Assembly (NCBI GenBank): GCA_006503535.1
Contig: QYRS01000010.1
Span: 2,170,001 to 2,234,000 of the forward strand
DNA: 64,000 nucleotides
Direction of reading: 5' to 3'
Source of the DNA: Arthrinium phaeospermum
Taxonomy: Eukaryota > Ascomycota > Sordariomycetes > Amphisphaeriales > Apiosporaceae
Shown here: positions 1 to 64,000 of the stretch, piece by piece
Layout of the letters: each line of letters begins with the position of its first letter
How positions within the stretch are numbered: position 1 is the first letter of the stretch
Made by a program: the position numbers and the translations under genes
The notes under the pieces: model-generated
Database searches by the model: none
What the model was told of the DNA's origin: nothing
What the model saw: the letters and a program-made list of their open reading frames with translations, nothing else

Positions 1-2
1 GG

Positions 3-851
3 GATCATACGCAAGTACCGCCAAACAACCCCACGAGAAATCCGTCTACGTACATGATCCACGGTGGTCTGTGGGCCGCATGCTGGGACTCGCACCATGC
101 ATTGCGTCGCCGCATGCAGAAGGTTCGACGCTCAGTGAGACGAGAACTACAAGCTGCGGCCTATAATCCACAGCAATATAGCCAACTGATGGAAGTGAGC
201 GGAACCTTTCTTCGGAACGACAAGGAGCGAATGTCATTTACACTTTATCCCGAAAGAGACCTGGTCTGTTTCCAAATCCCCTTGGACCAAGCTTATTTCC
301 ATGACACTCGATACCCCGGAAATGACCAAGATTATAACAATTATCATTATTTGGAAATTCCCTTCTGCAACCCAAAACACATTGCCCTGGAGTTTGACCC
401 CTCCTGGAAGGTGGACCTAAAATCTAGATGGGATATGTATGGCCCAACGGAGGGGTTCGCTGGATTGATCGCTGACCTCCTTGAGGAAGACGCCGGATTT
501 GATGATCGACTTTGGTTCATTGACTACCGACTTCATCGGAATGCATGGAAGCCGGAAGTCAAAAAGCCGTGGACTCTCGAACCAAATTGCCATGTCTTTC
601 GTGGAAATGGCTGCAAGTTTGTTGACGTGTCTTCGAGCGTCGAATACTGGGATACAAGGCCTCGGCAATATCCTGAGCCAGCCGGCACTTATCATCATGT
701 TCACACCTTCTGTCGCGACCTCAATGAAAGAATAGAAGAGTTGGAGGACTCTCGGTTGGACTGGAGATATGACAACCAGTCAGACGACTACGGCCAGTAC
801 AGTGGACCTATACGAAGGGTTGGAGTCCTTGCCTGCGTCTGGGATGAATAG
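3..851 (+). CDS. 2EXR-like domain protein, 5' end cut by window edge
   Basis: The frame is open from base 3, through an ATG at 54, to a stop at 849-851, so the gene probably begins outside the window. The block around residues 60-70 of the ATG-started protein (TLYPERDLVCFQ) resembles the 'V.F.PERDTLYF' signature of the fungal 2EXR domain. The stretch before it (SHHALRRRMQKVRRSV) fits the 'CRESR' helix of that domain. The rest is acidic and aromatic-rich with no motif I know. 2EXR proteins are common in filamentous ascomycetes and have no assigned biochemical function. The family call is by resemblance; the 5' truncation is inferred from the open frame reaching the edge. Confidence 0.6.
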   Translation, partial: DHTQVPPNNPTRNPSTYMIHGGLWAACWDSHHALRRRMQKVRRSVRRELQAAAYNPQQYSQLMEVSGTFLRNDKERMSFTLYPERDLVCFQIPLDQAYFHDTRYPGNDQDYNNYHYLEIPFCNPKHIALEFDPSWKVDLKSRWDMYGPTEGFAGLIADLLEEDAGFDDRLWFIDYRLHRNAWKPEVKKPWTLEPNCHVFRGNGCKFVDVSSSVEYWDTRPRQYPEPAGTYHHVHTFCRDLNERIEELEDSRLDWRYDNQSDDYGQYSGPIRRVGVLACVWDE

Positions 852-1036
852 TAGGTACTTGACCAAGACCCATTGACGAGGGCCCCGGATTTATTGGGCT
901 TCAGTCACAATGAAAGCAAATCAGATACAGTACAGAAACATGAGTCTTGCAAGGTGAGTTATATAAATAGTCTATCTCAGACCTATCCAACTCGATAACG
1001 TTAAAACAAAAAAAAACCCTCTTGGGGAAAAAGCTT
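852..1036. other. Short non-coding spacer
   Basis: No open frame or RNA signal is visible between the 2EXR-like gene and the repeat arrays. The segment ends in an A-rich run near 1005-1016. Confidence 0.5.
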
Positions 1037-1165
1037 AACGACGGTGAAAAACCTCTTCGTGGAGGAAAACCGTGACGACGGTGAAAAACCTCTTCGTGGA
1101 GGAAAACCGCGACGACGGTGGAAAAACCTCTTCGTGGAGGAAAACCGTAACGACAGTGGAAATGA
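1037..1165 (+). repeat. 37-bp tandem repeat, three copies plus a partial one
   Basis: A 37-bp unit (core CGACGGTG, then AAAAACCTCTTCGTGGAGG) begins at about 1039, 1076 and 1113 with a degenerate start at 1151. Because 37 is not a multiple of three, each copy is read in a different frame; the short open frame across it (1044-1226) is a by-product of the repeat and not evidence of a gene. Confidence 0.85.
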
Positions 1166-1202
1166 AAAACCCTTAGAAGGGAAAAAAACAAAACCATATA
1201 TT

Positions 1203-1800
1203 GGATCAGGGACGGTCTATCCATGAGCCGTATGAAACCAAACCCTCAATGAATCAGGGACGGTCTATCGATGAGCCGTATGAAACCAAACGTCAATGAA
1301 TCAGGGACGGTCTATCCAGGAGCCGTATGAAACCAAGACGACGAGGCCAAACCCACGATGGGACAGAGACGGTCTAGCATGGAGCCGCATGTACCCAAAT
1401 GGCAATGGATCAGGGACGGTCTATCAATGAGCCGTATGAGTCCAAGCGTCAATAGATCAGGGACGGTCTATCCAGGAGCCGTATGAATCCAAGACGACGA
1501 CGCCAAGCCCACATTGGATCAGGGACGGTCTATCCATGAGCCGTATGAAACAAACGTCACTGGATCAGGAACGGTCTATCAAGGAGCCGTATGAATCCAA
1601 GATAACGAGGCGAAACCCACAATGGATCAGGGACGGTCTATCGATGAGCCGTATGAAACCAAAAGTCAATAGACCAGGGACGGTCTATCATTGAGCCGTA
1701 TGAATCCAAGACTGACAAGAATTTGGACAGGGACAGTCTATCTGGAGCTGTATGTACCCAATCCTGCGAAACAGTGACAGTTTGTCAATTAGCTGTATGC
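1203..1800 (+). repeat. Degenerate minisatellite of 47- and 62-bp units, about 12 copies
   Basis: The core GACGGTCTAT...GAGCCGTATG recurs at about 1211, 1259, 1306, 1368, 1415, 1462, 1524, 1570, 1632, 1679, 1732 and 1776. Spacings are mostly 46-48 or 62 bp. The long units carry an extra stretch (GACGAGGCCAAACCCA-like) after the core. Each core is an imperfect dyad: ACGG near the left end pairs with CCGT near the right. The last two copies are the most diverged. No coding frame follows the units. Confidence 0.9.
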
Positions 1801-1815
1801 TTCAGGGTTGCCAAC

Positions 1816-2334
1816 TCACGACCTCAAGTCATCCCATTTGCCCTTCTGGTAGGGCGCTGGTTTGAACTCGGACAAAGCAATGAGCCCTGCAACGACCTTG
1901 AGATGATTCGCAGCCACCGATGATGACTGGGCGGTGGTAGCCGACGTTGCCAGTGGGTCGTGGCCGCCAGTGTTGCCGAGGTAGGCACGCTCGAAGTGCT
2001 TGATGCTCCTCCGAGCAACGTGATGTTGGCGCCGTGTCAGCAGCCCAGCCTTGTGCTCCTCTCGAGCCTTGGCCCGACGCTGCACTACCTCCTGGCGGAG
2101 CCGCGGGACGTCAATGACGCCTGCATCGGTGTCGTCATCCGACCGGGACCCGTGAGCGGCCACACGCCTACTAGGCGTGTAGTGGAGCAGATCGCCGTAT
2201 TCCAGTTGGAACCGGGCTTCCTGTAGCTGCGTATACAGCCGCCGCTCGAAATCGGTTCGCTCTTTGTCGTACGGAGTCACGGCTGTGGCCTCGTGCTCCT
2301 CGAGAGTCTTCTTGAACTCTGCCAATGAATCCAT
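1816..2334 (-). CDS. Hypothetical charged protein, 172 aa
   Basis: An open frame runs from an ATG at 2334 to a stop at 1816. The frame stays open further upstream, to a non-ATG codon at 2553, but the segment above 2334 is low-complexity (GATC/GTTC repeats), so 2334 is the likelier start. The protein begins MDSLAEFKKTLEEHE, is rich in Arg, Glu and Asp, and is predicted largely helical (residues 20-120), with an Arg-rich stretch after DDDTDAG. I recognise no domain. It could be a small fungal orphan gene; coding status rests only on the open frame and composition. Confidence 0.4.
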   Translation of the reverse strand: MDSLAEFKKTLEEHEATAVTPYDKERTDFERRLYTQLQEARFQLEYGDLLHYTPSRRVAAHGSRSDDDTDAGVIDVPRLRQEVVQRRAKAREEHKAGLLTRRQHHVARRSIKHFERAYLGNTGGHDPLATSATTAQSSSVAANHLKVVAGLIALSEFKPAPYQKGKWDDLRS

Positions 2335-2392
2335 GATGGTTCTTGGTCTGGTCTGTGATCCGACGAGGTTTGCTTGGATACTCGGTCGGTCG

Positions 2393-2420
2393 ATCGATCG
2401 TTCGTTCGTTCGCTCGTGGG
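2393..2420. repeat. Short GATC/GTTC simple repeat
   Basis: Consecutive GATC-like and GTTC-like tetranucleotides occur just upstream of the hypothetical gene on the minus strand. Presumably slippage-derived. Confidence 0.6.
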
Positions 2421-2511
2421 CTCGATGGTGAACTTGGTTGTGGGATTGATGGAATGTTGTTCGTAGTTCGGTCGTGGGCTTCCTGTTTGATTCCCGAGGT
2501 AAACATGTGCA

Positions 2512-2549
2512 CCATGCCTGGCTGCTCTTACCATGCCTGGCTGCTCTTA
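2512..2549 (+). repeat. 19-bp direct tandem duplication
   Basis: Two identical 19-bp units (CCATGCCTGGCTGC...) lie back to back at 2512-2530 and 2531-2549. Confidence 0.85.
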
Positions 2550-2553
2550 CCAA

Positions 2554-2779
2554 TTGACTGACTGCCTAGCGCCGCAATTATCAGTGACTCCTCCCTCCGG
2601 CCGAATTGACTTATTCTAATCATGACCTGGAGTAGTCAGCGGAAATGTGATTATTCCACTGGGATAATGAGTGGAAAATGGGATGATGACGTAGGCCGTA
2701 TTAGACATCTGTGATAAGAAAAGACTTTGAATGCAATTGGGAACCTTTTTTCTGTCCTTGTCCATCTCACAACCAACCC
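2554..2779. other. Intergenic, no gene seen
   Basis: Only short chance frames are visible between the hypothetical gene and the conserved upstream block of micro-exon gene A. Confidence 0.5.
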
Positions 2780-2983
2780 ATCGTATGTGCCCCTACCCAG
2801 CCCCTTTTCTCCGATGCGGTACAGTGCACCAATTGATCTGATTATATACTTAGATCCAGATTCACTACACAAGCGTAAGCTCAGCCAGCTTCGTACTTGG
2901 TTTCCCAGAAGCAGCGGTGGGCATTGTACTGACTTGTGCGCCTTTCAGAACCACCAACCAACCCAACCAAAACCAACTTCACG
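2780..2983 (+). promoter_or_regulatory. Conserved upstream block of micro-exon gene A
   Basis: This block is closely similar to 8699-8902, in front of the second micro-exon gene. Shared elements, in order, are GTGCCCCTACCCAGCCCC, a TATATA-like stretch (near 2844 here, near 8760 there), TACTTGG/CACTTGG followed by TTTCCCAGAAGC, ACTGACTTGTGCGCCTTTCAG, and CCAACCCAACCAAAACC just before the ATG. The ACTGAC...TTTCAG part looks like the 3' end of an intron in the 5' UTR. Promoter function is inferred from position and from conservation in both copies. Confidence 0.55.
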
Positions 2984-3995
2984 ATGGTAATATTGACTCC
3001 CTGATCGATCTGGTCCCTAGTAATTGAACTGTTGCTAAGCATTATTCACATTAGAACAACAACAACAATGTACGTACCTTCCGAATCTAGTTCCATCGCA
3101 CAAGTTTCGCTGCAACTGAACTGACTCCGGGACAGCAGCGCCGCGGTGGCAACGTGAGTTATCACCAATGGCCGCAAAGGCACAGTGCTCTCGAGCATAT
3201 ATTACCTTATACTAACCTTCCCAAAGAACCCCAGGCCAATGACCAAGGCCGTAAGCAGCCCTTGAGCCCCCAATATACCACACTACTGACAACTCCCTTA
3301 TAGTATGCGGTACTTCAAAAGGAGGTAACAGCTCCACTCCTTGTCTGGATGCCTTACCCGTGCTAACAGCTCATAGCGCGCATTGAACGAGTTGACTGTA
3401 TGTTCGGACCCATCAACAAAGGAGACAATTCGGAGACTGACTCGTCGTACAGTCTCTAATCGAGGAGAAGGCGCGCCTCGAGCAGCGCATGCAGGTACGT
3501 GTCGCAGTAGAGCACCTACCTTTCTATGCCGAGCTTTTCTGCTAATACTAACTCATTCATTAGACCGTGGGAAAGAAAGCCGCTGTTAGTATCACTGAGT
3601 GTCCATGGATTCCCCTTGCTAACTTTCTCGCAAAGCGATGGACCGAGCGCGTGGAGGTAAGTCATCAGCTGTAATGGCTACATACATATGGATTATGCGC
3701 AACTGACATTGCCAATAGGAGTGGGAGAAGCAGGATGTGAGAACACCTCCCAGGCAAATGCTACAGGCCAATCTGCTAACTACATGTATTCAAAGGACCC
3801 GGCTGAGATGGCCGAGGTAAGATTCCCGATATCTTCCTTCCATGGATGTATAACCAATGCTAACTATTGACAGAAATACGTCAACGAACTGCTGGTACGT
3901 CTCCACTGTGCCTGACATATGCTGTTAATCTAACATGCCGATAGAAGAAGCAACTCGACGAGAAGGTCGCAGTGAAGGAGGAGAAGGAGGATTGA
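2984..3995 (+). CDS. Micro-exon gene A: 13 exons for a 98-aa heptad protein
   Basis: No long ORF exists here, but a chain of consensus introns (GTAAGT/GTACGT-like donors, CTAAC/CTGAC branch points, YAG acceptors; 50-73 nt) yields one continuous frame. Exons: 2984-2986 (ATG alone), 3055-3069, 3136-3153, 3227-3250, 3304-3324, 3377-3397, 3453-3494, 3564-3584, 3636-3656, 3719-3736, 3796-3816, 3874-3894, 3945-3995. Every exon is a multiple of three and every intron is phase 0, with 297 nt coding against 715 nt of intron. Exons of 21 nt encode seven residues (YAVLQKE, RALNELT, RWTERVE, KYVNELL) and the 42-nt exon encodes two heptads; together they form a charged amphipathic helix, probably coiled coil. 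The N-terminus is Asn/Arg/Gly-rich and the tail is KVAVKEEKED. Two related copies in the window conserve the splice sites. No known family recognised; function unknown. Confidence 0.75.
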
Positions 3996-4280
3996 TATCA
4001 ATGAATCAGGAGTAAACAGGGGTAATCGTGGTATAAACGACGAATGGAATAATCATTATTACACTAGACCAATGGAATCACGATGGAACAACGCACAGAT
4101 ATTTCCCAGTGGCTGGTGTCCAACCACGGCGATTGACGAGACGAGTTGGAAGGAGACCGTCACGCGCTGTGCGGAAGTGGCCGCGCTGGCAAGGTCCTTG
4201 AAAATGTATTGAACAGGTTGACCATCCGTTGGGAGCTTGGGAATGGGGCAGCGGAAAAACTCATCCACTTATTGGACCAG
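3996..4280. other. Spacer between gene A and its duplicated tail
   Basis: This is 3' flanking sequence of gene A; its first part (AATCAGGAGTAA..., ACGACGAATGGAATAAT) recurs in altered form after the duplicated tail (4457 onward). No other gene is visible. Confidence 0.5.
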
Positions 4281-4456
4281 GTATAGGATGTTGATCTAAC
4301 ATGCATATAGAAGAAGCAAGGCAGCGAAGCAGCAAGGCCGTCGACAAGCCGGCCGAGAAGACCACCAAGGAGGCCCTTGACGAGGCCCCCGAGGAGGGTG
4401 GCGGGGAACAGGGAAATGCCAATCAAATGCAATTAGTCAGGAATAAGGATGATTAA
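4281..4456 (+). pseudogene. Duplicated last intron and exon of micro-exon gene A
   Basis: GTATAGG...TTGATCTAACATGCATATAG followed by AAGAAGCAAG mirrors the last intron and exon of gene A (TTAATCTAACATGCCGATAG then AAGAAGCAAC). Downstream UTR-like sequence is also duplicated. After the shared start, one frame encodes an acidic, Lys/Glu/Gly-rich tail (KAVDKPAEKTTKEALDE...) ending at 4454-4456, so the original tail may have been longer and then frameshifted. No upstream exons accompany it; it appears to be a fragment. Confidence 0.55.
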
Positions 4457-5075
4457 ACGACGGATAGAAAATAATTACTGCTGGAGCAATGCCATCACGA
4501 TGAAACCACGCGCAAATACTTCCCACCTTGGTCCCGTGGTCCGTCTTCGCCCGCGTGAATGTCAACTGTCTTCATGACGTCCAGCATCGAGTGTCGAATC
4601 GCGTTGGAAATCCGCTGCGTGGCAAAGAATAGATACTAGGCAACACTCGACAGCTTTTACTTAGCCAGACAGTCCTTCAGAGGTAGCAAGAGATCTGCTA
4701 GTTTGAATCCAGCCACGTGCGCATGTAATCCAGTCCTCGAGTCCAAAGTCATTTTGTCGCGCGGGATGATAGAGAGTTCCGCGCTTATCTCGGGCTGATC
4801 AATCACTCCGGTCGCTAGAGGCAGTGTATGGAAATTGTACCACCTGAGCATGTAAACGAATGGCGGGCGGTCGGGGGGTCCCGAACGCCGATCTTACCCT
4901 TGGCACCGTCGCCATAAGAACTTCTTGTCTGCTCTCTGACGGAGGGAATACAGTCTTGGAGACCTTTTCGATGACCAAAACCGGTTCTCTCTTCGTGAAT
5001 AACCATCAGGTTCCTGAAAGACCGGCCATTATCTCTGTTGACACGTAATACGCCCCAACGAGGACGCAGAGAAGC
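4457..5075. other. Intergenic with one weak minus-strand frame
   Basis: A 64-codon frame on the minus strand (4851-4657, beginning MLRWYNFHTLPLATG) looks protein-like in composition but has no recognised domain and no visible second exon. It may be a relic of a gene lost from the neighbouring biosynthetic remnant. Nothing else stands out. Confidence 0.35.
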
Positions 5076-5974
5076 ATGAAGACTGTCATCATCGGTGGCA
5101 CTGGCCTGGTGGCCACGGAGTTGATCAGGCAAGCCTTGAAGATCCTTGAGATAACATCTATCATCGCCGTGGCCCGCAAACCGGTCCAGCTCGAGCCAGA
5201 TGCCCCGAACTCGTCCAAGTTCAAGAGCGTGACCCTCCGCGACTACGAGGAATTCCCGGACACCGTGATGGCGGAATTGGCAGGGGCAGATGTCTGTATC
5301 TGGTGGGTAATTCCTCTTCGGAGAAAACACCCGAAAAGTTGTTCCGGCGCGAATGTGACAGGCATAGCTAACGCCACATGTTTGCAGGACGGTAGCTGTC
5401 ACCCCCTTCCGGCTCGGCAAGTTTGATTTCGCCGAAGTCAAGCGAGTGTGTCAGGATTGCACGGTAGCCGGATTGAAGGCAGTCAGCGAAGCCAACACCA
5501 CTGCCAAACCCACGGCCTTCATCTACATGAGCGCCGAGGGAACACCCGAAGACCTCACCAAGAAGACATTTCTGTTCGGGGATTATAACCTAATGCGCGT
5601 AGGTGTATTGACCAATACCTCAATAATTCGCGCATGACGTTGGCCTTTATACTAATCAACATACACTCCAACAGGGCAAAACAGAGAAGATCGTCCAGGA
5701 GTTTGGACAGGAGCATTAAGAGGTGGATACGTACATTGTCCGCCCCGGGATGGTCTGGTCGCACATCACCTTCTGGCGCGGCGTGCAAGCCAACTTGTTT
5801 CGGGCCACCAACTTGGTCACCCGTGCCATCCCCAACATTGGTCGGACGGAGCTCGCTGCAGCAATACTGGATCGAGCAGTCAACGGGTTTGAGCAACACC
5901 AGAAGGTTCTGCCAAACGCCGACTTGGTACGCATCGGGAGAGCCGCTCTGGCAAGGAGTGCCAAGGAGTCATGA
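5076..5974 (+). pseudogene. NAD(P)-binding Rossmann oxidoreductase with in-frame stop
   Basis: Three exons are readable: 5076-5302, 5388-5598 and 5675-5974, with introns GTGGGT...CAG and GTAGGT...CAG (the second with an ACTAATC branch). The N-terminus MKTVIIGGTGLVATELIRQA is a classic Rossmann dinucleotide loop (GGTGLVA). The downstream TVAVTPFRLGKFDFAEV and AFIYMSAEG resemble atypical SDR/NmrA-like or HTATIP2-like reductases. In exon 3 a TAA at 5717-5719 interrupts the frame between GQEH and EVDTYIVRPGMVW, which is otherwise open to a TGA at 5972-5974. The gene is therefore probably inactive, unless the TAA is an assembly error. It sits directly before a polyketide synthase relic in the same orientation, as in biosynthetic clusters. 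Confidence 0.65.
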
Positions 5975-5986
5975 GGGAAGATCGGG

Positions 5987-7079
5987 GTGGCGTCTTTCGA
6001 GAGTCTCACTAGGACCATGAATATATCGAGTTATCCGCGAGGTATCGATTCGCTCGTGGGCATGGAGTTGGCTGGCGATATAAACACCGCATTCGATTGC
6101 CACGGCCCCAGCGAGGCCGCGGTAGTGGCCGTGACATGTGGGGACCTCGTTCAGTGCGTGCAGCGAGAGCTCGGCATCGATACCGGGAACAGCTCGGGGA
6201 CTGATGCATCATGAGTCTAACTTCTCGGTGTCGACGGCAGGGACTTCAGACTCGTCTAGCTCTGATGTCTTACTGGCTGCGACGTCGACTAATGGTGAGA
6301 AGCCTTCCCAGCTGCCTCATATCAATGGTCATGGCCACGCCGAGCACAATACCTCTGTAGAAGGTACGGGCGGTGTTATCAGCTTGAATGACCAGAACGG
6401 CGACCAGAATGCAGGGGTCACCCACCCCCTCCGACTTCCACTCTCTACCGTTTTCGACACGTTCGCCGAGATCAAGGCTCAGACGGATAGTTTTATACGG
6501 CATTTCAACTGTGATCGATACATCGAGAAAGTCATGCCAGCGCAAACAAGGATGTACATTGCGCTAACTTTGTGAGCCTTCCAACAGCTTGGGTGCGACC
6601 TGTCGACGCTGAGCCCTGGGCAGAAACTGAATCGAATCGATCATACCTTGTCAATGCAGAGGCTGGCAGATTACCTTTACTATATGCTGGAGAAAGAGGC
6701 CAGGCTGATTGAGAGACACAACGGCCACGTTCGTCGAACGTCGGTGCCGACTACCCTCGCATCCAGTGCCGACTACCCTCGCATCCAGTGCCGACTACCC
6801 TCGCATCCAGTGCCGACTACCCTCGCATCCAGTGCCGACTACCCTCGCATCCAGTGCCGACTACCCTCGCATCCAGTGCCGACATATTGGAGCTGCTACT
6901 TAGGCAATCTCCCGACCATCACTTCCCCTACAAGCTGACTCACTTCACTGGATCGAGCCTGCAGTAGATATTTTCAGTCGACATAGACGGCACACAGGCC
7001 ATCTTCGGCTCGGACGAGGGTTGTACGCTGGCGTCTGGTATGTACGGAGACTCTCCACTCAACCTAATCTCATACAAAT
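5987..7079 (+). pseudogene. Relic of a non-reducing polyketide synthase (ACP to C-methyltransferase part)
   Basis: Residues GIDSLVGMELAGDI near 6047-6088 match the acyl-carrier phosphopantetheine site (GxDSL). A Ser/Thr-rich linker follows, then FDTFAEIKAQTDSF and YIEKVMPAQTRMYIALTL, then AFQQLGCDLSTLSPGQKL and IFGSDEGCTLASGMYGDS. This is the order seen at the start of the C-methyltransferase domain of citrinin-type non-reducing PKSs. The reading frame is broken: a frame change near 6200 between ACP and linker, TGA at 6573-6575, a 22-bp repeat expansion at 6747-6883 that shifts frame, and TAG at 6965-6967. KS, AT, PT and the catalytic methyltransferase core are absent. It is a fragment of a once larger gene. 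Confidence 0.75.
6747..6883 (+). repeat. 22-bp minisatellite, six copies
   Basis: Units beginning CCGACTACCC start at 6747, 6769, 6791, 6813, 6835 and 6857, with a partial seventh at 6879. A single unit would encode a plausible linker of the PKS methyltransferase region, so five extra copies (110 bp, not a multiple of three) look like an insertion by slippage within the relic. Confidence 0.9.
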
Positions 7080-7207
7080 AGAAACATACGCGAAGCTCCT
7101 TGACCAGTTGATATAAGACCATTGGCCACAGAGGCTTTGAGAGCAGATGTCGGGACTCGTACCTCGGCAACTTTGGCCGGGTCTCAAGATGCGCGGGTCA
7201 TACTAAC

Positions 7208-7673
7208 GGCGGCGGTCTTTCCGGCCTCCTAAAAAGTGAGTCAGTACCAACGGAAGAGCTCATTGTAGATAGCTAGATAGGTGCTCGAATGCAACACATA
7301 CGTCCAGGCGCTTTTCGACAAGCGCCGCCTCCTCGGCGAGGCGCTTTCTCTCTTCGAACAATGACTATATCTTCAATTAGTGTTCCAAACTGCTTCTTTG
7401 CTGCTGGAATCCGAGCATACGGTGACCCGGGCCATCGCTTGCTGTAAGCTGTTAGCACGGCTAAAGTATTTAGACGAGGAATCAAACTAATTACCTCCTT
7501 CTTCATCACGGCGAACTGCGTTGTCGTTAGTAGTGTAGTGAAATGGGGCTTCAAGAAGATGCTTACCGCACGTGTGCCTGCCTTTGGCGCCTGGGGGAAA
7601 AGTTACAATGTCAGTATAATGCCAGGAGCACCACGGTACGAGCGTAGGAAACATGACATACGGCAGTCTTGGT
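7208..7673 (-). pseudogene. Micro-exon gene B: inverted, truncated copy
   Basis: On the minus strand five exons parallel genes A and C: 7590-7567 (APKAGTRA), 7515-7495 (FAVMKKE), 7441-7421 (QAMARVT), 7364-7302 (63 nt, three heptads starting SLFEERK) and 7228-7208 (EAGKTAA). A 12-nt exon at 7673-7662 is possible. Introns have GTAAGC, GTAATT, GTATGC and GTATGT donors and CTAAC or CTGAC branch points. All accepted exons are multiples of three with phase-0 introns. After EAGKTAA the donor is GTTAGT, as in gene A, but the following exons cannot be recovered and the sequence abuts the PKS relic. A convincing 5' end with its ATG was not found. Confidence 0.65.
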
Positions 7674-8698
7674 CTCACTGCCCAATGCGGCTTCGGATCG
7701 CCTGTATACAGGCCTTGCTTGGTACCACCCCCAACAGTCGTTGTTGAGCAATTGCCGAGTGGTGGCGCTGTCTTGTGATCAGCTTGAATGCAGTAGAAGC
7801 TGTGCGACGTAACAGTACTCGTAAGATGCGTGCGTTGGGTTGTGAGGGTGACGAGGAAGGCGTGAATGACTGCTACACAGTGTCCAAATATGGTCTGTGT
7901 CGACTTGGCACGCTCGATGATATCTGTTGGCTCCGTGCATATTCGAAGTGCATTGAATGGGGGACAAGAAAAAGATTTGTATAAACTCGAGAAGTTAGAT
8001 TGGAGATGAGGAATTTTCAAGTGGTTGCCATGATGTCGTGTGGACCGGCAAGTATTATTTCCCCACGGCTGGCGACTGCGAGCATCCCCAGCCCACAGTG
8101 AGGTTCAGGTGAGAGAAAGGCAGTAGACGAATCCCACATGCCTAATTTCATCAATTGAAACACATACCTGACTGATGCACTTGCATTGGTAGAGGTAGGT
8201 ACATGCAATTTAGGCACCTAAAGCCGCAAGGGAAAATGAGTAAGGTACGACTTCAACGGCGGCCTAGAACGTCCCGCTACGCTGGGCCATTTGAAGGATT
8301 TAAGTAAGTGAAAGGTGTGCCTTCCTTCATACTAAACGGCAAACATTGTGGGGTTTCTCGCAGTCGACATTGCTAGGCTCCATACACCATGGATCCAATG
8401 CCAAACAATTGCAAGTTACCTCTGCCCTAAATTCTCAAGACCTCGTTCTCGCTCTCCGTCAGGCAATGCCCTTCAATATATGTAATTACCCACCGAAACA
8501 GCAATCATCATTCTCGAGCGTGCCAGGTCAACCGATGCGGTATCTAACCACAAGACAGTCAGTCATCTACGACCCACCTTCTTCTGGAATCGATGCATTC
8601 TCCAAGGTGACAGTCCCTCTGGGAGTCGTTTGGGTCTGTCAGGACTACTTGACATCCTGGGTGAATGAAAGAAACGCCATCTTTGTCCCTCCCACCAT
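7674..8698. other. Region around micro-exon copies B and C, no complete gene
   Basis: Bases 7674-7760 (minus strand) share patches with intron 4 of gene C (GGCAATTGCTCAACAA and the segment after it), so they belong to the same ancestral gene. A plus-strand frame at 8346-8750 has no recognisable product and overlaps the conserved upstream block of gene C. Confidence 0.45.
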
Positions 8699-8902
8699 CG
8701 TATGTGCCCCTACCCAGCCCCTTGTCTCTAGATGCCGTGCAGTGAACTAATTGACTTCATTATATATAGAGAACCAAATCAATCAGAAACCGTCAGTTCA
8801 GCCCATTTCGCACTTGGTTTCCCAGAAGCCGCGGCATGGCCATTGTACTGACTTGTGCGCCTTTCAGACTCACACACCAACCCAACCAAAACCAACTTCA
8901 CC
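8699..8902 (+). promoter_or_regulatory. Conserved upstream block of micro-exon gene C
   Basis: This is the counterpart of 2780-2983: the same GTGCCCCTACCCAGCCCC element, TATATATA near 8760, TTTCCCAGAAGC, ACTGACTTGTGCGCCTTTCAG and CCAACCCAACCAAAACC just before the ATG. Preservation in both + copies supports a promoter plus spliced 5' UTR. Confidence 0.55.
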
Positions 8903-10373
8903 ATGGTAATAAGCCCCTGATCAAGCTTGCTCTGGATTTAAGAACTATTGCTAAGCATATACTTTACAGACATCCAACAACAAGAACGTGAGCATCTTCC
9001 CCATCAGTTCCCATCGCATAAGTCTGCAGCTAAACTGACTCCGAGACAGCAGAATCGCGGACGCGTAAGTGATCACCAAAAGCCATTTTGGCCCCTTACC
9101 CTCAAGTATATGCAGTCGCTAACACAATGGCTGCAGCAGAACTCATCTGCTCCAGTGAGTACAATTCGCCGCTCCTTTGATGGACCACATGCAGGGCTAG
9201 GAAGCATTGTGGCTTCTGGGAGACAAAAGCTCTTCGCGACTATCTCTGCTAGTCCACGTGAGCTCGTGCATCGCTCTCCAATGGCGACTACAGGGGTATT
9301 ACGGTTTCCACCTGTTCGACTTGCAATACCTTGCAGAGGATTCGAAGCCTCTGGTCTTGGCTCGGCAATTGCTCAACAAAGGCTGATGTGGGTGATACCA
9401 CTCAGGAGCTGTCTACAGTAGCGATCCGATGCCGTCTGAAGGCTGATGTGGGTGATACCACGGAGGATGTGTCTACAGTAGCGACCCGAAGCCGAGTTGG
9501 GTGACGAGAGCAAGACCAGCATGGTTCCTACCTATCAAGATTGCTTCTCAACAGTCCCGAAGCCTCTTACCCCTAGTCTACCAGCCACCTTATGAGGGCG
9601 GACGACTTGCCATTCGCAAGCTATTACGAGATACTAACAGAATACAGCCACCTCCGAAGCGAAAGGTGAGTTTGCATCTTCCAATTCATATGTTATTGCC
9701 AGACTGACGAAGCGAATAGGCCGAGGTAGATTCTCCTCATGTTCTAGGTCGTTGGCTTCAGCTAACATTCAAGTGTCCAGGATCAGGGCGCACAGCCCAA
9801 GAAGGACCCCGTAAGCCACGTTTCCTGCGCTCGCAATGTAACCCTCCTGACTTTATACTAACAATGAATTGTTCCCAAGGGCCCACTCCCAGGCACCAAG
9901 GCTGTAAGCAATTTCTTGAAGTCCCATTTGACTATACTACTAACGAATCTGTAGTTTGCTATTAAGGAGAAGGAGGTATTTTGATTCCTTGTCTAGACGT
10001 TTTTCCCGTGCTAATGGTTTACAGAAAGCGATGGCCGAGTTGGCTGTATGCTCAAATCCATCAAAAAGGAGAAGTCCGGATTACTGATTTATTATACAGT
10101 CTCTGGTCGAAGAAAAGGCGCGCCTCGAGCGCCAGATCGAGGTATGATGCTGACTCTTGTTCTCGCGAATAAATGGACCGAGCGCGTGGAGGTAAGCAAT
10201 TGACTTTGATAGCTACCTACATGGTATGGATCATGCACAGCTGACATAGTCGATAGGAGTTCGAGAAGAGGAACGTGAGATCCAATTCTTGTCCCAAAGC
10301 TATGCGTCAATTTGCCAACCACATGGATTTGCAGGACCCGGTAAAGAAGGAAGACATTGATTATGAATATTAG
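8903..10373 (+). CDS. Micro-exon gene C: 13 exons for an 89-aa protein
   Basis: Exons by splice signals and comparison with gene A: 8903-8905 (ATG alone), 8970-8987, 9050-9064, 9140-9154, 9648-9665, 9720-9725 (6 nt, Ala-Glu), 9781-9810, 9880-9903, 9955-9975, 10025-10045, 10100-10141, 10257-10274, 10335-10373. All are multiples of three with phase-0 introns. Products such as FAIKEKE, KAMAELA and SLVEEKARLERQIE match gene A units. Relative to A, the region of A's exons 8 and 9 has decayed: the sequence TGGACCGAGCGCGTGGAG plus donor remains at about 10172-10190, but its AG acceptor is gone and it falls inside an intron. Intron 4 is unusually long (9155-9647) and may hide further small exons. Function unknown; predicted basic N-terminus and helical body. 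Confidence 0.65.
9379..9498 (+). repeat. 60-bp direct duplication inside intron 4 of gene C
   Basis: Two units of exactly 60 bp (9379-9438, 9439-9498) share AAGGCTGATGTGGGTGATAC and CTACAGTAGCGA with substitutions elsewhere. Read through, each would encode about 20 residues (KADVGDTT...), but the frame ends at a stop soon after. Copy B has one diverged unit on the opposite strand. Confidence 0.8.
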
Positions 10374-10709
10374 TCAGGAGTAATCGAGGATTAAGGAATA
10401 ATGGAATAGATGATTATTACCCCGTTTACTCCACTGACAGTCGAGTAATAGTATTGAGAAAGAGATGTTGCATCGTCATACTCTAAAGTGTCCCTGGCCC
10501 ACTAGTACCCATGGGCTTCCGGACTGTTTCGTGCTTCCCCAAGAGCTCCGTGGTGTTGGAATGGGTGGTTTCGTACCAGTCATTCGTCACTTGCTCGCCT
10601 TCTCAGTGACACACCAGGCGTTGATTGGTCTCGGAGATTTTCGTCGACATGGCGGATAGTATGTGTGGTTGTGTTGGAAGGAGGACTTCGACAGAGGAAG
10701 CGAGGGCAA
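10374..10709. other. Spacer, 3' flank of gene C
   Basis: The first 30 bases repeat the 3' flank of gene A (TCAGGAGTAATCG...). The rest shows no gene. Confidence 0.5.
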
Positions 10710-11510
10710 CTAGTACCACTCCTGTCCCCGAGCCTCACGCCCTGCCTTGGCCGGCCGATAAGCCCCTGCCTTGGCCGTTCCGAGACCCTCCCGCACCAGC
10801 GCGACCAGAAACTGCACACCCACGCCCACGCCGTCCACCACCATGACCTGCCTCTCCGCCTCCGTCCCCAGCGCCTCCTCGCAGGCCTCCCGGACGCCCG
10901 TCATGCCCGCGCACCCCAGGCACACCGCGTCGGCCCCGCGCTCCTCGACCAGCCGCCTGGCCGCACCCACGACCCCTGCGCGCACCTCCTCCTCGGGCCG
11001 GCTCTCGAGGCCGAGGACGGAGATCCGCGACGCCGCGCACCCGGCCGAGTAGTGCGCGAAGCCGTACTCGGCGATGGCCAGCTCGTGGATGACGGCGGAG
11101 CGCTCGCTCGTCGTGACGATGCCGAGGCGGCTGCCGCACATGCGCGACGCGTAGAGGGCCGACTCCATGATGCCCAGGACCGGCTGCCCCGCGGTGACCT
11201 CCTCGCGCAGGGCGTCGATGAGGGGATGGCGGCTGAAGCAGCAGACGAGGAAGGCGTCGAAGCGGGCCTGGATCGGCACGACGGCGCGCAGGCACGCGGC
11301 CGCCGAGAGGACGCCGTCGGCGCGGCCCTCGATGGCGCTCGGGGCCGGGCGCGGCGCGGTGAGGCCGTGCACCGTGACGCCGGTGGGGAGGCGGCCGGCG
11401 AGGGTTTGGAGGCAGTTGGCGGTCATGTGGGGGGAGGAGTTGGGGTTGATGAGGAGGATGGAGATGGGGGCGGCGTTGTGGCCGGTTACTGATGGGAGCG
11501 GACTGTCCAT
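10710..11510 (-). CDS. Asp/Glu/hydantoin racemase family protein (DCG1-like), 266 aa
   Basis: An intronless frame with ATG at 11510. ISILLINPNSSPHMT near residues 16-30 matches the N-terminal 'NPNSS..MT' motif of the hydantoin racemase/DCG1 family (Pfam Asp_Glu_race). FDAFLVCCFSRHPL carries the first catalytic-type Cys region, and ADAVCLGCAGMTG near residue 195 carries the second Cys (GCAGM). The length is typical of the fold. Known members racemise hydantoins or related compounds; yeast DCG1 is linked to allantoin regulation without a proven reaction. Cytosolic, no signal peptide. The C-terminal tail after GLGTAKAG is less conserved. Substrate cannot be assigned from sequence. Confidence 0.8.
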   Translation of the reverse strand: MDSPLPSVTGHNAAPISILLINPNSSPHMTANCLQTLAGRLPTGVTVHGLTAPRPAPSAIEGRADGVLSAAACLRAVVPIQARFDAFLVCCFSRHPLIDALREEVTAGQPVLGIMESALYASRMCGSRLGIVTTSERSAVIHELAIAEYGFAHYSAGCAASRISVLGLESRPEEEVRAGVVGAARRLVEERGADAVCLGCAGMTGVREACEEALGTEAERQVMVVDGVGVGVQFLVALVREGLGTAKAGAYRPAKAGREARGQEWY

Positions 11511-11918
11511 TTTCCGAAAACGCTCTTTGGGTCTCCTTTCCTTGGTCGTACCTCAGATGTGTAATATGTAGCAGCCATAAAAGTAATGTAACCCACAGCG
11601 TATGAAAGTAAACCAAAGTCGTTATCATGGCTGGGCATGTCTATTCTTTACTCGAGGATGGGATCCCCCGCTTACCAAATTTGGCCCCCAAGACAGTAGG
11701 CCAGATACTGCTGACGGTTAAAATTGGAGCATGTAGGCAGCCTACAGGTCCATAGGCTGACAGAGACTCGAAAGATAACGCCCACCCCCTCTCCATTTCA
11801 CCACAACCTCCACCACATTCCTTCTCCCGGATTAGATCGACGTCCCATCACGATGACCTAGTCCAACCTCGTCTTTTGAAGAGGGAAAGGGCCACTATAC
11901 TGCTCTAAGCGAGCTCTT
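11511..11918. other. Divergent intergenic region
   Basis: Lies between the racemase-like gene (minus) and the STAND/ankyrin gene (plus). It should hold both promoters; I see pyrimidine-rich stretches (about 11785-11850) but no clear element. Confidence 0.5.
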
Positions 11919-14900
11919 ATGGCAGATCCCTTATCCGTGGCCGGGCTGGCTGCCGGGTTGGTGTCACTGAGCCTTCAAGTTACTTCCGGGATTACCGAGT
12001 ATCTCGATGCACTAAAATGTCGGGCAGAAGAACTGGACTCCGTCCGGAAACACAACGAATCTCTTCGCGCATCCATTATCGTCATTCAATCCTCAGTGAC
12101 CAAAGCGCAGCCACATCACCAGGCATCGTCGCAAATTGTTATCGACGCCATCAAGTATTGCGAATGCGAGATCAAGTCTCTCGAAGATCTTGTGGCAGAA
12201 CTCACGGGATATGACTCGGGTACTTGGCGGCAGCGGGTGCAGCTCAAGGGCAAAAAACTGCGATATATGTTTGATCGGCCTAAAGTTCAACATCTTACCG
12301 ACCGACTGGCACAAGCAAACAGGACAGTCGGCACGGCGCTGCAAGTCCTAGGAATGTAAGATTGCCCCCGCTCCCCGCTTCCCTCACCCCAGTCACTCCC
12401 CGAAAGATAAGAGCTAAATACCAGAGCAGCGATGTGACACAATCAACTTTCGACAGGCTGGCAGGTATCGAAACCATTTCTCGTGATATTTCCACCAATT
12501 TGCTAGCCACGCGATCGGAAGTGGTTATATCTTCGCGTCAGCAACAAACCCAACTGAAACACCTGACCGGACAGAATGCCAGACAAGACCAACAAATACA
12601 AGATATCGCGCATACGTTGCAAGGACTAGCTCGACACCTCGGTATAAATGACGACATTGGGCTGCGACGGCCCGAAACGCAGGAACGGACGTTCCATCGT
12701 CTTCTGGAAAAGCCGTCGAAGACGAGGGAAATCTGCGATGATCTTGGCGGGCGGGATAAGTGGCGAGCACCACCTGGCCCGGCATCAGGAGCGCAGCTGG
12801 CCCGAGCAACATCCCCTGGAGATTCAAGCATCTATCCCATCTGCATCTGCAACAAGACCAAGCATCGCACCAGTTCCCTTTCCGTGAAAACAACCGGCCC
12901 ATTCGTTTGGCGCAACGAGAAGATGCATCACGGACATTGGCCCTCCTGCCCACTTGCTGGAATTGTGGCAACTGGCGAGCAACGCAGAGTACTCGGCGTG
13001 AGATACAACGGACTAGCCTGGATTTTGAAATCTGCCGTCGAAGTCTCTTTCGCGTCTAGCCACGGGGCCGGTGGATGGAGCTTATGTCCGCATATAAGCT
13101 TCCGTCCCACCGTTGATGAGCGCATTGATCCCGTCTTCCGTATATTGGGACTATTCAAGGTGGTAGCTTCGGCTCTTTTGCACGAAAAAGAGCAAGGAAT
13201 TTGCACAAAAGGGCGGGTGGAGTTTTTCGCGCAATGCCAGACTCGAATATTCCAGTTATTCCGTGAGAAAAGGTCAACAAACTTGGCAACAAACTCAAAG
13301 AATCAAAGCATGGCGCATATCCTCGCCGACGCTACATATATTTTCCGAATGAATCAAGTAAGTAGCTTTTCCTCGCTTGCTCTACGCGCCCTGCATGCGT
13401 TGAACAAACCTCTAATTTATACTTTTAGTATCTGCGTAACTCGACCTGCACTGGGCCAGACGATGACTTTTTGGGGATTTGGCAAGTTCTCATTTCTGTT
13501 GGGGTCCCAGCGAATACCTACGACGTGGAGGGTGAGTTTGACCACCAAATATTGGACGAATCAAGCTTCGTTTCTGTAACCGGCGAAGGCCAGCTTCATT
13601 GACGCGCCGTCTGACTCTTCAACAGGAAGGTCGCCCCTTGGTATACTGTTGGGGTCGCCCAATTTCGAATATCCGGAAAGGAGCCTGGTCTTGCAAGCGG
13701 ATACAGAACATGGCCCTGCTCCGCCTGGTTCTTGGGCGGAATGGAACGACCACAAACTTATAGAGCTCATGGACCATATTCCAAGTCTTCCCCAAAGTAA
13801 GGCCCTTTGTCATTGTTTACTATTGAATTGCAGCTGATCTGTCTTTAGGGTTCGAATGCGGGCCCTTGAGTCTTGCCGTAATCTCGGGTGATTTGGAACA
13901 GGTAACTGATCTACTTGACCGATTTCCAAAAGCCCTCAACGAACGAAACCTCTTGGGCCATACGCCATTCCATTTGGCTGCGAACAAACCAGATTCTCTA
14001 ACCATATTAGCTAAAGCCACACCCAGGTCTAGCGAGATCCTTAATCTACGAGACAACTATTCACGGACACCCCTCGATTTGGCAATGTCATTAAGCGGAG
14101 GAATTTGCCGCAGCAGAAACTTCTATCGAAAATGCCGCGGATGCGGATGTGCCAGAAGCGTTGCAGTCCTGTTGAAGGCTGACTGTGCGGTTCCCCAGCC
14201 AGACCTGGGTTTCTTACATTGCAGTATCCTCCGGACGTCATCGAACCGAGCTGTTAGAAGATACGCTCGTCATATGGCGGATCGCCGTTCACGTCTCAGA
14301 CAACTTGGCACGGACCACAGTTCGATTCTTGCATCTGAAGGTTTTGTGGTCGATACTGCCGAAATGCTCGATAACCGTGCAGAAGAGATGAGTAGAATCT
14401 TGATCAAGCACAACATACACATACCCAATCCATTGAGATTACTCCGAAGTGAGATTCCATATTACAACGGGTCGATTTACCAAAGCCTGAGAAGGCCGTG
14501 GCAAGCCGACTTATTCTGGCGCTTATTGTTTCGAGACCTGAATTCCGCTAATCTCGAATGGAAATCGCCACCCTTAATAACGGCTTTCACTGGTACCATT
14601 TCGTCCCTTGACTACATAGAATGGTTACTGGAACATGGTGCAGATCCTTTCCAGCCGTTTCAAACACAGAAGATTTGCAAAGGACGATCGCGGGCCACTG
14701 ATGAGGCTGAGAGAACATGCGCCCATGCAATGATGTTCCGAATTGGCGACACGATAAGATTCGAACGTTGGGACACGGAGAAAGCCGATATAGAATACCT
14801 AAAAGGACTGCAGGCTCTGAATACCCGTTTCCTTCACTTAGGACTACCTGATGCCTGCGCCTGTGCATGCTCATTCAAGGGCTGCACGCTGCAGGTGTAT

Positions 14901-15491
14901 CAACTCAAGGGTCTTTTGGACTTCCACAGGGGTTGCATCACTCCGAGAAGCCCTCTAGCAGACGGTCTGACAGACCCGGCTCATCTGTCCAGAGAAGTTG
15001 CCCAGTACTATGAGCAATTCGCCATGACGCTCTCCAAGAGCTGCCACAGGGACACCATACGTTTCCTGACCTTCTCGGCGCTGGGTGCTACTCATACTTG
15101 CTGCTTCTTCAACACCTGGGAAAGTTGCTACACAGTCTCTCTGGAGGACATACAGGATGTCCAAGACGAAGAGAAAGCGATCTTGGAGAGACTTGAGCAA
15201 CTGGTATTGCACTTCGAGGCAGAGCTTTTTGCTATTCTCGAAAAATGGCCGGATCGCCCTGAACGAATTGCGGGGTTTTGGATTGGCTTTTGGTTACCAA
15301 AGATGCAGCAGGTATTGCTTGAGGATGATGAGAGCGGATTGTCGGAGGAAGCCAGGCAAAGGGCGGAGGATGCGGGTGTCGTCTGGCATAAGTCGAACTC
15401 TTCATCAAATTCGTCTGCGATTACTGTATATGATAAACGTGTGTGGGGACAAATGTCTAAAATTCTGGATGATATCACATTTGGGAATTAG
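11919..15491 (+). CDS. Fungal STAND N-terminal domain protein with ankyrin-type C-terminus, about 1084 aa
   Basis: Exons 11919-12355, 12457-13357, 13429-13531, 13626-13796 and 13849-15491 join in frame with canonical introns. The N-terminus MADPLSVAGLAAGLVSLSLQ is the hallmark of the fungal N-terminal domain of STAND proteins (PigL_N type), a helical death-fold-like module. The following region is helical and Gln-rich. The last exon carries ankyrin-like repeats (LSLAVISGDLEQVTDLLDR; HTPFHLAANKPDSL; SLDYIEWLLEHGADP) and a Cys-rich patch (CACACSFKGCTL). No NACHT or NB-ARC Walker motifs are visible, so it looks like a receptor-type architecture without the NTPase. Such proteins are thought to act in fungal self/non-self or stress sensing; this role is inference. 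Confidence 0.75.
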
Positions 15492-15570
15492 CGGCAATAT
15501 GATTATGAAAGAGAGGAGAGGTACGTCTCTCTGAACCTCTTCCTCTTATCCCCTACTGTTTTGCTCATTC

Positions 15571-17192
15571 TCACACAGGGATCTTGAACCCTCCCTTCAC
15601 CTGATGAGTAAAGACCTGTCCAGGGTCGACCCTCTGCCTCAACGCCTGCAGCTTCTTGACGCTCTCCTCGCCGTAGCTCCGGATGACCTCCTGCCATGGC
15701 GCCGCGTAGTCAAGGTAGACATACGGATCGTAAACCCCCAGCTCCTTGGAGCGCTTCTCTATATCGCCGATCAGCGTGCGCGCAGCGCCATACACCTGCT
15801 CATCGTGGGCCGCGTCGGCCCACGCGGGCGAGATGAGGAAAAGCCCCAGCGTCTTCCCGACATTGCGCCCCGCCGCCGCCGCCGCCCCCAGCCCCAGGGC
15901 ATTGGTGCGCCCGGCGCCGTTGTGGGCGTTGCAGTACATGGACGGCGGTAGCGGCTCGATGTTGACGGCCCACTTGATGCCCGGCACGTCCCGGACCAGC
16001 GGCACCGAGGCCAGGAAGGCGTCGTGGGCCGCGCGCATCATGGCCTCGGTCGGCTCGAAGCACGTGGGCACCGTCATGTACCGGGCCGCGTGGCGGGGCT
16101 GGAACGCGGTCCCGCTCCGCGCCATCGTCGACATGGTCGCGACGACTGGTGGCGTCGCCATGGCGGGCAGGGCGTCGGGTAGGTCCAGGATGGGCTGGTA
16201 GAGGGCCGGGTTCTCGCCCCGGCCGGCCGGCGGCCGCGTGTACGTCAGCTGGTTCAGGGCGACGGTGGCGCCCAGGGCGCCGACGAAGGCCCAGCCGGTG
16301 AGGAAGGAGGCGTGGGGGTCGTAGGTCTCGGCGGCCATGAGGCGGGCGTAGAGGCGGATTTGGTTGTCGACCTCGGTGAGCGGGTTGAAGGACAGGGATG
16401 ACCACAGCGGGCCCTGCGCAAAGGTCCGGAACGTCAGGCTCGTCACTATGCCCAGGTTGTTCGACCCGCCGCGGAGACCCCACCACAGGTCCGCGTTGTC
16501 GTCCCCCTTCTCCTCACCGCTGGCTACCACCACGGAGCCGTCGGCGAGGACTACCTCGAACCGCGTCACCTGGTCGCACGTCCAGCCCTCGCGCGGGGAG
16601 AAGAAGGATATGCCCCCGCCCAGGGTCAGGCCGGCGACGCCGACCCCGGCGATGCGGCCGCCCGCGACGCTCAGCCCGAGCGGGTCGAGTTGGCCGTAGA
16701 TGGCGTCCCACGTGACCCCGGCGCCCACGGTGATGGTGGACTTGTCGGCGCTGAGCTCGACCGAGTCGAGGCCTCGCAGGTCGACGGTGATGCCGTCAGG
16801 GGCGCTGTTGGCGCCGGCGAACCACGTGTGGCCGGCCCCGCGGACGGCGAAGGGGGTGGGCGAGCCGCCCTCGGGGGAGGGAGAGGTCAGTAGCTTCACG
16901 ACGGAAGAGACGGCGGCGGCGGTCTTCGGGGTTACGAAGCAGGCGGGCTTTATGGATGCGGCCTGGGGGCTGAAGTACGAAGATAGGGATGCGTTATATC
17001 CATCGCTGCCAGGCAAGAAGACATTGTCTGCTCCGAGAAGGGAGATCAAGGCCTGGGACTGAAGGTTTGTGACACGTCATGTTAGTCGGCCGGGTGAATA
17101 CGTTCTTTCGCGGGCTGATTTCAATTTCGATGGCCCATCGGTATCTGCGCCTGGGGTGCACATACTTGGGGAAGGGGTTTATTATCTTCCAT
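15571..17192 (-). CDS. FAD-linked oxidase, berberine-bridge-enzyme type, about 502 aa
   Basis: The main exon is 17052-15571. The long frame lacks an ATG at its 5' end, but a 27-nt exon at 17192-17166 (MEDNKPLPQ) with a GTATGT donor, a CTAAC branch and a CCCAG acceptor joins it in phase 0. RGAGHTW places the covalent-flavin His near residue 84. GGGISFFSPREGWTCDQV is the second FAD-binding block with the usual 'G.CDQV' Cys, and the C-terminal YLDYAAPWQEVIRSYG plus VDPGQVFTHQ is the BBE tail. The enzyme is expected to oxidise small alcohols, sugars or secondary metabolites with O2. No signal peptide is visible with this start. It faces an SDR gene across a 640-bp divergent spacer, which suggests, but does not prove, shared function. 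Confidence 0.85.
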
Positions 17193-17831
17193 ATTTGCTT
17201 GCTAATGGAGACACAGTTGTCGCAGATCGTTAATACACTGGCGCCGTCGATTTAAGAAACAAAATGTGTTGTTTCCTTTTCAGAAATGGTGCCGGTGACC
17301 CTCTAGGTGGTAAGATGAATGCAACACAAGCATGCAGTTGGCAGTGAAACCAATCATCCAACGACATTAGTAGGGCTGGTTTTGATTGGTGTGTTAGTTC
17401 TTTTTTGGATTGGTGATCATCCTTATTCCCCGCACCGCCACACTGTTGCATCGAGTCGTCAGATGATGTTCCCGCGGCGCGGGTCGTCGCTCAAAGCGGT
17501 TTCTTGCCGGCATTCAGGTTGGCCGCACAGCGCGATTGCGGCACACTCGGTCCGATATATCAGCACGAGCTCTCCATGAACGGATGTAACCAGCTACGTG
17601 AGATGTGACTACATATGAACATTATCGTGAGCAAGTGTCGGGCGATCCACGGAAACCGGTAGTGAGGGGCAAGTAAGGGGCGGGCTCGGTTCCATCCTCT
17701 CGGGACCAGCAACCACGCCACTTTCTGCCACACACTTCGCACGCGTATGGGTTTGGAAACCTTTTCTCAACCGTATTCGGGTTTTGCACCCAAACACCTA
17801 CCTACCTGAAGACGTGATTGAACTTGCTGTG
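17193..17831. other. Divergent promoter region between FAD oxidase and SDR
   Basis: About 640 bp with no gene of its own. Minus-strand frames here are short and unlike protein. Confidence 0.55.
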
Positions 17832-19055
17832 ATGGCCACTACAGACGGGACCGTCCTCCTAACAGGGGCAAACGGTGGCTTAGGCAAAGCCATTGTCGAG
17901 CAGCTCGCCGATGCCAAATTTCCTTCATGCCATGCCATTTACACGGTCCGCGATGCCAATCGGGCATCAGATCTTGCCCCCGATTCCGCTCATGAGATCG
18001 CATCCCTGGATCTGACGGATCTCGACAATATCCGCCGAGTGGCAGAGGACATCAATGTAAGTTGACTATCACTTATGTTTATGGACTCTAGAGCACATCT
18101 CCTATAGTTTTCTAATGCATCACTCAACAGGCCCGCGTTTCAGCAGGCAAGATCCCGCCAATTCGAGCCCTCATCTTGAACGCCGGCTTCCAGGACTTCG
18201 GCAAGCAGTCGTGGACAAGCCATGGACTCGACACCACCTTCGCTGCCAACTATCTCGGCCACTGGCTGCTCACCCTTCTTCTGCTCCAAAGCATGGATAA
18301 GGCGGCTGGCCGAATCGTAGTCCTCGGCAGCCAAGCCCACGAGTAAGAATCCGAGTCTCCTCCGTTTCCTCCCATCTTTCTTTGGTCTCAGCTCGTTTGT
18401 TTGTTAGATGCATGCCGCCAAGGGCGATCGATCATTGACTCATAACTGCGTCCGCAACAGCCCCCACGACCCCCGCAACGCGAGCGGCCGCGCCTTCGCC
18501 GACCCCAAGTACAAAACTATCGTCACAGACGCCGCACGCTTCCACGCCATCGCCACGGGGGCGTGGAGCCCAGCCACGGAAGACGCGGGGTTCCGGGGCG
18601 GATACCGGCGGTACGGCGCCGCCAAGCTCTTCCTGATCATGATGCAGCACGAGCTGCAGGTGCGGCTCGCCGCGGACGCGGACCCGACACTCGGGAACCT
18701 CTGCGTCGTCGGCGTGGACCCGGGCGCCATGTCGACCGGGATGCAGCGCCTTGCGCCCTGGGTTATCCGCGTGCTCTTCTTCCGGGTCCTGTTTCCCCTG
18801 GTGGCCTACGTGGCGCCCAAGCGGGCGTTTCTCGTCCCGACGGGCCGCGCGGCGGGGCGGGTCTTGGAGGCGGCGTTGGGAACCGGTGGAGGGGGGACGG
18901 CGGCGCTGCTCAGGGACGGGTATTTTCACGAGGGGGTGCCGATGGAGACTAGTGAGGAGTCGCGGGATGCGGGGAAGAGGAAAGTGGTATGGGAGGAGTC
19001 GGTAAAGTTGGCGGGGCTGGAAGAGGGGGAGACTGTTTTGAGGGATTGGAAGTAG
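17832..19055 (+). CDS. Short-chain dehydrogenase/reductase, 343 aa
   Basis: Exons 17832-18056, 18131-18342 and 18461-19055 join in frame. VLLTGANGGLGKAIVEQLA holds the TGxxxGxG NAD(P) loop near residues 10-17, LILNAGFQD gives the NAG motif, and YRRYGAAKLFLIMM gives the catalytic YxxxK (YGAAK). VVGVDPGAMSTGM is the usual PG motif after the active site. Length and order fit the retinol-dehydrogenase-like branch of the SDRs. A hydrophobic stretch after PGAMST (WVIRVLFFRVLFPLVAYV) suggests membrane association. The substrate is unknown; divergent placement with a flavin oxidase hints at a common pathway. Confidence 0.85.
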
Positions 19056-19897
19056 ATAGTTGGGGATTACAGGTGGTTTTCACAGTGTGAAGCAGTACAT
19101 GGTCGTTTGTCTTTCTTTTATCCCTGGCTACAAATCCAGATCAATGCATTACTCTTTGCCACTAGTTGACCGTCCTGTGACGAGTATTGCCTTATGTTTA
19201 CGGGCGAGCACCCTAAGCGATGCATGATCCAAGATTTGCTCAGGCGTCCTGCGGTCCGATCCATTCGGTGGAAAAGACTGCATATTTCGGGATAGACGGC
19301 CTCGGCATTGTAGGTAGCATGCGGCACAGACACCGGAATATATGTGTCCGGGTACGGCGGCGCACCGGCAGACCCGGCGCTCGCTTCGGACGCGTGCGGG
19401 TATGTGGATGCACCAGTCTCGGCCAGGAACCGTGCGTCGCAACAAAGGGGACTGAGTTGTTCGGGTTCGGCGCGACACTAGTGAGAGGTCATCCATTTGC
19501 GCAGCTGGAAGCTTTGGCTGGCATCGAATTGAAAGTTAAAATGCGATGAAAGAAACCTGCTCGCACGGGTTGATGAAAGAATACCGCTGCCAGGAGCTAT
19601 GCATGTCAAAGGGGCAATGACTTCAGTGTAGCCATTCATCCTAGAGCCTTGCGCATCTCGAATAACTTCTTTGGGGGGTTTAACAGACCAGTCGGCAGCA
19701 GCTACCCGCGTTTTTCTAGGCGATTTCGGTATCGCAACAGATTATGGAATATCAGAAAATAGGGGTCGGTTCGCTACCTACTTTTGGAGCTTTGCCAAGT
19801 CGAGCTGGGCAGCTGAGCCCATCAGGCTAAACTCTAACAGGGACAATCTAGGCCTGACTGGGTCAGCCCCGCCCAGCTATCTCCGACGAGCTGACAG
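19056..19897. other. Intergenic, no gene seen
   Basis: Overlapping short frames on both strands near 19150-19550 lack any motif and probably are chance. The right part grades into the AT-rich element. Confidence 0.5.
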
Positions 19898-20400
19898 GTA
19901 CAGTAACCTACCATCCGTATCCCATCCACTTCCATTTTCTCACCTAAAATCGCGAAATCGCTATATTTTAATAAAATCGTAATAAATTAATTTAACGTGG
20001 AAAAATTCTTTTAAAAATAGTTTTATATAGATATTTATAATATAAAACTTATATATTAATTTTAAAGTTTTTAAATTAAATTTCATTAAGTTATAAATTA
20101 ATAAAGGTAAAGAAAAGTATTTTTTTCACCTCTCCCATAGAAACCGAGGTCGATTTCTATGGGAACTAGCTTTTAAAAAATAATATTTTATTTTAAATAT
20201 ATATAACTTTTTTAATTTAAATAATTAAAGAATATAAAAATTTTATAGTATACTTTGAATAAAGATTAAAATATTTCTATTTTTAGTTTTATTTTAAAAG
20301 TTATAATTAATTTATTATAAATTTTATAAAACATAGTAAAATGGCTGTTTTTGCGGGCATTTTAAGGGTGGATGGGGTACGGATGATCGGTGTCTGTACC
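19898..20400. mobile_element. AT-rich element with about 30-bp terminal inverted repeats
   Basis: Left end 19898-19927 (GGTACAGTAACCTACCATCC...) and the reverse complement of 20371-20400 (GGTACAGACACCGATCATCC...) agree at 25 of 30 positions. Weaker similarity continues inward as a CATTTT/TAAAAT-rich stretch. The interior (about 19970-20340) is overwhelmingly A and T, unlike the GC-rich surroundings, as expected of a transposon remnant after RIP or of an AT-rich MITE. No transposase frame remains. I see no clear target-site duplication. Confidence 0.6.
20133..20164. repeat. Perfect 11-bp inverted repeat (hairpin) inside the AT-rich element
   Basis: TCCCATAGAAA (20133-20143) and its exact complement TTTCTATGGGA (20154-20164) flank a 10-bp GC-containing loop. 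It stands out because the flanks are almost pure AT. Confidence 0.8.
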
Positions 20401-21250
20401 CACGGATCTTGGGGTTACCCAGAAAACCGGTTGTGCCGCATTTTGGACGACACCAAAAGTGTATCACGACATATATACGAATGCCACATGCGTCACTCCA
20501 TCTGCAAGTAGCCCGGACCATGTGACCGACCACTTGCAGAACTTTCAACCGTTTTCTTATCCGTTCGGCGGTGGAGAGGCGTTTGAAACGCCGACAATCC
20601 GTCGTACAGCGAAATGAAAAAAAGCAAAGTGGAGGCAGCGATGGGAAAACATGCGCTATCGCCTTAGCCTGTCATGATTCCAGAGCTGACCACGCTGAAC
20701 CGAGCCAAGCCAGTCTGGATGCCAGAGCCCCCCGACCGCCCGAGTCGCAACGGGTCTCTCAATCGCCCACGCTATTTTCGTCCAGCTCCATCCATCAATT
20801 CATTTCCCTCCGTGGAATGGACTGGGCTGGCTTGCTTACTACTAGAGGCTTGGTAGCACACCTTACGGGTGGACGCATTTTTTCCCTCGGCGTGGGTTTC
20901 TTTCCTTTGCTTTCAAGCAATTAGCTTTTTGGCAGGCAGACAGACAGCAACCATGGTTCCATCCCTTTTCAGGGTCTCTTTTTGACGCTCGTCCCTGGCG
21001 CCAATCAATTCTTGATTTGACAGGTCGCTGTCGTCCTGTCTTGCCTCCCCTATAAAGAAAAGAAACCCACCAAACCACCAGCCAAGCCCCTGCGAGAATA
21101 AACTGGCCAAGTCTCATTAAGAATAAGCAGGTCTGCAGAACACCCGTCATTCCAGTGGTATTGGTTTCCCACTGTTATTCCCTGGACTAAGTGGAATAAG
21201 TAATCAAGACGGTCTATTCCTGCGGTCGCTTGCCGCCATTCCCCAACAAG
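20401..21250. other. Upstream region of the GT25 gene
   Basis: Only short frames without motifs. It contains a CT-rich stretch and presumably the promoter and 5' UTR of the glycosyltransferase. Confidence 0.5.
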
Positions 21251-22667
21251 ATGGGAGCAATGCGCTGCGGCCTGCGGCCGATGATCGTACGCATCGCTTT
21301 TCTGCTGCTCGCTGCCGCGGCCACGCTTTCTCTGTACCAGTTTTGGCATTTGACGCTGCCTGCGACGCAGCATCCCCACGCCATCACCAGCGCTTTTGGC
21401 GATTTGTCAAAGTCGGCGGGGAAGCCGGCCGATGCGACAGTGGACCGTCCAGCGGAAGCTTCATTGACAGCAAACGCAACAGCAGAAGCGTCATCATCGC
21501 CATCGCCGCCGCCACCACCAAAAGCGAGCGATGCTGCTCAAGTCCAAAAGCCCAACTGGGGTCCGAGGAACTCAACATTAGGGGTAAGTTCCATGTCATT
21601 TCTCACCTCATCCGGTTATTCCCTATCGGCTATCCGCTTGACCAGCAAAGTAATTGCTCACATCTATGACTGTGTAGTTTGATGCCGTCTTGGCCTTGTC
21701 AAAGGGAGGTGAAACGTGGCGTGTCCAGGGCCTGCGGGCGGCTGGAGCTTTGACGGGTGTTGATGTCACCTTCCCGCCCCAGCCCACATGGTCCAAGGAG
21801 ATGATCGAGGCGTTCGCCGCATTGGGACCGAAGGACGGCCCGAAGCCGGGGTTCGGCAGCGCCGCCGCCTGGCTGGCCCACATCGACCTGCTCAAGCACG
21901 TCATCCAGAGCGACCTCAACTCGGCGCTGATCATGGAGGACGATGTCGACTGGGACGTCAACATCAAGGAGCAGCTGAGCCAGGCTGCCGTCTCTGTGCG
22001 CGAGCACACCAAGGCCCCCTTCGAGGCCCACAACCCCTATTCCAGCCTCTGGGACGTCCTCTGGCTCGGCCACTGCGGCGACATCCCGCGCGACAACGAG
22101 ACCTTCACCTTCTTCAAGGATCCCACGGTGGTGCGGCACTCGACCTACGAAGGGTTCGCGGCCGGCTACATCAACGACCACTTCCCCGAGGGCCAGCGCG
22201 CCGTCTACCGGTCCCAGGGCGCCATCTGCTCGTACGCGTACGCGGTGAACCGGGGCGGCGTCCGCAAGGTGCTCGAGTACGTGTCGCGCGGGCAGGAGCA
22301 GGCCTTCGACACCAAGCTCTTCCACGGCTGTCGCGAGGGCGCGCTGAATTGTATCGCGGTCAATCCGGAGCTGTTCCGGCACTTCCAGCCCGACGCTGAG
22401 TTCGGCCAGACCAGCGAGGTCGACAAGCAGAACTGGGGCGGTGAGGACAAGGGCGTCGTCGCCGAGGACGACAGGGAAGGGGGCGGGGGGCACGGGCAGT
22501 TCGGCGTGGCTAAGAAGATCACCGGCATGACCAAGAACATCAGGGAGAGCGCTCGGTGCAAGGCCTTGTGGGACAAGAAGTGCGGCGTGGCCGGGAAGAT
22601 GGAATCGATAGCCGACTTGGTAAAGGACAAGTTCGACAAGTTCGGTGATTTGTTTGGCGGCCATTGA
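21251..22667 (+). CDS. Glycosyltransferase family 25 protein, type II membrane, 440 aa
   Basis: Exons 21251-21583 and 21678-22667, with a GTAAGT donor and GTGTAG acceptor. The N-terminus has a short basic cytosolic tail, then one membrane span (IVRIAFLLLAAAATLSLYQF, about residues 13-32), then a Ser/Pro/Ala-rich stem, as for Golgi type II glycosyltransferases. FDAVLALSKGGETWRVQGL starts the catalytic domain. ALIMEDDVDWD near residues 194-204 provides the acidic DxD-like motif of GT25 (LPS/procollagen galactosyltransferase) enzymes, and WLAHIDLLKHVI and WLGHCGDIP are family-like. It probably transfers a hexose to glycans or glycoproteins in the secretory pathway; donor and acceptor are not deducible. 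Confidence 0.85.
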
Positions 22668-22802
22668 GGCCGGTCTGGGGGCATGGCCTATTGTTACGAT
22701 AGAAAGACAGTTACGTTTCCATACTTATATAATCTAATATTCCAAGAAAGATCCTGGCTGCTTCCCTGTGATGAACCGTACAACCAACGTCACACCTGCA
22801 GC

Positions 22803-24267
22803 TTAGTAAGAGGCGTGGGCCGAGAGGCTCCGCGGGCTATTGCTGGTATCCTTCGACTCACGCAGATCTTGATCCCCCAAAAGCATGGCTTGCGGGTTTT
22901 CGGAATCCAAACTGTCCATGTCTTGGGAAGGATAACTGCTGCTGCTGCTGCTGAAGAGGCGCTTCATGGACTGCCACGTGCTGCGCCGGAAGAAGGGCTG
23001 CAGGGTGGGCACGCAGGCGGCCACCACGCCGACGCTGCACTCGACCATGCCCCAATAGCAGTACAATGTCGTGTTCACTGCGGATTTGCCCAATAAGACG
23101 ATGTCAGACAGAATGATCTTCCGGAATGTAGTATCTCTCGATCTCGCGGGTAATAGAGGGAGAACTTACGGATAAAGTCCCTTCTTGGATCGGCTGCCTC
23201 TTGCACAAGACCGACGGATATTATCAGCCGGGCCAGCGACGTGGCGAGAGTCCTTGTTTTCGTGTTAGTCGTTGATCGTTCAAGTAAAACGTGTAGGTAG
23301 AATGGCCATGTCTTTGCAATACTTACATTGCCCCGACGAGGAACGAGCAAATGGTCACAAGCTTGTTCGTCGTCGACAATTGGAGACGCCAAATCTGGAA
23401 CGAATGGAAAACATTGGGGATTAGCTACTACTACTACACCCAGGAAGCCCGTAGGAAATAATAGACTCGCGATAGGGATGGGTACGGCGAAGAGGACCAC
23501 GTCCGCCAGAAACCCCGTGACGCAGAACGCCAGCAGCACGTCGAGGAAGAACCGGCACATGGCCATTTCGGAGACGGGCTGCCAGATGGCGAAGATCATG
23601 GTGCCGCAACAGAACAGGGTGGCCGCGACGAAGACGACGGCCCACAAGACGATGAAGGCGGCGAGGCCCCACAGGAGCCGGTTGAGGGCGCGGCTGATGG
23701 AGAAGATGCGCCGGTAGAGGAAGACGAGGCTTAGCTTGATGCAGGCCATGGCAGCTGGTAGGAGGATGCTGATGGTCCATTCGAGCTGGGACGTCGGGGA
23801 ACGATTGACTGATTAGCTTTTTCATTTGTCTCTCTTTCTGTTACATTGACGGACGAATGCCTGGATCCTGATGTACAGGGGACTGCGGCGCACCTTGATG
23901 GAGATGGACATTTGGTCCAAGGCCAGTGTAGATGGGCCATTCAGAGACGATGAGTATTGACGGTGCCCGAAGGCCTCGTGGTAGACACCGTAGACCAGAC
24001 ACATGCCCACTCCAATGGTAAGGAGCTTGATAATCATGTCGTGTCAGCTCCCTGGATCAAGTGACCTCTATGAGACAAGATGGGTCTTGAAAAACCTACT
24101 AGAGCGGGTATAATCAACCAATCGTCCGTTTTGAGAGGCTGCTTTCCGAAGTTTCGGGCTTGGAACCGACAGGCTACTGCCACAGTGGCGAGCAAAGATA
24201 GGCCAACACCCGCAGCGGCGACATGACCAGCAGTTTGAAAGTAGTGTTGCTCGTCCATCTTGGGCAT
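22803..24267 (-). CDS. Seven-TM fungal rhodopsin-domain (PTH11-like) protein, 346 aa
   Basis: Six exons: 24267-24100, 24025-23894, 23785-23471, 23394-23327, 23252-23170 and 23077-22803. The order of family blocks fits the fungal rhodopsin/integral-membrane family: CRFQARNFGKQPLKTDDW (TM1-TM2 loop), IGVGMCLVYGVYHEAFGH, LSLVFLYRRIFS, a Trp/Cys-rich TM4 region, VPIP, IWRLQLSTTNKLVTICSFL and LYCYWGMVECSVGVVAACVP. The junction between VPIP-I and IWRLQLS is in frame only if intron 3 uses a GC donor (GCGAGT at 23470-23465) with a CAG acceptor. The C-tail is Ser-rich and cytosolic. Relatives are proposed receptors of host or surface cues; the ligand is unknown. Confidence 0.85.
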
Positions 24268-24829
24268 CACTTGCAGGTAGTTGCTGTAGTCTTTGAGATG
24301 AACACCGAGTTTGAGATATGATTAAGATGCGAGCTGCGACTCACGGTATCCCTCTTGGGCTTCTGGTGTGTCTGCAGTATGTGATGTTTAGTTGGCAGAA
24401 AGGTACCGCGGCGGAAACAAAGGTGAAATCAGGTGGTAGTCTTCCGCGAGACCAGCTTATGTCCGCATATTATTACAACAGTTGGATTGCTTGGCTCACA
24501 CGATCGACGCTGTCAGGGATGCGACTGACCACCCCCTTCATCCAACTGCCTCCTTGGCAAACGGGTCCCACCCCGGCCAACACACCAATGACAACCGCGT
24601 GTTCCTGGGTTTGCCGATCTGTCGGTTTAAAGGCCACCAAAAACATGGAGAGGGGTTGTACGGGATTCAAGGCAACAAAGCTATATGTCAAACAATATAT
24701 TGAGTGAATTCGGGTTCTCCTTTCCAACTACAGGCTAAAGCTAAGTCCTCATCCTGGATGTTTATGAGGTGTGTAAAGGAACGCTACTCCTCAACATGTA
24801 ACTGTCTATGTGCTCCCCAGTCAGCCCGT
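24268..24829. other. Intergenic, no gene seen
   Basis: A minus-strand frame (24727-24473) has no ATG start and no motif. The region should contain the rhodopsin-like gene promoter and the 3' end of the flavoprotein gene. Confidence 0.5.
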
Positions 24830-25876
24830 CTAGGCCTTGCTGTACTTGGCCGCCTGCAGTTCCGCGCAAACCGCGACAGCCGCATTGCAGCCGCTCGTGA
24901 TGGAGCTCGGCGTGACCTTGTACGGCGTGCTGCAGTCGCCGACCGCGTAGACCCCGGGCACGCTGGTCTGCCAGAAGGGGTAGTCGGCCCGGATGTCGCC
25001 GGCCTCCGTGGTCTCGAGCCCCAGCTGCTTCGCGAAGGGGCCCTGCGCCACGGTCGCCGGGTTGTGCACCAGGAACGTCTCGGTCTTGATGGTTCCGTCC
25101 GCGAACTCGACGGTAACGGAGTCGTTCACGTCGTTGTTGCCCCGGAGCTGGTAGATCTTGCGCGGCTCGACGCTGAACTTGGACGGGAGGAGGCCGGCCG
25201 TCGCTGCGGTAACGTCGGCGGTTACGGCGTCGTCGCCGTTGGTGTAGAGCGTGACCTTTTCCGTGAGTTGCGCGGCGTTCATGGCCATGTGGGCGGCTAA
25301 CGCGCCGCCTACTGGGCCCACGGCCAGGATGCCCGAGGACGCCCCGCCTCTGTCTTCATACCCGTGGCAAAAGAGACAGTGGAAGCTAGATAATGATTGC
25401 TTCGCGTCAGCTTAATCCAATCCCACAAAACTATAGATGAAACAAATAGAGAGAAAGAGAGAGAGAGAGAGTAGTACTTACATGCGTCTCCCCCAGAGTT
25501 CCTGGTAGCCCGGAATCGACGGAAAGACGTTGGACGACCCGACGGCGAGAATAACCTTGCGGAACTTCTTGACCGCGCCGCTGCTGTCGTGGACCTCGAA
25601 GTGCGAGTCTGACTTCTTGTCGATCTTGGCCACCTCGACGGAAGAAGCGAATTGGACGGTCGAGTAGTTTCTCTCGATGTTCTTACGAGCCTCCGCGCGG
25701 TAGTCGGCGGGGTCCTTGTGGTCCCAGGTCAGGATCATGTGGAATTGCTTCGCGCCCTTGTTGCGATACTCGTGGTTGTCGTAGACGACGGCCGTGTGCA
25801 GCTGGCGGGCGACCGTGTTGGCGGCGGTCAGGCCGGCGGGGCCCCCGCCTATGATGGCGACGTCGGTGAAGTCCAT
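24830..25876 (-). CDS. Thioredoxin-reductase-like FAD oxidoreductase, 316 aa
   Basis: Exons 25876-25482 and 25385-24830 join in phase 2. VAIIGGGPAGLTAANTVARQ near residues 6-25 is the FAD-binding GxGxxG loop, KVILAVGSSNVFPSIPGY is the linking ATG-type motif, and across the intron FHCLFCHGYE gives a redox-active CxxC (CLFC, about residues 135-138). VPGVYAVGDC is the second FAD motif. The NADPH loop (ILAVGPVGGALAA) departs slightly from GxGxxA. This layout matches low-Mr thioredoxin reductases and the dithiol oxidases (GliT/HlmI-like) of secondary metabolism. Which of the two it is cannot be told from sequence alone; no gliotoxin-type cluster is visible around it. The intron contains a CT/GA microsatellite. 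Confidence 0.85.
25449..25471. repeat. GA microsatellite in the flavoprotein intron
   Basis: An almost uninterrupted GA run lies within the intron, close to the donor site of exon 1 on the minus strand. Confidence 0.7.
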
Positions 25877-26546
25877 TGAGAGTAAGGTGAGCTAGGTCGG
25901 GGAAGAGGTACTGGCAAGCTCAGAAGGGGCTTTGTTGAGATGGGTTTGCAATTTGGCAAAGAGCTCAAACACTCTTTTTGGATGTTGAATAAATATTTGC
26001 GCCACGGCCTCACCTATGCAAGGGGGTTTGGTAGCTACGTCACATTGTATGTGTGGTTTGGCCAACGACATATACCTGGCCAATCAGTGCGTGCCCAGAG
26101 AATCCTCTCCAGTCACTGTGCGTGTTATGCCATTTGCCAAGTTGCTCCCATGCAACCCCCTTGCAGTTGACCCGCGGAGGATTACGGTTTTAGTTCCCCC
26201 GGGGCGGCACAGTACATCACGCGGTTTCAATACTCTGGGATGACATAAATCAGACAGCCAACTGTCCCAGTAGTCCTTGGATCCTCACTCTGGACTGTGG
26301 CCCAAAGCTTTGCTATTCAACGGTTTTACTTGCACCGCGACGGCCGGCGCATGCAAACCACGCCCGCGGCAAACGATCGATTGCCAAATTTGGAGAAGGA
26401 TATCGAATTGTAGCTACCAAAGTTCCCCCTGATCGAGACATTTACAAGCCCAATGCAGTGACGCCCTCATAGCTATTGGCTGACATCTGATACTATACTT
26501 TTGCCAAACAGCAAGAGGTGAGAGCGCGAACAACAGCCCCCATCTA
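25877..26546. other. Intergenic, no gene seen
   Basis: Short frames only. The left end should hold the promoter of the flavoprotein gene. Confidence 0.5.
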
Positions 26547-27227
26547 CTAGACACTGTATCCAGCCCTTCTAGTAGCATACTCAGTGCAAAGGCCCTGAAG
26601 TTCCTCCAATGCCTTGGTCAACACCTCGATATACTGGTCTCTCTTCAATTGATCCAAGAAAGAATGCAAGTCACGCAGTCTTCGCTCGCCTGTTTTACTG
26701 GAGGTAGCTTGCCGGGGTTGCTGATCAAGCGCAGACTTCACTTGCGAGAGGAAGTCGCCTCCCTCTTCCAAGTCGTTCGTTTGGAGCTTTTCGTGGTCTA
26801 GGATTTGCTCCGCGGTTTTGACGAGTCGGTCCCGGTCGCTGCTCCGCATCTCGGCAAAGCTGATGGGGCCAAGCTCCGCCTCAGTCACCTTCGTCTCGGG
26901 CAAGACGCCATGATGGTCGATGGGGGCATCGTACTCGGTTAGAACGAAAGCGATGTGTATCAAGCCTCTAGTCATCTGGTTGTCCCACTGCGGTTCCGAT
27001 TCCCCGTTCACGTTGACCGGGTTGGTGGAAAGGGGTACAGAAGGAGGACCAAACAGCCTTGCTTGACTGATCAAATACAGTTTGAACCGGCATCGGGTGT
27101 CAAGCAGGGTTAGTGTGGACCATGCTGGTGTATACCGGGCGCTTCTATATTGTAGGACGGGGTCGGCGTCGCGAGGTTCGGTGTTGAAGATGATACGCAC
27201 GCGGTAACAGATTTCGAGATAGTGCAT
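26547..27227 (-). CDS. Unknown protein, family X copy 1, 226 aa
   Basis: The frame is open up to 27542, but comparison with the copy at 28015-28782 places the start at the ATG at 27227 (MHYLEICYRVRIIFN against MQGLQICYSVGVYFQ). Shared blocks are IHIAFVLTEYDAPIDHHG (IRVLFIVTELLPPINHDT in the other copy) and, near the C-terminus, ALEELQGLCTEYATRRAG (ALEELQGRCLEYEKTKRA). The middle is acidic and helical. I do not recognise the family. It and its tandem copy precede two tandem + strand genes of another family, so the four may form one accessory block. Confidence 0.6.
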   Translation of the reverse strand: MHYLEICYRVRIIFNTEPRDADPVLQYRSARYTPAWSTLTLLDTRCRFKLYLISQARLFGPPSVPLSTNPVNVNGESEPQWDNQMTRGLIHIAFVLTEYDAPIDHHGVLPETKVTEAELGPISFAEMRSSDRDRLVKTAEQILDHEKLQTNDLEEGGDFLSQVKSALDQQPRQATSSKTGERRLRDLHSFLDQLKRDQYIEVLTKALEELQGLCTEYATRRAGYSV

Positions 27228-28014
27228 TTTCCGGATGTGGCAAAACGCTCTGTAGATAGATTCGGCTTTCGGTAGTAACTTCCAGAATCGGTTTGTTGAA
27301 AGCAATTTCCCTATCAACCTGATATAGCTTCTAGAAACAAAGAAAGTCGGAAACCATGTTCTAAAATTACGGTGAAGCCTAGCTCCATTGCCTGTCACGG
27401 AACGTTTCAGAAACACCGGACGGTGTACAGGATAAAGCTCGTAGCAGATTGGAATTATTACGTGTCGTCCAAAAGGACAACAGCTCACCTTGTCTCTGCT
27501 ACATGTCACATTCGGGTCTACAACGGCGCTAACAGATAACAAACCAGTACCCTCTGCACAACGAGCAACCCGGTCACCAATGGTGCCATGTATCTCACTT
27601 TATCTTTTTATTCAGACACACGTCATCAGTTTATGACGCACCACAATTTTCATGAATATAGGTCAACAGCTCACAGGCCTATACGGAGGTTGAATAGGCG
27701 AAGACGAATGGGACATAGTGATTTACCACGGCCAACGATGGCAACGCGGACATGGGATTCCCCATAGTACCGGTTCCTGAACAAGAACTAGAAGTTGATA
27801 TTGACATTAGGGGATGAGGGGAGTTGACCAGCAACTACGTTGCAGCAAAAGACAGCGTTGCCATCATACCAATACTTCAGGGAAACATAATTTCATTTTT
27901 ATCCGAAAGTTTACATCCGCTTTCCCCCCTTTCCCCCTTTATATCCATCATAGTCCATGGTTCTGTGGCTACTGTCTAAATGGAAACAACGTTACCCAAA
28001 TCAGGATCCAACCC
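27228..28014. other. Spacer between the family X copies
   Basis: Apart from the upstream extension of the open frame to 27542, which the paralogue does not support, no gene is visible. Confidence 0.5.
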
Positions 28015-28782
28015 TTAAAACTTCATATTAACGACTCCCTTCGTCTCACCCCCAAGATCTCCACCCCTCCGTTCTCGACAGGCCCTCTTCGTCTTTTCAT
28101 ACTCCAAGCACCGCCCCTGAAGCTCCTCCAATGCGCCACGGAAGGCTTCGACGTACCGAGCCTCGTTTACCCGCTCCGCACCAGCATACATGCAGCCGAG
28201 CCATGCCTGCTCGGTCACAGGTTTGCCACTTTCCGCAATGCTCCGGGCAAAAACGTAGGCGAGTATGGATTCCACCTGGGCCGAGAACTCCTTGCCTTCA
28301 GCGACGCCTAGCTTGAGAGCCACGTCGTATAGCAGCTCTCTCGCGTCCCTGTCAAGGTCGGCTGTTTCTCTTGTCAGGAGGATGTCGTAGTCGGAATCGA
28401 AGTGGACGTGGTGCAGTTCCTCCACGAACTTCATCGGACGCCGATCGTTGCTAGTGATTCCAGGTATTTCGGGCCTCTCCAGGTCCTCCGCCGAAGTATC
28501 ATGATTGATGGGAGGTAGAAGCTCAGTCACGATGAACAAGACACGGATGTGTCCGAATAAGATACTTTGCTCATTTTCGGGCCTCTTGTGGAAGCAGGGC
28601 TGTGTCGCGGTACCGCCAGACAGATTGGTCTCGACATTGACGTCCAGCTGGAATTGGGAGATGGTGTCGTCAAGCACCGAAACCGAGCGTGGTGGGAGGA
28701 TAGGCGAGTTGGGCAGCTCGGGAACAGCAGTTCCTGATTGGAAATATACACCCACGCTGTAACAAATCTGAAGTCCCTGCAT
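28015..28782 (-). CDS. Unknown protein, family X copy 2, 255 aa
   Basis: An intronless frame with ATG at 28782. It is a tandem paralogue of the gene at 26547-27227, with the same N-terminal ICY-V-F block, central hydrophobic 'VTE...PI.H' block and C-terminal 'ALEELQG.C.EY' helix. It carries a longer acidic insertion around VHFDSDYDILLTRETADLDR and ends with a charged, Gly-rich tail. No domain recognised; no signal peptide or membrane span. Divergence between the copies is large, so the duplication is old. Confidence 0.65.
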   Translation of the reverse strand: MQGLQICYSVGVYFQSGTAVPELPNSPILPPRSVSVLDDTISQFQLDVNVETNLSGGTATQPCFHKRPENEQSILFGHIRVLFIVTELLPPINHDTSAEDLERPEIPGITSNDRRPMKFVEELHHVHFDSDYDILLTRETADLDRDARELLYDVALKLGVAEGKEFSAQVESILAYVFARSIAESGKPVTEQAWLGCMYAGAERVNEARYVEAFRGALEELQGRCLEYEKTKRACRERRGGDLGGETKGVVNMKF

Positions 28783-29485
28783 TGCGTTAGAACTTTTGGG
28801 AATAGACGTGAGCTGCCTGCTACGACCACATCAACTCAGAAAGTGGTTGTAACGACTTATAACAGCATGTAACGACCATCGATTGGTGTTGTCGCGGGAT
28901 ATGGGCACAAAGAGAAGCTGGATCACTGTCGTTGCCAGTCACGTTATAGACAAGTGTTATGAGATGTAGAAAGTAACAGATCATATTACTGGTAAAACAG
29001 CACACAGGCATCGCGGTGATTTCTAAGACAGTAAGAATTCAGTCATGGCTTTCAATCCAGTTTAGATCAACAAAGCTACTGGTATTAGATGGAAACATTG
29101 GCCATAATGCATCCGTGGTATCGCAACTCACAATTGCACTCCTAAACTTGCATGGCTGCATTACGCCAACGGCTTCTCTGTAGAGACCTGTGCCACCTGC
29201 TGATACCGCAGGGTTCTCATCCTCGATGTTCAGCAAGAGTCGCGGCTGTGACCTTGTGGTCGGGCTGTGGAAAAGCAACCCCTGAACCAATCAGGGAAAT
29301 GCGGTACCCCTGCTACTACTACCCCTCGCTTAAGCCACAGCGCAAAGCCTCATTCAAACGTCTGCTTCCAAACGTCAATGTTCTCGCACATTCCAAGTCA
29401 TCACATTTCCGGCTGTAGTTTATCCTCATCGTTTAGATCCTCTCAAGCTCGCTCATGCGCCCCTGTTGTCTATTGAACTGAATCG
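28783..29485. other. Divergent spacer between families X and Y
   Basis: No gene seen. The segment 29320-29365 (TTAAGCCACAGCGCAAAGCC) resembles 30790-30815 (GCGCAAGCCACAAGCC) upstream of the second family Y gene, indicating that upstream sequence was duplicated with the genes. Confidence 0.5.
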
Positions 29486-30445
29486 ATGCATCCCAATAAA
29501 AGTTCCCTCCTCCGAGCGATCCTCGCCGATGCCAATGCGGGGAAGCTCACCGCCATGAATCTCACCGCGACGTGTCTCGGAGCTCAACGACACTACACCC
29601 TGACGACTGCTGCCCGTGGACGCGGGCTCGCGTATGGCCACTCGAAGAGCGCGGTCATCCTATCCAGGCCAACGGCGAGATGGTTTGGGAGCACCCGCGT
29701 ATACCGTCGTGTTAACTACGACTCCAATGGCTACTGGATTCCACCAGCGGGGGTCACCATGGGTATACGAGAGTGTCTATCTCCCTACTGGGGCATGGCC
29801 CTGTACCGCACCTCGTACAAGCACGAAGAGGCGTGGAGATGTCTGCTGCAAAAGATATTAGGCCTCTCCGCGCTCCGGAGTCAGCATGACGAGGTCAAAA
29901 CCGTAGCCCACCGGATCCGATTCTTTGACGACCCGGTCTTTGAAGGCACCAGCTTACGAGATTTACGGGACAGATTCGCCCTCGAGATCGCGGCGCACCG
30001 AAACGCACTTTCGGAAATGGCCCATTGGGCGCTCTGGCAGAAGCACCCGGCGCGCTTGGGCTCGAGCCCATCCCCCACAAGGAATCCTACCCTGGTGTTA
30101 CTGGAAGAGGCGATCCGCCTGCATTGGCCCAACGGATCCAGAATATGCAGCCCATTCGCCGCCACATGGCATAACTTCTTTCTGGTGGTGGACGAGGCTT
30201 GCCTCGAGAACTTCGATCGGGATCGCCACATGGTGGTGAAGTTGGTGAGAAGAGCACCCATTGGACCTGAGGAAGAGAAGACCTGGCAACAGCATTCCGA
30301 GAACGAGTGGATGTACCTGCCCACATCAAAGTACATCTCATGCTGCCATGTCTTGCATAATTGCACGCGATGGCCTACCAAGCACAGCGCGAGGTTGCTG
30401 GAAGGTGTAGGGTTCAAAACAGGGATAGACGTCTGGATTCAGTGA
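29486..30445 (+). CDS. Unknown protein, family Y copy 1, 319 aa
   Basis: An intronless frame from ATG 29486. It is paralogous to 31021-32013: YWGMALYRTSYKHEEAW against FCGMAVYRTTYKDNQAW, FFLVVDEACLENF against YCLVVDEDCLLTY, and MVVKLVRRAPIGPEEEKTW against PVAKLVRRAPVGRHEEKRW with ENEWMYLP after it. The motif set (Y-R-T-x-Y-K, then F-D-D/N near RFFDDPVFEG, then VVDE) recurs in ascomycete proteins of unknown function. The N-terminus is less conserved. No signal peptide or membrane span. I assign no function. Confidence 0.65.
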   Translation: MHPNKSSLLRAILADANAGKLTAMNLTATCLGAQRHYTLTTAARGRGLAYGHSKSAVILSRPTARWFGSTRVYRRVNYDSNGYWIPPAGVTMGIRECLSPYWGMALYRTSYKHEEAWRCLLQKILGLSALRSQHDEVKTVAHRIRFFDDPVFEGTSLRDLRDRFALEIAAHRNALSEMAHWALWQKHPARLGSSPSPTRNPTLVLLEEAIRLHWPNGSRICSPFAATWHNFFLVVDEACLENFDRDRHMVVKLVRRAPIGPEEEKTWQQHSENEWMYLPTSKYISCCHVLHNCTRWPTKHSARLLEGVGFKTGIDVWIQ

Positions 30446-31020
30446 TTGAAAATTGGTTCACAAAGGGTTTACTGGCGGTACCTGATTTGGTTGCTCTAAT
30501 CGGTTGTGCCTCTGATGAGGAAAACATGGCAAAGGCTTATCATATTATGCATGGAATCAAGTCCTCCTACATCCAACATAGCCAAGATCTGTGCGTAGTA
30601 TGCACGGCTGGTATGACATCTAAATCAGTGTGTACGATGGATGCCAACAATGATCATAGCTCCCAGGTCACAATTGCACCAACGAAAGGGGAACAGGTGC
30701 AGTACTGCTGATAAGTAGGTATCAGACACGGCGTTTTCATCAGCGTACTGTCAGGCGGCTGTTGGGATCTTGCTATTAACGCCTGCCCCTTGCGCAAGCC
30801 ACAAGCCTCATTCGGACTTCCCCCCAAAACTGGGCTCCCCGCCTTTGGGCGGCCTCAGCCTTCCCTCCTCCAGAAACATTCACGACAGCATCTCTGTTGC
30901 TGACGAGAACGTGCCCACGCGGCCCCGAATGCTCTCTCGCCCGATACATCCTCACCCATGCTGAGCGCTGAGCAGTCCACCACATCGTTCTGATCTTCAG
31001 ACAAAACAGTTCATTCCAGG
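30446..31020. other. Spacer between the family Y copies
   Basis: A frame at 30361-30711 overlaps the end of copy 1 and lacks any motif. Duplicated upstream sequence lies near 30790-30815. Confidence 0.5.
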
Positions 31021-32013
31021 ATGGCAGAAGCCTGTTTGCGCCAAGCGCAGCAGAGTTGCTGGAAGATGGGGATGGGGACCCTACGAACCACCGCGAGACG
31101 TACTGCGATACAGCCCCCGTTCTCACGCAACATTCAGTCCCAACGCCGCGTCTCCGAGCCCCCTCTTCGTGAATACCGGATCAATGGCCAGTACAACCCG
31201 CGCCCCCGTACAACAGCGAAGGATATAAATGCGAAAATAGTGAGGGATATGGAAATGGGCGTTGACCGCACCACGTGCAGCCCGTCATTTACACCATACT
31301 TGATCCCTCGGTACGTCGTCGCCGAAGGTATGAAAGGGTCCCCCGAGCCTTTTTGCGGCATGGCTGTTTACCGCACCACGTACAAAGACAATCAAGCCTG
31401 GGAGGCCTACCTGAAGCGCCTAAAAAGACCTTCCTTCGTCGGTCACAATACAGGAGATATACCAGAGGGAACACATACTTTCAGGCTCTTTGACAATCGG
31501 GCGCTCGAAGGCGTCGGCTTGCGGCAGGTGCGGGAGTTCTTTGCCATGGAAATCGCCGCCGAAAAACGTGCCCATGCTGCCAGTCTTCGTGGGGCGATGA
31601 ATGAGCTTTGCCGCCTCGAAGGTCGCAGAGTCGCCGCGGGTATGCCTGCCCAGGGGTTCTCCAACTCCACTAAACGCGGGAGATTTGCGACGGCGGCGGC
31701 GGCGGCGCATAACTACTGCCTGGTAGTGGACGAGGACTGCCTCCTGACATACCGTCGGGGCATGCCGGTGGCGAAGCTGGTGAGGAGGGCGCCGGTCGGG
31801 AGGCACGAAGAAAAACGCTGGCGACAAGACGACGAGAACGAATGGATGTTCCTGCCCCTTAGCAGGTATATTGAGTGCACGGATCGGTTATATGGTCTCA
31901 GCGACTGGCCGCGTGAAATGACTTCGAGGCGGCCTGTCTTCTGGTCCTCGGAGATGGTTGAGAGATTTGGACAGGTTTGGGCGGGTGCTGAAGACTTGGG
32001 CCATACAGGCTGA
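31021..32013 (+). CDS. Unknown protein, family Y copy 2, 330 aa
   Basis: An intronless frame from ATG 31021, paralogous to the gene at 29486-30445 over most of its length. The N-terminal 60 residues are basic and rich in Arg/Gln/Thr and are not shared; an internal ATG (for example at 31063) is a possible alternative start. Conserved blocks: AVYRTTYKDNQAWEAYLKRL, FRLFDNRALEGVGLRQVREF, NYCLVVDEDC, AKLVRRAPVG and DDENEWMFLPLSRYI. Function unknown. Confidence 0.65.
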   Translation: MAEACLRQAQQSCWKMGMGTLRTTARRTAIQPPFSRNIQSQRRVSEPPLREYRINGQYNPRPRTTAKDINAKIVRDMEMGVDRTTCSPSFTPYLIPRYVVAEGMKGSPEPFCGMAVYRTTYKDNQAWEAYLKRLKRPSFVGHNTGDIPEGTHTFRLFDNRALEGVGLRQVREFFAMEIAAEKRAHAASLRGAMNELCRLEGRRVAAGMPAQGFSNSTKRGRFATAAAAAHNYCLVVDEDCLLTYRRGMPVAKLVRRAPVGRHEEKRWRQDDENEWMFLPLSRYIECTDRLYGLSDWPREMTSRRPVFWSSEMVERFGQVWAGAEDLGHTG

Positions 32014-32112
32014 TTGGCGAAAGAACGCGTGTTGTTGTGACCATTCTACTGTCGCGGCTTCCGTTTCATTAACAGGCACTTTTTTACGTTGGGTAACTTT
32101 GTCGAGAGCTAG

Positions 32113-32288
32113 GGTATTGATTTTATGTAGTGCATCCGCTGGCACCCCAGACAACCCAAAAGTCTAGGTACTTGACGCACTTGGCAACAACAACTCATAC
32201 GGTATTGATTTTATGTAGTGCATCCGCTGGCACCCCAGACAACCCAAAAGTCTAGGTACTTGACGCACTTGGCAACAACAACTCATAC
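32113..32288 (+). repeat. Perfect 88-bp direct tandem duplication
   Basis: Bases 32113-32200 and 32201-32288 are identical by eye (start GGTATTGATT, end AACTCATAC), just downstream of the second family Y gene. Perfect identity implies a recent event or an assembly artefact. Confidence 0.9.
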
Positions 32289-32463
32289 CGCCTGGACCTT
32301 ATGGAAACTATCGTTTCTCTCTTTGATTCTAAGTGACATTCAATATGTAATCTAAATCAGAACCGCCACCTTGCACCCACCCAAGCCATTGACCGACCCT
32401 GTCTCCGTCCCAATTGACCAACCCCAGAGAGCACAACTTGCAGAGGACGAAAGTTCCCCATTT

Positions 32464-33830
32464 CTACGCATAGTCGTAATCAAACGCGGTGTCGTCCTCT
32501 CCGTCGTCGTCGTCGTCGTCGCTTCCGCCCTCGCTTTCGGTGTAGATATCGTCCTTGTCCGGCACGCCCTTCTCGAGGTCCTCGACCGCCTCGGCGTCCC
32601 AGGCGCTGTTCTCCTCGGGGTCCATGGCCCGGTGGCAGAGGCCGTACCGCGCCTCATTCATGTACCCCTTCCACCGCTCGAGGCACGACTCGTCCTTTGT
32701 CCGCAGCCAGAGGGCGGCGGCGAATTTGGCGGCGCGGGTGAGGCTATAAGCCCATGTCCCTCGTGTTAGCTCAACTGTCCATTTCTCTCCTAGGGTAGGT
32801 GTATTGTAATCAAGACTCACGTGTTCCACAGCAACCCGTCATCCTGCACCGCGCGACAGAGCTCGATGCGCTGCTCAAGCCGCTCGAGCCGCGCCACCAC
32901 CTCGTCGGCCTCCCACTTCCGCTTGACGTAGATGTTGCGCCCCCACCACACGTTGTCCGACGCCAGGTTGCGCAGGTGCGCCTCGTGCGCGTCGGCGCGG
33001 GCCCGGTTGGCCTCGCTCAGGTCGCAGACCTCGCACGCGCAGGTGAAGCCCCAGATGTTGCTTAAATGGCGCTGCCGGGCCTCGCGCAGCTCGTTGCGGA
33101 CGTTGTAGCTGATGGTCAGCTCCTCGCCCTTGGCGATGTCGCGGACGGCGTAGGCCTGCCAGAGCGACTTGGTCACGTCGCCGCCGCCGACGTAGGGCAG
33201 CCGCACGTCGAAGTCGCACGTGGGCAGGCACGAGTGGTTGAAGCGCGAGGCCTTGAGGAAGAGGGCGGCCTGGGTCACGCTCGTGCCGACGTCGAAGCAG
33301 TTGGTGGCAAAGGTCTGGGCGCGCTCGTAGTCGGCCCGGTATTTCTCCCGGAGGTCCCAGTCGTCTATGATCTCCTTCATCTTCTTCTCATTCGCCGCCC
33401 GCTGCGTGTCCGAGATGTAGCAGTGCAGGCGGTCGAAGGCCTGGCGCTTCTTCTCCGACAGCGCCTCGTACTGCCGCTTGATGTCGGCCTGCGCGGCTCG
33501 CGAGACGGTGGAGCGGTTGTCGATGCCGATCAGGGCTTCCTCTTCGAGGATGATCTCGCCGGCTTGGATGTCCTGGAGGGCAACTACTCCGAAACCCCTA
33601 TCCGCTCCCATGAACTGTGCCTCGCACCATTTGGAAAGCTTGGTACTTAACTTTCCATAACTTGAAGGGGGGGCCTTTTTCTCAGAACTCTGTTCCTGAG
33701 GACTCGGTTCCTCGGGGCTTGGTTCTTCGGCATTTGGTTCCTTAGGGAGCGTCGGCTCAGGGACCGGCTCTTCCATGTATGAATATTCCGGGATTAACTC
33801 CCCGTGGCCGGGGTTTTCGGGGCTTGACAT
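32464..33830 (-). CDS. SET-domain protein, 429 aa
   Basis: Exons 33830-32821 and 32743-32464; the intron has a GTGAGT donor, a CTAACAC branch and a TATAG acceptor, and this is the only acceptor that keeps the frame. A Pro/Glu-rich N-terminus (about 60 residues) precedes RGFGVVALQDIQAGEIILEE (SET-N). RFNHSCLPTCDF holds the NHSC core, GEELTISYN is the second SET signature, and GFTCACEVC is the Cys-rich post-SET. The C-terminus ends in a polyaspartate/acidic stretch. This matches the SMYD-like/fungal SET group of lysine methyltransferases, which act on histone or non-histone proteins using S-adenosylmethionine. Target unknown. Confidence 0.85.
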
Positions 33831-34392
33831 TGTAAGATATTGGCAAAAGGTTGTCAAAAGCAGCCACTTAACTCAATCTGCAGTACTGTTCACAATGAAT
33901 TGAAGTTGCGAGTAGGGTAGGGATCCAAGAGGAATCGTAGCCGCCAGACCGACTGGCAGCATGGCTAGGGGTGACATCTTATCAAAGGAGGTCGCCGGAG
34001 GACTCATGTGTCGGCGGTGAACAACGACATGGAACCTGTGATCCGCAAACATATTCCGGATTCATTAATTTGCTGAGACTGGCAATCAGGAATGGTGATG
34101 GCAATGGTTTGGTGTTGAGACAAAGGCAAACTATTGCGCAACCGTCAGGGACGCAACAAAGAAACGCGACCATGGCACTGTCGCAAACTGCCAGCCGGGC
34201 CCGGCCAGAAACCCACCCATTGTTCTTTATGGGCTCGCATCCCAGCTTCCTCAAGTCCTGTCGTCTTCCCCCTTCGCATTCAATGGCTTGGGAACCGCAC
34301 CCACACCCACATCCACACCTTACTCCTCCCTACTTAGCACTTTCAATCTTGTAATTGAAACACAACAACATCATTTACCCGCTCAAAGCATA
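33831..34392. other. Divergent promoter region
   Basis: Lies between the SET gene (minus) and the large gene starting at 34393. Short frames only. Confidence 0.5.
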
Positions 34393-36746
34393 ATGGCATC
34401 CGTTTGTTCTTCGCCATCGCGGTTCTCGCAACCCGACGTTGACGATCATGACGGCCCAGACCACGGAGATGTGCTTCTGCAGCGCATTCGAGACTACGAC
34501 AAGGAAGCCGTCGCCCCAATCACAACGCATAACAGTGAATGGAACAGAAACCGCCGTTTCAATATCGCCACGCCCCTCATCACCGAGGTCTACCCCCAAT
34601 GGTACCGCAACCTCGAGGAGATCGTCAAGTATCGCAGCGGCGAATACGGCGACCAGTTCTGGAACCGGAACCCAGACAAGCTGTTCGACTTCGCCGTCAA
34701 CTGCATGATTTACATGCCCCAGGCCCTGTCGCGCGCCAAGGGCAGCCGCCCGGAGGAGAAGCGCGCCTACATGCCGGTCTTCCTGCGGACCATGGAGCAG
34801 CTCAGCCGGGCGCCCTGGATCCGGTACCGCGGCAACGACAACCTCCTGCGCCACCTCGACGACCTGGCCAAATTCCGCTTTCGCCACTTCCCGATGAACT
34901 GGGCGGCCTTTGACGACAAGGGCGAGCTGGCGGGGAACCCCGACTTCGAGCGCGTCTTCGCCGCCTTCGACCGGCTGGTCGCCAACGGCCAGCCCACGAG
35001 CGCGCAGCAGGGCCGCGGCCTCGTCCACAGCTCCGTCAACCTGGTGCTGGACGCCGCGCGCGCCCTGCTCATCAAATTGGACAATATTAACCTCACGCTG
35101 GACAGGCTGGTGGACGAGGCGACGCGCCCGACGTGCATCACCAGGCCCGTCACCGACCCGCTGTTCTTCTCCGGGACCAAGGAGCAGCCCGGGGCCGTCG
35201 CGCTGAAGTCGTACCTCGGCAGCCCGCAGAAGAACTCGCACAGCCAGTTCCCCCTGGAAGAGGACGGCCCCAGCACGTATTTGGGCGAGAAACGCCACTT
35301 TGACGAGTTCAGCAAGTTTGGCCCATATCCCATTTCCAAGCCCCCCGCCGACGCCGGAGAAAACATCGCCAAGCGCCAAGCCCTCGAGGGCAAGAAGGGC
35401 GAGCCCACGAGCAGCGGTCCCGTTCACAAGCAGCAAGAAAACAGCCAGAGTAGCAAGCCTACTGGGAAATCAAGCAGCGGTCCCGCCACCACGCAGAAGA
35501 CCAAGAGCAGCAAGCCGACCAAGACCAACAACAGCAAGAGCAGCAAGCCCGCCGCCAAGGACGACGGCCACTACCGCTACACCCTCGAGGACGCCGAAGC
35601 CGACATCGAGAGCCTCCAAGCCGTGGTTAGGGGCCGGACACCACCCAAGGCCCTCGTCCACCCCGTCTGCGGCATGCCCGCCGACATCCTGGCGCGGTAC
35701 TATGACACCGTCAAGCCCTTGTTTGACGAGTGGGCCTGGGCGCGCAAGGCCGACGGCCACGACCTGGTCCCGGGCCTGTCGAGCAAGACCCTGGCCCAGC
35801 TGGCGCGCGAGATGGAGAAGCAGCGCGACTACCTCGCCGTCATGCGCAAGGCGGACCGCTACAACTACGGCAAGCTCAAGGGCATGAAGTGCGCCTCGCT
35901 GCTGCTGTGCTACCTGCGCTCGGTGCACATGCGCTACCTGATGCTGGCCCGCCCCGGCGACGACCTGCTGCAGGCCCGCGCCGACCGTCTCGCGGATTGG
36001 ATCCTGCACGAGCAGGTCTGGAACGACGCGACGCTGTACTCGCTCCGCATGACCAAGGCGAACAGCAAGCTGCGCCCGCAGCTGAGGCGCGACCGCAAGG
36101 CGCGCGAGGCTCACATTGCGGATTGGCAGGAACAGCTGCTGGCGCTGGAGCGGGACATCGCTCAGGGTCCCCTCGACAAACCGGTCGGGGAGATGACGGC
36201 TGCGGAGTTGGACGACGCAATGGAGGGCATGGAGGCCGTAGAAGAAGAAGTGTTCGGCGGGGCCGAAGGAGACGAAGAGGTTGCCCCGACCGTTGAGGAG
36301 AAAGAGGAAGAGGCTACCGCGGCCGCAGCAGCAGAGGCAGCGGCCAAGGAAGAAAAGACGGCGCCCCTCCCGTCTTCGACCAGCCCAGGGGCGGGTACTA
36401 CGGCAAGGAGGTCGAGGACCTCGAGTACTGCGCCTACCCCGGCGAGCCGCAGCTGGTGCTGGACCCCGTGCGGTACGGCCGGCGCATGCGGCGGCCCTAC
36501 GTCTCGGGCGAGGCGCTGGCGCGGTTCGAGTGGCACTGGGTCACCCGGGAGGACGGGGAGCGGCAGCTGGTCAAGGGGGAGAGGAAGAAGCGGCGGGCGC
36601 CCAAGCCGGCCAAGTTTACGGTCTTTGCGGCCGGGGGGCCCGAGGGTCACAAGGACCTGCCTCGGGAGACGGTGTACGATCGGCTGCAGTACATGATTAT
36701 CTTGACGTTTTGGCGGGTGTTGCAGGCGCAGTTGAACGAGCTGTGA
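34393..36746 (+). CDS. Large unknown protein, copy 1, with apparent -1 frame change
   Basis: ATG at 34393. One frame runs to a stop at 36694-36696, but family-like sequence leaves that frame near 36364-36367 (CCCC) and continues in the -1 frame to 36746 (VFDQPRGGYYGKEVEDLEY ... RETVYDRLQYMIILTFWR). The -1 frame has a stop at 36294-36296, so the change must lie between 36297 and about 36375. No GT-AG pair with a plausible donor restores the frame there. The N-terminal half is helical (QFWNRNPDKLFDFAVNCM, NPDFERVFAAFDRLVANG), then a Ser/Lys/Thr-rich linker, then a second helical domain (GLSSKTLAQLAREMEKQRDY). A distant paralogue with the same C-terminal block lies at 40162-42890. Family unknown. 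Confidence 0.6.
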
Positions 36747-37544
36747 GGAGCTGAGGGTGATGATGATAGGGGGCTGGGGGTTGACTTGGGGGTTTGTTTC
36801 GTTTGTTAGTTCGCGAAGTTGTAACATAGGGGCAGTAGTAAAAATGCGCTTCGTAATCCAGTCTCTGTCGCGTGTCTACTAGGAATCGTGAATGCCTACC
36901 TATCGACTCTCGGTGTCAGCATTTACTCTTCTTGGGTTAAGTACGATGTCTCGAGAGAGGGAATAGTAGAAATGTCTGGAATACAGTTATTCCCTCCATC
37001 GTGAGACGACTAAAAACACTAGGGAATAAACACCGAAAGTCGCTTATCGCATTGCCATTAACGGGGCTGTAGTTTGATTGCAGTGAACGGCAACAAATCT
37101 GGCGGAGGGCTTTCCATGTATGGGCGGCAAGTAGCTCGGTGCTTTCATATCGGGCCTCCCTTCGGGCTGAACTTGGGTGACCAAATTAAAATGGGCACCA
37201 GTAACATCACTATGTAGATGTGAGCATAAAGTGTCTTCTCGTTCTTCGAAATAACCAAGGTATCCTCATGAAGTTTGCCTAACAATATCAAGATAAGGGT
37301 TATAAAGAACAAAGGCATTCAGATGCCAATGGCATGGCTTGTTCGTCCAACCTCTACCTGTAAGATGCACGACAAAGAGACGGGTCTGTCCTTATCCATC
37401 AGTCACATTGTAATACCTGGCAATGTGGACAGGGTTGGGGCTAAATATACCAGCCCCTGCCCGACACGATTATATGAATACGAAACTCGCCGTCCGATCA
37501 TGCGCCAGAATATTCGCGTTTAGCTTGTCATCACAGCCATCATC
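36747..37544. other. Intergenic, no gene seen
   Basis: About 800 bp without a credible frame or RNA signal. Confidence 0.55.
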
Positions 37545-39385
37545 ATGGTCAATCTTCTCACCCTACCAGATGAGCTCCTGCTCATCGTCTCCGAAAACCT
37601 CTTTCTCAACCGGGACCGGTTCGCCTTCGCCGCCACCTGCGCCGAACTCCACAACAAGCTAGGCGGCCCGCACATCTACAAGCAGGTCGCCGCCGACGAA
37701 CGCGCCTTCGACGAGGCGAGGCTCCAACTTTCCTTTGCCGGCGAGAAACACCTGCAAGACTTCGACCTGGGGCAAGGCTTCGACCAGGGTTCCGGTTTCT
37801 CGTGGTCCGGCCCGTGGTCCGAGATCCGGGCCGCGAACCTGGCCAAGTTTGACGCCGAAGGAGACGACTACGCCGCCGTCCTCAAGACGTTCGCGCTGCT
37901 GGACTACTGCGTCGCGCAGTGGGGCACCGGCGTCCTCTTCCTGATCGAAGGTGCCCGGGACCTGCCGCCCAGACCCGGGAGAGAGGAGCCGACCCGGTAT
38001 TTCCCCGAGACGTACCACCAGTCGTTGCTGTTCCGGGCCATACGCGGCTGTTGGGACGCCGGGATCCTCGAGCAGGTCTTCGACGCGTACCTGCAAAAGT
38101 ACCCGGCCGCCATCCACGGCACCAAGCACGGCCGGATCGAGGCCGACATGACCGGGGCCGCGGGCGTCACGAGTTTTGATCGGGTCAACCCGGCAGACCC
38201 CCCGGTCTGGCTGGCCTGCGAGCTGAACCGCGTCGACGTCTTGGAGCTGCTTTACGCCAAGGGGGTGGACATCAATCTGGTCAAAAACCACCTAGTCGTG
38301 CCCGAAGGCGGCATCGGCCTTATCGAGACCGACGAAAGCCGATGGGACGAGCCCTCCTTTGACCCCCACGACGGCGTCCGACGCGCCGACGCCTGGAACC
38401 AGTTCGCCCGGGCAGGCGCGTGCGCCGACCGCCGCGAAGACGTCAGTCTCTGGCTGGCGGAGCGCGGGCTGGGGTTCCCCAGCCGGCCCGATGGCTTGAC
38501 GGCCGAGGACCTGAAGGACGCCGCCGGGTTGAACCATGCGCGGCTGGTGGGCTTCCTGGTCCAGCATCTCCGGTGCAAGCTGTCCCACGACGAGTATCGC
38601 CAGGCTCTGAACGCGGCCCTCCGCGTGGCCATCAAGGGCGGCAACGACTTGCCCTTCCGGCAAATCCGTAGATGGAATCTGGTGGATCGTTTCTCCCGGG
38701 GCCCCTACGACCAAGTCTTCGAGGCCCTCGTCGCGGCAGGCGCAGATCTACGCCAGCTAGGAGGCGAAAGCGACGACGACGACGACGGCGAAAGAAAGGG
38801 GCCACTGACCATGGCAGTCGAGTTCGAGCCCTCCAACGCCCCTGGCTGCTGCAGCAGCAGTTAGCCGAAGGCACGACAGACCCCGCCGACGTGCGGGCCG
38901 CCCTGCACGAGGCCATCCGGCACGGCAGCTGGCGGAACCCGCACCGCCTCGCCTTCTTCCAGGCCGTCTACCCCGCCCAAGCGCACCTGGCCTGCGACCC
39001 GACGCGACTCACCACGCCCGAGGGCCGCGAGGCGGCCATGGAGGACCTCCTGGATAGCTTCATCCGGCAGATGGGGAGATCGCTGGAGACGACGTGCTGC
39101 TACGACGTGGGGCTGCACATTGTCGACCTGGTGGGCCGCGAGCGCGTGGGCGACGATGAGCTGGTGGAGAAGATGCGGAACTTGCGCTTGGAAGCTCTGG
39201 TCGTGGCGTGGCGGGACGAGCGGCGGCGGCGGCGGCGACAGGGTCCGGAGGAGGCGGTGCCTACTCCGCCCGAGATCCCAGGCTTGCCCCCGGGTGTATT
39301 GCTCGAAGACAGAGGAATGAACGAGACTGAAGAATACGAGTATGTGAAGGAGTTGCTGTCCAGAATGGACGACAATCAATCATAA
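37545..39385 (+). CDS. F-box-like protein with ankyrin-type repeats, apparent -1 frame change
   Basis: ATG at 37545. The N-terminus LLTLPDELLLIVSENLFLNR is F-box-like ('LPxELLxxI'). Ankyrin-like units follow (PPVWLACELNRVDVLELLYA; VFEALVAAGADLRQL). After PLTMAVEFEPSNAP the frame stops at 38862-38864, while the -1 frame continues sensibly (WLLQQQLAEGTTDPADVRAA) to a stop at 39383-39385. The switch point is at a CCCC run (38839-38842), where one missing base would explain it. F-box proteins recruit substrates to SCF ubiquitin ligases; here the ankyrin-type part would be the substrate-binding region (inference). The gene is either damaged, misassembled, or frameshifted. Confidence 0.6.
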
Positions 39386-40161
39386 GACAATGTAAGGGTG
39401 TTGCTGTACCCAGAGAGAGCTTCGAGGACAAGCAGCGGGTATCCCGTTCAGCGCGGCAACGCTGGCCCCCGTACAAAGCTTTCTCCAAATGAGCGACGTG
39501 CCCGTGCGACAGCAGCTGTATTGCGCATTATGGATCCTCAATAGAAACGGGAGATATGTAGTTATGCAGGTGTATTTGGCTCGTGAAAGGGGATAATGAC
39601 ACTGCATCATTGGCAGCATAGATGGGGTATAACAGGTACAAACGGGTAAGCAGTATTAGGTCTCACCTGCAATGCAAGCCACTAGCTTTGCTTCAGATAA
39701 CAAACACCATATAGATGTATTAACCATGCACTACACCCAGTGTGCACCTAAAAATTGACGGCGGAACGGTGAGGAAAGCCCGAAACAGAACAGTGATTCA
39801 ATTGCCTGAAGCAACTGTACCAATGCGGGAGAGTCTTTGTGTGCGGCCGTCCAATTGACTCAGTCTGACTTTCGCCAGATGCGGACAAAGGGCCGTGTTC
39901 CGCATCTCCTTGTGTGGAAAAATCCAAGGGTTTCTGAAAACGGGCAATTGAAGCTCTTTGTTGCCTGAGGTCTAGAGAGGGGGTGACGGGAGGACAAGAA
40001 GACCACCAAAAAGCCAATAACATCTTCATTTCCTCTAGCATCTTTGCATCTCACGTCCCACCCAGGCTTTGCAAATCTCCGTGATGGTATAAATCCAACC
40101 TAAGAACAGCAGAAGAAGAAAAAGAAAAGAAAAAGTGACACACACAGTTCAATTTCAAGCC
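39386..40161. other. Intergenic, no gene seen
   Basis: Short minus-strand frames (39380-40054) have no motifs. An A-rich stretch near 40105-40135 lies just before the next gene. Confidence 0.5.
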
Positions 40162-42890
40162 ATGGCAGAGCAGTCGGAGCACCAGCACCCAGAGGAGGAC
40201 CCGACATGGAGCGTCAGTGACCTGGAGTCCCGCTGGTACCTCCTCTACCAGTGGGCCGGCCAGCCCGAGGCCGAGGCCGCCGTCAACAACCGCGAGACCT
40301 TCGACTTCCTGTGCAAGTTCGTCTACCCCCGCTACGTCGAGCTGCTGGAGGACATCCAAAAGGCCCTCGCCGCCGCCGACGCCGAGAAGGAGGAAAGCGG
40401 CAGTGGCGGCTACGGCGGTCGCATGGCGGCCAGGTTCCGCGAAGAGGACCACGACGACCGGGACATGCGCGAGACGCTCGCCGCCCTCGAGACCAACGTC
40501 ATCAAGGACTTCAACACGGCCGTCCTGCGCGACCCCTTTACGCGCGCCGCCAGCGAGGGCGACGGCCCGCCCTTCGCCCCCGCCGACGCCGCAGACCGGG
40601 CGCGCCTCGGGCAGCTGCGCCACCTCATGGCCGACTTCCGGTACCTGCAGGAGCCGGCGCGGCCGCTGTACCGGGCCTACGGGCGGCGGCTGCGGCCGCA
40701 CTTCCGGTGGATGCAGCGGTTCGTCGCCGACTGCCTGCCGCCGGTGCAGGACCTGTGGGCCGACGGCGACCTGCGGGGCAACGCCGACTTCGACCGGTGC
40801 TGGGCCGAGTTCCGCTCCCTCAAGACCGACGGCGGCATCGACGGCAACGGCGCCACGGTGCCCAACACGGACGTCGAGAACCGCCGCCTCGTCGTCGAGT
40901 CGCAGGACATCGTGCAGTGGGCCCTCGACGCGCTGCTGCTGCAGGTCCGCGACGTCGAGATGGACTGGGCCTACATGCAGGACCCGGACCAGCTGCCCTC
41001 CTACATCGCCCACCCGCCCTACAGCGGCGACTTCTGGGAGGGCGTGGGCAAGGCCGACGGCGCCCGCCAGCTCGCCATCTACCTCGGCTGGGACCAGGAC
41101 GAGGGCACCATGAAGAGCCACATGAAGCCCGACTCGTCCATGTTCCCCGCCGCCGAGCGGCCCGCGCCCGCCACGCTCGCCGCCATGACCATCGAGCAGC
41201 GGGAGGCCGTGACCAGGGCGCTCAAGGCCAAGTACGACGCCGCGGCCGCGGCCAAGATGATCGAGAGCGTCGAGGCCAGCCTCAAGAAGCGGAAGGAGGT
41301 CGACGACCGAGTCGCCGACGCGGCCGCCGAGCGCAAGCGGCAGAAGACGGAGATGGAGGAGCAGACGCAGCTGTTCCAGCAACTAACACAACCTAAGCGA
41401 CTGGAGTTGTATCCCGACCAGGTCTTACCCGCGAAAATGACCCCCGCGCCCGGTTGGACGGTCGACAAGATCAAAGCGGCCATGGCAGGCCTGCTACCCG
41501 CCAAAGACGAAACCTCGTACCTCGACCTGCTCGACAACCCCCCGCCGCCCAACACGCAGGACGCGCAGGACTGGGGCGTCATCGACGGGGACGACGGGGG
41601 ACAGGTCTACTACGACGAAGACGCAGTGGAAGATGAAATGGAGGCGGAGGATGACGAAGACGAAGACGAAGAAGACGACGACGAAGAGGACGAAGAGGGC
41701 GACGAAGAGGAAGTCGACGAGAGCGGAACCTACACCCTCGCCGACGCCTTCAACGACTTCGTCAACCTCCGCGCCGACGCCGGCCTCAACGACCGCCTCG
41801 ACGAAACCATCCCCCTCGTCACGCCGCCCGTGCCCATCGAGGAGGCGGCCCGCAAGGCCTACCAGAAGGAGTGGCGCGAGTTCGCGCACAAGTGGGAGGA
41901 CGTCTGGACGTACGTGCTGAAGCTCAACGAGGACCACTGGGACATGCAGAAACACGGCGCCGCGTCCCAGTGCGTCCGGCGCTCCATCCGCACGGACGCG
42001 ACCCTGGCCGACACCGTCAAGATCCTCGAGCAGGCCCTGCGCAAGGAGGAGGACGTGCTGCTCTCCGCCCGCCGGCGCGACGAGAGCAAGCCGTACACGC
42101 CCTCGCAGCTCAAGGCCTGGCGCATGACGTCCTGGCGGTCGCGCTACCTGCGCTGCCTGCACCTGTGCCTGCTCGCCCTGGCGGCCGACGTGTCCGACGC
42201 CGACTTCGACAAGAGCTACGACCGCCGGCTCGAGCACCTCATCGAGCACGAGCAGGCCTGGCTCGAGGCCGACAAGTACGCCCTCACGCGCAACTACAAG
42301 ACGGCCGCGGCCAAGAGGGAGGCCCGCGAGCGCATCAAGGAGCGCGAGCAGAACATCGAGGAGATGGACGGCCTCCTCCAGCAGGGCGACATGATAACGA
42401 GCGGGGACCCGCAGGCCACCATGCCGACGCCGACGCCGGCCATGCAGAACTACACCGCGCCCCCGAGGACATGCAATTCCTCCTCCAATCCCTCCAAACC
42501 GCCTCCCAACCCGGCATAGCCCAACAACACCCCGAAGACCCCGACGACGCCGACATGGCCGACGCCGACTCGGTCCCCGACTCGTACATCTCGGACGAGT
42601 CCGAAGAAGAAGCCATCCAGTACGGCCAGCACATGCAGGACGGCCCCGTCATCGGCTCCCTGACCTGGGACCCCGAGTCGCCCCGCCGCGACTGGCCCGC
42701 CGCCAACCCGCGGAGCGCCGAGAAGTTCGCCCGCGGGGGGCCGCCTGGCTACGAGGGCCTGCCCACCGGCACCGTCTACGAGCGGCTGCAGTACATGATC
42801 ATCCTCACCGTGTGGCGCTGCCAAATGGCGACCGTCACGGGGCTGGGGATGACGGAGGTCATCCGGGATTATGAGAATGGGAGTTTGTGA
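40162..42890 (+). CDS. Large unknown protein, copy 2, with apparent -1 frame change
   Basis: ATG at 40162 (MAEQSEHQHPEEDP). The first frame runs to a stop at 42517-42519. Family-like sequence moves to the -1 frame around the C run at 42460-42464 and continues to 42888-42890 (EDMQFLLQSLQTASQ ... GTVYERLQYMIILTVWR). No GT dinucleotide exists between about 42278 and 42572, so a GT-AG intron cannot explain the switch. Features: long helical N-terminal domain (NADFDRCWAEFRSLKTDG is like copy 1), a highly acidic stretch (EDDEDEDEEDDDEEDEEG), a second helical domain and the shared C-terminal block. Acidic and charged composition suggests a nuclear protein, but this is only inference. Confidence 0.6.
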
Positions 42891-43452
42891 TTTGGGCAGT
42901 ATCCAGGTTTCAAGGTCTATGGAGGTGTTCTTGTTGGGAAACAACGTGTAGCGGTGGCTGAGGGGTGGTTTTTGCAGATAGAAACATGAGACCAGGGTGG
43001 AGATACTGGGAAGGGTAGTATCAAGACGAATTCGCTGTTGTAAATGTATTGTCATCCTCTTCCAAGTCCACTTTGATAGGTTCGGAGAATTTCTCAATGT
43101 GATGAACAGAGACCGCTTGGCCAAATGCCTCGACTAGAATCTAATGCGGGGATCAATGGATGACTTGGTAATGCCATATGGCCGTGAGAAAAGACAGATC
43201 AAGGTTGCATAAAAACAGGTTCAACAAAGGGGGCAACGTAAAACATGTCCAGACCAATATCTATTTTGTGCTGCCTGATTTTTGGGTGTATATAAGTGGA
43301 AGAAAATTTATCTATATATGGTGCAAGACAGATAAGACGATGCCTCCAACGGGGCAACGAACATCGGTCACTGCAACTCTAAAGCATAATACGAAAGCAC
43401 TCCAAAGAGACAGAAACCATCATTTGCAAGCAATTGAGCAAGCAAACGACGG
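42891..43452. other. 3' spacer, no gene seen
   Basis: Convergent region between the large gene (plus) and ornithine decarboxylase (minus); no credible frame. Confidence 0.5.
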
Positions 43453-44811
43453 TTACAATCCAAGAACGGCACGAGCGCCGGGCTCGCTGCAAACGTAGAC
43501 GACATCGTGAGCATCCGAGAAGCCATTGAACTTGGTGGCAGAGCACTTGGTGTAGGCGCCCATTTCCTCGAAGTAGAACCAGTCGCCGACATCGAGCTCA
43601 TGGTCGAAGCGGATGCTCTCGGTGATCCGGTCGATGCCGTCGCAGGTTGGGCCCCAGATGGAGTATTCAATGCCACCGCCAATTCCGGCGGGGAGGCCCT
43701 CGGCCGTGGGGCAGTCGAACATGATCTGCTGCCCTGCGCTCAGAATCTTGGCGACCGGCTGCTGGTGGTCGAACATGATGCTGCTGAAGTTGCCGTACAG
43801 GCCATCGTTGACGTAGGCCATGTAGCTCGATTCGCCAGTGGCGGAGTCGTGGATGGTGCGGCGCGCAATGATGTTGCAGGCAAGGGTGAAGGCCGAGGAG
43901 ACGTAGTAGCGGCCGGGCTCTGCGATGATGTTGATCGACGGAGGGAAATACTCGTCGAGGGCTCCTCGAAGGACAGTAGCCATGGCTTCGAAGCTATCGC
44001 CACTGAAACCACCGCCGACATCCAGCGTCTTCAAATCGAAACCGTGGGCAGAAGCCTGCTTGAAAACAAGGTCGGCATCCTGGACAGCCTTGAGGAAGAC
44101 CAGAGGGTCGGAGGCGCCCGATCCGACGTGGAAGCTCACTCCAACGACGTTGAGGCCGAGCTCCTTGGCAAGCGACAAAAGGTTGTCAGTGTCGTCGAGG
44201 GAGGCGCCGAACTTGAGGCTGAGGCGGCACAGGCTGGACGAGTCATCGGTCAGGATGCGCAGGAAGAGCTCGGCTTCGGGGTAGAGCTTGGCAATCTTGC
44301 GCAACTCGTCGGCGTTGTCAAAGGTCATCTGCTTGACGCCCTTGTTGGCGACGTAGCGTACGTATGAGTTGGTCTTGCAGGGCTGTGCGTAGATGATGCG
44401 CTCGGCATCCACGCCCATGTCCAGGACCTGCTCAATCTCGGACTTGGACGCGCAGTCAAATCCAGTTCCCAGGGCAGCAAGAAGCTGGAGGACCTGGGGG
44501 TCGGGGTTGCATTTGACTGCGTAGAAAGGCTTGACGCGAGGAAGGTTCTTCTTCCATCGCATGTGCTGGCGATAGACCTCGCCAAGATCGCCCACAAAGA
44601 AGGTATCCTCATCTCCGGGCTCGCATGATTCGTGGTCGATGCTCTCGACGCGGCGGCGGAGAGCATCGCCGATCAGGTGTTTGCCTAGGACAGCGCCATT
44701 CTGATGATTATCAAGGAAGAAGTCCTTCTTGACGTGAGTCAATGTATGGTTATTGTTTAAATTAAACGTAACCGGTGCGAATTGCTCAATGGTAGCTGTT
44801 GCCATAACCAT
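43453..44811 (-). CDS. spe-1: Ornithine decarboxylase, 452 aa
   Basis: An intronless frame with ATG at 44811; a second Met two codons on is also possible. PFYAVKCNPDP places the pyridoxal-phosphate Lys at residue 100, SFHVGSGASDP and DVGGGFSGD bind the cofactor phosphate, EPGRYYV is conserved, and WGPTCDGID holds the catalytic Cys at about residue 390. Length and motif order match fungal ornithine decarboxylases (fold III). The enzyme decarboxylates ornithine to putrescine, the first step of polyamine synthesis, in the cytosol as a homodimer with shared active sites. In Neurospora this gene is under polyamine control; a long leader with a small upstream ORF is present here too. Confidence 0.95.
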   Translation of the reverse strand: MVMATATIEQFAPVTFNLNNNHTLTHVKKDFFLDNHQNGAVLGKHLIGDALRRRVESIDHESCEPGDEDTFFVGDLGEVYRQHMRWKKNLPRVKPFYAVKCNPDPQVLQLLAALGTGFDCASKSEIEQVLDMGVDAERIIYAQPCKTNSYVRYVANKGVKQMTFDNADELRKIAKLYPEAELFLRILTDDSSSLCRLSLKFGASLDDTDNLLSLAKELGLNVVGVSFHVGSGASDPLVFLKAVQDADLVFKQASAHGFDLKTLDVGGGFSGDSFEAMATVLRGALDEYFPPSINIIAEPGRYYVSSAFTLACNIIARRTIHDSATGESSYMAYVNDGLYGNFSSIMFDHQQPVAKILSAGQQIMFDCPTAEGLPAGIGGGIEYSIWGPTCDGIDRITESIRFDHELDVGDWFYFEEMGAYTKCSATKFNGFSDAHDVVYVCSEPGARAVLGL

Positions 44812-45900
44812 ATCCCTTGATTTCAGGATGGTGCGGATGGGCGGGTGAGGAGTCGTTTCTGAGTTCGGATGTGGACTTCAGAGGTAACTCTGGTGGTTGG
44901 TAGAACTAGTCTCGGTATATGGATATATCTCCTGGGAGATATACAAAGACACACACACGAAAGACAGTGTTGTATAGAAGAAGGGAGAACCACAGGGTAT
45001 CTCTGAATGTTAAGGGGGTCGAAAACGGTAGCTTTCTGATCCCGAAGCGATCTGACGAGGCCTCCTCGACTCTTCCTCTACAAGAGGAAGAACCGCAGAA
45101 CTCGTCCTATGCGGCAGCTGGCGGTTGGGGTGGAAATCGGGGTTCGGGTTCGGAGCGAAGTCGAACGAAAGCGGCAGGTTTGCTTGCTCAAGAAACTTCA
45201 GCAGGCGGAGGAGGTGGGCGGGAGTTGATGATGTGGAAGGTCTTTCGCAGGCTGAAATCTTGATCTGAGACGAAGTTGACGGCCGAGGAAGCCGTGGTCG
45301 CGGAGTTGCCTTTGTGAAGACCAAAGGCAGTCGGAGGGGAGTCCGCAGGGTACGGAGGGACAAAGTCTCGACGTTTCTAGCGGCGGTAGGTGGTGGCCAG
45401 GATGACTTGCATAAACGAGACGGTAGACGTGCTCGCTTGGGTTGTCTGGTTGGAGGGAGGGGTTGTTGAATACCGAGGTGGTGAAAGATGAGGAGGTGTG
45501 TGAGTGGGAGCGGGAAATGGGAAAGAGGGATTTAAGAATAAAAATCCAAACACAAAATCCAGTGGTGAGTGGGAGAGCTGGTGTCGTCGTCGCCCTTGTC
45601 CTAGCTGGCTTTTGGTTTAGTGGTCTTTTTTTCCGGGTGGTGCAGTCGAAAAATTAGTGGGCAGCCCAAGAGGCAGAAAATTAAAATATCGAAAAACCTC
45701 CTCGACCTTGCCGCTTTCTCAGTAGTGGGGCGAGAAAAAGATGGGAAGTCACAAAATTCTGGGGCATGTGATGACGTTGGGACTCCAGCTTGGAAACATC
45801 TCGGGCTTTGATGGCATGGATACGTACCGTTCGACAAAACTACCTAAGATAATAAACTAATGCACTCACTGGCTGTGACAGATGGCTGTTACTGTCGTTG
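44812..45900. other. 5' leader and promoter of ornithine decarboxylase
   Basis: Pyrimidine-rich on the minus strand, with an A/T-rich TTTTTATTCTTAAAT at 45545-45531 that could act as a TATA region. A frame at 45363-45010 on the minus strand has no ATG. Confidence 0.4.
45377..45412 (-). promoter_or_regulatory. Small upstream ORF in the ornithine decarboxylase leader
   Basis: ATG at 45412 opens an 11-codon frame (MQVILATTYRR) ending in TAG at 45377, about 560 bases upstream of the main start on the same strand. If transcription starts above it, it could affect translation. No transcript evidence is available from sequence. Confidence 0.3.
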
Positions 45901-48278
45901 CTACGGGTTCCACGGCATGCGATTTGGCGATTGAGTCGAGGAAATGGCGCGGCAATGAGTTGGTATGGCCTTGGGCCCTCGAGAGCTACATCTGTATTTT
46001 ACCTAACCCTCTCCTCTTGCCTGTGTATGGTTGAAGAGCATGTACCACTGAGTTTTTTTTCCCTCCCGTCCTTCCACAGATGGCGGGGACTGGAGGAATG
46101 GATGGCACAGAGGGGCCGGGGGAGCTTTGGTCTTGTACAGTGGGCTACCTCAGCCTCTAGCGCGTACCTAAAGAAACACTGATGGTCGTAACTTGATTTT
46201 GCTTATTTATCATGCTGGGACTATGCGTCCAGTAGGGGAGGCGGAGGATCCGTGACTGATTTGATCTGGCCGAATGCAACAATCCTTGGTCTGCTGTCAG
46301 GGAAGTATTGGACGTGCAGACGTGCAGCCAGTGAGCGATTTCCGATGCGCAATGTCGTGGCCCGATCCCACTGACAGCCTCTGGCCATGCTAGTGGGAAA
46401 AGATGCAGGCGCAGGCATAGGCAGGCAGGCTTCTGGGCAGGCCTCACCACCATCAAATTCGACTGAATTGGGCCACACCCCACCACCACTGCCATTTCCC
46501 TCCTCCATCCACAACTCCATCGCACCGGGTATTCGCGCGCATACCTCCTACCTGGTCCTCCAAGCCCGTCAAGAAAAAAAAGACACGACATACCCGTCGC
46601 TCTCCTTTCAACCAACCAACCACAGGCGGCGTATACCTAAGTACTCGGCAACTTTGATCTCTCGATCTAGGTTCTAGCCCCAATATTTGGATGAATGCTG
46701 CGACAAATCAGCATCGCCGCGAACCTGACCGCAACTTGTGATTCATCGCTCGGCACCTGCTTTCTACTATATTCACATATGTACTGCTACGGTATGCCAT
46801 GCACATGCAGGGCAGCAGGGGCAGCTCACTGCGTCTCCTCCAACGTGTCTGCCCTTTTCAAATTCTCATTCTCGGGAAATGGCTAGTAGTAGCAGGCTGG
46901 CACGCACTACAAACTCAGGTCGACCTTCCAAACGTGTCTCACTCTGATGCCTGACAGGATCCTGCGTGTCTTAGATCCGAGCAAAAACCACGCGCATATC
47001 ATGCCTACATACCTCCTACCTGCTACCTAGGTTGCCTGTCTCTCTCGGTTCCTTGCCGTACTGCTAATCACCAAGCTGCAATATCCGGGTGTGCCCGTCG
47101 TTGAGGCTACTGCAAATGATATATCCGATGATGGACAAATGCAAGGCCCAAGAACCAGAGCATGAATCATTTATCATCCGAAAAGCGGTCAGCTCTTATT
47201 GCAATGGCAAGCTCCAAGGCTCTGCTTCAGACCAGCAGGTGAGGCTTGTGACGCGGGTCACAGCCCGCGGCGGACTGCCGGGTCTTATCTCCGGTTAAAC
47301 TAGCACACCACCAGTTTGGATCTCAGCTGGTGTTGAGTAACAAACAGCCAGTACAGACACTTTTGCAATGCAGGCCCTGAGATCTCTCCATGTAATGCGT
47401 CCCAATTGGACACTTACAACTTCTTTGATGCAACCGGAGGACGGCTGGTAGTTTCAATTATGTTTGGGGCCGTGTCCTACTACATTTCCTTTCATGGATG
47501 GTTTTCCTGGACTCTTTTTTTCGGTGCCCAACGCCCAACGCCTGAGGACCAACGAACACCTGGAGTGCATAAACGACCACTACCAGCCTCTACCCTAACC
47601 TTAGCGACATGCAATCGCTGAACCCTCCACCCTCCGTCTGGCGAACCGTACGTCCGAGCTGCCCTCTGGGCGAACGAGTCAAGATACTCGGCAATGATGT
47701 TTTGCATATGCCAAAAATGCGGCAACTGCGTTGCAAATGCTGAAACTCAGAAACGACGCGCCGTCGACAACAAACCCTCTTTTCGAGTATTGGACGAGCT
47801 GGTTTTGCGCGGATGGCGTGACGGGCAAGACTCAGGCGCCGCTTCTACAATTACCTCTGTGAATAACGATGATCAGGCATCGCTTGTTTGCCAGGGAATC
47901 GGGGATTATTCACTGAAGTGATGATTTCCCACTAATCCACCCCCACCTCACGGATAACTCCCGGTCACTTCCAGAACGCCTGGGTCGCGACAACTGCCAT
48001 CTACAGTAACTTCGAGTATCTCACTTTGGCACAGAAGCTCACTTTGATACGGAACCGATATTATTTGCAGTGGCCGGTCTCGCTTCGCCAACAGTGTACT
48101 CCATGCTGATGTCAAAACCGCCGCCATCCAACTCTGGCCAAACCCAAATCCCAAAAGCCCACGTTCCAGCCCCCGCCCATAGAAAGCTCGGGCCATCACA
48201 TTCAACCTCGCGGGAGCTTGGTGAACAAGCATAAGGAGACTTCCAAGTGGATAAGGGCGATGGCGGAAAACGACTTGC
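45901..48278. other. Gene-poor stretch
   Basis: Frames on both strands are short, mostly start at TTG or GTG only, and show no motifs. I see no RNA gene. Confidence 0.5.
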
Positions 48279-48389
48279 TTGGCTTTGCACCTTGGCCGGT
48301 ATGAGTCAACCTCGAGCAACGACTCTGGGACCCCAGTGGGTTATGCCGGCTCTGGAGTTTTGCATAGCCATCCTCCCAAAGTGGCTGTG

Positions 48390-48600
48390 TACATGCACCA
48401 CGTCACGTGGTGCACCGACCCCTTTTTCAGTGTAAGTCAACCAGGGGAGGGGAACGACACCACCAGAACGGATCAAAACAGAAAGCAGTGCTTACGCGAC
48501 TGCAAAAGCCTGTACCTTGACAGTGGAATGCAATACGAGGGACTATTGTATGGGTCAAAGCATTGTTGTAACTCAATAATTGAGATGCTGAGTTGTTCTA
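48390..48600 (+). pseudogene. Possible WSC-domain relic
   Basis: Within the frame 48279-48722, TWCTDPFF, then CLRDCKSLYLDSGMQYEGLL and YGSKHCCNSI follow the spacing of a WSC domain (Y-x-GCYTD ... C-x-x-F/HC ... Y-x-G-L-x-Y-G-x-x-C-x-C-G-N-S). The key second Cys-Gly is altered and no signal peptide or second exon is visible, so this is at most a decayed fragment. Confidence 0.3.
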
Positions 48601-48722
48601 CGCTCTGTTTCTGTCTCTATCGCACGCGTAACAGACTCACGCATCGCGAACTTCATGAACATCCTACAAGTGTGGTCAACGGAAACACTTTATCGAAGAG
48701 GCCTCGTACATCTTTCTGTTGA

Positions 48723-50550
48723 GATTGGCTGCACCATTATACCACACTACATGCATGGATGGAGCCCAACAGCAGCCCCATGGAAGCCAGCTGGCTATGC
48801 TTATGTAGCGCTGCTATGTAAGTGACAGTCTCTACTTTTATCTCAATAAGGTATGTTACCATGAATAAAGACAGCGAGCCAGTGGGTAGCATGTCATGGT
48901 GTTATACGCCCGGGTGAGCTTGATGATGATCGGTGTGGGAGTATTTGGGCAGCGATATCCAGCGAGGTAATCAATATTCTTCATGTCCAACCCCAAATGT
49001 GAGAGCTGTTTCTACTCAACCTGCCGTGCTGGATCTTCAAGGCACTTGAGGGAAACTTCACCCGAGACCGGCTTCTGGCATTCCCCAGTTCCGCTTTCTT
49101 GGTATCCAGTGGTATTCCTCATGTTCATGATGGGTGATATAGGAGTTGAGCCGCAGTATGCCTCGGATATGTTCTGTTCTGGTAGCATAAAGGGAAGATC
49201 TTCGAGAGTTGCCTAGAAGAGCTAGTTATTTCATAGACTTGGATGGATATGTGTGTGAATGGACAAGTGATTTAGCAGATCTGAAAGTGATAAGTATCTG
49301 TCGGGGGCGTGATACATGGGCCGTGCTGGCAATGGCCCGTACGGAGCTCCTGTGTGTGTGTTCTGACAACAAAGGGGACGAGAGGTGACGGGCCTAGGGC
49401 GATCGTCACTTGGGAATAATTACTCTACAAGGCTACCTTGGGATAATGTAGTGGTTCTACTTGTTTATTGGGAGACAGGTGGGCTTGGACATTCTTTGTA
49501 AGTGCCCAACTACGTCGACGTTAATATAATGCCGAAGTTTAGAGACCCTCATTGCTGTGGTGGTGGCTACAAGTCCTAACCAGGCCTGGTCCTATTATCC
49601 TATGTGATCCCCCGGGCTCGCAGGGTGGATTGGTGGATCAAAACGTGGATTTGTTCATCCATCCTGCCAGCCAAACTTTTCATGCCCTCGCGCACTGGCG
49701 GTGCTGAGTTCGGTCCCGGTCCGGAGTAGGGGTTTGTACTTCGGGTTCTACTTTTCCTGATGTTTGCTGTGTCGGTATTCAACACGGGTGCCCTTCTTGA
49801 TGTGATATAAATCAGCGGAGGTCCATTCACCATTCGCAGAAAAGTAGCTCACCCGTATTTGATGCAGTCTTAGTTTGAATACATTAACTTTAGGGTTAGG
49901 ATATGTTCTTTTAGGAGCCTTGATAGTAATGTCAAGATACGGGTAGGGACTCCGCACCCCTCTGCTTTCCAATCACAGCCCAAGTCACACGCAGAACCAG
50001 CTTCCCCAAGACACATTACACACTGGGTAGACAAACCAATACCGCAACCGTTTGGCCAAGAGATAGCCAAGAGATATCCTGTGCTTACGTGGAAATGCTT
50101 TACTTTTGCACAGACAATCGGATCGATCGAGCCATCAAGTTTCAATGACACAGAAGTGCCGGCGGCCCGGCTTGGTAATCCGCCTGGAAAAGCTGGTTAG
50201 ATCCGTTTGCGGGAAGCGAAGCCAAATAGACTGGGGTGTCTTTGTATGTGGTGCTGTCACTGGCGGTTGCGCTTTGTTGGGCTTCATGACGATAGTCGGC
50301 TCTTTGATACTCGTGGCCCTTTCACCGGGGTTGCCACCCGGCACCCCTATAATTAGAGTCATGTGCAAGGAAGAATACAGGGGTTTGGAGATCTTTAGCC
50401 ACCACCCCCACGAGTGAAAAGCGACCCTAGGGATACTGCACCAAGAATCCCTAGTTCCTACTGCTACTAAAGATAGGAAAAGGGGTTAAAGAACTCAAGT
50501 CAAGCTATTTTAAGAACCACCCTCCCTACCTCGTAATCCACGTAACAACA
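48723..50550. other. Gene-poor stretch
   Basis: No credible coding frame. The right end is the upstream region of the WSC gene. Confidence 0.5.
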
Positions 50551-51564
50551 ATGGCTCCCATACTCTCCACCCTAACTCTCCTCCTCGCGGCGGCCGCCCT
50601 CAACAGCCACGGAGTCCTGGCCCAGGCCCCCAAGCCGCCGCCCGCCCCGCCCGCCTCGTTCACGGGGACCCCGGCCGTCGGGTCCGTGGTCAAGGACTGG
50701 AAGTACCTGGGCTGCGCGACCGAGGTGGACGGGCGCGCGCTGACGGGCCCGTCGTCGTCCAACGACACCATGACCATCGAGAGCTGCCAAGCCTTCTGCA
50801 CGGCCAACAACTTCGCCTTCGCGGGCGTCGAGTACGCGCGCGAGTGCTACTGCGGCCGGTTCGTGGCCCCGGCCTCGCGCTACGTCGACCAGGCCCGGGA
50901 CGGGCAGAACTGCAGCATGCCGTGCAGGGGCAACAAGAACCAGTTCTGCGGCGGCAGCTCGCGCGTCTCCGTGTTCCAGAACACCAACTACAAGGGGCCC
51001 CAGCCGCCCAAGACGGTCCCCGGCACCAGCTGGAGCTACGTCAGCTGCTTCATGGAGCCGCTGTACGGGCGCGCCCTGACGACGCTCGTCAGGGCCGACG
51101 ACAAGATGACGGTGCCCATGTGCACTTCGGCCTGCAAGGGCCAGGGCTTCGCCTTCGCCGGGCTCGAGTACGGCCGCGAGTGCTGGTGCGGCAACACCAA
51201 GTCCGACGCGCTCGAGGACGCCAGCGATCCCCAGTGCGCCATGCAGTGCGACATGCCCTGCGGCGGCGACGGGAACACCATCTGCGGCGGGCGCGCGGCC
51301 ATCGGCATCTACAAGGACGGGTCCAAGAAGGCCAAGAGGACGGCGCGTCGCCACGAGGGCCATGACGACGAGAACGGCGGCGGTCATGGCGGCGGGAAGA
51401 GGGATCACGGTGGAGAGCACGACTACGATGAGTATCGCGACTACGGTCACGGGCCGGTCAATGTCGATGTCGGCGCGCGTAAGGGCCGCTTCGTCAAGGT
51501 GGTGCGGCGCTCGCCGGATGGGCAGAGGCAGGTGGAGCGCGAGGAGAAGGTGGTTTCTTTGTAG
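50551..51564 (+). CDS. Secreted protein with two WSC domains, 337 aa
   Basis: An intronless frame with ATG at 50551. A signal peptide (ILSTLTLLLAAAALNSHGVLA, cleavage after about residue 25) is followed by a short Pro-rich linker. The first WSC domain is about residues 50-140 (WKYLGCATEVDGRAL ... CQAFCTANNFAFAGVEYARE ... CYCG) and the second about residues 160-255 (WSYVSCFMEPLYGRAL ... CTSACKGQGFAFAGLEYGRE ... CWCG). The C-terminus is His/Gly/Asp-rich and basic, with no membrane anchor, so it is probably secreted or cell-wall-associated. WSC domains bind polysaccharide and occur in wall-stress sensors and secreted lectin-like proteins. Confidence 0.9.
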   Translation: MAPILSTLTLLLAAAALNSHGVLAQAPKPPPAPPASFTGTPAVGSVVKDWKYLGCATEVDGRALTGPSSSNDTMTIESCQAFCTANNFAFAGVEYARECYCGRFVAPASRYVDQARDGQNCSMPCRGNKNQFCGGSSRVSVFQNTNYKGPQPPKTVPGTSWSYVSCFMEPLYGRALTTLVRADDKMTVPMCTSACKGQGFAFAGLEYGRECWCGNTKSDALEDASDPQCAMQCDMPCGGDGNTICGGRAAIGIYKDGSKKAKRTARRHEGHDDENGGGHGGGKRDHGGEHDYDEYRDYGHGPVNVDVGARKGRFVKVVRRSPDGQRQVEREEKVVSL

Positions 51565-52025
51565 ACTGACGGTTGAATGATGGCCGTGGAACAAAGAAGG
51601 GAGAGGAGGTAGTGGCGGGAGTGTTGGATGGTCTACGCATTTACCGTTGGGGTTTGATCAGGAGGGGGTTTACCGATGCTGCTTTCGAGTCTCCTTTGTC
51701 ATCAGTTAGTTTTCCCGCAACGTATGATTGATGCATTCCCTTTAACTACGAATCAAATCACAAAACACCGCATCTTCATCTCGAAAGCTGCCATTATCAA
51801 GGCTGAGAAACTCCACTGTGTATTGCTGTTTACCATGTAGAGTGATCTGTTTGCTATTGCATGAAGCAAGGAGCTCCAGCATTGCTGCTACGCACCCCTA
51901 AGGACATCGCTCGTGATGTAACATTGTACCCAGTAAATTCGGCTCTTGTGTCCTTGCGATGCCGATATCATAATTACGGAACTGCAACACTGGCTCAAGT
52001 TGTTGGCTGGAGTGCAATATACCCC
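51565..52025. other. Convergent spacer
   Basis: No gene. Lies between the 3' ends of the WSC gene and the cysteine-rich modular gene. Confidence 0.5.
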
Positions 52026-53510
52026 CTAATTGCTGCGGGCGAAGCTGCGTGCGTGGAGGCGACTGGGAATGCCGCAGTAACCACCCGGGTGGTTGAGGAT
52101 GCATTGTTGGGGGGCAGTGCAGTATGCGATATCAACAACGTCCTTGCCGCAATAATAATAGACTTCCATCAGGTCCGGCCTGTTGGAAAAACAAAGGTAA
52201 GTATGGTTTATCTAGCTAGATGGGTCAAGGGGGCATGACTTACGAGCAAAAAGTGGCGTTCTGATCGGAAGGGCAATCTTTGAGGGTGCCGCGAGCGAGA
52301 TTGCGTGGATCGGATCTACCGGGGAGGCCACAATAGCCACCCTCGCCGTCGATAAGGCACTTGTCGGGCGAGGTGCAGTCCTCGACATCGACCCATTTAC
52401 CACCCTGGCACTGCAGGACGCTCATTCCGCCCTCGCTGTTAAGACGAAGAAAGGGTAAGTAAGTGTTAGGTTTTAACAGAGATAAAAGGATTTAGACCAT
52501 TGCACTAAGAGGGTCGTACTTACGCGCACTCGTAAACGCCGTCAGCGTCAGGACAGTCGTCACCAACGGCGCGAGCGAAGTTGCGTTGATCGAGCTTACC
52601 GGCGAGGCCGCAATAGCCACCCTGGCCGTCGATAAGGCATACGTCGGGCGAGGTGCAGTCTTCGGTATCGACCCATTTGCCACTCTGGCACTGCAGGACG
52701 CTCATTCCACCCTCCCTGTTAAGACGGAGAAAGGGTAAGTGTTAGGTTTTGACGGAGACGAAGGGACTTAGACCATGCACGAAGGCCTGGGTAGCTGGAT
52801 AGGGGTCGCACTTACGCGCACTCGTAAAGACCGTCATCGTCAGGGTTGCAGTCGTCCCCAACGCCGAGAGCGATGTTGTGTTGGTCGGGCTTATCGGGAA
52901 GGCCGCAATAGCCACTCTGGCCGTCGACGATGCACATATCGGGCGCGACGCAGGTATCGACACTATACCATTTTCCGCCCTGGCACTGCAGGACGCTCAT
53001 CTTATTATCCCTATAAACATAGACGGTGAAGAAGTGAGTACGGGTTTCAAAATAAGTAATGTAGCCCGACTAAGGATTCACCAAAGCCTTGGGTGTGGGT
53101 GGATGGGGAGGCAGCACTTACGTGCAGTCGTAAGCGTCAGCGTCAGGGCAGTCGTCACCAATGGTGGCGCGAGCGAGGATGCGTGCGTTGCGGCCGCCGA
53201 CTTCGCATTCGGCATGGCCTGACTCCATGGTGCATTCCTCGGGGAAGCTGCAAGTTTCTTCGTCGATCCAGTCTTCGCCGATGCAGCTCTGGATGGTGTT
53301 GCCACTGTTAAGAGAAGACGATCATGTTAGAAAAAAGATACTAATCAACACTCAAACCATTGCACCCAACAAAGCCTGGGTTGGTTGGCAGAGCAAGGCA
53401 GGCAAGTGGGCAGGGAGGTGGGACATGATGACTTACCTGCAGCGAGTGTCGCCGTAGGTGCAGCCCAGAGCAGCGCCGGCGAAGAGGGTGACAACAGCGG
53501 AGAAACGCAT
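52026..53510 (-). CDS. Secreted cysteine-rich protein of exon-sized modules, about 329 aa
   Basis: Six exons: 53510-53437, 53304-53122, 53010-52816, 52715-52524, 52435-52244 and 52179-52026. All introns are phase 2, with GTAAGT donors. Exon 1 encodes a signal peptide (MRFSAVVTLFAGAALG) and the first Cys pair. Exons 2-5 each encode one module of about 61-65 residues with a shared plan: C-x-x-G-K-W-x-D...C-x-x-P-x-x-C-x-x-x-x-G-x-x-x-C-G...R-x-x-A-R...GDDCPDAD-x-x-x-x-C. Exon 6 holds a shorter, diverged module ending at 52026. Modules 3-5 are closest (VLQCQ-GKWVD--DCTSPD). I do not know the family. Secretion, Cys content and modular duplication suggest a wall or effector-type role (inference). 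Confidence 0.75.
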
Positions 53511-54213
53511 GTTGGCGGTTTTGGTGGATTATTCTGGAAAGTCTGGGGAAGTTCTGGGTAAGGTTGTGTTGGTTTGGGAAGAATATGTTGTGACTGTGTC
53601 TATTGGTAGAATGTATGTTGTTGTGTGTGAGAGACGGTGCAGGACTGGAAAAGCTGAAAAATCTCAGTGCTTTTATACGCGCAGTAGACATTGAATACAG
53701 GAAGTTGCTTGAATGTGCTGGTCAAGCTGTTGGTTGGTGAGTCTGGATTGCCGGCGTACTGACCATTCAAGCCAACCCCAGTAAGCGAGTAATTGTGTCA
53801 ATATTCAAAGATAGCAAGTAGCTACCGTCATAGTTAATGTAGCATATCTTGCATTGACACGTTAAACGTCCTGGACTGGTACAAGAGAAGCCGGGCAGTA
53901 ATCACAGTTATGCACTCCTGATCGCAACTGAGATATGCCCTGCGCGCCTCGTATTGTATTGTACGCATCTGGTAGACATGCCCGCATTGACAAGATACCT
54001 ATCCTGTATTCAATCTCAAATGCCCTGGACCCTGTTGTCACCCAAGAAGAGTACATCTAGATCTAGCTACAAAGCCGTGGATCATATCAGCAAGAGCAGG
54101 TGGATCTTGAAGATACAGTCGAAAGGGACAAAACATTGTTCAAGGTCCCGAAAACGGTGAGCGCGAAATTACATTTCCAGTCATCCCTTCAGAGAGTATT
54201 AATACCCGGCTGC
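53511..54213. other. Spacer between cysteine-rich genes
   Basis: Contains the promoter of the modular gene (minus strand). No other gene seen. Confidence 0.5.
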
Positions 54214-54930
54214 CTAGCACCTCGACTTGTCCGAGCCTTCAGCGTTTTCACAGAAGTCCTGGCCGGGATACCATTTTCTGTAACCAACGACGGGCAAATT
54301 CCAATCAGCACAGTCAGTGGTCAATGGATTGTTGGCCGAATCGATGCATTCCTTCATGTAACTGCCGGCCACGTACCATCCGCATCTGCACATTGAAATG
54401 GTTAGTAGATGGAAAAGCAGTGAGGGGGCTTCAACCCTTTGAATTCTTATCTTCTAGTGCTCCTTTCTCTTACCTTCTAGTGGTGATACCAAAAAACTCA
54501 GTGAGGTTTTCAGCCCACAACATTCTGTAACGATCGGTGCAAGCGAAAGCGACGGTGCCGCCTCGAATCGAGTCGAAGTTGGTGTTGATTACGGCGTTGT
54601 TTTTATGCAGATGGTGTTTGAGTTCTGCCACGGCAGAATCGGTATCTTCGTACTATAATGAATGCATGGTTCGTCGTTAGCGCTCTCTATTCAAATCACG
54701 GGGTGCTAATCAACCGTCACTGTCCTTACGGGGAGATTGTAGCCATAACCACACCAAGCATGGTCGATTCTCCTGGCCCTAGTTTGCAACTTCATCCCCT
54801 CGGGCTCTCGCTCTAAACAGTCCACAAAATCTGGGGTGCTGTTCTGCATGAACTCCTCGACCTCGGCCTAGGTCATGTTCGAGATGAGACCAGCTTTGCC
54901 ACAGCTTTTCTTTTCTAGGATTTCCGTACG
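54214..54930 (-). pseudogene. Broken gene for a cysteine-rich, probably secreted protein
   Basis: Three segments splice in frame on the minus strand: one ending at 54730, then 54652-54474, then 54385-54214. Introns have GTAAGG and GTAAGA donors, with CTAAC branch sequences. Readable parts include DHAWCGYGYNLP, GGTVAFACTDRYRMLWAENL, FFGITTRRCGWYVAGSY and a C-terminus with paired cysteines. The first segment is interrupted by an in-frame TAG at 54870-54868, and no start codon or signal peptide could be placed upstream, so the gene looks inactive. Family not recognised. Confidence 0.5.
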
Positions 54931-55880
54931 TGATATTGCACGAAAGTTTCGAGTCCTACACCGAACACCATGTAAAAGCCAGACTAATGGCATGCTATAC
55001 ATGCCTTTGGCTTACACGATGAGCAGCTTGGAGCTTGCGGCTTGCCCATAAAACAAAAGTACTCCACTTCGTCTTTGGACGGTAGAGCAGCCTCCGTCGT
55101 GGGTGGGTAAACGGGTTCCTAGACCGTCGATGAGAAAACGCGAAAGAGCCTACAATTATATCGTTCAAGTGCATGGAAAGAACAGCAGCAGACTTGGGGC
55201 GAATGGGGACACCAGGCAGACGCCAATACTGAGGTGGTGGTGGTTCAATGCCAGCGCCGATATGGTGCGCCAATATCGGCAATGAGAGTCACGATATGTT
55301 TTGGTGGTGAGGGGCAAGCCTCGGCGAATGCGGTACGCCAACAATCAATCGATGTTATGTGTTGATAATCGGCAAAGAGAGTCGTGATGTACTAGAAAAG
55401 ATGTCTAACTATTTGGCAGCTTAGTGGTATATGCCAGCTGCAAGAGTAACTGAAGAAAAACATTGACGCGTGGGCTTTTTAATCTAGAATCAGGTGCTCT
55501 TTATTACGCAGAGACGCGACTGTTTTTGAGACACGCTGGCAGCTTATGTGGGAGTTAGCATCTATCAAAAAGATTCCTGGTTGCTTGGTAAAGCAGCTGT
55601 TCCTGTATCAAGGTTGCCCAGTCAGGTTGCTCAGTCATTTGCCTCAGCAAGAGGTTCTCTCCAGGCTACCGACCCCCTTCTATCCATAACTGCGAGACTA
55701 CGCTTGCGTTTTCTTCTTCTTCTTCTTCCTATAACTCGCACCTGAACCTTCACTAGATTTCAGCCAAACAACAAACCCAGAACAAAGAGAAACATCGTTA
55801 CGCCTAACTCCTTATCGAGCAGTAATACCTTAAACATTGCCCGCCATTATGATTAGGTCATGGACCAATGCAGATAAAAG
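54931..55880. other. Intergenic, no gene seen
   Basis: Only short frames. A short CTT repeat lies near 55715-55727. Confidence 0.5.
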
Positions 55881-56238
55881 ATGCCTTGCCGAGTGTCTTA
55901 CCAGAGCAGAATTGGAAGCGCCTACCCCTCAATTTCGATTCGGCAAAATTGTAGACACGAAGGCACTCAATCGAGATTGCATCAGCAACTCCGCAAGGTT
56001 ATGCTATCGCTCACGAAGGGAACTGAAGTACGTTTCTGTCGAGTCCTAACGATTCCACTTGGCTCCTCTCCACCTACTCCAGACACAGGAGATTATGGGC
56101 TACGGCACAACCAACCCGTATACCGTCCACCCATTGGAGCCGATGTGGAAAGAGGTCGATGACGTTGACAATGACCGTCGAGAATACCGGCAGTGGGAAC
56201 AACAAGAAAAAGCTTGTGGCTGCCATCCCCAGAAGTAG
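55881..56238 (+). CDS. Possible small two-exon gene, 100 aa
   Basis: Exon 1 55881-56027 and exon 2 56083-56238 join in phase 0 across a 55-nt intron with GTACGT donor, CCTAAC branch and CAG acceptor. The second exon has convincing protein character (TQEIMGYGTTNPYTVHPLEP ... EKACGCHPQK). Another frame with ATG at 55849 competes for exon 1 and would use the same splice sites. No family recognised; coding status is tentative. Confidence 0.4.
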
Positions 56239-56958
56239 TGACGACGGCAATATCTTGAATCTGGGTAGGTGAGATAACCTAACGGATTGACTACACACAT
56301 CCGTGTTGACGACTTGTTAGCTCGTCTGTCGAACGGGCCCCTTTGTCGAACTGTCTCCTATCAGCGATGTTCCAGGCACAGACTCGAGTCTTACTAAAGG
56401 AGAACCGTCACGGGGGATCAAGTATAAGGCCCGAGAGATTGAGACTGGCCATAGCTGTGAATCCGAACCCGCTGTTGCTTATAATTTTCTATTGTAGAGA
56501 TTGATTCTATAGGGTACCCCGACTCTGTCAGCCCTGTTACTGTGAACTAGAAACAAGGCTGGCTTGGCACGTTTACCAATTGACGGAGGGCCGATTTGAA
56601 GACTCAATTGTGAGCGGCCAATGGCATCGAAATTGATACGTGAGTGGTCGGAAGAGGAGCTTGGTCGCCTTATTATCTCCGGGGTGCTTCATCTTCTCCA
56701 AGCGTCAACCTACAGCTGGTAACGTCATGGGCGAAGCACTTTGGCAGACCAGTAGGTGTTCCATTGTATCCAGTAACTTACTTTATTATAGTATACCAAT
56801 TGGTAAAGGCTGTTGCTAGGTTCACCAGGCCTGCAGTTGCGGTTCTACTCACTTGGAGTAAGTGAACAGTGGATGGCAACTCGCGATGAAGCCAAGTCGA
56901 AGCCAAGCCAAATGGTCGACTGGCGGGCGAGATGTTCATGTTTGCCTTCGAAGCTGAA
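56239..56958. other. Intergenic, no gene seen
   Basis: No credible frame; 3' flank of the Mediator gene at its right end. Confidence 0.5.
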
Positions 56959-57588
56959 CTACGAGGTCATCTGGGTATCTTCTTCTCCCCCGCTCTTGAC
57001 GCCGCCACTGCCCTCCACCAACAGCGCAGTAAGCGACTCAATCTCTCCCCAGATCTCCTGCTCCATATCGCGCTCGACCTTGTTGCTCCGGCTGTTGAGC
57101 CAGCCGGCATCGACCCCGCCGATCCGACCGTGGCCGTCGGGCTGCAGGGATTTGCTCTTGGGCTCGCCGCCGTCTCGGTTGCTGCCGAGGTTCACGATGC
57201 CGTCTTCTTCCATGCCCAAGACCTGGCGTTTGATGCGGACGTCGACGGAGCGCAGGGTTCGGACAAACTGGTCCATGGACTCCTTGAACACGGTCACGTC
57301 TTTGCTGTCGTCATCGTCGCCGGCGGCCATGCGCGTGTCGGTCTCGGTCGTCGTCGGGTCGTTCTTGCTGATGCTCTGCAGGGCTTGGGCGACAGTGGGC
57401 AGCAGGCTTACGATGCTCTGTACGTTGCGTTAAGCAGTAACAATTAGTAACTGGTCGGTCGGACAAAGCAAAAGTTAGAAGACAAAAAAGCATACCTTGT
57501 CTATGTCGGACAATTGCTGCATGCGCTCGCCCTTGGTGAAAGGAACGAAGGGCTCTTCACCCCCAATGGTCTCTTGGGGAGGGTTCAT
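56959..57588 (-). CDS. MED11: Mediator of RNA polymerase II transcription subunit 11, 183 aa
   Basis: Exon 1 57588-57496 and exon 2 57417-56959, phase 0; the intron has a GTATGC donor and a TACAG acceptor. FTKGERMQQLSDIDK crossing into SIVSLLPTVAQALQSI matches the N-terminal helix of Med11, followed by FKESMDQFVRTLRSVDVRIK and RQVLGMEEDGIV, the second conserved helix pair. The C-terminal part (EIWGEIESLTALL) is present with a longer Gly/Ser-rich linker before it, as in filamentous fungi. Med11 pairs with Med22 in the Mediator head module and contacts TFIIH/Pol II in the nucleus. Confidence 0.8.
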
Positions 57589-58377
57589 GTTTGCGACAGG
57601 CGCAACTGCGACGCTTTCGTGGAGTCGGATGGAGATGGTGAAGAGCGAGAGGAACAAAGGGATCAGGCGTGTGTGGTAGACCTCCAATCCGGTCAGGCTC
57701 AGACTGGAGTTTTCAAGTAGGAGAAACCATGAGAGTGATAGAAAGGTATCGTGGCTATCAACGAAGCCGATGAATGCGCACAGTGAAAAGAAGTCCTCGT
57801 CGTCGCATGCAGTCGAGTGCCCTGTACCCTGGCTGGAGCTTTCAATGGAGGGATGAACGCATTTCTTCCCCACAAGGGGCGCGGGAGCACGGCTAGCTGA
57901 GATGGTTGTGGCTGAAGGTGGGGGGATTAGCGATCTGTGGTACTCGGATACTTGGAGGGTACCTTTATGGCTCTGTCGCCGATAGTCCTCTCGGTTTAGC
58001 GCGTCGCGTCAATGCAGGTTCATTTCAGCCTCATCAACCACCAAAGTGGCATCGCCGACCACGAGTGATCCCATCTCATTGAAATCCATCCATCATTATC
58101 TCCCCTTGATCATTCAATTAATCGGGGAACAAACACCATTTCCGCTTCTGTGCTGTTACTGGCAACCGGTCATCCTGTGTCGTCCTCTACACTTGTCGGA
58201 ATGAAGGGTGGTTCATGAGTGGCTTGACATACAAGCTTTGTGCTGGGAAGGGTGAACCGTTACTCTTAATTGGCATATCATCCTATATATTGCTAGGATC
58301 CGCGACCATTTTCTTGCCGCCACCACATCGGCATCAACCATCACTTCTCTTGCGGCCACATTGCTCCGGACACGACG
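57589..58377. promoter_or_regulatory. Shared divergent promoter of MED11 and TAF5
   Basis: About 790 bp between two oppositely transcribed transcription-machinery genes. The open frame continues upstream of the MED11 start on the minus strand (to about 57873), but family comparison favours the start at 57588. No specific element identified. Confidence 0.45.
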
Positions 58378-61214
58378 ATGTCTGCACCCAATAATGCACC
58401 TTCTGGCGCCGGTGGTGCTGGTGCCGGCGCTGGGGCAGGTCCCAACACCGGCGCCAGCTTCACACCACAACCGGCCGCAACCACCACACCAAGCGCACCT
58501 GCGAATGCGCCCGCTGCTGCTTCAACTACTGCCGCTGCTGGGAACTCCAACTCGGCGGCGCCTTCCAATAATAACAACCTGAACCAAATTGTAAGTGAAG
58601 TTCTTCTTACCTGCTTGCCATGATCCCCAAATCCTACCCATATGCACTCGCATCCATGCGCCCAGACAATGTCCGGATGGTCTGCATCGCATGGTTCATG
58701 TTTGCTTCTCACCAAGGACTCATCTGAATGGGATTGTTCTCCCCTCATCGGTCCCCACCTGTTGGTTCAACAAACGTCGCCATGGAGTCAGCTCCGTTTG
58801 GTATACACGTTCAAGCAACGAAACTCGTGCGTCCCTGATTGAATCTTCCCACTCTCCTTTTGGGTGGCCTCCTCAACCATTGCCATGATGAACACACTTA
58901 TCCCACCTTACCCCAATCCCCTGCCGATAGGCAGGGGACGTAGTCGGGATGTCTATTACTCAGATATCAATAAATTAACATCCGGACAGGTCACAGATTA
59001 TCTTCTTAAGAGAGGGTATACCCATACCGAGGCCGTGTTCCGCAAAGAGGTGCAGAACGTTGATCCCAGTGGACGCCCGCTGAAGAACAACGATGAGATG
59101 GGTCCCAAGAAGTACATGCGTGCTTTTACCCACCTGGAGAAGTGGGTGGAGAACTCACTGGATCTCTACAAGGTATGTCATCTCCCTGTGTCGCTCTGAT
59201 GGTTCTGGCTAATACATGGTGTAGTTCGAGCTCGGCAAGATCTTGTGGCCTGTCTTCGTCTACTCCTACCTCGAGCTGGTAGAGGGCAACGATCTTGGGG
59301 AGGCTAGAGAGTTCATGGAGAAACTACATTCTCGCTTCGAGAATGTTCACCGCGATGAGGTTAAGACCCTCCAGCTGGTCACACTCCCTGCGCATGTCAA
59401 AGAGAACTCGATGGCCAAGCTGTACCGGGATAACAAGTACAACATCCCTCTGAATAAGTATGTCGTTGGCACTCTGATGACCTTCCTTGAGAAGGATGAG
59501 GAGCAGGGCGGCGCCTGTCTTCGATTCCTCATCAACCACTACTGCAAGATCGATGCCGTTTCCCGTGGTCCCATCGAGCCGTTCAGTTTCGAGGCCATTT
59601 ACCGCCGCGCTCGAAACATGGAGATTGATGACGTTGATGCCCAAGAAGGCATTCCTGGCGCGGGGTCAAAGACGGGTGTCTCCAACCGCGACATCCTTAA
59701 CAACAAGGCAGCCCTGAAGCTTGGACCGTTGCCTATGGATGTTGAGCTGCGAACCGATGTCTTGGCGGAGCTCGAGGAGGAAGACAGGATCAACCCCCCG
59801 CGTGATGGTACTGCGACACTTGTGGATGAGTTCAACCTGCTGCATCCAATTAAGAAGGAGTCGGCAGATTCTCCGCAACGCACCGATATCCCCTATCCGC
59901 CTTCACGAGCACGCGACGTCGTCATGGAAGTCCAGAAAGTCCGAGAGAACCGCGACCGCTTCCGCATTGAGGGTCGCACTGGCGGGGTCGGACCTAGTGT
60001 GTCCGTCTGCATGTACACCCTCCACAACACCCTCGGAAAGTAAGTAGCCCGCTATCTCCTTCACTTACCAAATGATGCAGCCTGCTAACTATACGCACAG
60101 TGTCTCGTCGATGGACTTCTCGAAAGACCAGGAGTTGGTAGCTGTCGGCACCACCGATTCGTACATTCGCGTTTGGACAATGGACGGCAAGCCCTTGAAA
60201 TCGACCCTGCCTACGGAGAAGGACCTCAAGGTCAACAACCGCAAGCTCATCGGCCACTCTGGCCCGGTCTACAGTGTCGCCTTCTCGGATGCTATTGCCA
60301 ACCTCGACCGCAACATATACGACGGTGAGGGTCCCAAACCCGAGACGAACTCTAAACTGCTCATCTCTTGCTCCGCCGATGGCCAGATCCGCCTCTGGTC
60401 CCTCGAGGTCTGGTCCTGCCTCTGCATCTACCGCGGCCACGATGGCCCCGTCATGAGTCTTTCGTGGGGTCCGCACGGCCACTACTTCGCCAGTGGCGGC
60501 TGGGACAAGACGGTCCGTGTCTGGTCGCAAGATCATGCTTCGGCTCAGCGTCTCCTTGTGGGCCACGACACGTCGATTTCTACGCTCACCTGGCACCCTA
60601 ACGGCGCTTATGTGTTCTCGGCTTCCGACGAGTCTGACAAGTCTATTCGCATGTGGTCTGTCAACGACGGCAAATGTGTGCGTGTCCTGACAGGCCATGC
60701 CGAGTACATTTCCTGTCTCGAATGCTCCCCCAACGGCAAGATCCTGGCTTCTGCAGACATTGGTGGCAACATCTTCCTTTGGGATATCGAGAAGGGCGAG
60801 CGTATCAAGCGCTGCCGTGGCCATGGCCGCGGTGGTATCTGGTCGATGAGCTTCAGCGTCGAGAGTAATGTGCTCGTCTCTGGTGGACACGACAACACCG
60901 TTCGAGTCTGGGACGTCGAGATGCCGCCCGAGGGTGTTAAGGCCGCTGCTCAGACGGACGGCACTGATGGAGCAGCCAATGCTGCCAGTGGAGGAGGCGA
61001 GTCGAGTAACAAGGCTTCCGGGTCCAACGCTCAGGGAAGCGGCAGCGGTGCGGGTGCCTCTGGCAGCTCTGGTAAGAAGAAGGGCAAGGAGGTCACCATC
61101 ACCCCGGACCAGATCAGCGCGTTCCCGACCAAGCGGACGCCGGTCAAGAAGGTCGTCTTCACCCGGATGAACCTGGTCATTGCTGGTGGTTGTTACGAGC
61201 CGGAGTTTAAGTAG
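58378..61214 (+). CDS. TAF5: Transcription initiation factor TFIID subunit 5, 774 aa
   Basis: Exons 58378-58590, 58990-59172, 59225-60039 and 60101-61214 join in frame; intron 1 is long (399 nt). An Ala/Gly/Ser-rich N-terminus leads to [20 protein letters not shown] (LisH-like). The TAF5 N-terminal domain follows ([33 protein letters not shown]). The last exon carries WD40 repeats with GH...WD spacing ([71 protein letters not shown]). A Gly/Ser-rich insert follows the repeats. TAF5 is a scaffold of TFIID and, in many fungi, of SAGA; nuclear. Confidence 0.95.
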
Positions 61215-62230
61215 CTCCTCAGGCTGGGCGATCCACTACCTAATGATTTTGCGTTCTCTGATTTGAGGATTGAGGATGAACAGTGACGGTAGAAAAGCGA
61301 CCAAGTTTGTCTTTAAGATAGGGTCGCTTCTCTTTCTTGCTTAAGGCCGCGGAACCTCGTCGTTGTTGTTGTTGTTGCGGAATGGCGGCGGCGCGGATAT
61401 TGATAGATACCCTTGATCAATCCGACTTGCTTGCTGCCTGGTTGGAGTTTTGGCGCAAACTTGATATGGGACGACATGCTGTTTTCTCTCATGCGCCTTG
61501 GCCTCCTCCTCCTTGTACACTAGGTAGATAGACAGACTTCAAGACGAATCTTATTTTATGATGAAAACACATCCTGGCCTCTATTCAATGTTGATGAGGT
61601 GGTCCCAATTGTGGTTTATTTTATCATATGTTTACCTTTCTCATCATGAACGGCATCAGCTGCCTCGTCAAATCTAAGAAGATTGTAGAACTGAACCCTG
61701 AAGGTGGCAGATGCCCTCCCTCTATTACATTTTCATCACCCCCAAGTCATCGTGGCATGTACGAACAGTGGCGGTTGAAGAGTTGTTCACCGGGATGGGG
61801 ATGGACTGGGGGGAGAGAGGATATGTGAGAAGAGAAAGAAAAATCAAAAAATAAATGTTGGGTGGTTGCTGGTACTGCGGAATCCGGATCGTACTCACAC
61901 TTCTTGCAGACGCGAGGAGTCACCCTCCTATGTTTTACCAAGTCACCACGCCCCAAGCTCTGAAAAGCAGCTGCCCTTAACAAGTTGAACCGCTTCTGCT
62001 CGATCGGGAGGCCCGCTGGTGACCTCCGTGCTCCACTCCACGGTTCCCCCGGAGAAGCGGCTGCCGCTGGTCAGGTGGTTCTTTACCCATTCCTTGTTGC
62101 CTTACCACTCGGCCACTCAACATTTAGAATCAACAATTGCTTGTTTGGTACTGGGGGGATGGGTTGTTTACATCTATTAAGCTACAGCTCCAGCTCCGAG
62201 CTCCCAAGCTGGAGCTTGCTGGGGGTGGTT

Positions 62231-62282
62231 GGGTAGGTAGGTGTTTACAGGTAGGTAGGTAGGTAAGGTAGCTAGGTAGGTG
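62231..62282 (+). repeat. GGTA tetranucleotide microsatellite
   Basis: Interrupted GGTA/GTAG units run through this segment. Confidence 0.75.
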
Positions 62283-62797
62283 AGCTTGTTGCCTATTTCG
62301 GCTTGGAGGTACGTACTGAATGTGTAAGATGCCATGGTTCGAGGCAGGTCTCTCAAGTAAATCAAGTGTTTTTTTGGATTGTCCCTTACTCACTGGTGCC
62401 TCGCCTCACCTCATGGGAGGCCCGAGGCCCAGCCTCGACCGGGCCACGATGCCAGCCAAAATCTGTGTGTAGATTTGAGTGCTGATATCCCCCAGGACAA
62501 TGGGGAGATTTACTTAACATCTGTCATTATTTAGACGTAAGAAGATACATAATTTTATCTGCACGCAGACTTGCTTGCGTCAGTCTGTGGACGTACTACC
62601 TGGGTAGGGAGGGACGCGTATCAGACAGCAGTGACAGAGCAAGGCAAAACCAGCAATTTTCAAACCACTTCGCCCTTGCAAGGAGAAGAAGGCAGTAGGT
62701 GGACCAAAACATCAGTAACATATAGATCACATGAACGTACGCATATGTAAGATACTATTTGATAAAAAGAGCAGATGGGAATAGTAAAAAATGAAGC

Positions 62798-62805
62798 AAA
62801 AAAAA
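62798..62805 (-). terminator. Pol III terminator (T8 on minus strand)
   Basis: Eight consecutive T on the minus strand begin two bases after the 3' end of the tRNA-like gene, as expected for RNA polymerase III termination. Confidence 0.7.
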
Positions 62806-62807
62806 GC

Positions 62808-62912
62808 TCCGGACCTGGGACTCGAACCCAGGGTCTGTGGCCCCTCCGAAGAGGCATGAACAATGCAGCTCATGTGTCAAGCCCACTGTGCTACCAGCTA
62901 CACCATCCCGGA
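62808..62912 (-). tRNA. tRNA-like gene with intron, isotype uncertain
   Basis: On the minus strand: 5' TCCGGGATGG, an A box (TGGTGTAGCTGG) forming a GTGT/GCAC D arm, a B box (GGTTCGAGTCC) in a CTGGG/CCCAG T arm, and 3' GTCCGGA pairing with the 5' end except at the innermost position. At 105 nt it is too long for a simple tRNA, so an intron is implied. GTGGG and GCCAC are candidate anticodon-stem halves, with one mismatch. The body resembles tRNA-Glu, but I could not fix the anticodon. Confidence 0.6.
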
Positions 62913-63114
62913 TTCAGTTGATTGTTAATGAGTAGAGGCTAATCCGTACTTATGAGGCAGCAGTGGTGGGTGTTAGGCCACGGAGAAAGGCGAGCGTGAA
63001 AGGATATCGGAGTTGAGTTTGCCTCCTTCCTGGTACTGTTCGGTTCCAGGCTTAATATGTGCAGACTACTATGGGGGAGAGAAATGCAAAAAATACAGAG
63101 AGGCGAGCAAGGGC

Positions 63115-63121
63115 AAAAAAA
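63115..63121 (-). terminator. Pol III terminator (T7 on minus strand)
   Basis: A run of seven T on the minus strand lies nine bases past the 3' end of the second tRNA-like gene. Confidence 0.65.
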
Positions 63122-63129
63122 TGAGATTT

Positions 63130-63239
63130 TCCGGACCTGAGACTCGAACCCAGGGTCTGTGGACCCTCCGAAGAGGCATGGGGGCTGCCTCCCTCCCCCA
63201 AGTGTCATCCCACCGTGTTACCAGCTACACCATCCCGGA
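63130..63239 (-). tRNA. Second tRNA-like gene with intron, isotype uncertain
   Basis: It shares the first 25 or so bases (TCCGGGATGGTGTAGCTGGT, then AACAC) and about 50 bases of the 3' part with the gene at 62808-62912, including A and B boxes. The middle is different (G/C-rich: GGGGGAGGGAGGCAGCCCCC). GTGGG and TCCAC form a five-pair stem (one G-T) that would be the anticodon stem. About 110 nt. Either an intron-containing tRNA pair or tRNA-derived elements. Confidence 0.55.
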
Positions 63240-63773
63240 CTTTCGAGAGTTTCTTGCTATTGTTGGGAGATCAAGCGTTAATCCGCCATCATGTTCATAC
63301 GAGCTGGAGATATGAGGGGGCGTATCCAGGGTTTCAGGGAAGGCTGGCTGTGTTGAGTTTACACCGTTCATGGTTATCCCACGACAACCACCAACTGATT
63401 GTCCCACACAGGCGGCATTGGATGGGGGTGATGAGCCACTGCATCATCTATCACTGTACTTTTATCTACCTACGTAGGAGACTGGTTGTCGAGGAATGCG
63501 CAGGCGATGGTGGTAGATCTAATACGGCTAATATGCCACAATGCGCATGGACAAAAGGATAGGGGTCCATCCACGTAGGAAGGTTCAGGGAAGAAGCCCT
63601 TGGACGAAACATTGGATCCAATGCCCAGAACAAGACGATTCGACAAAAAGAAAGACGAAGGACAGTTTCCGCTTCTGCCTCTCGAAGCTCGAGCTGGAGT
63701 TCATGGTCGTAAAAACGTAACCAGTAGGACACGGCTTCCTAGGATGTTTGTTCTTACATACCGTCTCTTTCAT
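63240..63773. other. Spacer before the retroelement fragment
   Basis: No gene seen. Minus-strand frames within 63466-63732 are not clearly retroelement-derived. Confidence 0.45.
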
Positions 63774-64000
63774 TTACCTTGAAGAATGACCGACCGATTG
63801 GGTCCCCTGAGGCATTCTCGTAGGTTGTAGCTGTGGGAATCCTGGTATCTCAAACGCCAGAATATGTCTGTCCTCGACGTAGACTGGGACGGCCCAGTAT
63901 CCATGTTTCAAGTCAAACTTGGCGAATTCCCCTATCTGAGGACGAGATAGGAGATAGTTGATCATGGACGTCTGCCAGCAAGGGTAGGTTGGTCCCAGGA
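63774..64000 (-). mobile_element. Reverse-transcriptase fragment of a retroelement
   Basis: On the minus strand the frame is open from the right window edge to a stop at 63774. INYLLSRPQIGEFAKFDLKH followed by GYWAVPV, AFEIPGF and TRMPQGTQSV follows the order of RT palm motifs in fungal LTR-type elements (F-x-K-x-D-L-K-x-x-Y ... A-F ... MPQGTQSA). The frame stops soon after QSV, so the copy is broken here; its remainder would lie beyond the window. Confidence 0.6.

Follow-up and report, generated by a model that had tools for sequence, protein, structure and literature searches.

Genes composed of micro-exons have been described in schistosomes and aphids (PMC8293314, PMC9168663). Exons of the schistosome micro-exon genes (MEGs) are reported to be mainly symmetric, at most 36 bp long and removable in frame, and their homologues are reported from that lineage only (PMC8293314). 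The bicycle genes of aphids likewise contain many micro-exons, with about 17 exons on average and internal exons almost all of phase 2, and they are described as fast-evolving genes whose structure is conserved above their sequence (PMC9168663). In fungi, microexons of 2-10 residues are reported for almost a third of the Phanerochaete chrysosporium P450 genes (PMC1184071), and Trichoderma virens Xlr2 has one regulated microexon, which was introduced in 2024 as the first with a function in a filamentous fungus, prior tests having been made only in fission yeast (PMC11121469). Troponin T (TNNT3) combines a single exon phase class and proposed exon shuffling with a heptad repeat domain (PMC2447309). 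Finally, start-codon phase 0 introns, located directly after the ATG of genes for short lysine-rich proteins without a signal peptide, are described from fungi too (PMC1626468).

Here we analyzed a 64,000-nucleotide stretch of Arthrinium phaeospermum DNA (contig QYRS01000010.1, hereafter the window) containing a locus, copy A, that is made almost wholly of micro-exons, comprising 12 introns in about 1 kb and many exons matched to a protein structural repeat, the heptad of a predicted coiled coil. As in the MEGs, all 13 coding exons are symmetric and 11 of them do not exceed 36 nt; unlike the MEGs, the gene is fungal, its start is not signal peptide-like on inspection, there is no evidence of host exposure, and the predicted product is a coiled coil. 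With the bicycle genes, copy A and its relatives share many micro-exons, a structure better conserved than the sequence, and fast evolution; the difference lies in the introns, all 12 of which are phase 0. Moreover, bicycle proteins carry paired cysteine-tyrosine-cysteine motifs, whereas the joined peptides of copy A and of its paralog copy B are devoid of cysteine. Judged by gene structure, the copy A family resembles both MEGs and bicycle genes and belongs to neither, because one defining feature fails in each case, the lineage in the former and the intron phase in the latter. The P. chrysosporium and T. virens cases, as far as the reports describe them, are single microexons in long ordinary genes, whereas the coding sequence of copy A is nearly all microexons. 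TNNT3 is a vertebrate muscle gene, and in the available parts of its description the heptad domain is assigned to exons other than the shuffled ones, and no correspondence of single heptads to single exons is mentioned. Likewise, the start-codon introns, as described, would account for intron 1 of copy A only. The first-pass annotation of this DNA knew of no described fungal family with such an architecture; among the best matches in the open-access literature we also found no earlier description of heptad exons or of a fungal gene composed of micro-exons, and the statement has to be narrowed insofar as microexons as such have been reported in fungi.

We consider it likely that the locus represents a real, lineage-restricted Apiospora protein-coding family, whose product would be a small intracellular coiled-coil protein encoded largely by heptad exon cassettes, and we think that copy A functions as a gene for such a protein, or did so until recently. 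It is an old question whether exons match units of the protein, and it is directly testable here, in a fungus with duplicates differing by whole units, making the cluster a natural case for studying how exons come to serve as exchangeable modules of proteins.

Exon-intron structure of copy A and its paralogs

Copy A extends on the forward strand from an ATG at 2984 to a TGA ending at 3995 and consists of exons of 3, 15, 18, 24, 21, 21, 42, 21, 21, 18, 21, 21 and 51 nt, separated by GT..AG introns of 50-73 nt each. This arrangement had been proposed in the first-pass annotation, and we found all of it in the sequence: 13 exons of these lengths, each divisible by three, phase-0 introns, 297 nt of coding against 715 nt of intron sequence, and a joined frame without internal stop. 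A branch-point-like motif is located 9-15 nt upstream of the intron end in all 12 introns, reading CTRAC in 11 of them and CTAAG in intron 1. Read as whole heptads for every exon, the accompanying claim was too broad, as it applies to seven of the 13 exons (six of 21 nt, one of 42 nt) and fails for the six of 3, 15, 18, 24, 18 and 51 nt. Of note, four parses fit identical exon lengths, with exon 6 at 3370-3390 or 3377-3397 and exon 7 at 3453-3494 or 3465-3506. Exon 6 reads RALNELT in copy A, KAMAELA in copy B, QAMARVT in copy C and RAINELA in the Apiospora marii protein P0003 introduced below. Because copies B and C and P0003 agree, we selected the second position for exon 6, thereby correcting its earlier placement, and the first for exon 7. 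Skipping of any internal exon of copy A would leave the frame intact, as would retention of intron 8 (51 nt, stop-free). The introns do not behave as introner-like elements, with a best intron-intron score of 20 compared to a null top mean of 18.3 and a null maximum of 29 (mean over all pairs 12.9, null 11.6).

Copy A is followed by copy C on the opposite strand and then by copy B on the strand of A (Table 1). The 5' leaders of A and B are identical at 172 of 205 positions over 2778-2983. In our reading, copy B carries additional 5' exons (15, 18, 6 and 30 nt) in the interval that separates exons 3 and 4 in copy A, has neither exon 8 nor exon 12, retains a relic of exon 9 at 10171-10191 whose acceptor AG has become AT, and ends shortly past exon 11 with a tail resembling the 3' end of copy A. 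All 13 exons of copy B as read are divisible by three, but were chosen with the frame in mind. A frame-blind parse placed two additional exons in 9155-9647, a segment that may hold further exons, and joined exons 7 and 9. In copy C, exons 9-10 are missing and the later reading is broken. The cluster is thus partly decaying, copy C being broken and copy B having lost an acceptor and exons. Splice sites are common to copies A, B and C, and A. marii P0001 repeats the units of exons 4-12.

Table 1. Positions of the three copies and their exons in the window.
Feature	Position	Strand	Reading	Basis
Copy A 5' leader	2783-2948	+	a single intron, or a pair (2783-2859 and 2875-2948) flanking a 15-nt untranslated micro-exon	frame-blind parse
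Copy A exon 1	2984-2986	+	ATG only	parse
Copy A exon 2	3055-3069	+	NNNNN	parse and paralogs
Copy A exon 3	3136-3153	+	QRRGGN	parse and relatives
Copy A exon 4	3227-3250	+	NPRPMTKA	parse and relatives
Copy A exon 5	3304-3324	+	YAVLQKE, heptad	parse and relatives
Copy A exon 6	3377-3397	+	RALNELT, heptad	border fixed via relatives
Copy A exon 7	3453-3494	+	SLIEEKARLEQRMQ, two heptads	parse and relatives
Copy A exon 8	3564-3584	+	TVGKKAA, heptad	parse and A. marii
Copy A exon 9	3636-3656	+	RWTERVE, heptad	parse and A. marii
Copy A exon 10	3719-3736	+	EWEKQD, six residues	matches predicted helix break of P0001
Copy A exon 11	3796-3816	+	DPAEMAE, heptad length	parse and relatives
Copy A exon 12	3874-3894	+	KYVNELL, heptad length	parse and A. 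marii
Copy A exon 13	3945-3995	+	charged tail and stop	parse
Duplicated relic of copy A exon 13 acceptor and 3' end	4283-4525	+		DNA comparison
Copy C, partial and broken	about 7163-7701	-	exons 4 (7567-7590), 5 (7495-7515), 6 (7421-7441) and 8 (7208-7228)	
Copy C upstream exon candidate	7662-7701	-	40 nt	
Copy C exon 7	7302-7364	-	63 nt, three heptads	
Copy C exon 11 relic	7163-7183	-		
Copy B with 5' leader	8695-10373	+	coding 8903-10373, ATG at 8903	
Copy B exons, 5' part	8970-8987, 9050-9064, 9140-9154, 9648-9665, 9720-9725, 9781-9810	+		authors' reading
Copy B exons, 3' part	9880-9903, 9955-9975, 10025-10045, 10100-10141, 10257-10274, 10335-10373	+		authors' reading

DNA searches with the three copies, protein searches with P0001 and P0003 and pattern searches revealed no further copy in the 48.4 Mb genome, strongly diverged copies being invisible to these searches. 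The sole protein match outside the cluster had an E-value of 0.58. A degenerate exon 7 pattern matched exactly at three places, the three copies, and with one mismatch at nine, compared to 11 in the backward control.

Heptad units, predicted helix and relatives in Apiospora marii

A single-sequence protein search with the 98-residue peptide of copy A yielded four candidates, none of them at E ≤10. When the alignment of the three copies was compared with the protein collection, E-values ≤10 were reached, among 313 candidates, only by three hypothetical proteins of A. marii: PG985_000174 (P0001), PG991_015307 (P0002) and PG985_000178 (P0003), the latter two being nearly identical. The collection includes A. 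aurea, A. rasikravindrae and A. arundinis, and family matches were confined to A. marii; this absence elsewhere is weak evidence, because annotation easily misses such genes and the search requires shared five-residue words. Between exon 4 and the beginning of exon 13, P0001 and copy A are identical at 31 of 78 residues (BLASTP E 2e-16, single comparison), and their alignment contains one gap, of exactly seven residues and located inside exon 7. Over exons 5-12, the units of P0001 are 7, 7, 21, 7, 7, 6, 7 and 7 residues long, those of copy A 7, 7, 14, 7, 7, 6, 7 and 7. Over exons 4-8, copy C agrees with P0001 at 46 of 50 residues, and it has the same extra exon 7 heptad. The intron positions assumed for P0001 are those of copy C.

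The A. marii models are themselves irregular. Residues 20-65 of P0001 match a stretch of copy C that spans the intron before exon 4, while P0002 and P0003 include sequence of copy A intron 2, join exon 4 to exon 6 without exon 5 and terminate shortly past exon 7. In our view, the three models resemble prediction errors or else products of retention and skipping, and they are not clean evidence of splicing, because their N-termini appear to read through introns and P0002 and P0003 lack exon 5. The disagreement among these models and their apparent intron read-through suggest that annotation misreads genes of this kind. The only cysteines of P0001, at 30 and 33, fall in its doubtful N-terminus. 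Searching the peptides of copies A, B and C and P0001-P0003 against Pfam gave no match above the curated cut-off; matches below it (such as Herpes_UL14, APG6_N, TAF8_C and DUF6556) were rejected as effects of composition, namely charged helices or Asn runs.

The heptad exons share one hydrophobic register. Across exons 5-9 of copy A, heptad position 2 is hydrophobic in six of six units, position 6 in four and position 3 in three, and the pattern at positions 2 and 6, as originally noted from the sequence, is significant against shuffles (p = 0.00045; exons 11 and 12 lie outside this test). For P0001, the respective counts are seven of seven and five of seven (p 0.0017), and for copy B four of four and two of four, which is marginal (p 0.067). 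Furthermore, in all three cases the hydrophobic moment at 102.9 degrees, which corresponds to an exact heptad, exceeded that at 100 degrees (p 0.001 vs 0.032 for A, 0.019 vs 0.082 for P0001 and 0.053 vs 0.13 for B). A single-sequence AlphaFold2 model of P0001 (mean pLDDT 65.1) predicted helices at residues 64-108 and 112-132, with block pLDDT values of 80-96 over residues 61-110 and low values in the N-terminal 50 residues. The first predicted helix starts at the end of exon 5 and stops with the first residue of exon 10; the predicted break at 109-111 falls into exon 10 (108-113), the sole six-residue exon of that stretch. The structure prediction proposed earlier as a check, made here on P0001, thus returned one long helix over exons 5-9. 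Neither a PDB sequence search nor Foldseek gave a credible match.

On this reading, family members would be proteins of about 90-100 residues with no visible signal peptide and a polar Asn-rich or basic N-terminus, followed by a single long amphipathic helix and, beyond a short break, by another helix, both being predicted. The long helix would be assembled from in-frame exons, mostly one heptad each, and the phase-0 introns would allow these exons to act as cassettes, whose loss, gain or skipping would shift the coil length by a whole heptad while keeping the frame and the coiled-coil register. The role of the helix would presumably lie in self-association or partner binding, and turnover of the copies may alter its length or surface. 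A stronger version, in which selection has made one exon equal one heptad, so that skipping, gain or loss would produce graded coiled-coil lengths from one locus, an exon-level helix ruler, strikes us as rather unlikely.

Several observations agree with the exon-equals-heptad family that had initially been proposed, namely conserved micro-exon borders, a predicted long helix and differences by whole in-frame units. What did not stand is its strict form, as six of the 13 exons are not heptads and the single clean heptad-length change lies within exon 7 rather than comprising a whole exon. These same two points would be expected if the gene were real and the heptad-sized exons a by-product of closely spaced introns in the gene of a helical protein, with no role in length variation. 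Such a by-product, which overlaps with the coiled-coil family we favor in all but the cassette role, is possible though not our preferred account; over exons 5-12, seven of eight units measure 7 or 14 residues in copy A and 7 or 21 in P0001, and the hydrophobic positions hold one register across exons 5-9, both of which argue against it.

By analogy, the locus might also function as a schistosome-type micro-exon gene, in which alternative splicing of symmetric exons would generate many variants, possibly for host interaction. The symmetry of all coding exons and the small size of 11 of the 13 are as reported for MEGs (PMC8293314), and P0002 and P0003 join exons 4 and 6 as skipping of exon 5 would. 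However, the N-terminus is not signal peptide-like on inspection and these two models are unreliable, leaving the analogy doubtful as a functional account, though compatible with the coiled-coil family.

Sequence change between the copies and tests against chance

We then asked how the copies have diverged. Exons of A and B are no more alike than their introns (138/198 vs 296/393 identical positions; Fisher p 0.17, not significant). When the observed changes were placed at random, in the proposed frame and in both shifted frames, synonymous changes exceeded expectation in the proposed frame for A-B (17 vs 11.1, p 0.014; 16 vs 10.1, p 0.011, without the decayed exon 9) and A-C (22 vs 14.3, p 0.003), whereas the B-C excess was not significant (13 vs 10.6, p 0.20). 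Neither shifted frame gave a synonymous excess for any of the three pairs. Nei-Gojobori dN/dS was 0.49 for A-B, 0.17 for A-C, a pair near saturation, and 0.41 for B-C. Between A and B, transitions and transversions number 25 and 35 in exons vs 68 and 29 in introns (p 0.0008). Taken together, these values mark the frame as coding and under constraint, though a loose one. Purifying selection alone would not predict the surplus of exon transversions, and some residues may undergo fast or diversifying change.

The similarity of exon and intron divergence also raises the question of whether the whole cluster consists of decaying duplicates, copy A being the least broken relic that now makes no protein. 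The splice sites and exons missing from C and B and the 3' relic downstream of copy A would be in line with such decay. Yet copy A retains all 12 introns and its frame, the synonymous excess for A-B and A-C is specific to that frame, and the A. marii relative retains the units of exons 4-12, making general decay improbable. Splice signals and comparison between copies establish the exon structure at the level of DNA, and comparison likewise establishes the paralogs, the frame constraint and the whole-unit differences, in keeping with a protein-coding family.

To judge the chain of micro-exons itself, a strict scanner looked, on either strand, for chains in which short, in-frame, stop-free exons link consensus introns. 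The longest chain in the window, with 8 introns, lies at copy A, and the next longest are two 3-intron chains, one in A and one in C. In 60 dinucleotide shuffles of the window, the longest chain had one intron in 28 cases, two in 31 and three in one. The 8-intron chain shares six exons with the first-pass parse and deviates from it twice, with a donor at 3303 where that parse has 3325, and with an acceptor further on, inside exon 10; we do not believe either site. A laxer scanner, which unlike the strict one has no shuffle null, was applied to 165,568 bases of fetched loci, including 120 kb of flanks, and found chains of at least 3 introns only at copy A (L026, 11 introns), copy C (L027, 3) and copy B (L028, 4); none of the nine one-mismatch exon 7 loci (including L032, which was also read) or the 120 kb of flanks contained one.

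In the frame-blind parse at cost 12, 10 of the 11 internal coding exons of copy A were divisible by three, the exception being a 16-nt exon with a 6-nt exon beside it, where alternative sites were picked around exons 4-5. The corresponding counts were 11 of 11 for copy B up to exon 6 and four of four for copy C up to exon 7. Later units (92 and 25 nt in B, 139 nt in C) are not divisible by three, splice sites having been lost or exons deleted there. Raising the cost to 13.5 left intron 1 uncalled in both A and B. Individual fungal splice signals are short, but given the shuffle test, the frame-specific constraint and the independent match in A. marii, a chance array of splice-like signals in non-coding DNA is extremely improbable.

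Neighbourhood of the cluster

Upstream of copy A lie two adjacent tandem arrays (1010-1162 and 1200-1740, with 37-nt and about 47-nt units) and a divergently oriented reading frame of 172 residues (1816-2334, reverse strand) with no Pfam match above the cut-off. A perfect 22-nt tandem repeat of 6.4 copies occupies 6744-6883. The segment 8400-8563, upstream of copy B, is included near the N-terminus of P0003 (84% and 68% matches), and P0003 also has a part that matches 3016-3153 of copy A, copies at the former place having turned over. Within the long intron region of copy B, a 60-nt unit is present twice (9379-9494), is partly common to copy C and could contain further exons. Adjoining copy B on the reverse strand is an Asp/Glu/hydantoin racemase gene (10710-11513), 98% identical to A. 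marii PG985_000179 and 87% identical to its A. aurea counterpart, which places the genome in Apiospora, near A. marii. It is followed by an ankyrin-repeat reading frame (13827-15488, forward strand) and a reading frame with a FAD-binding domain (15574-17076, reverse strand). A search for 5.8S rRNA returned a single partial match above the cut-off plus two weak matches. L024 (G000:C10:2014486-2014634) gave a weak full-length match to 5.8S rRNA below the cut-off and is perhaps a decayed rDNA copy.
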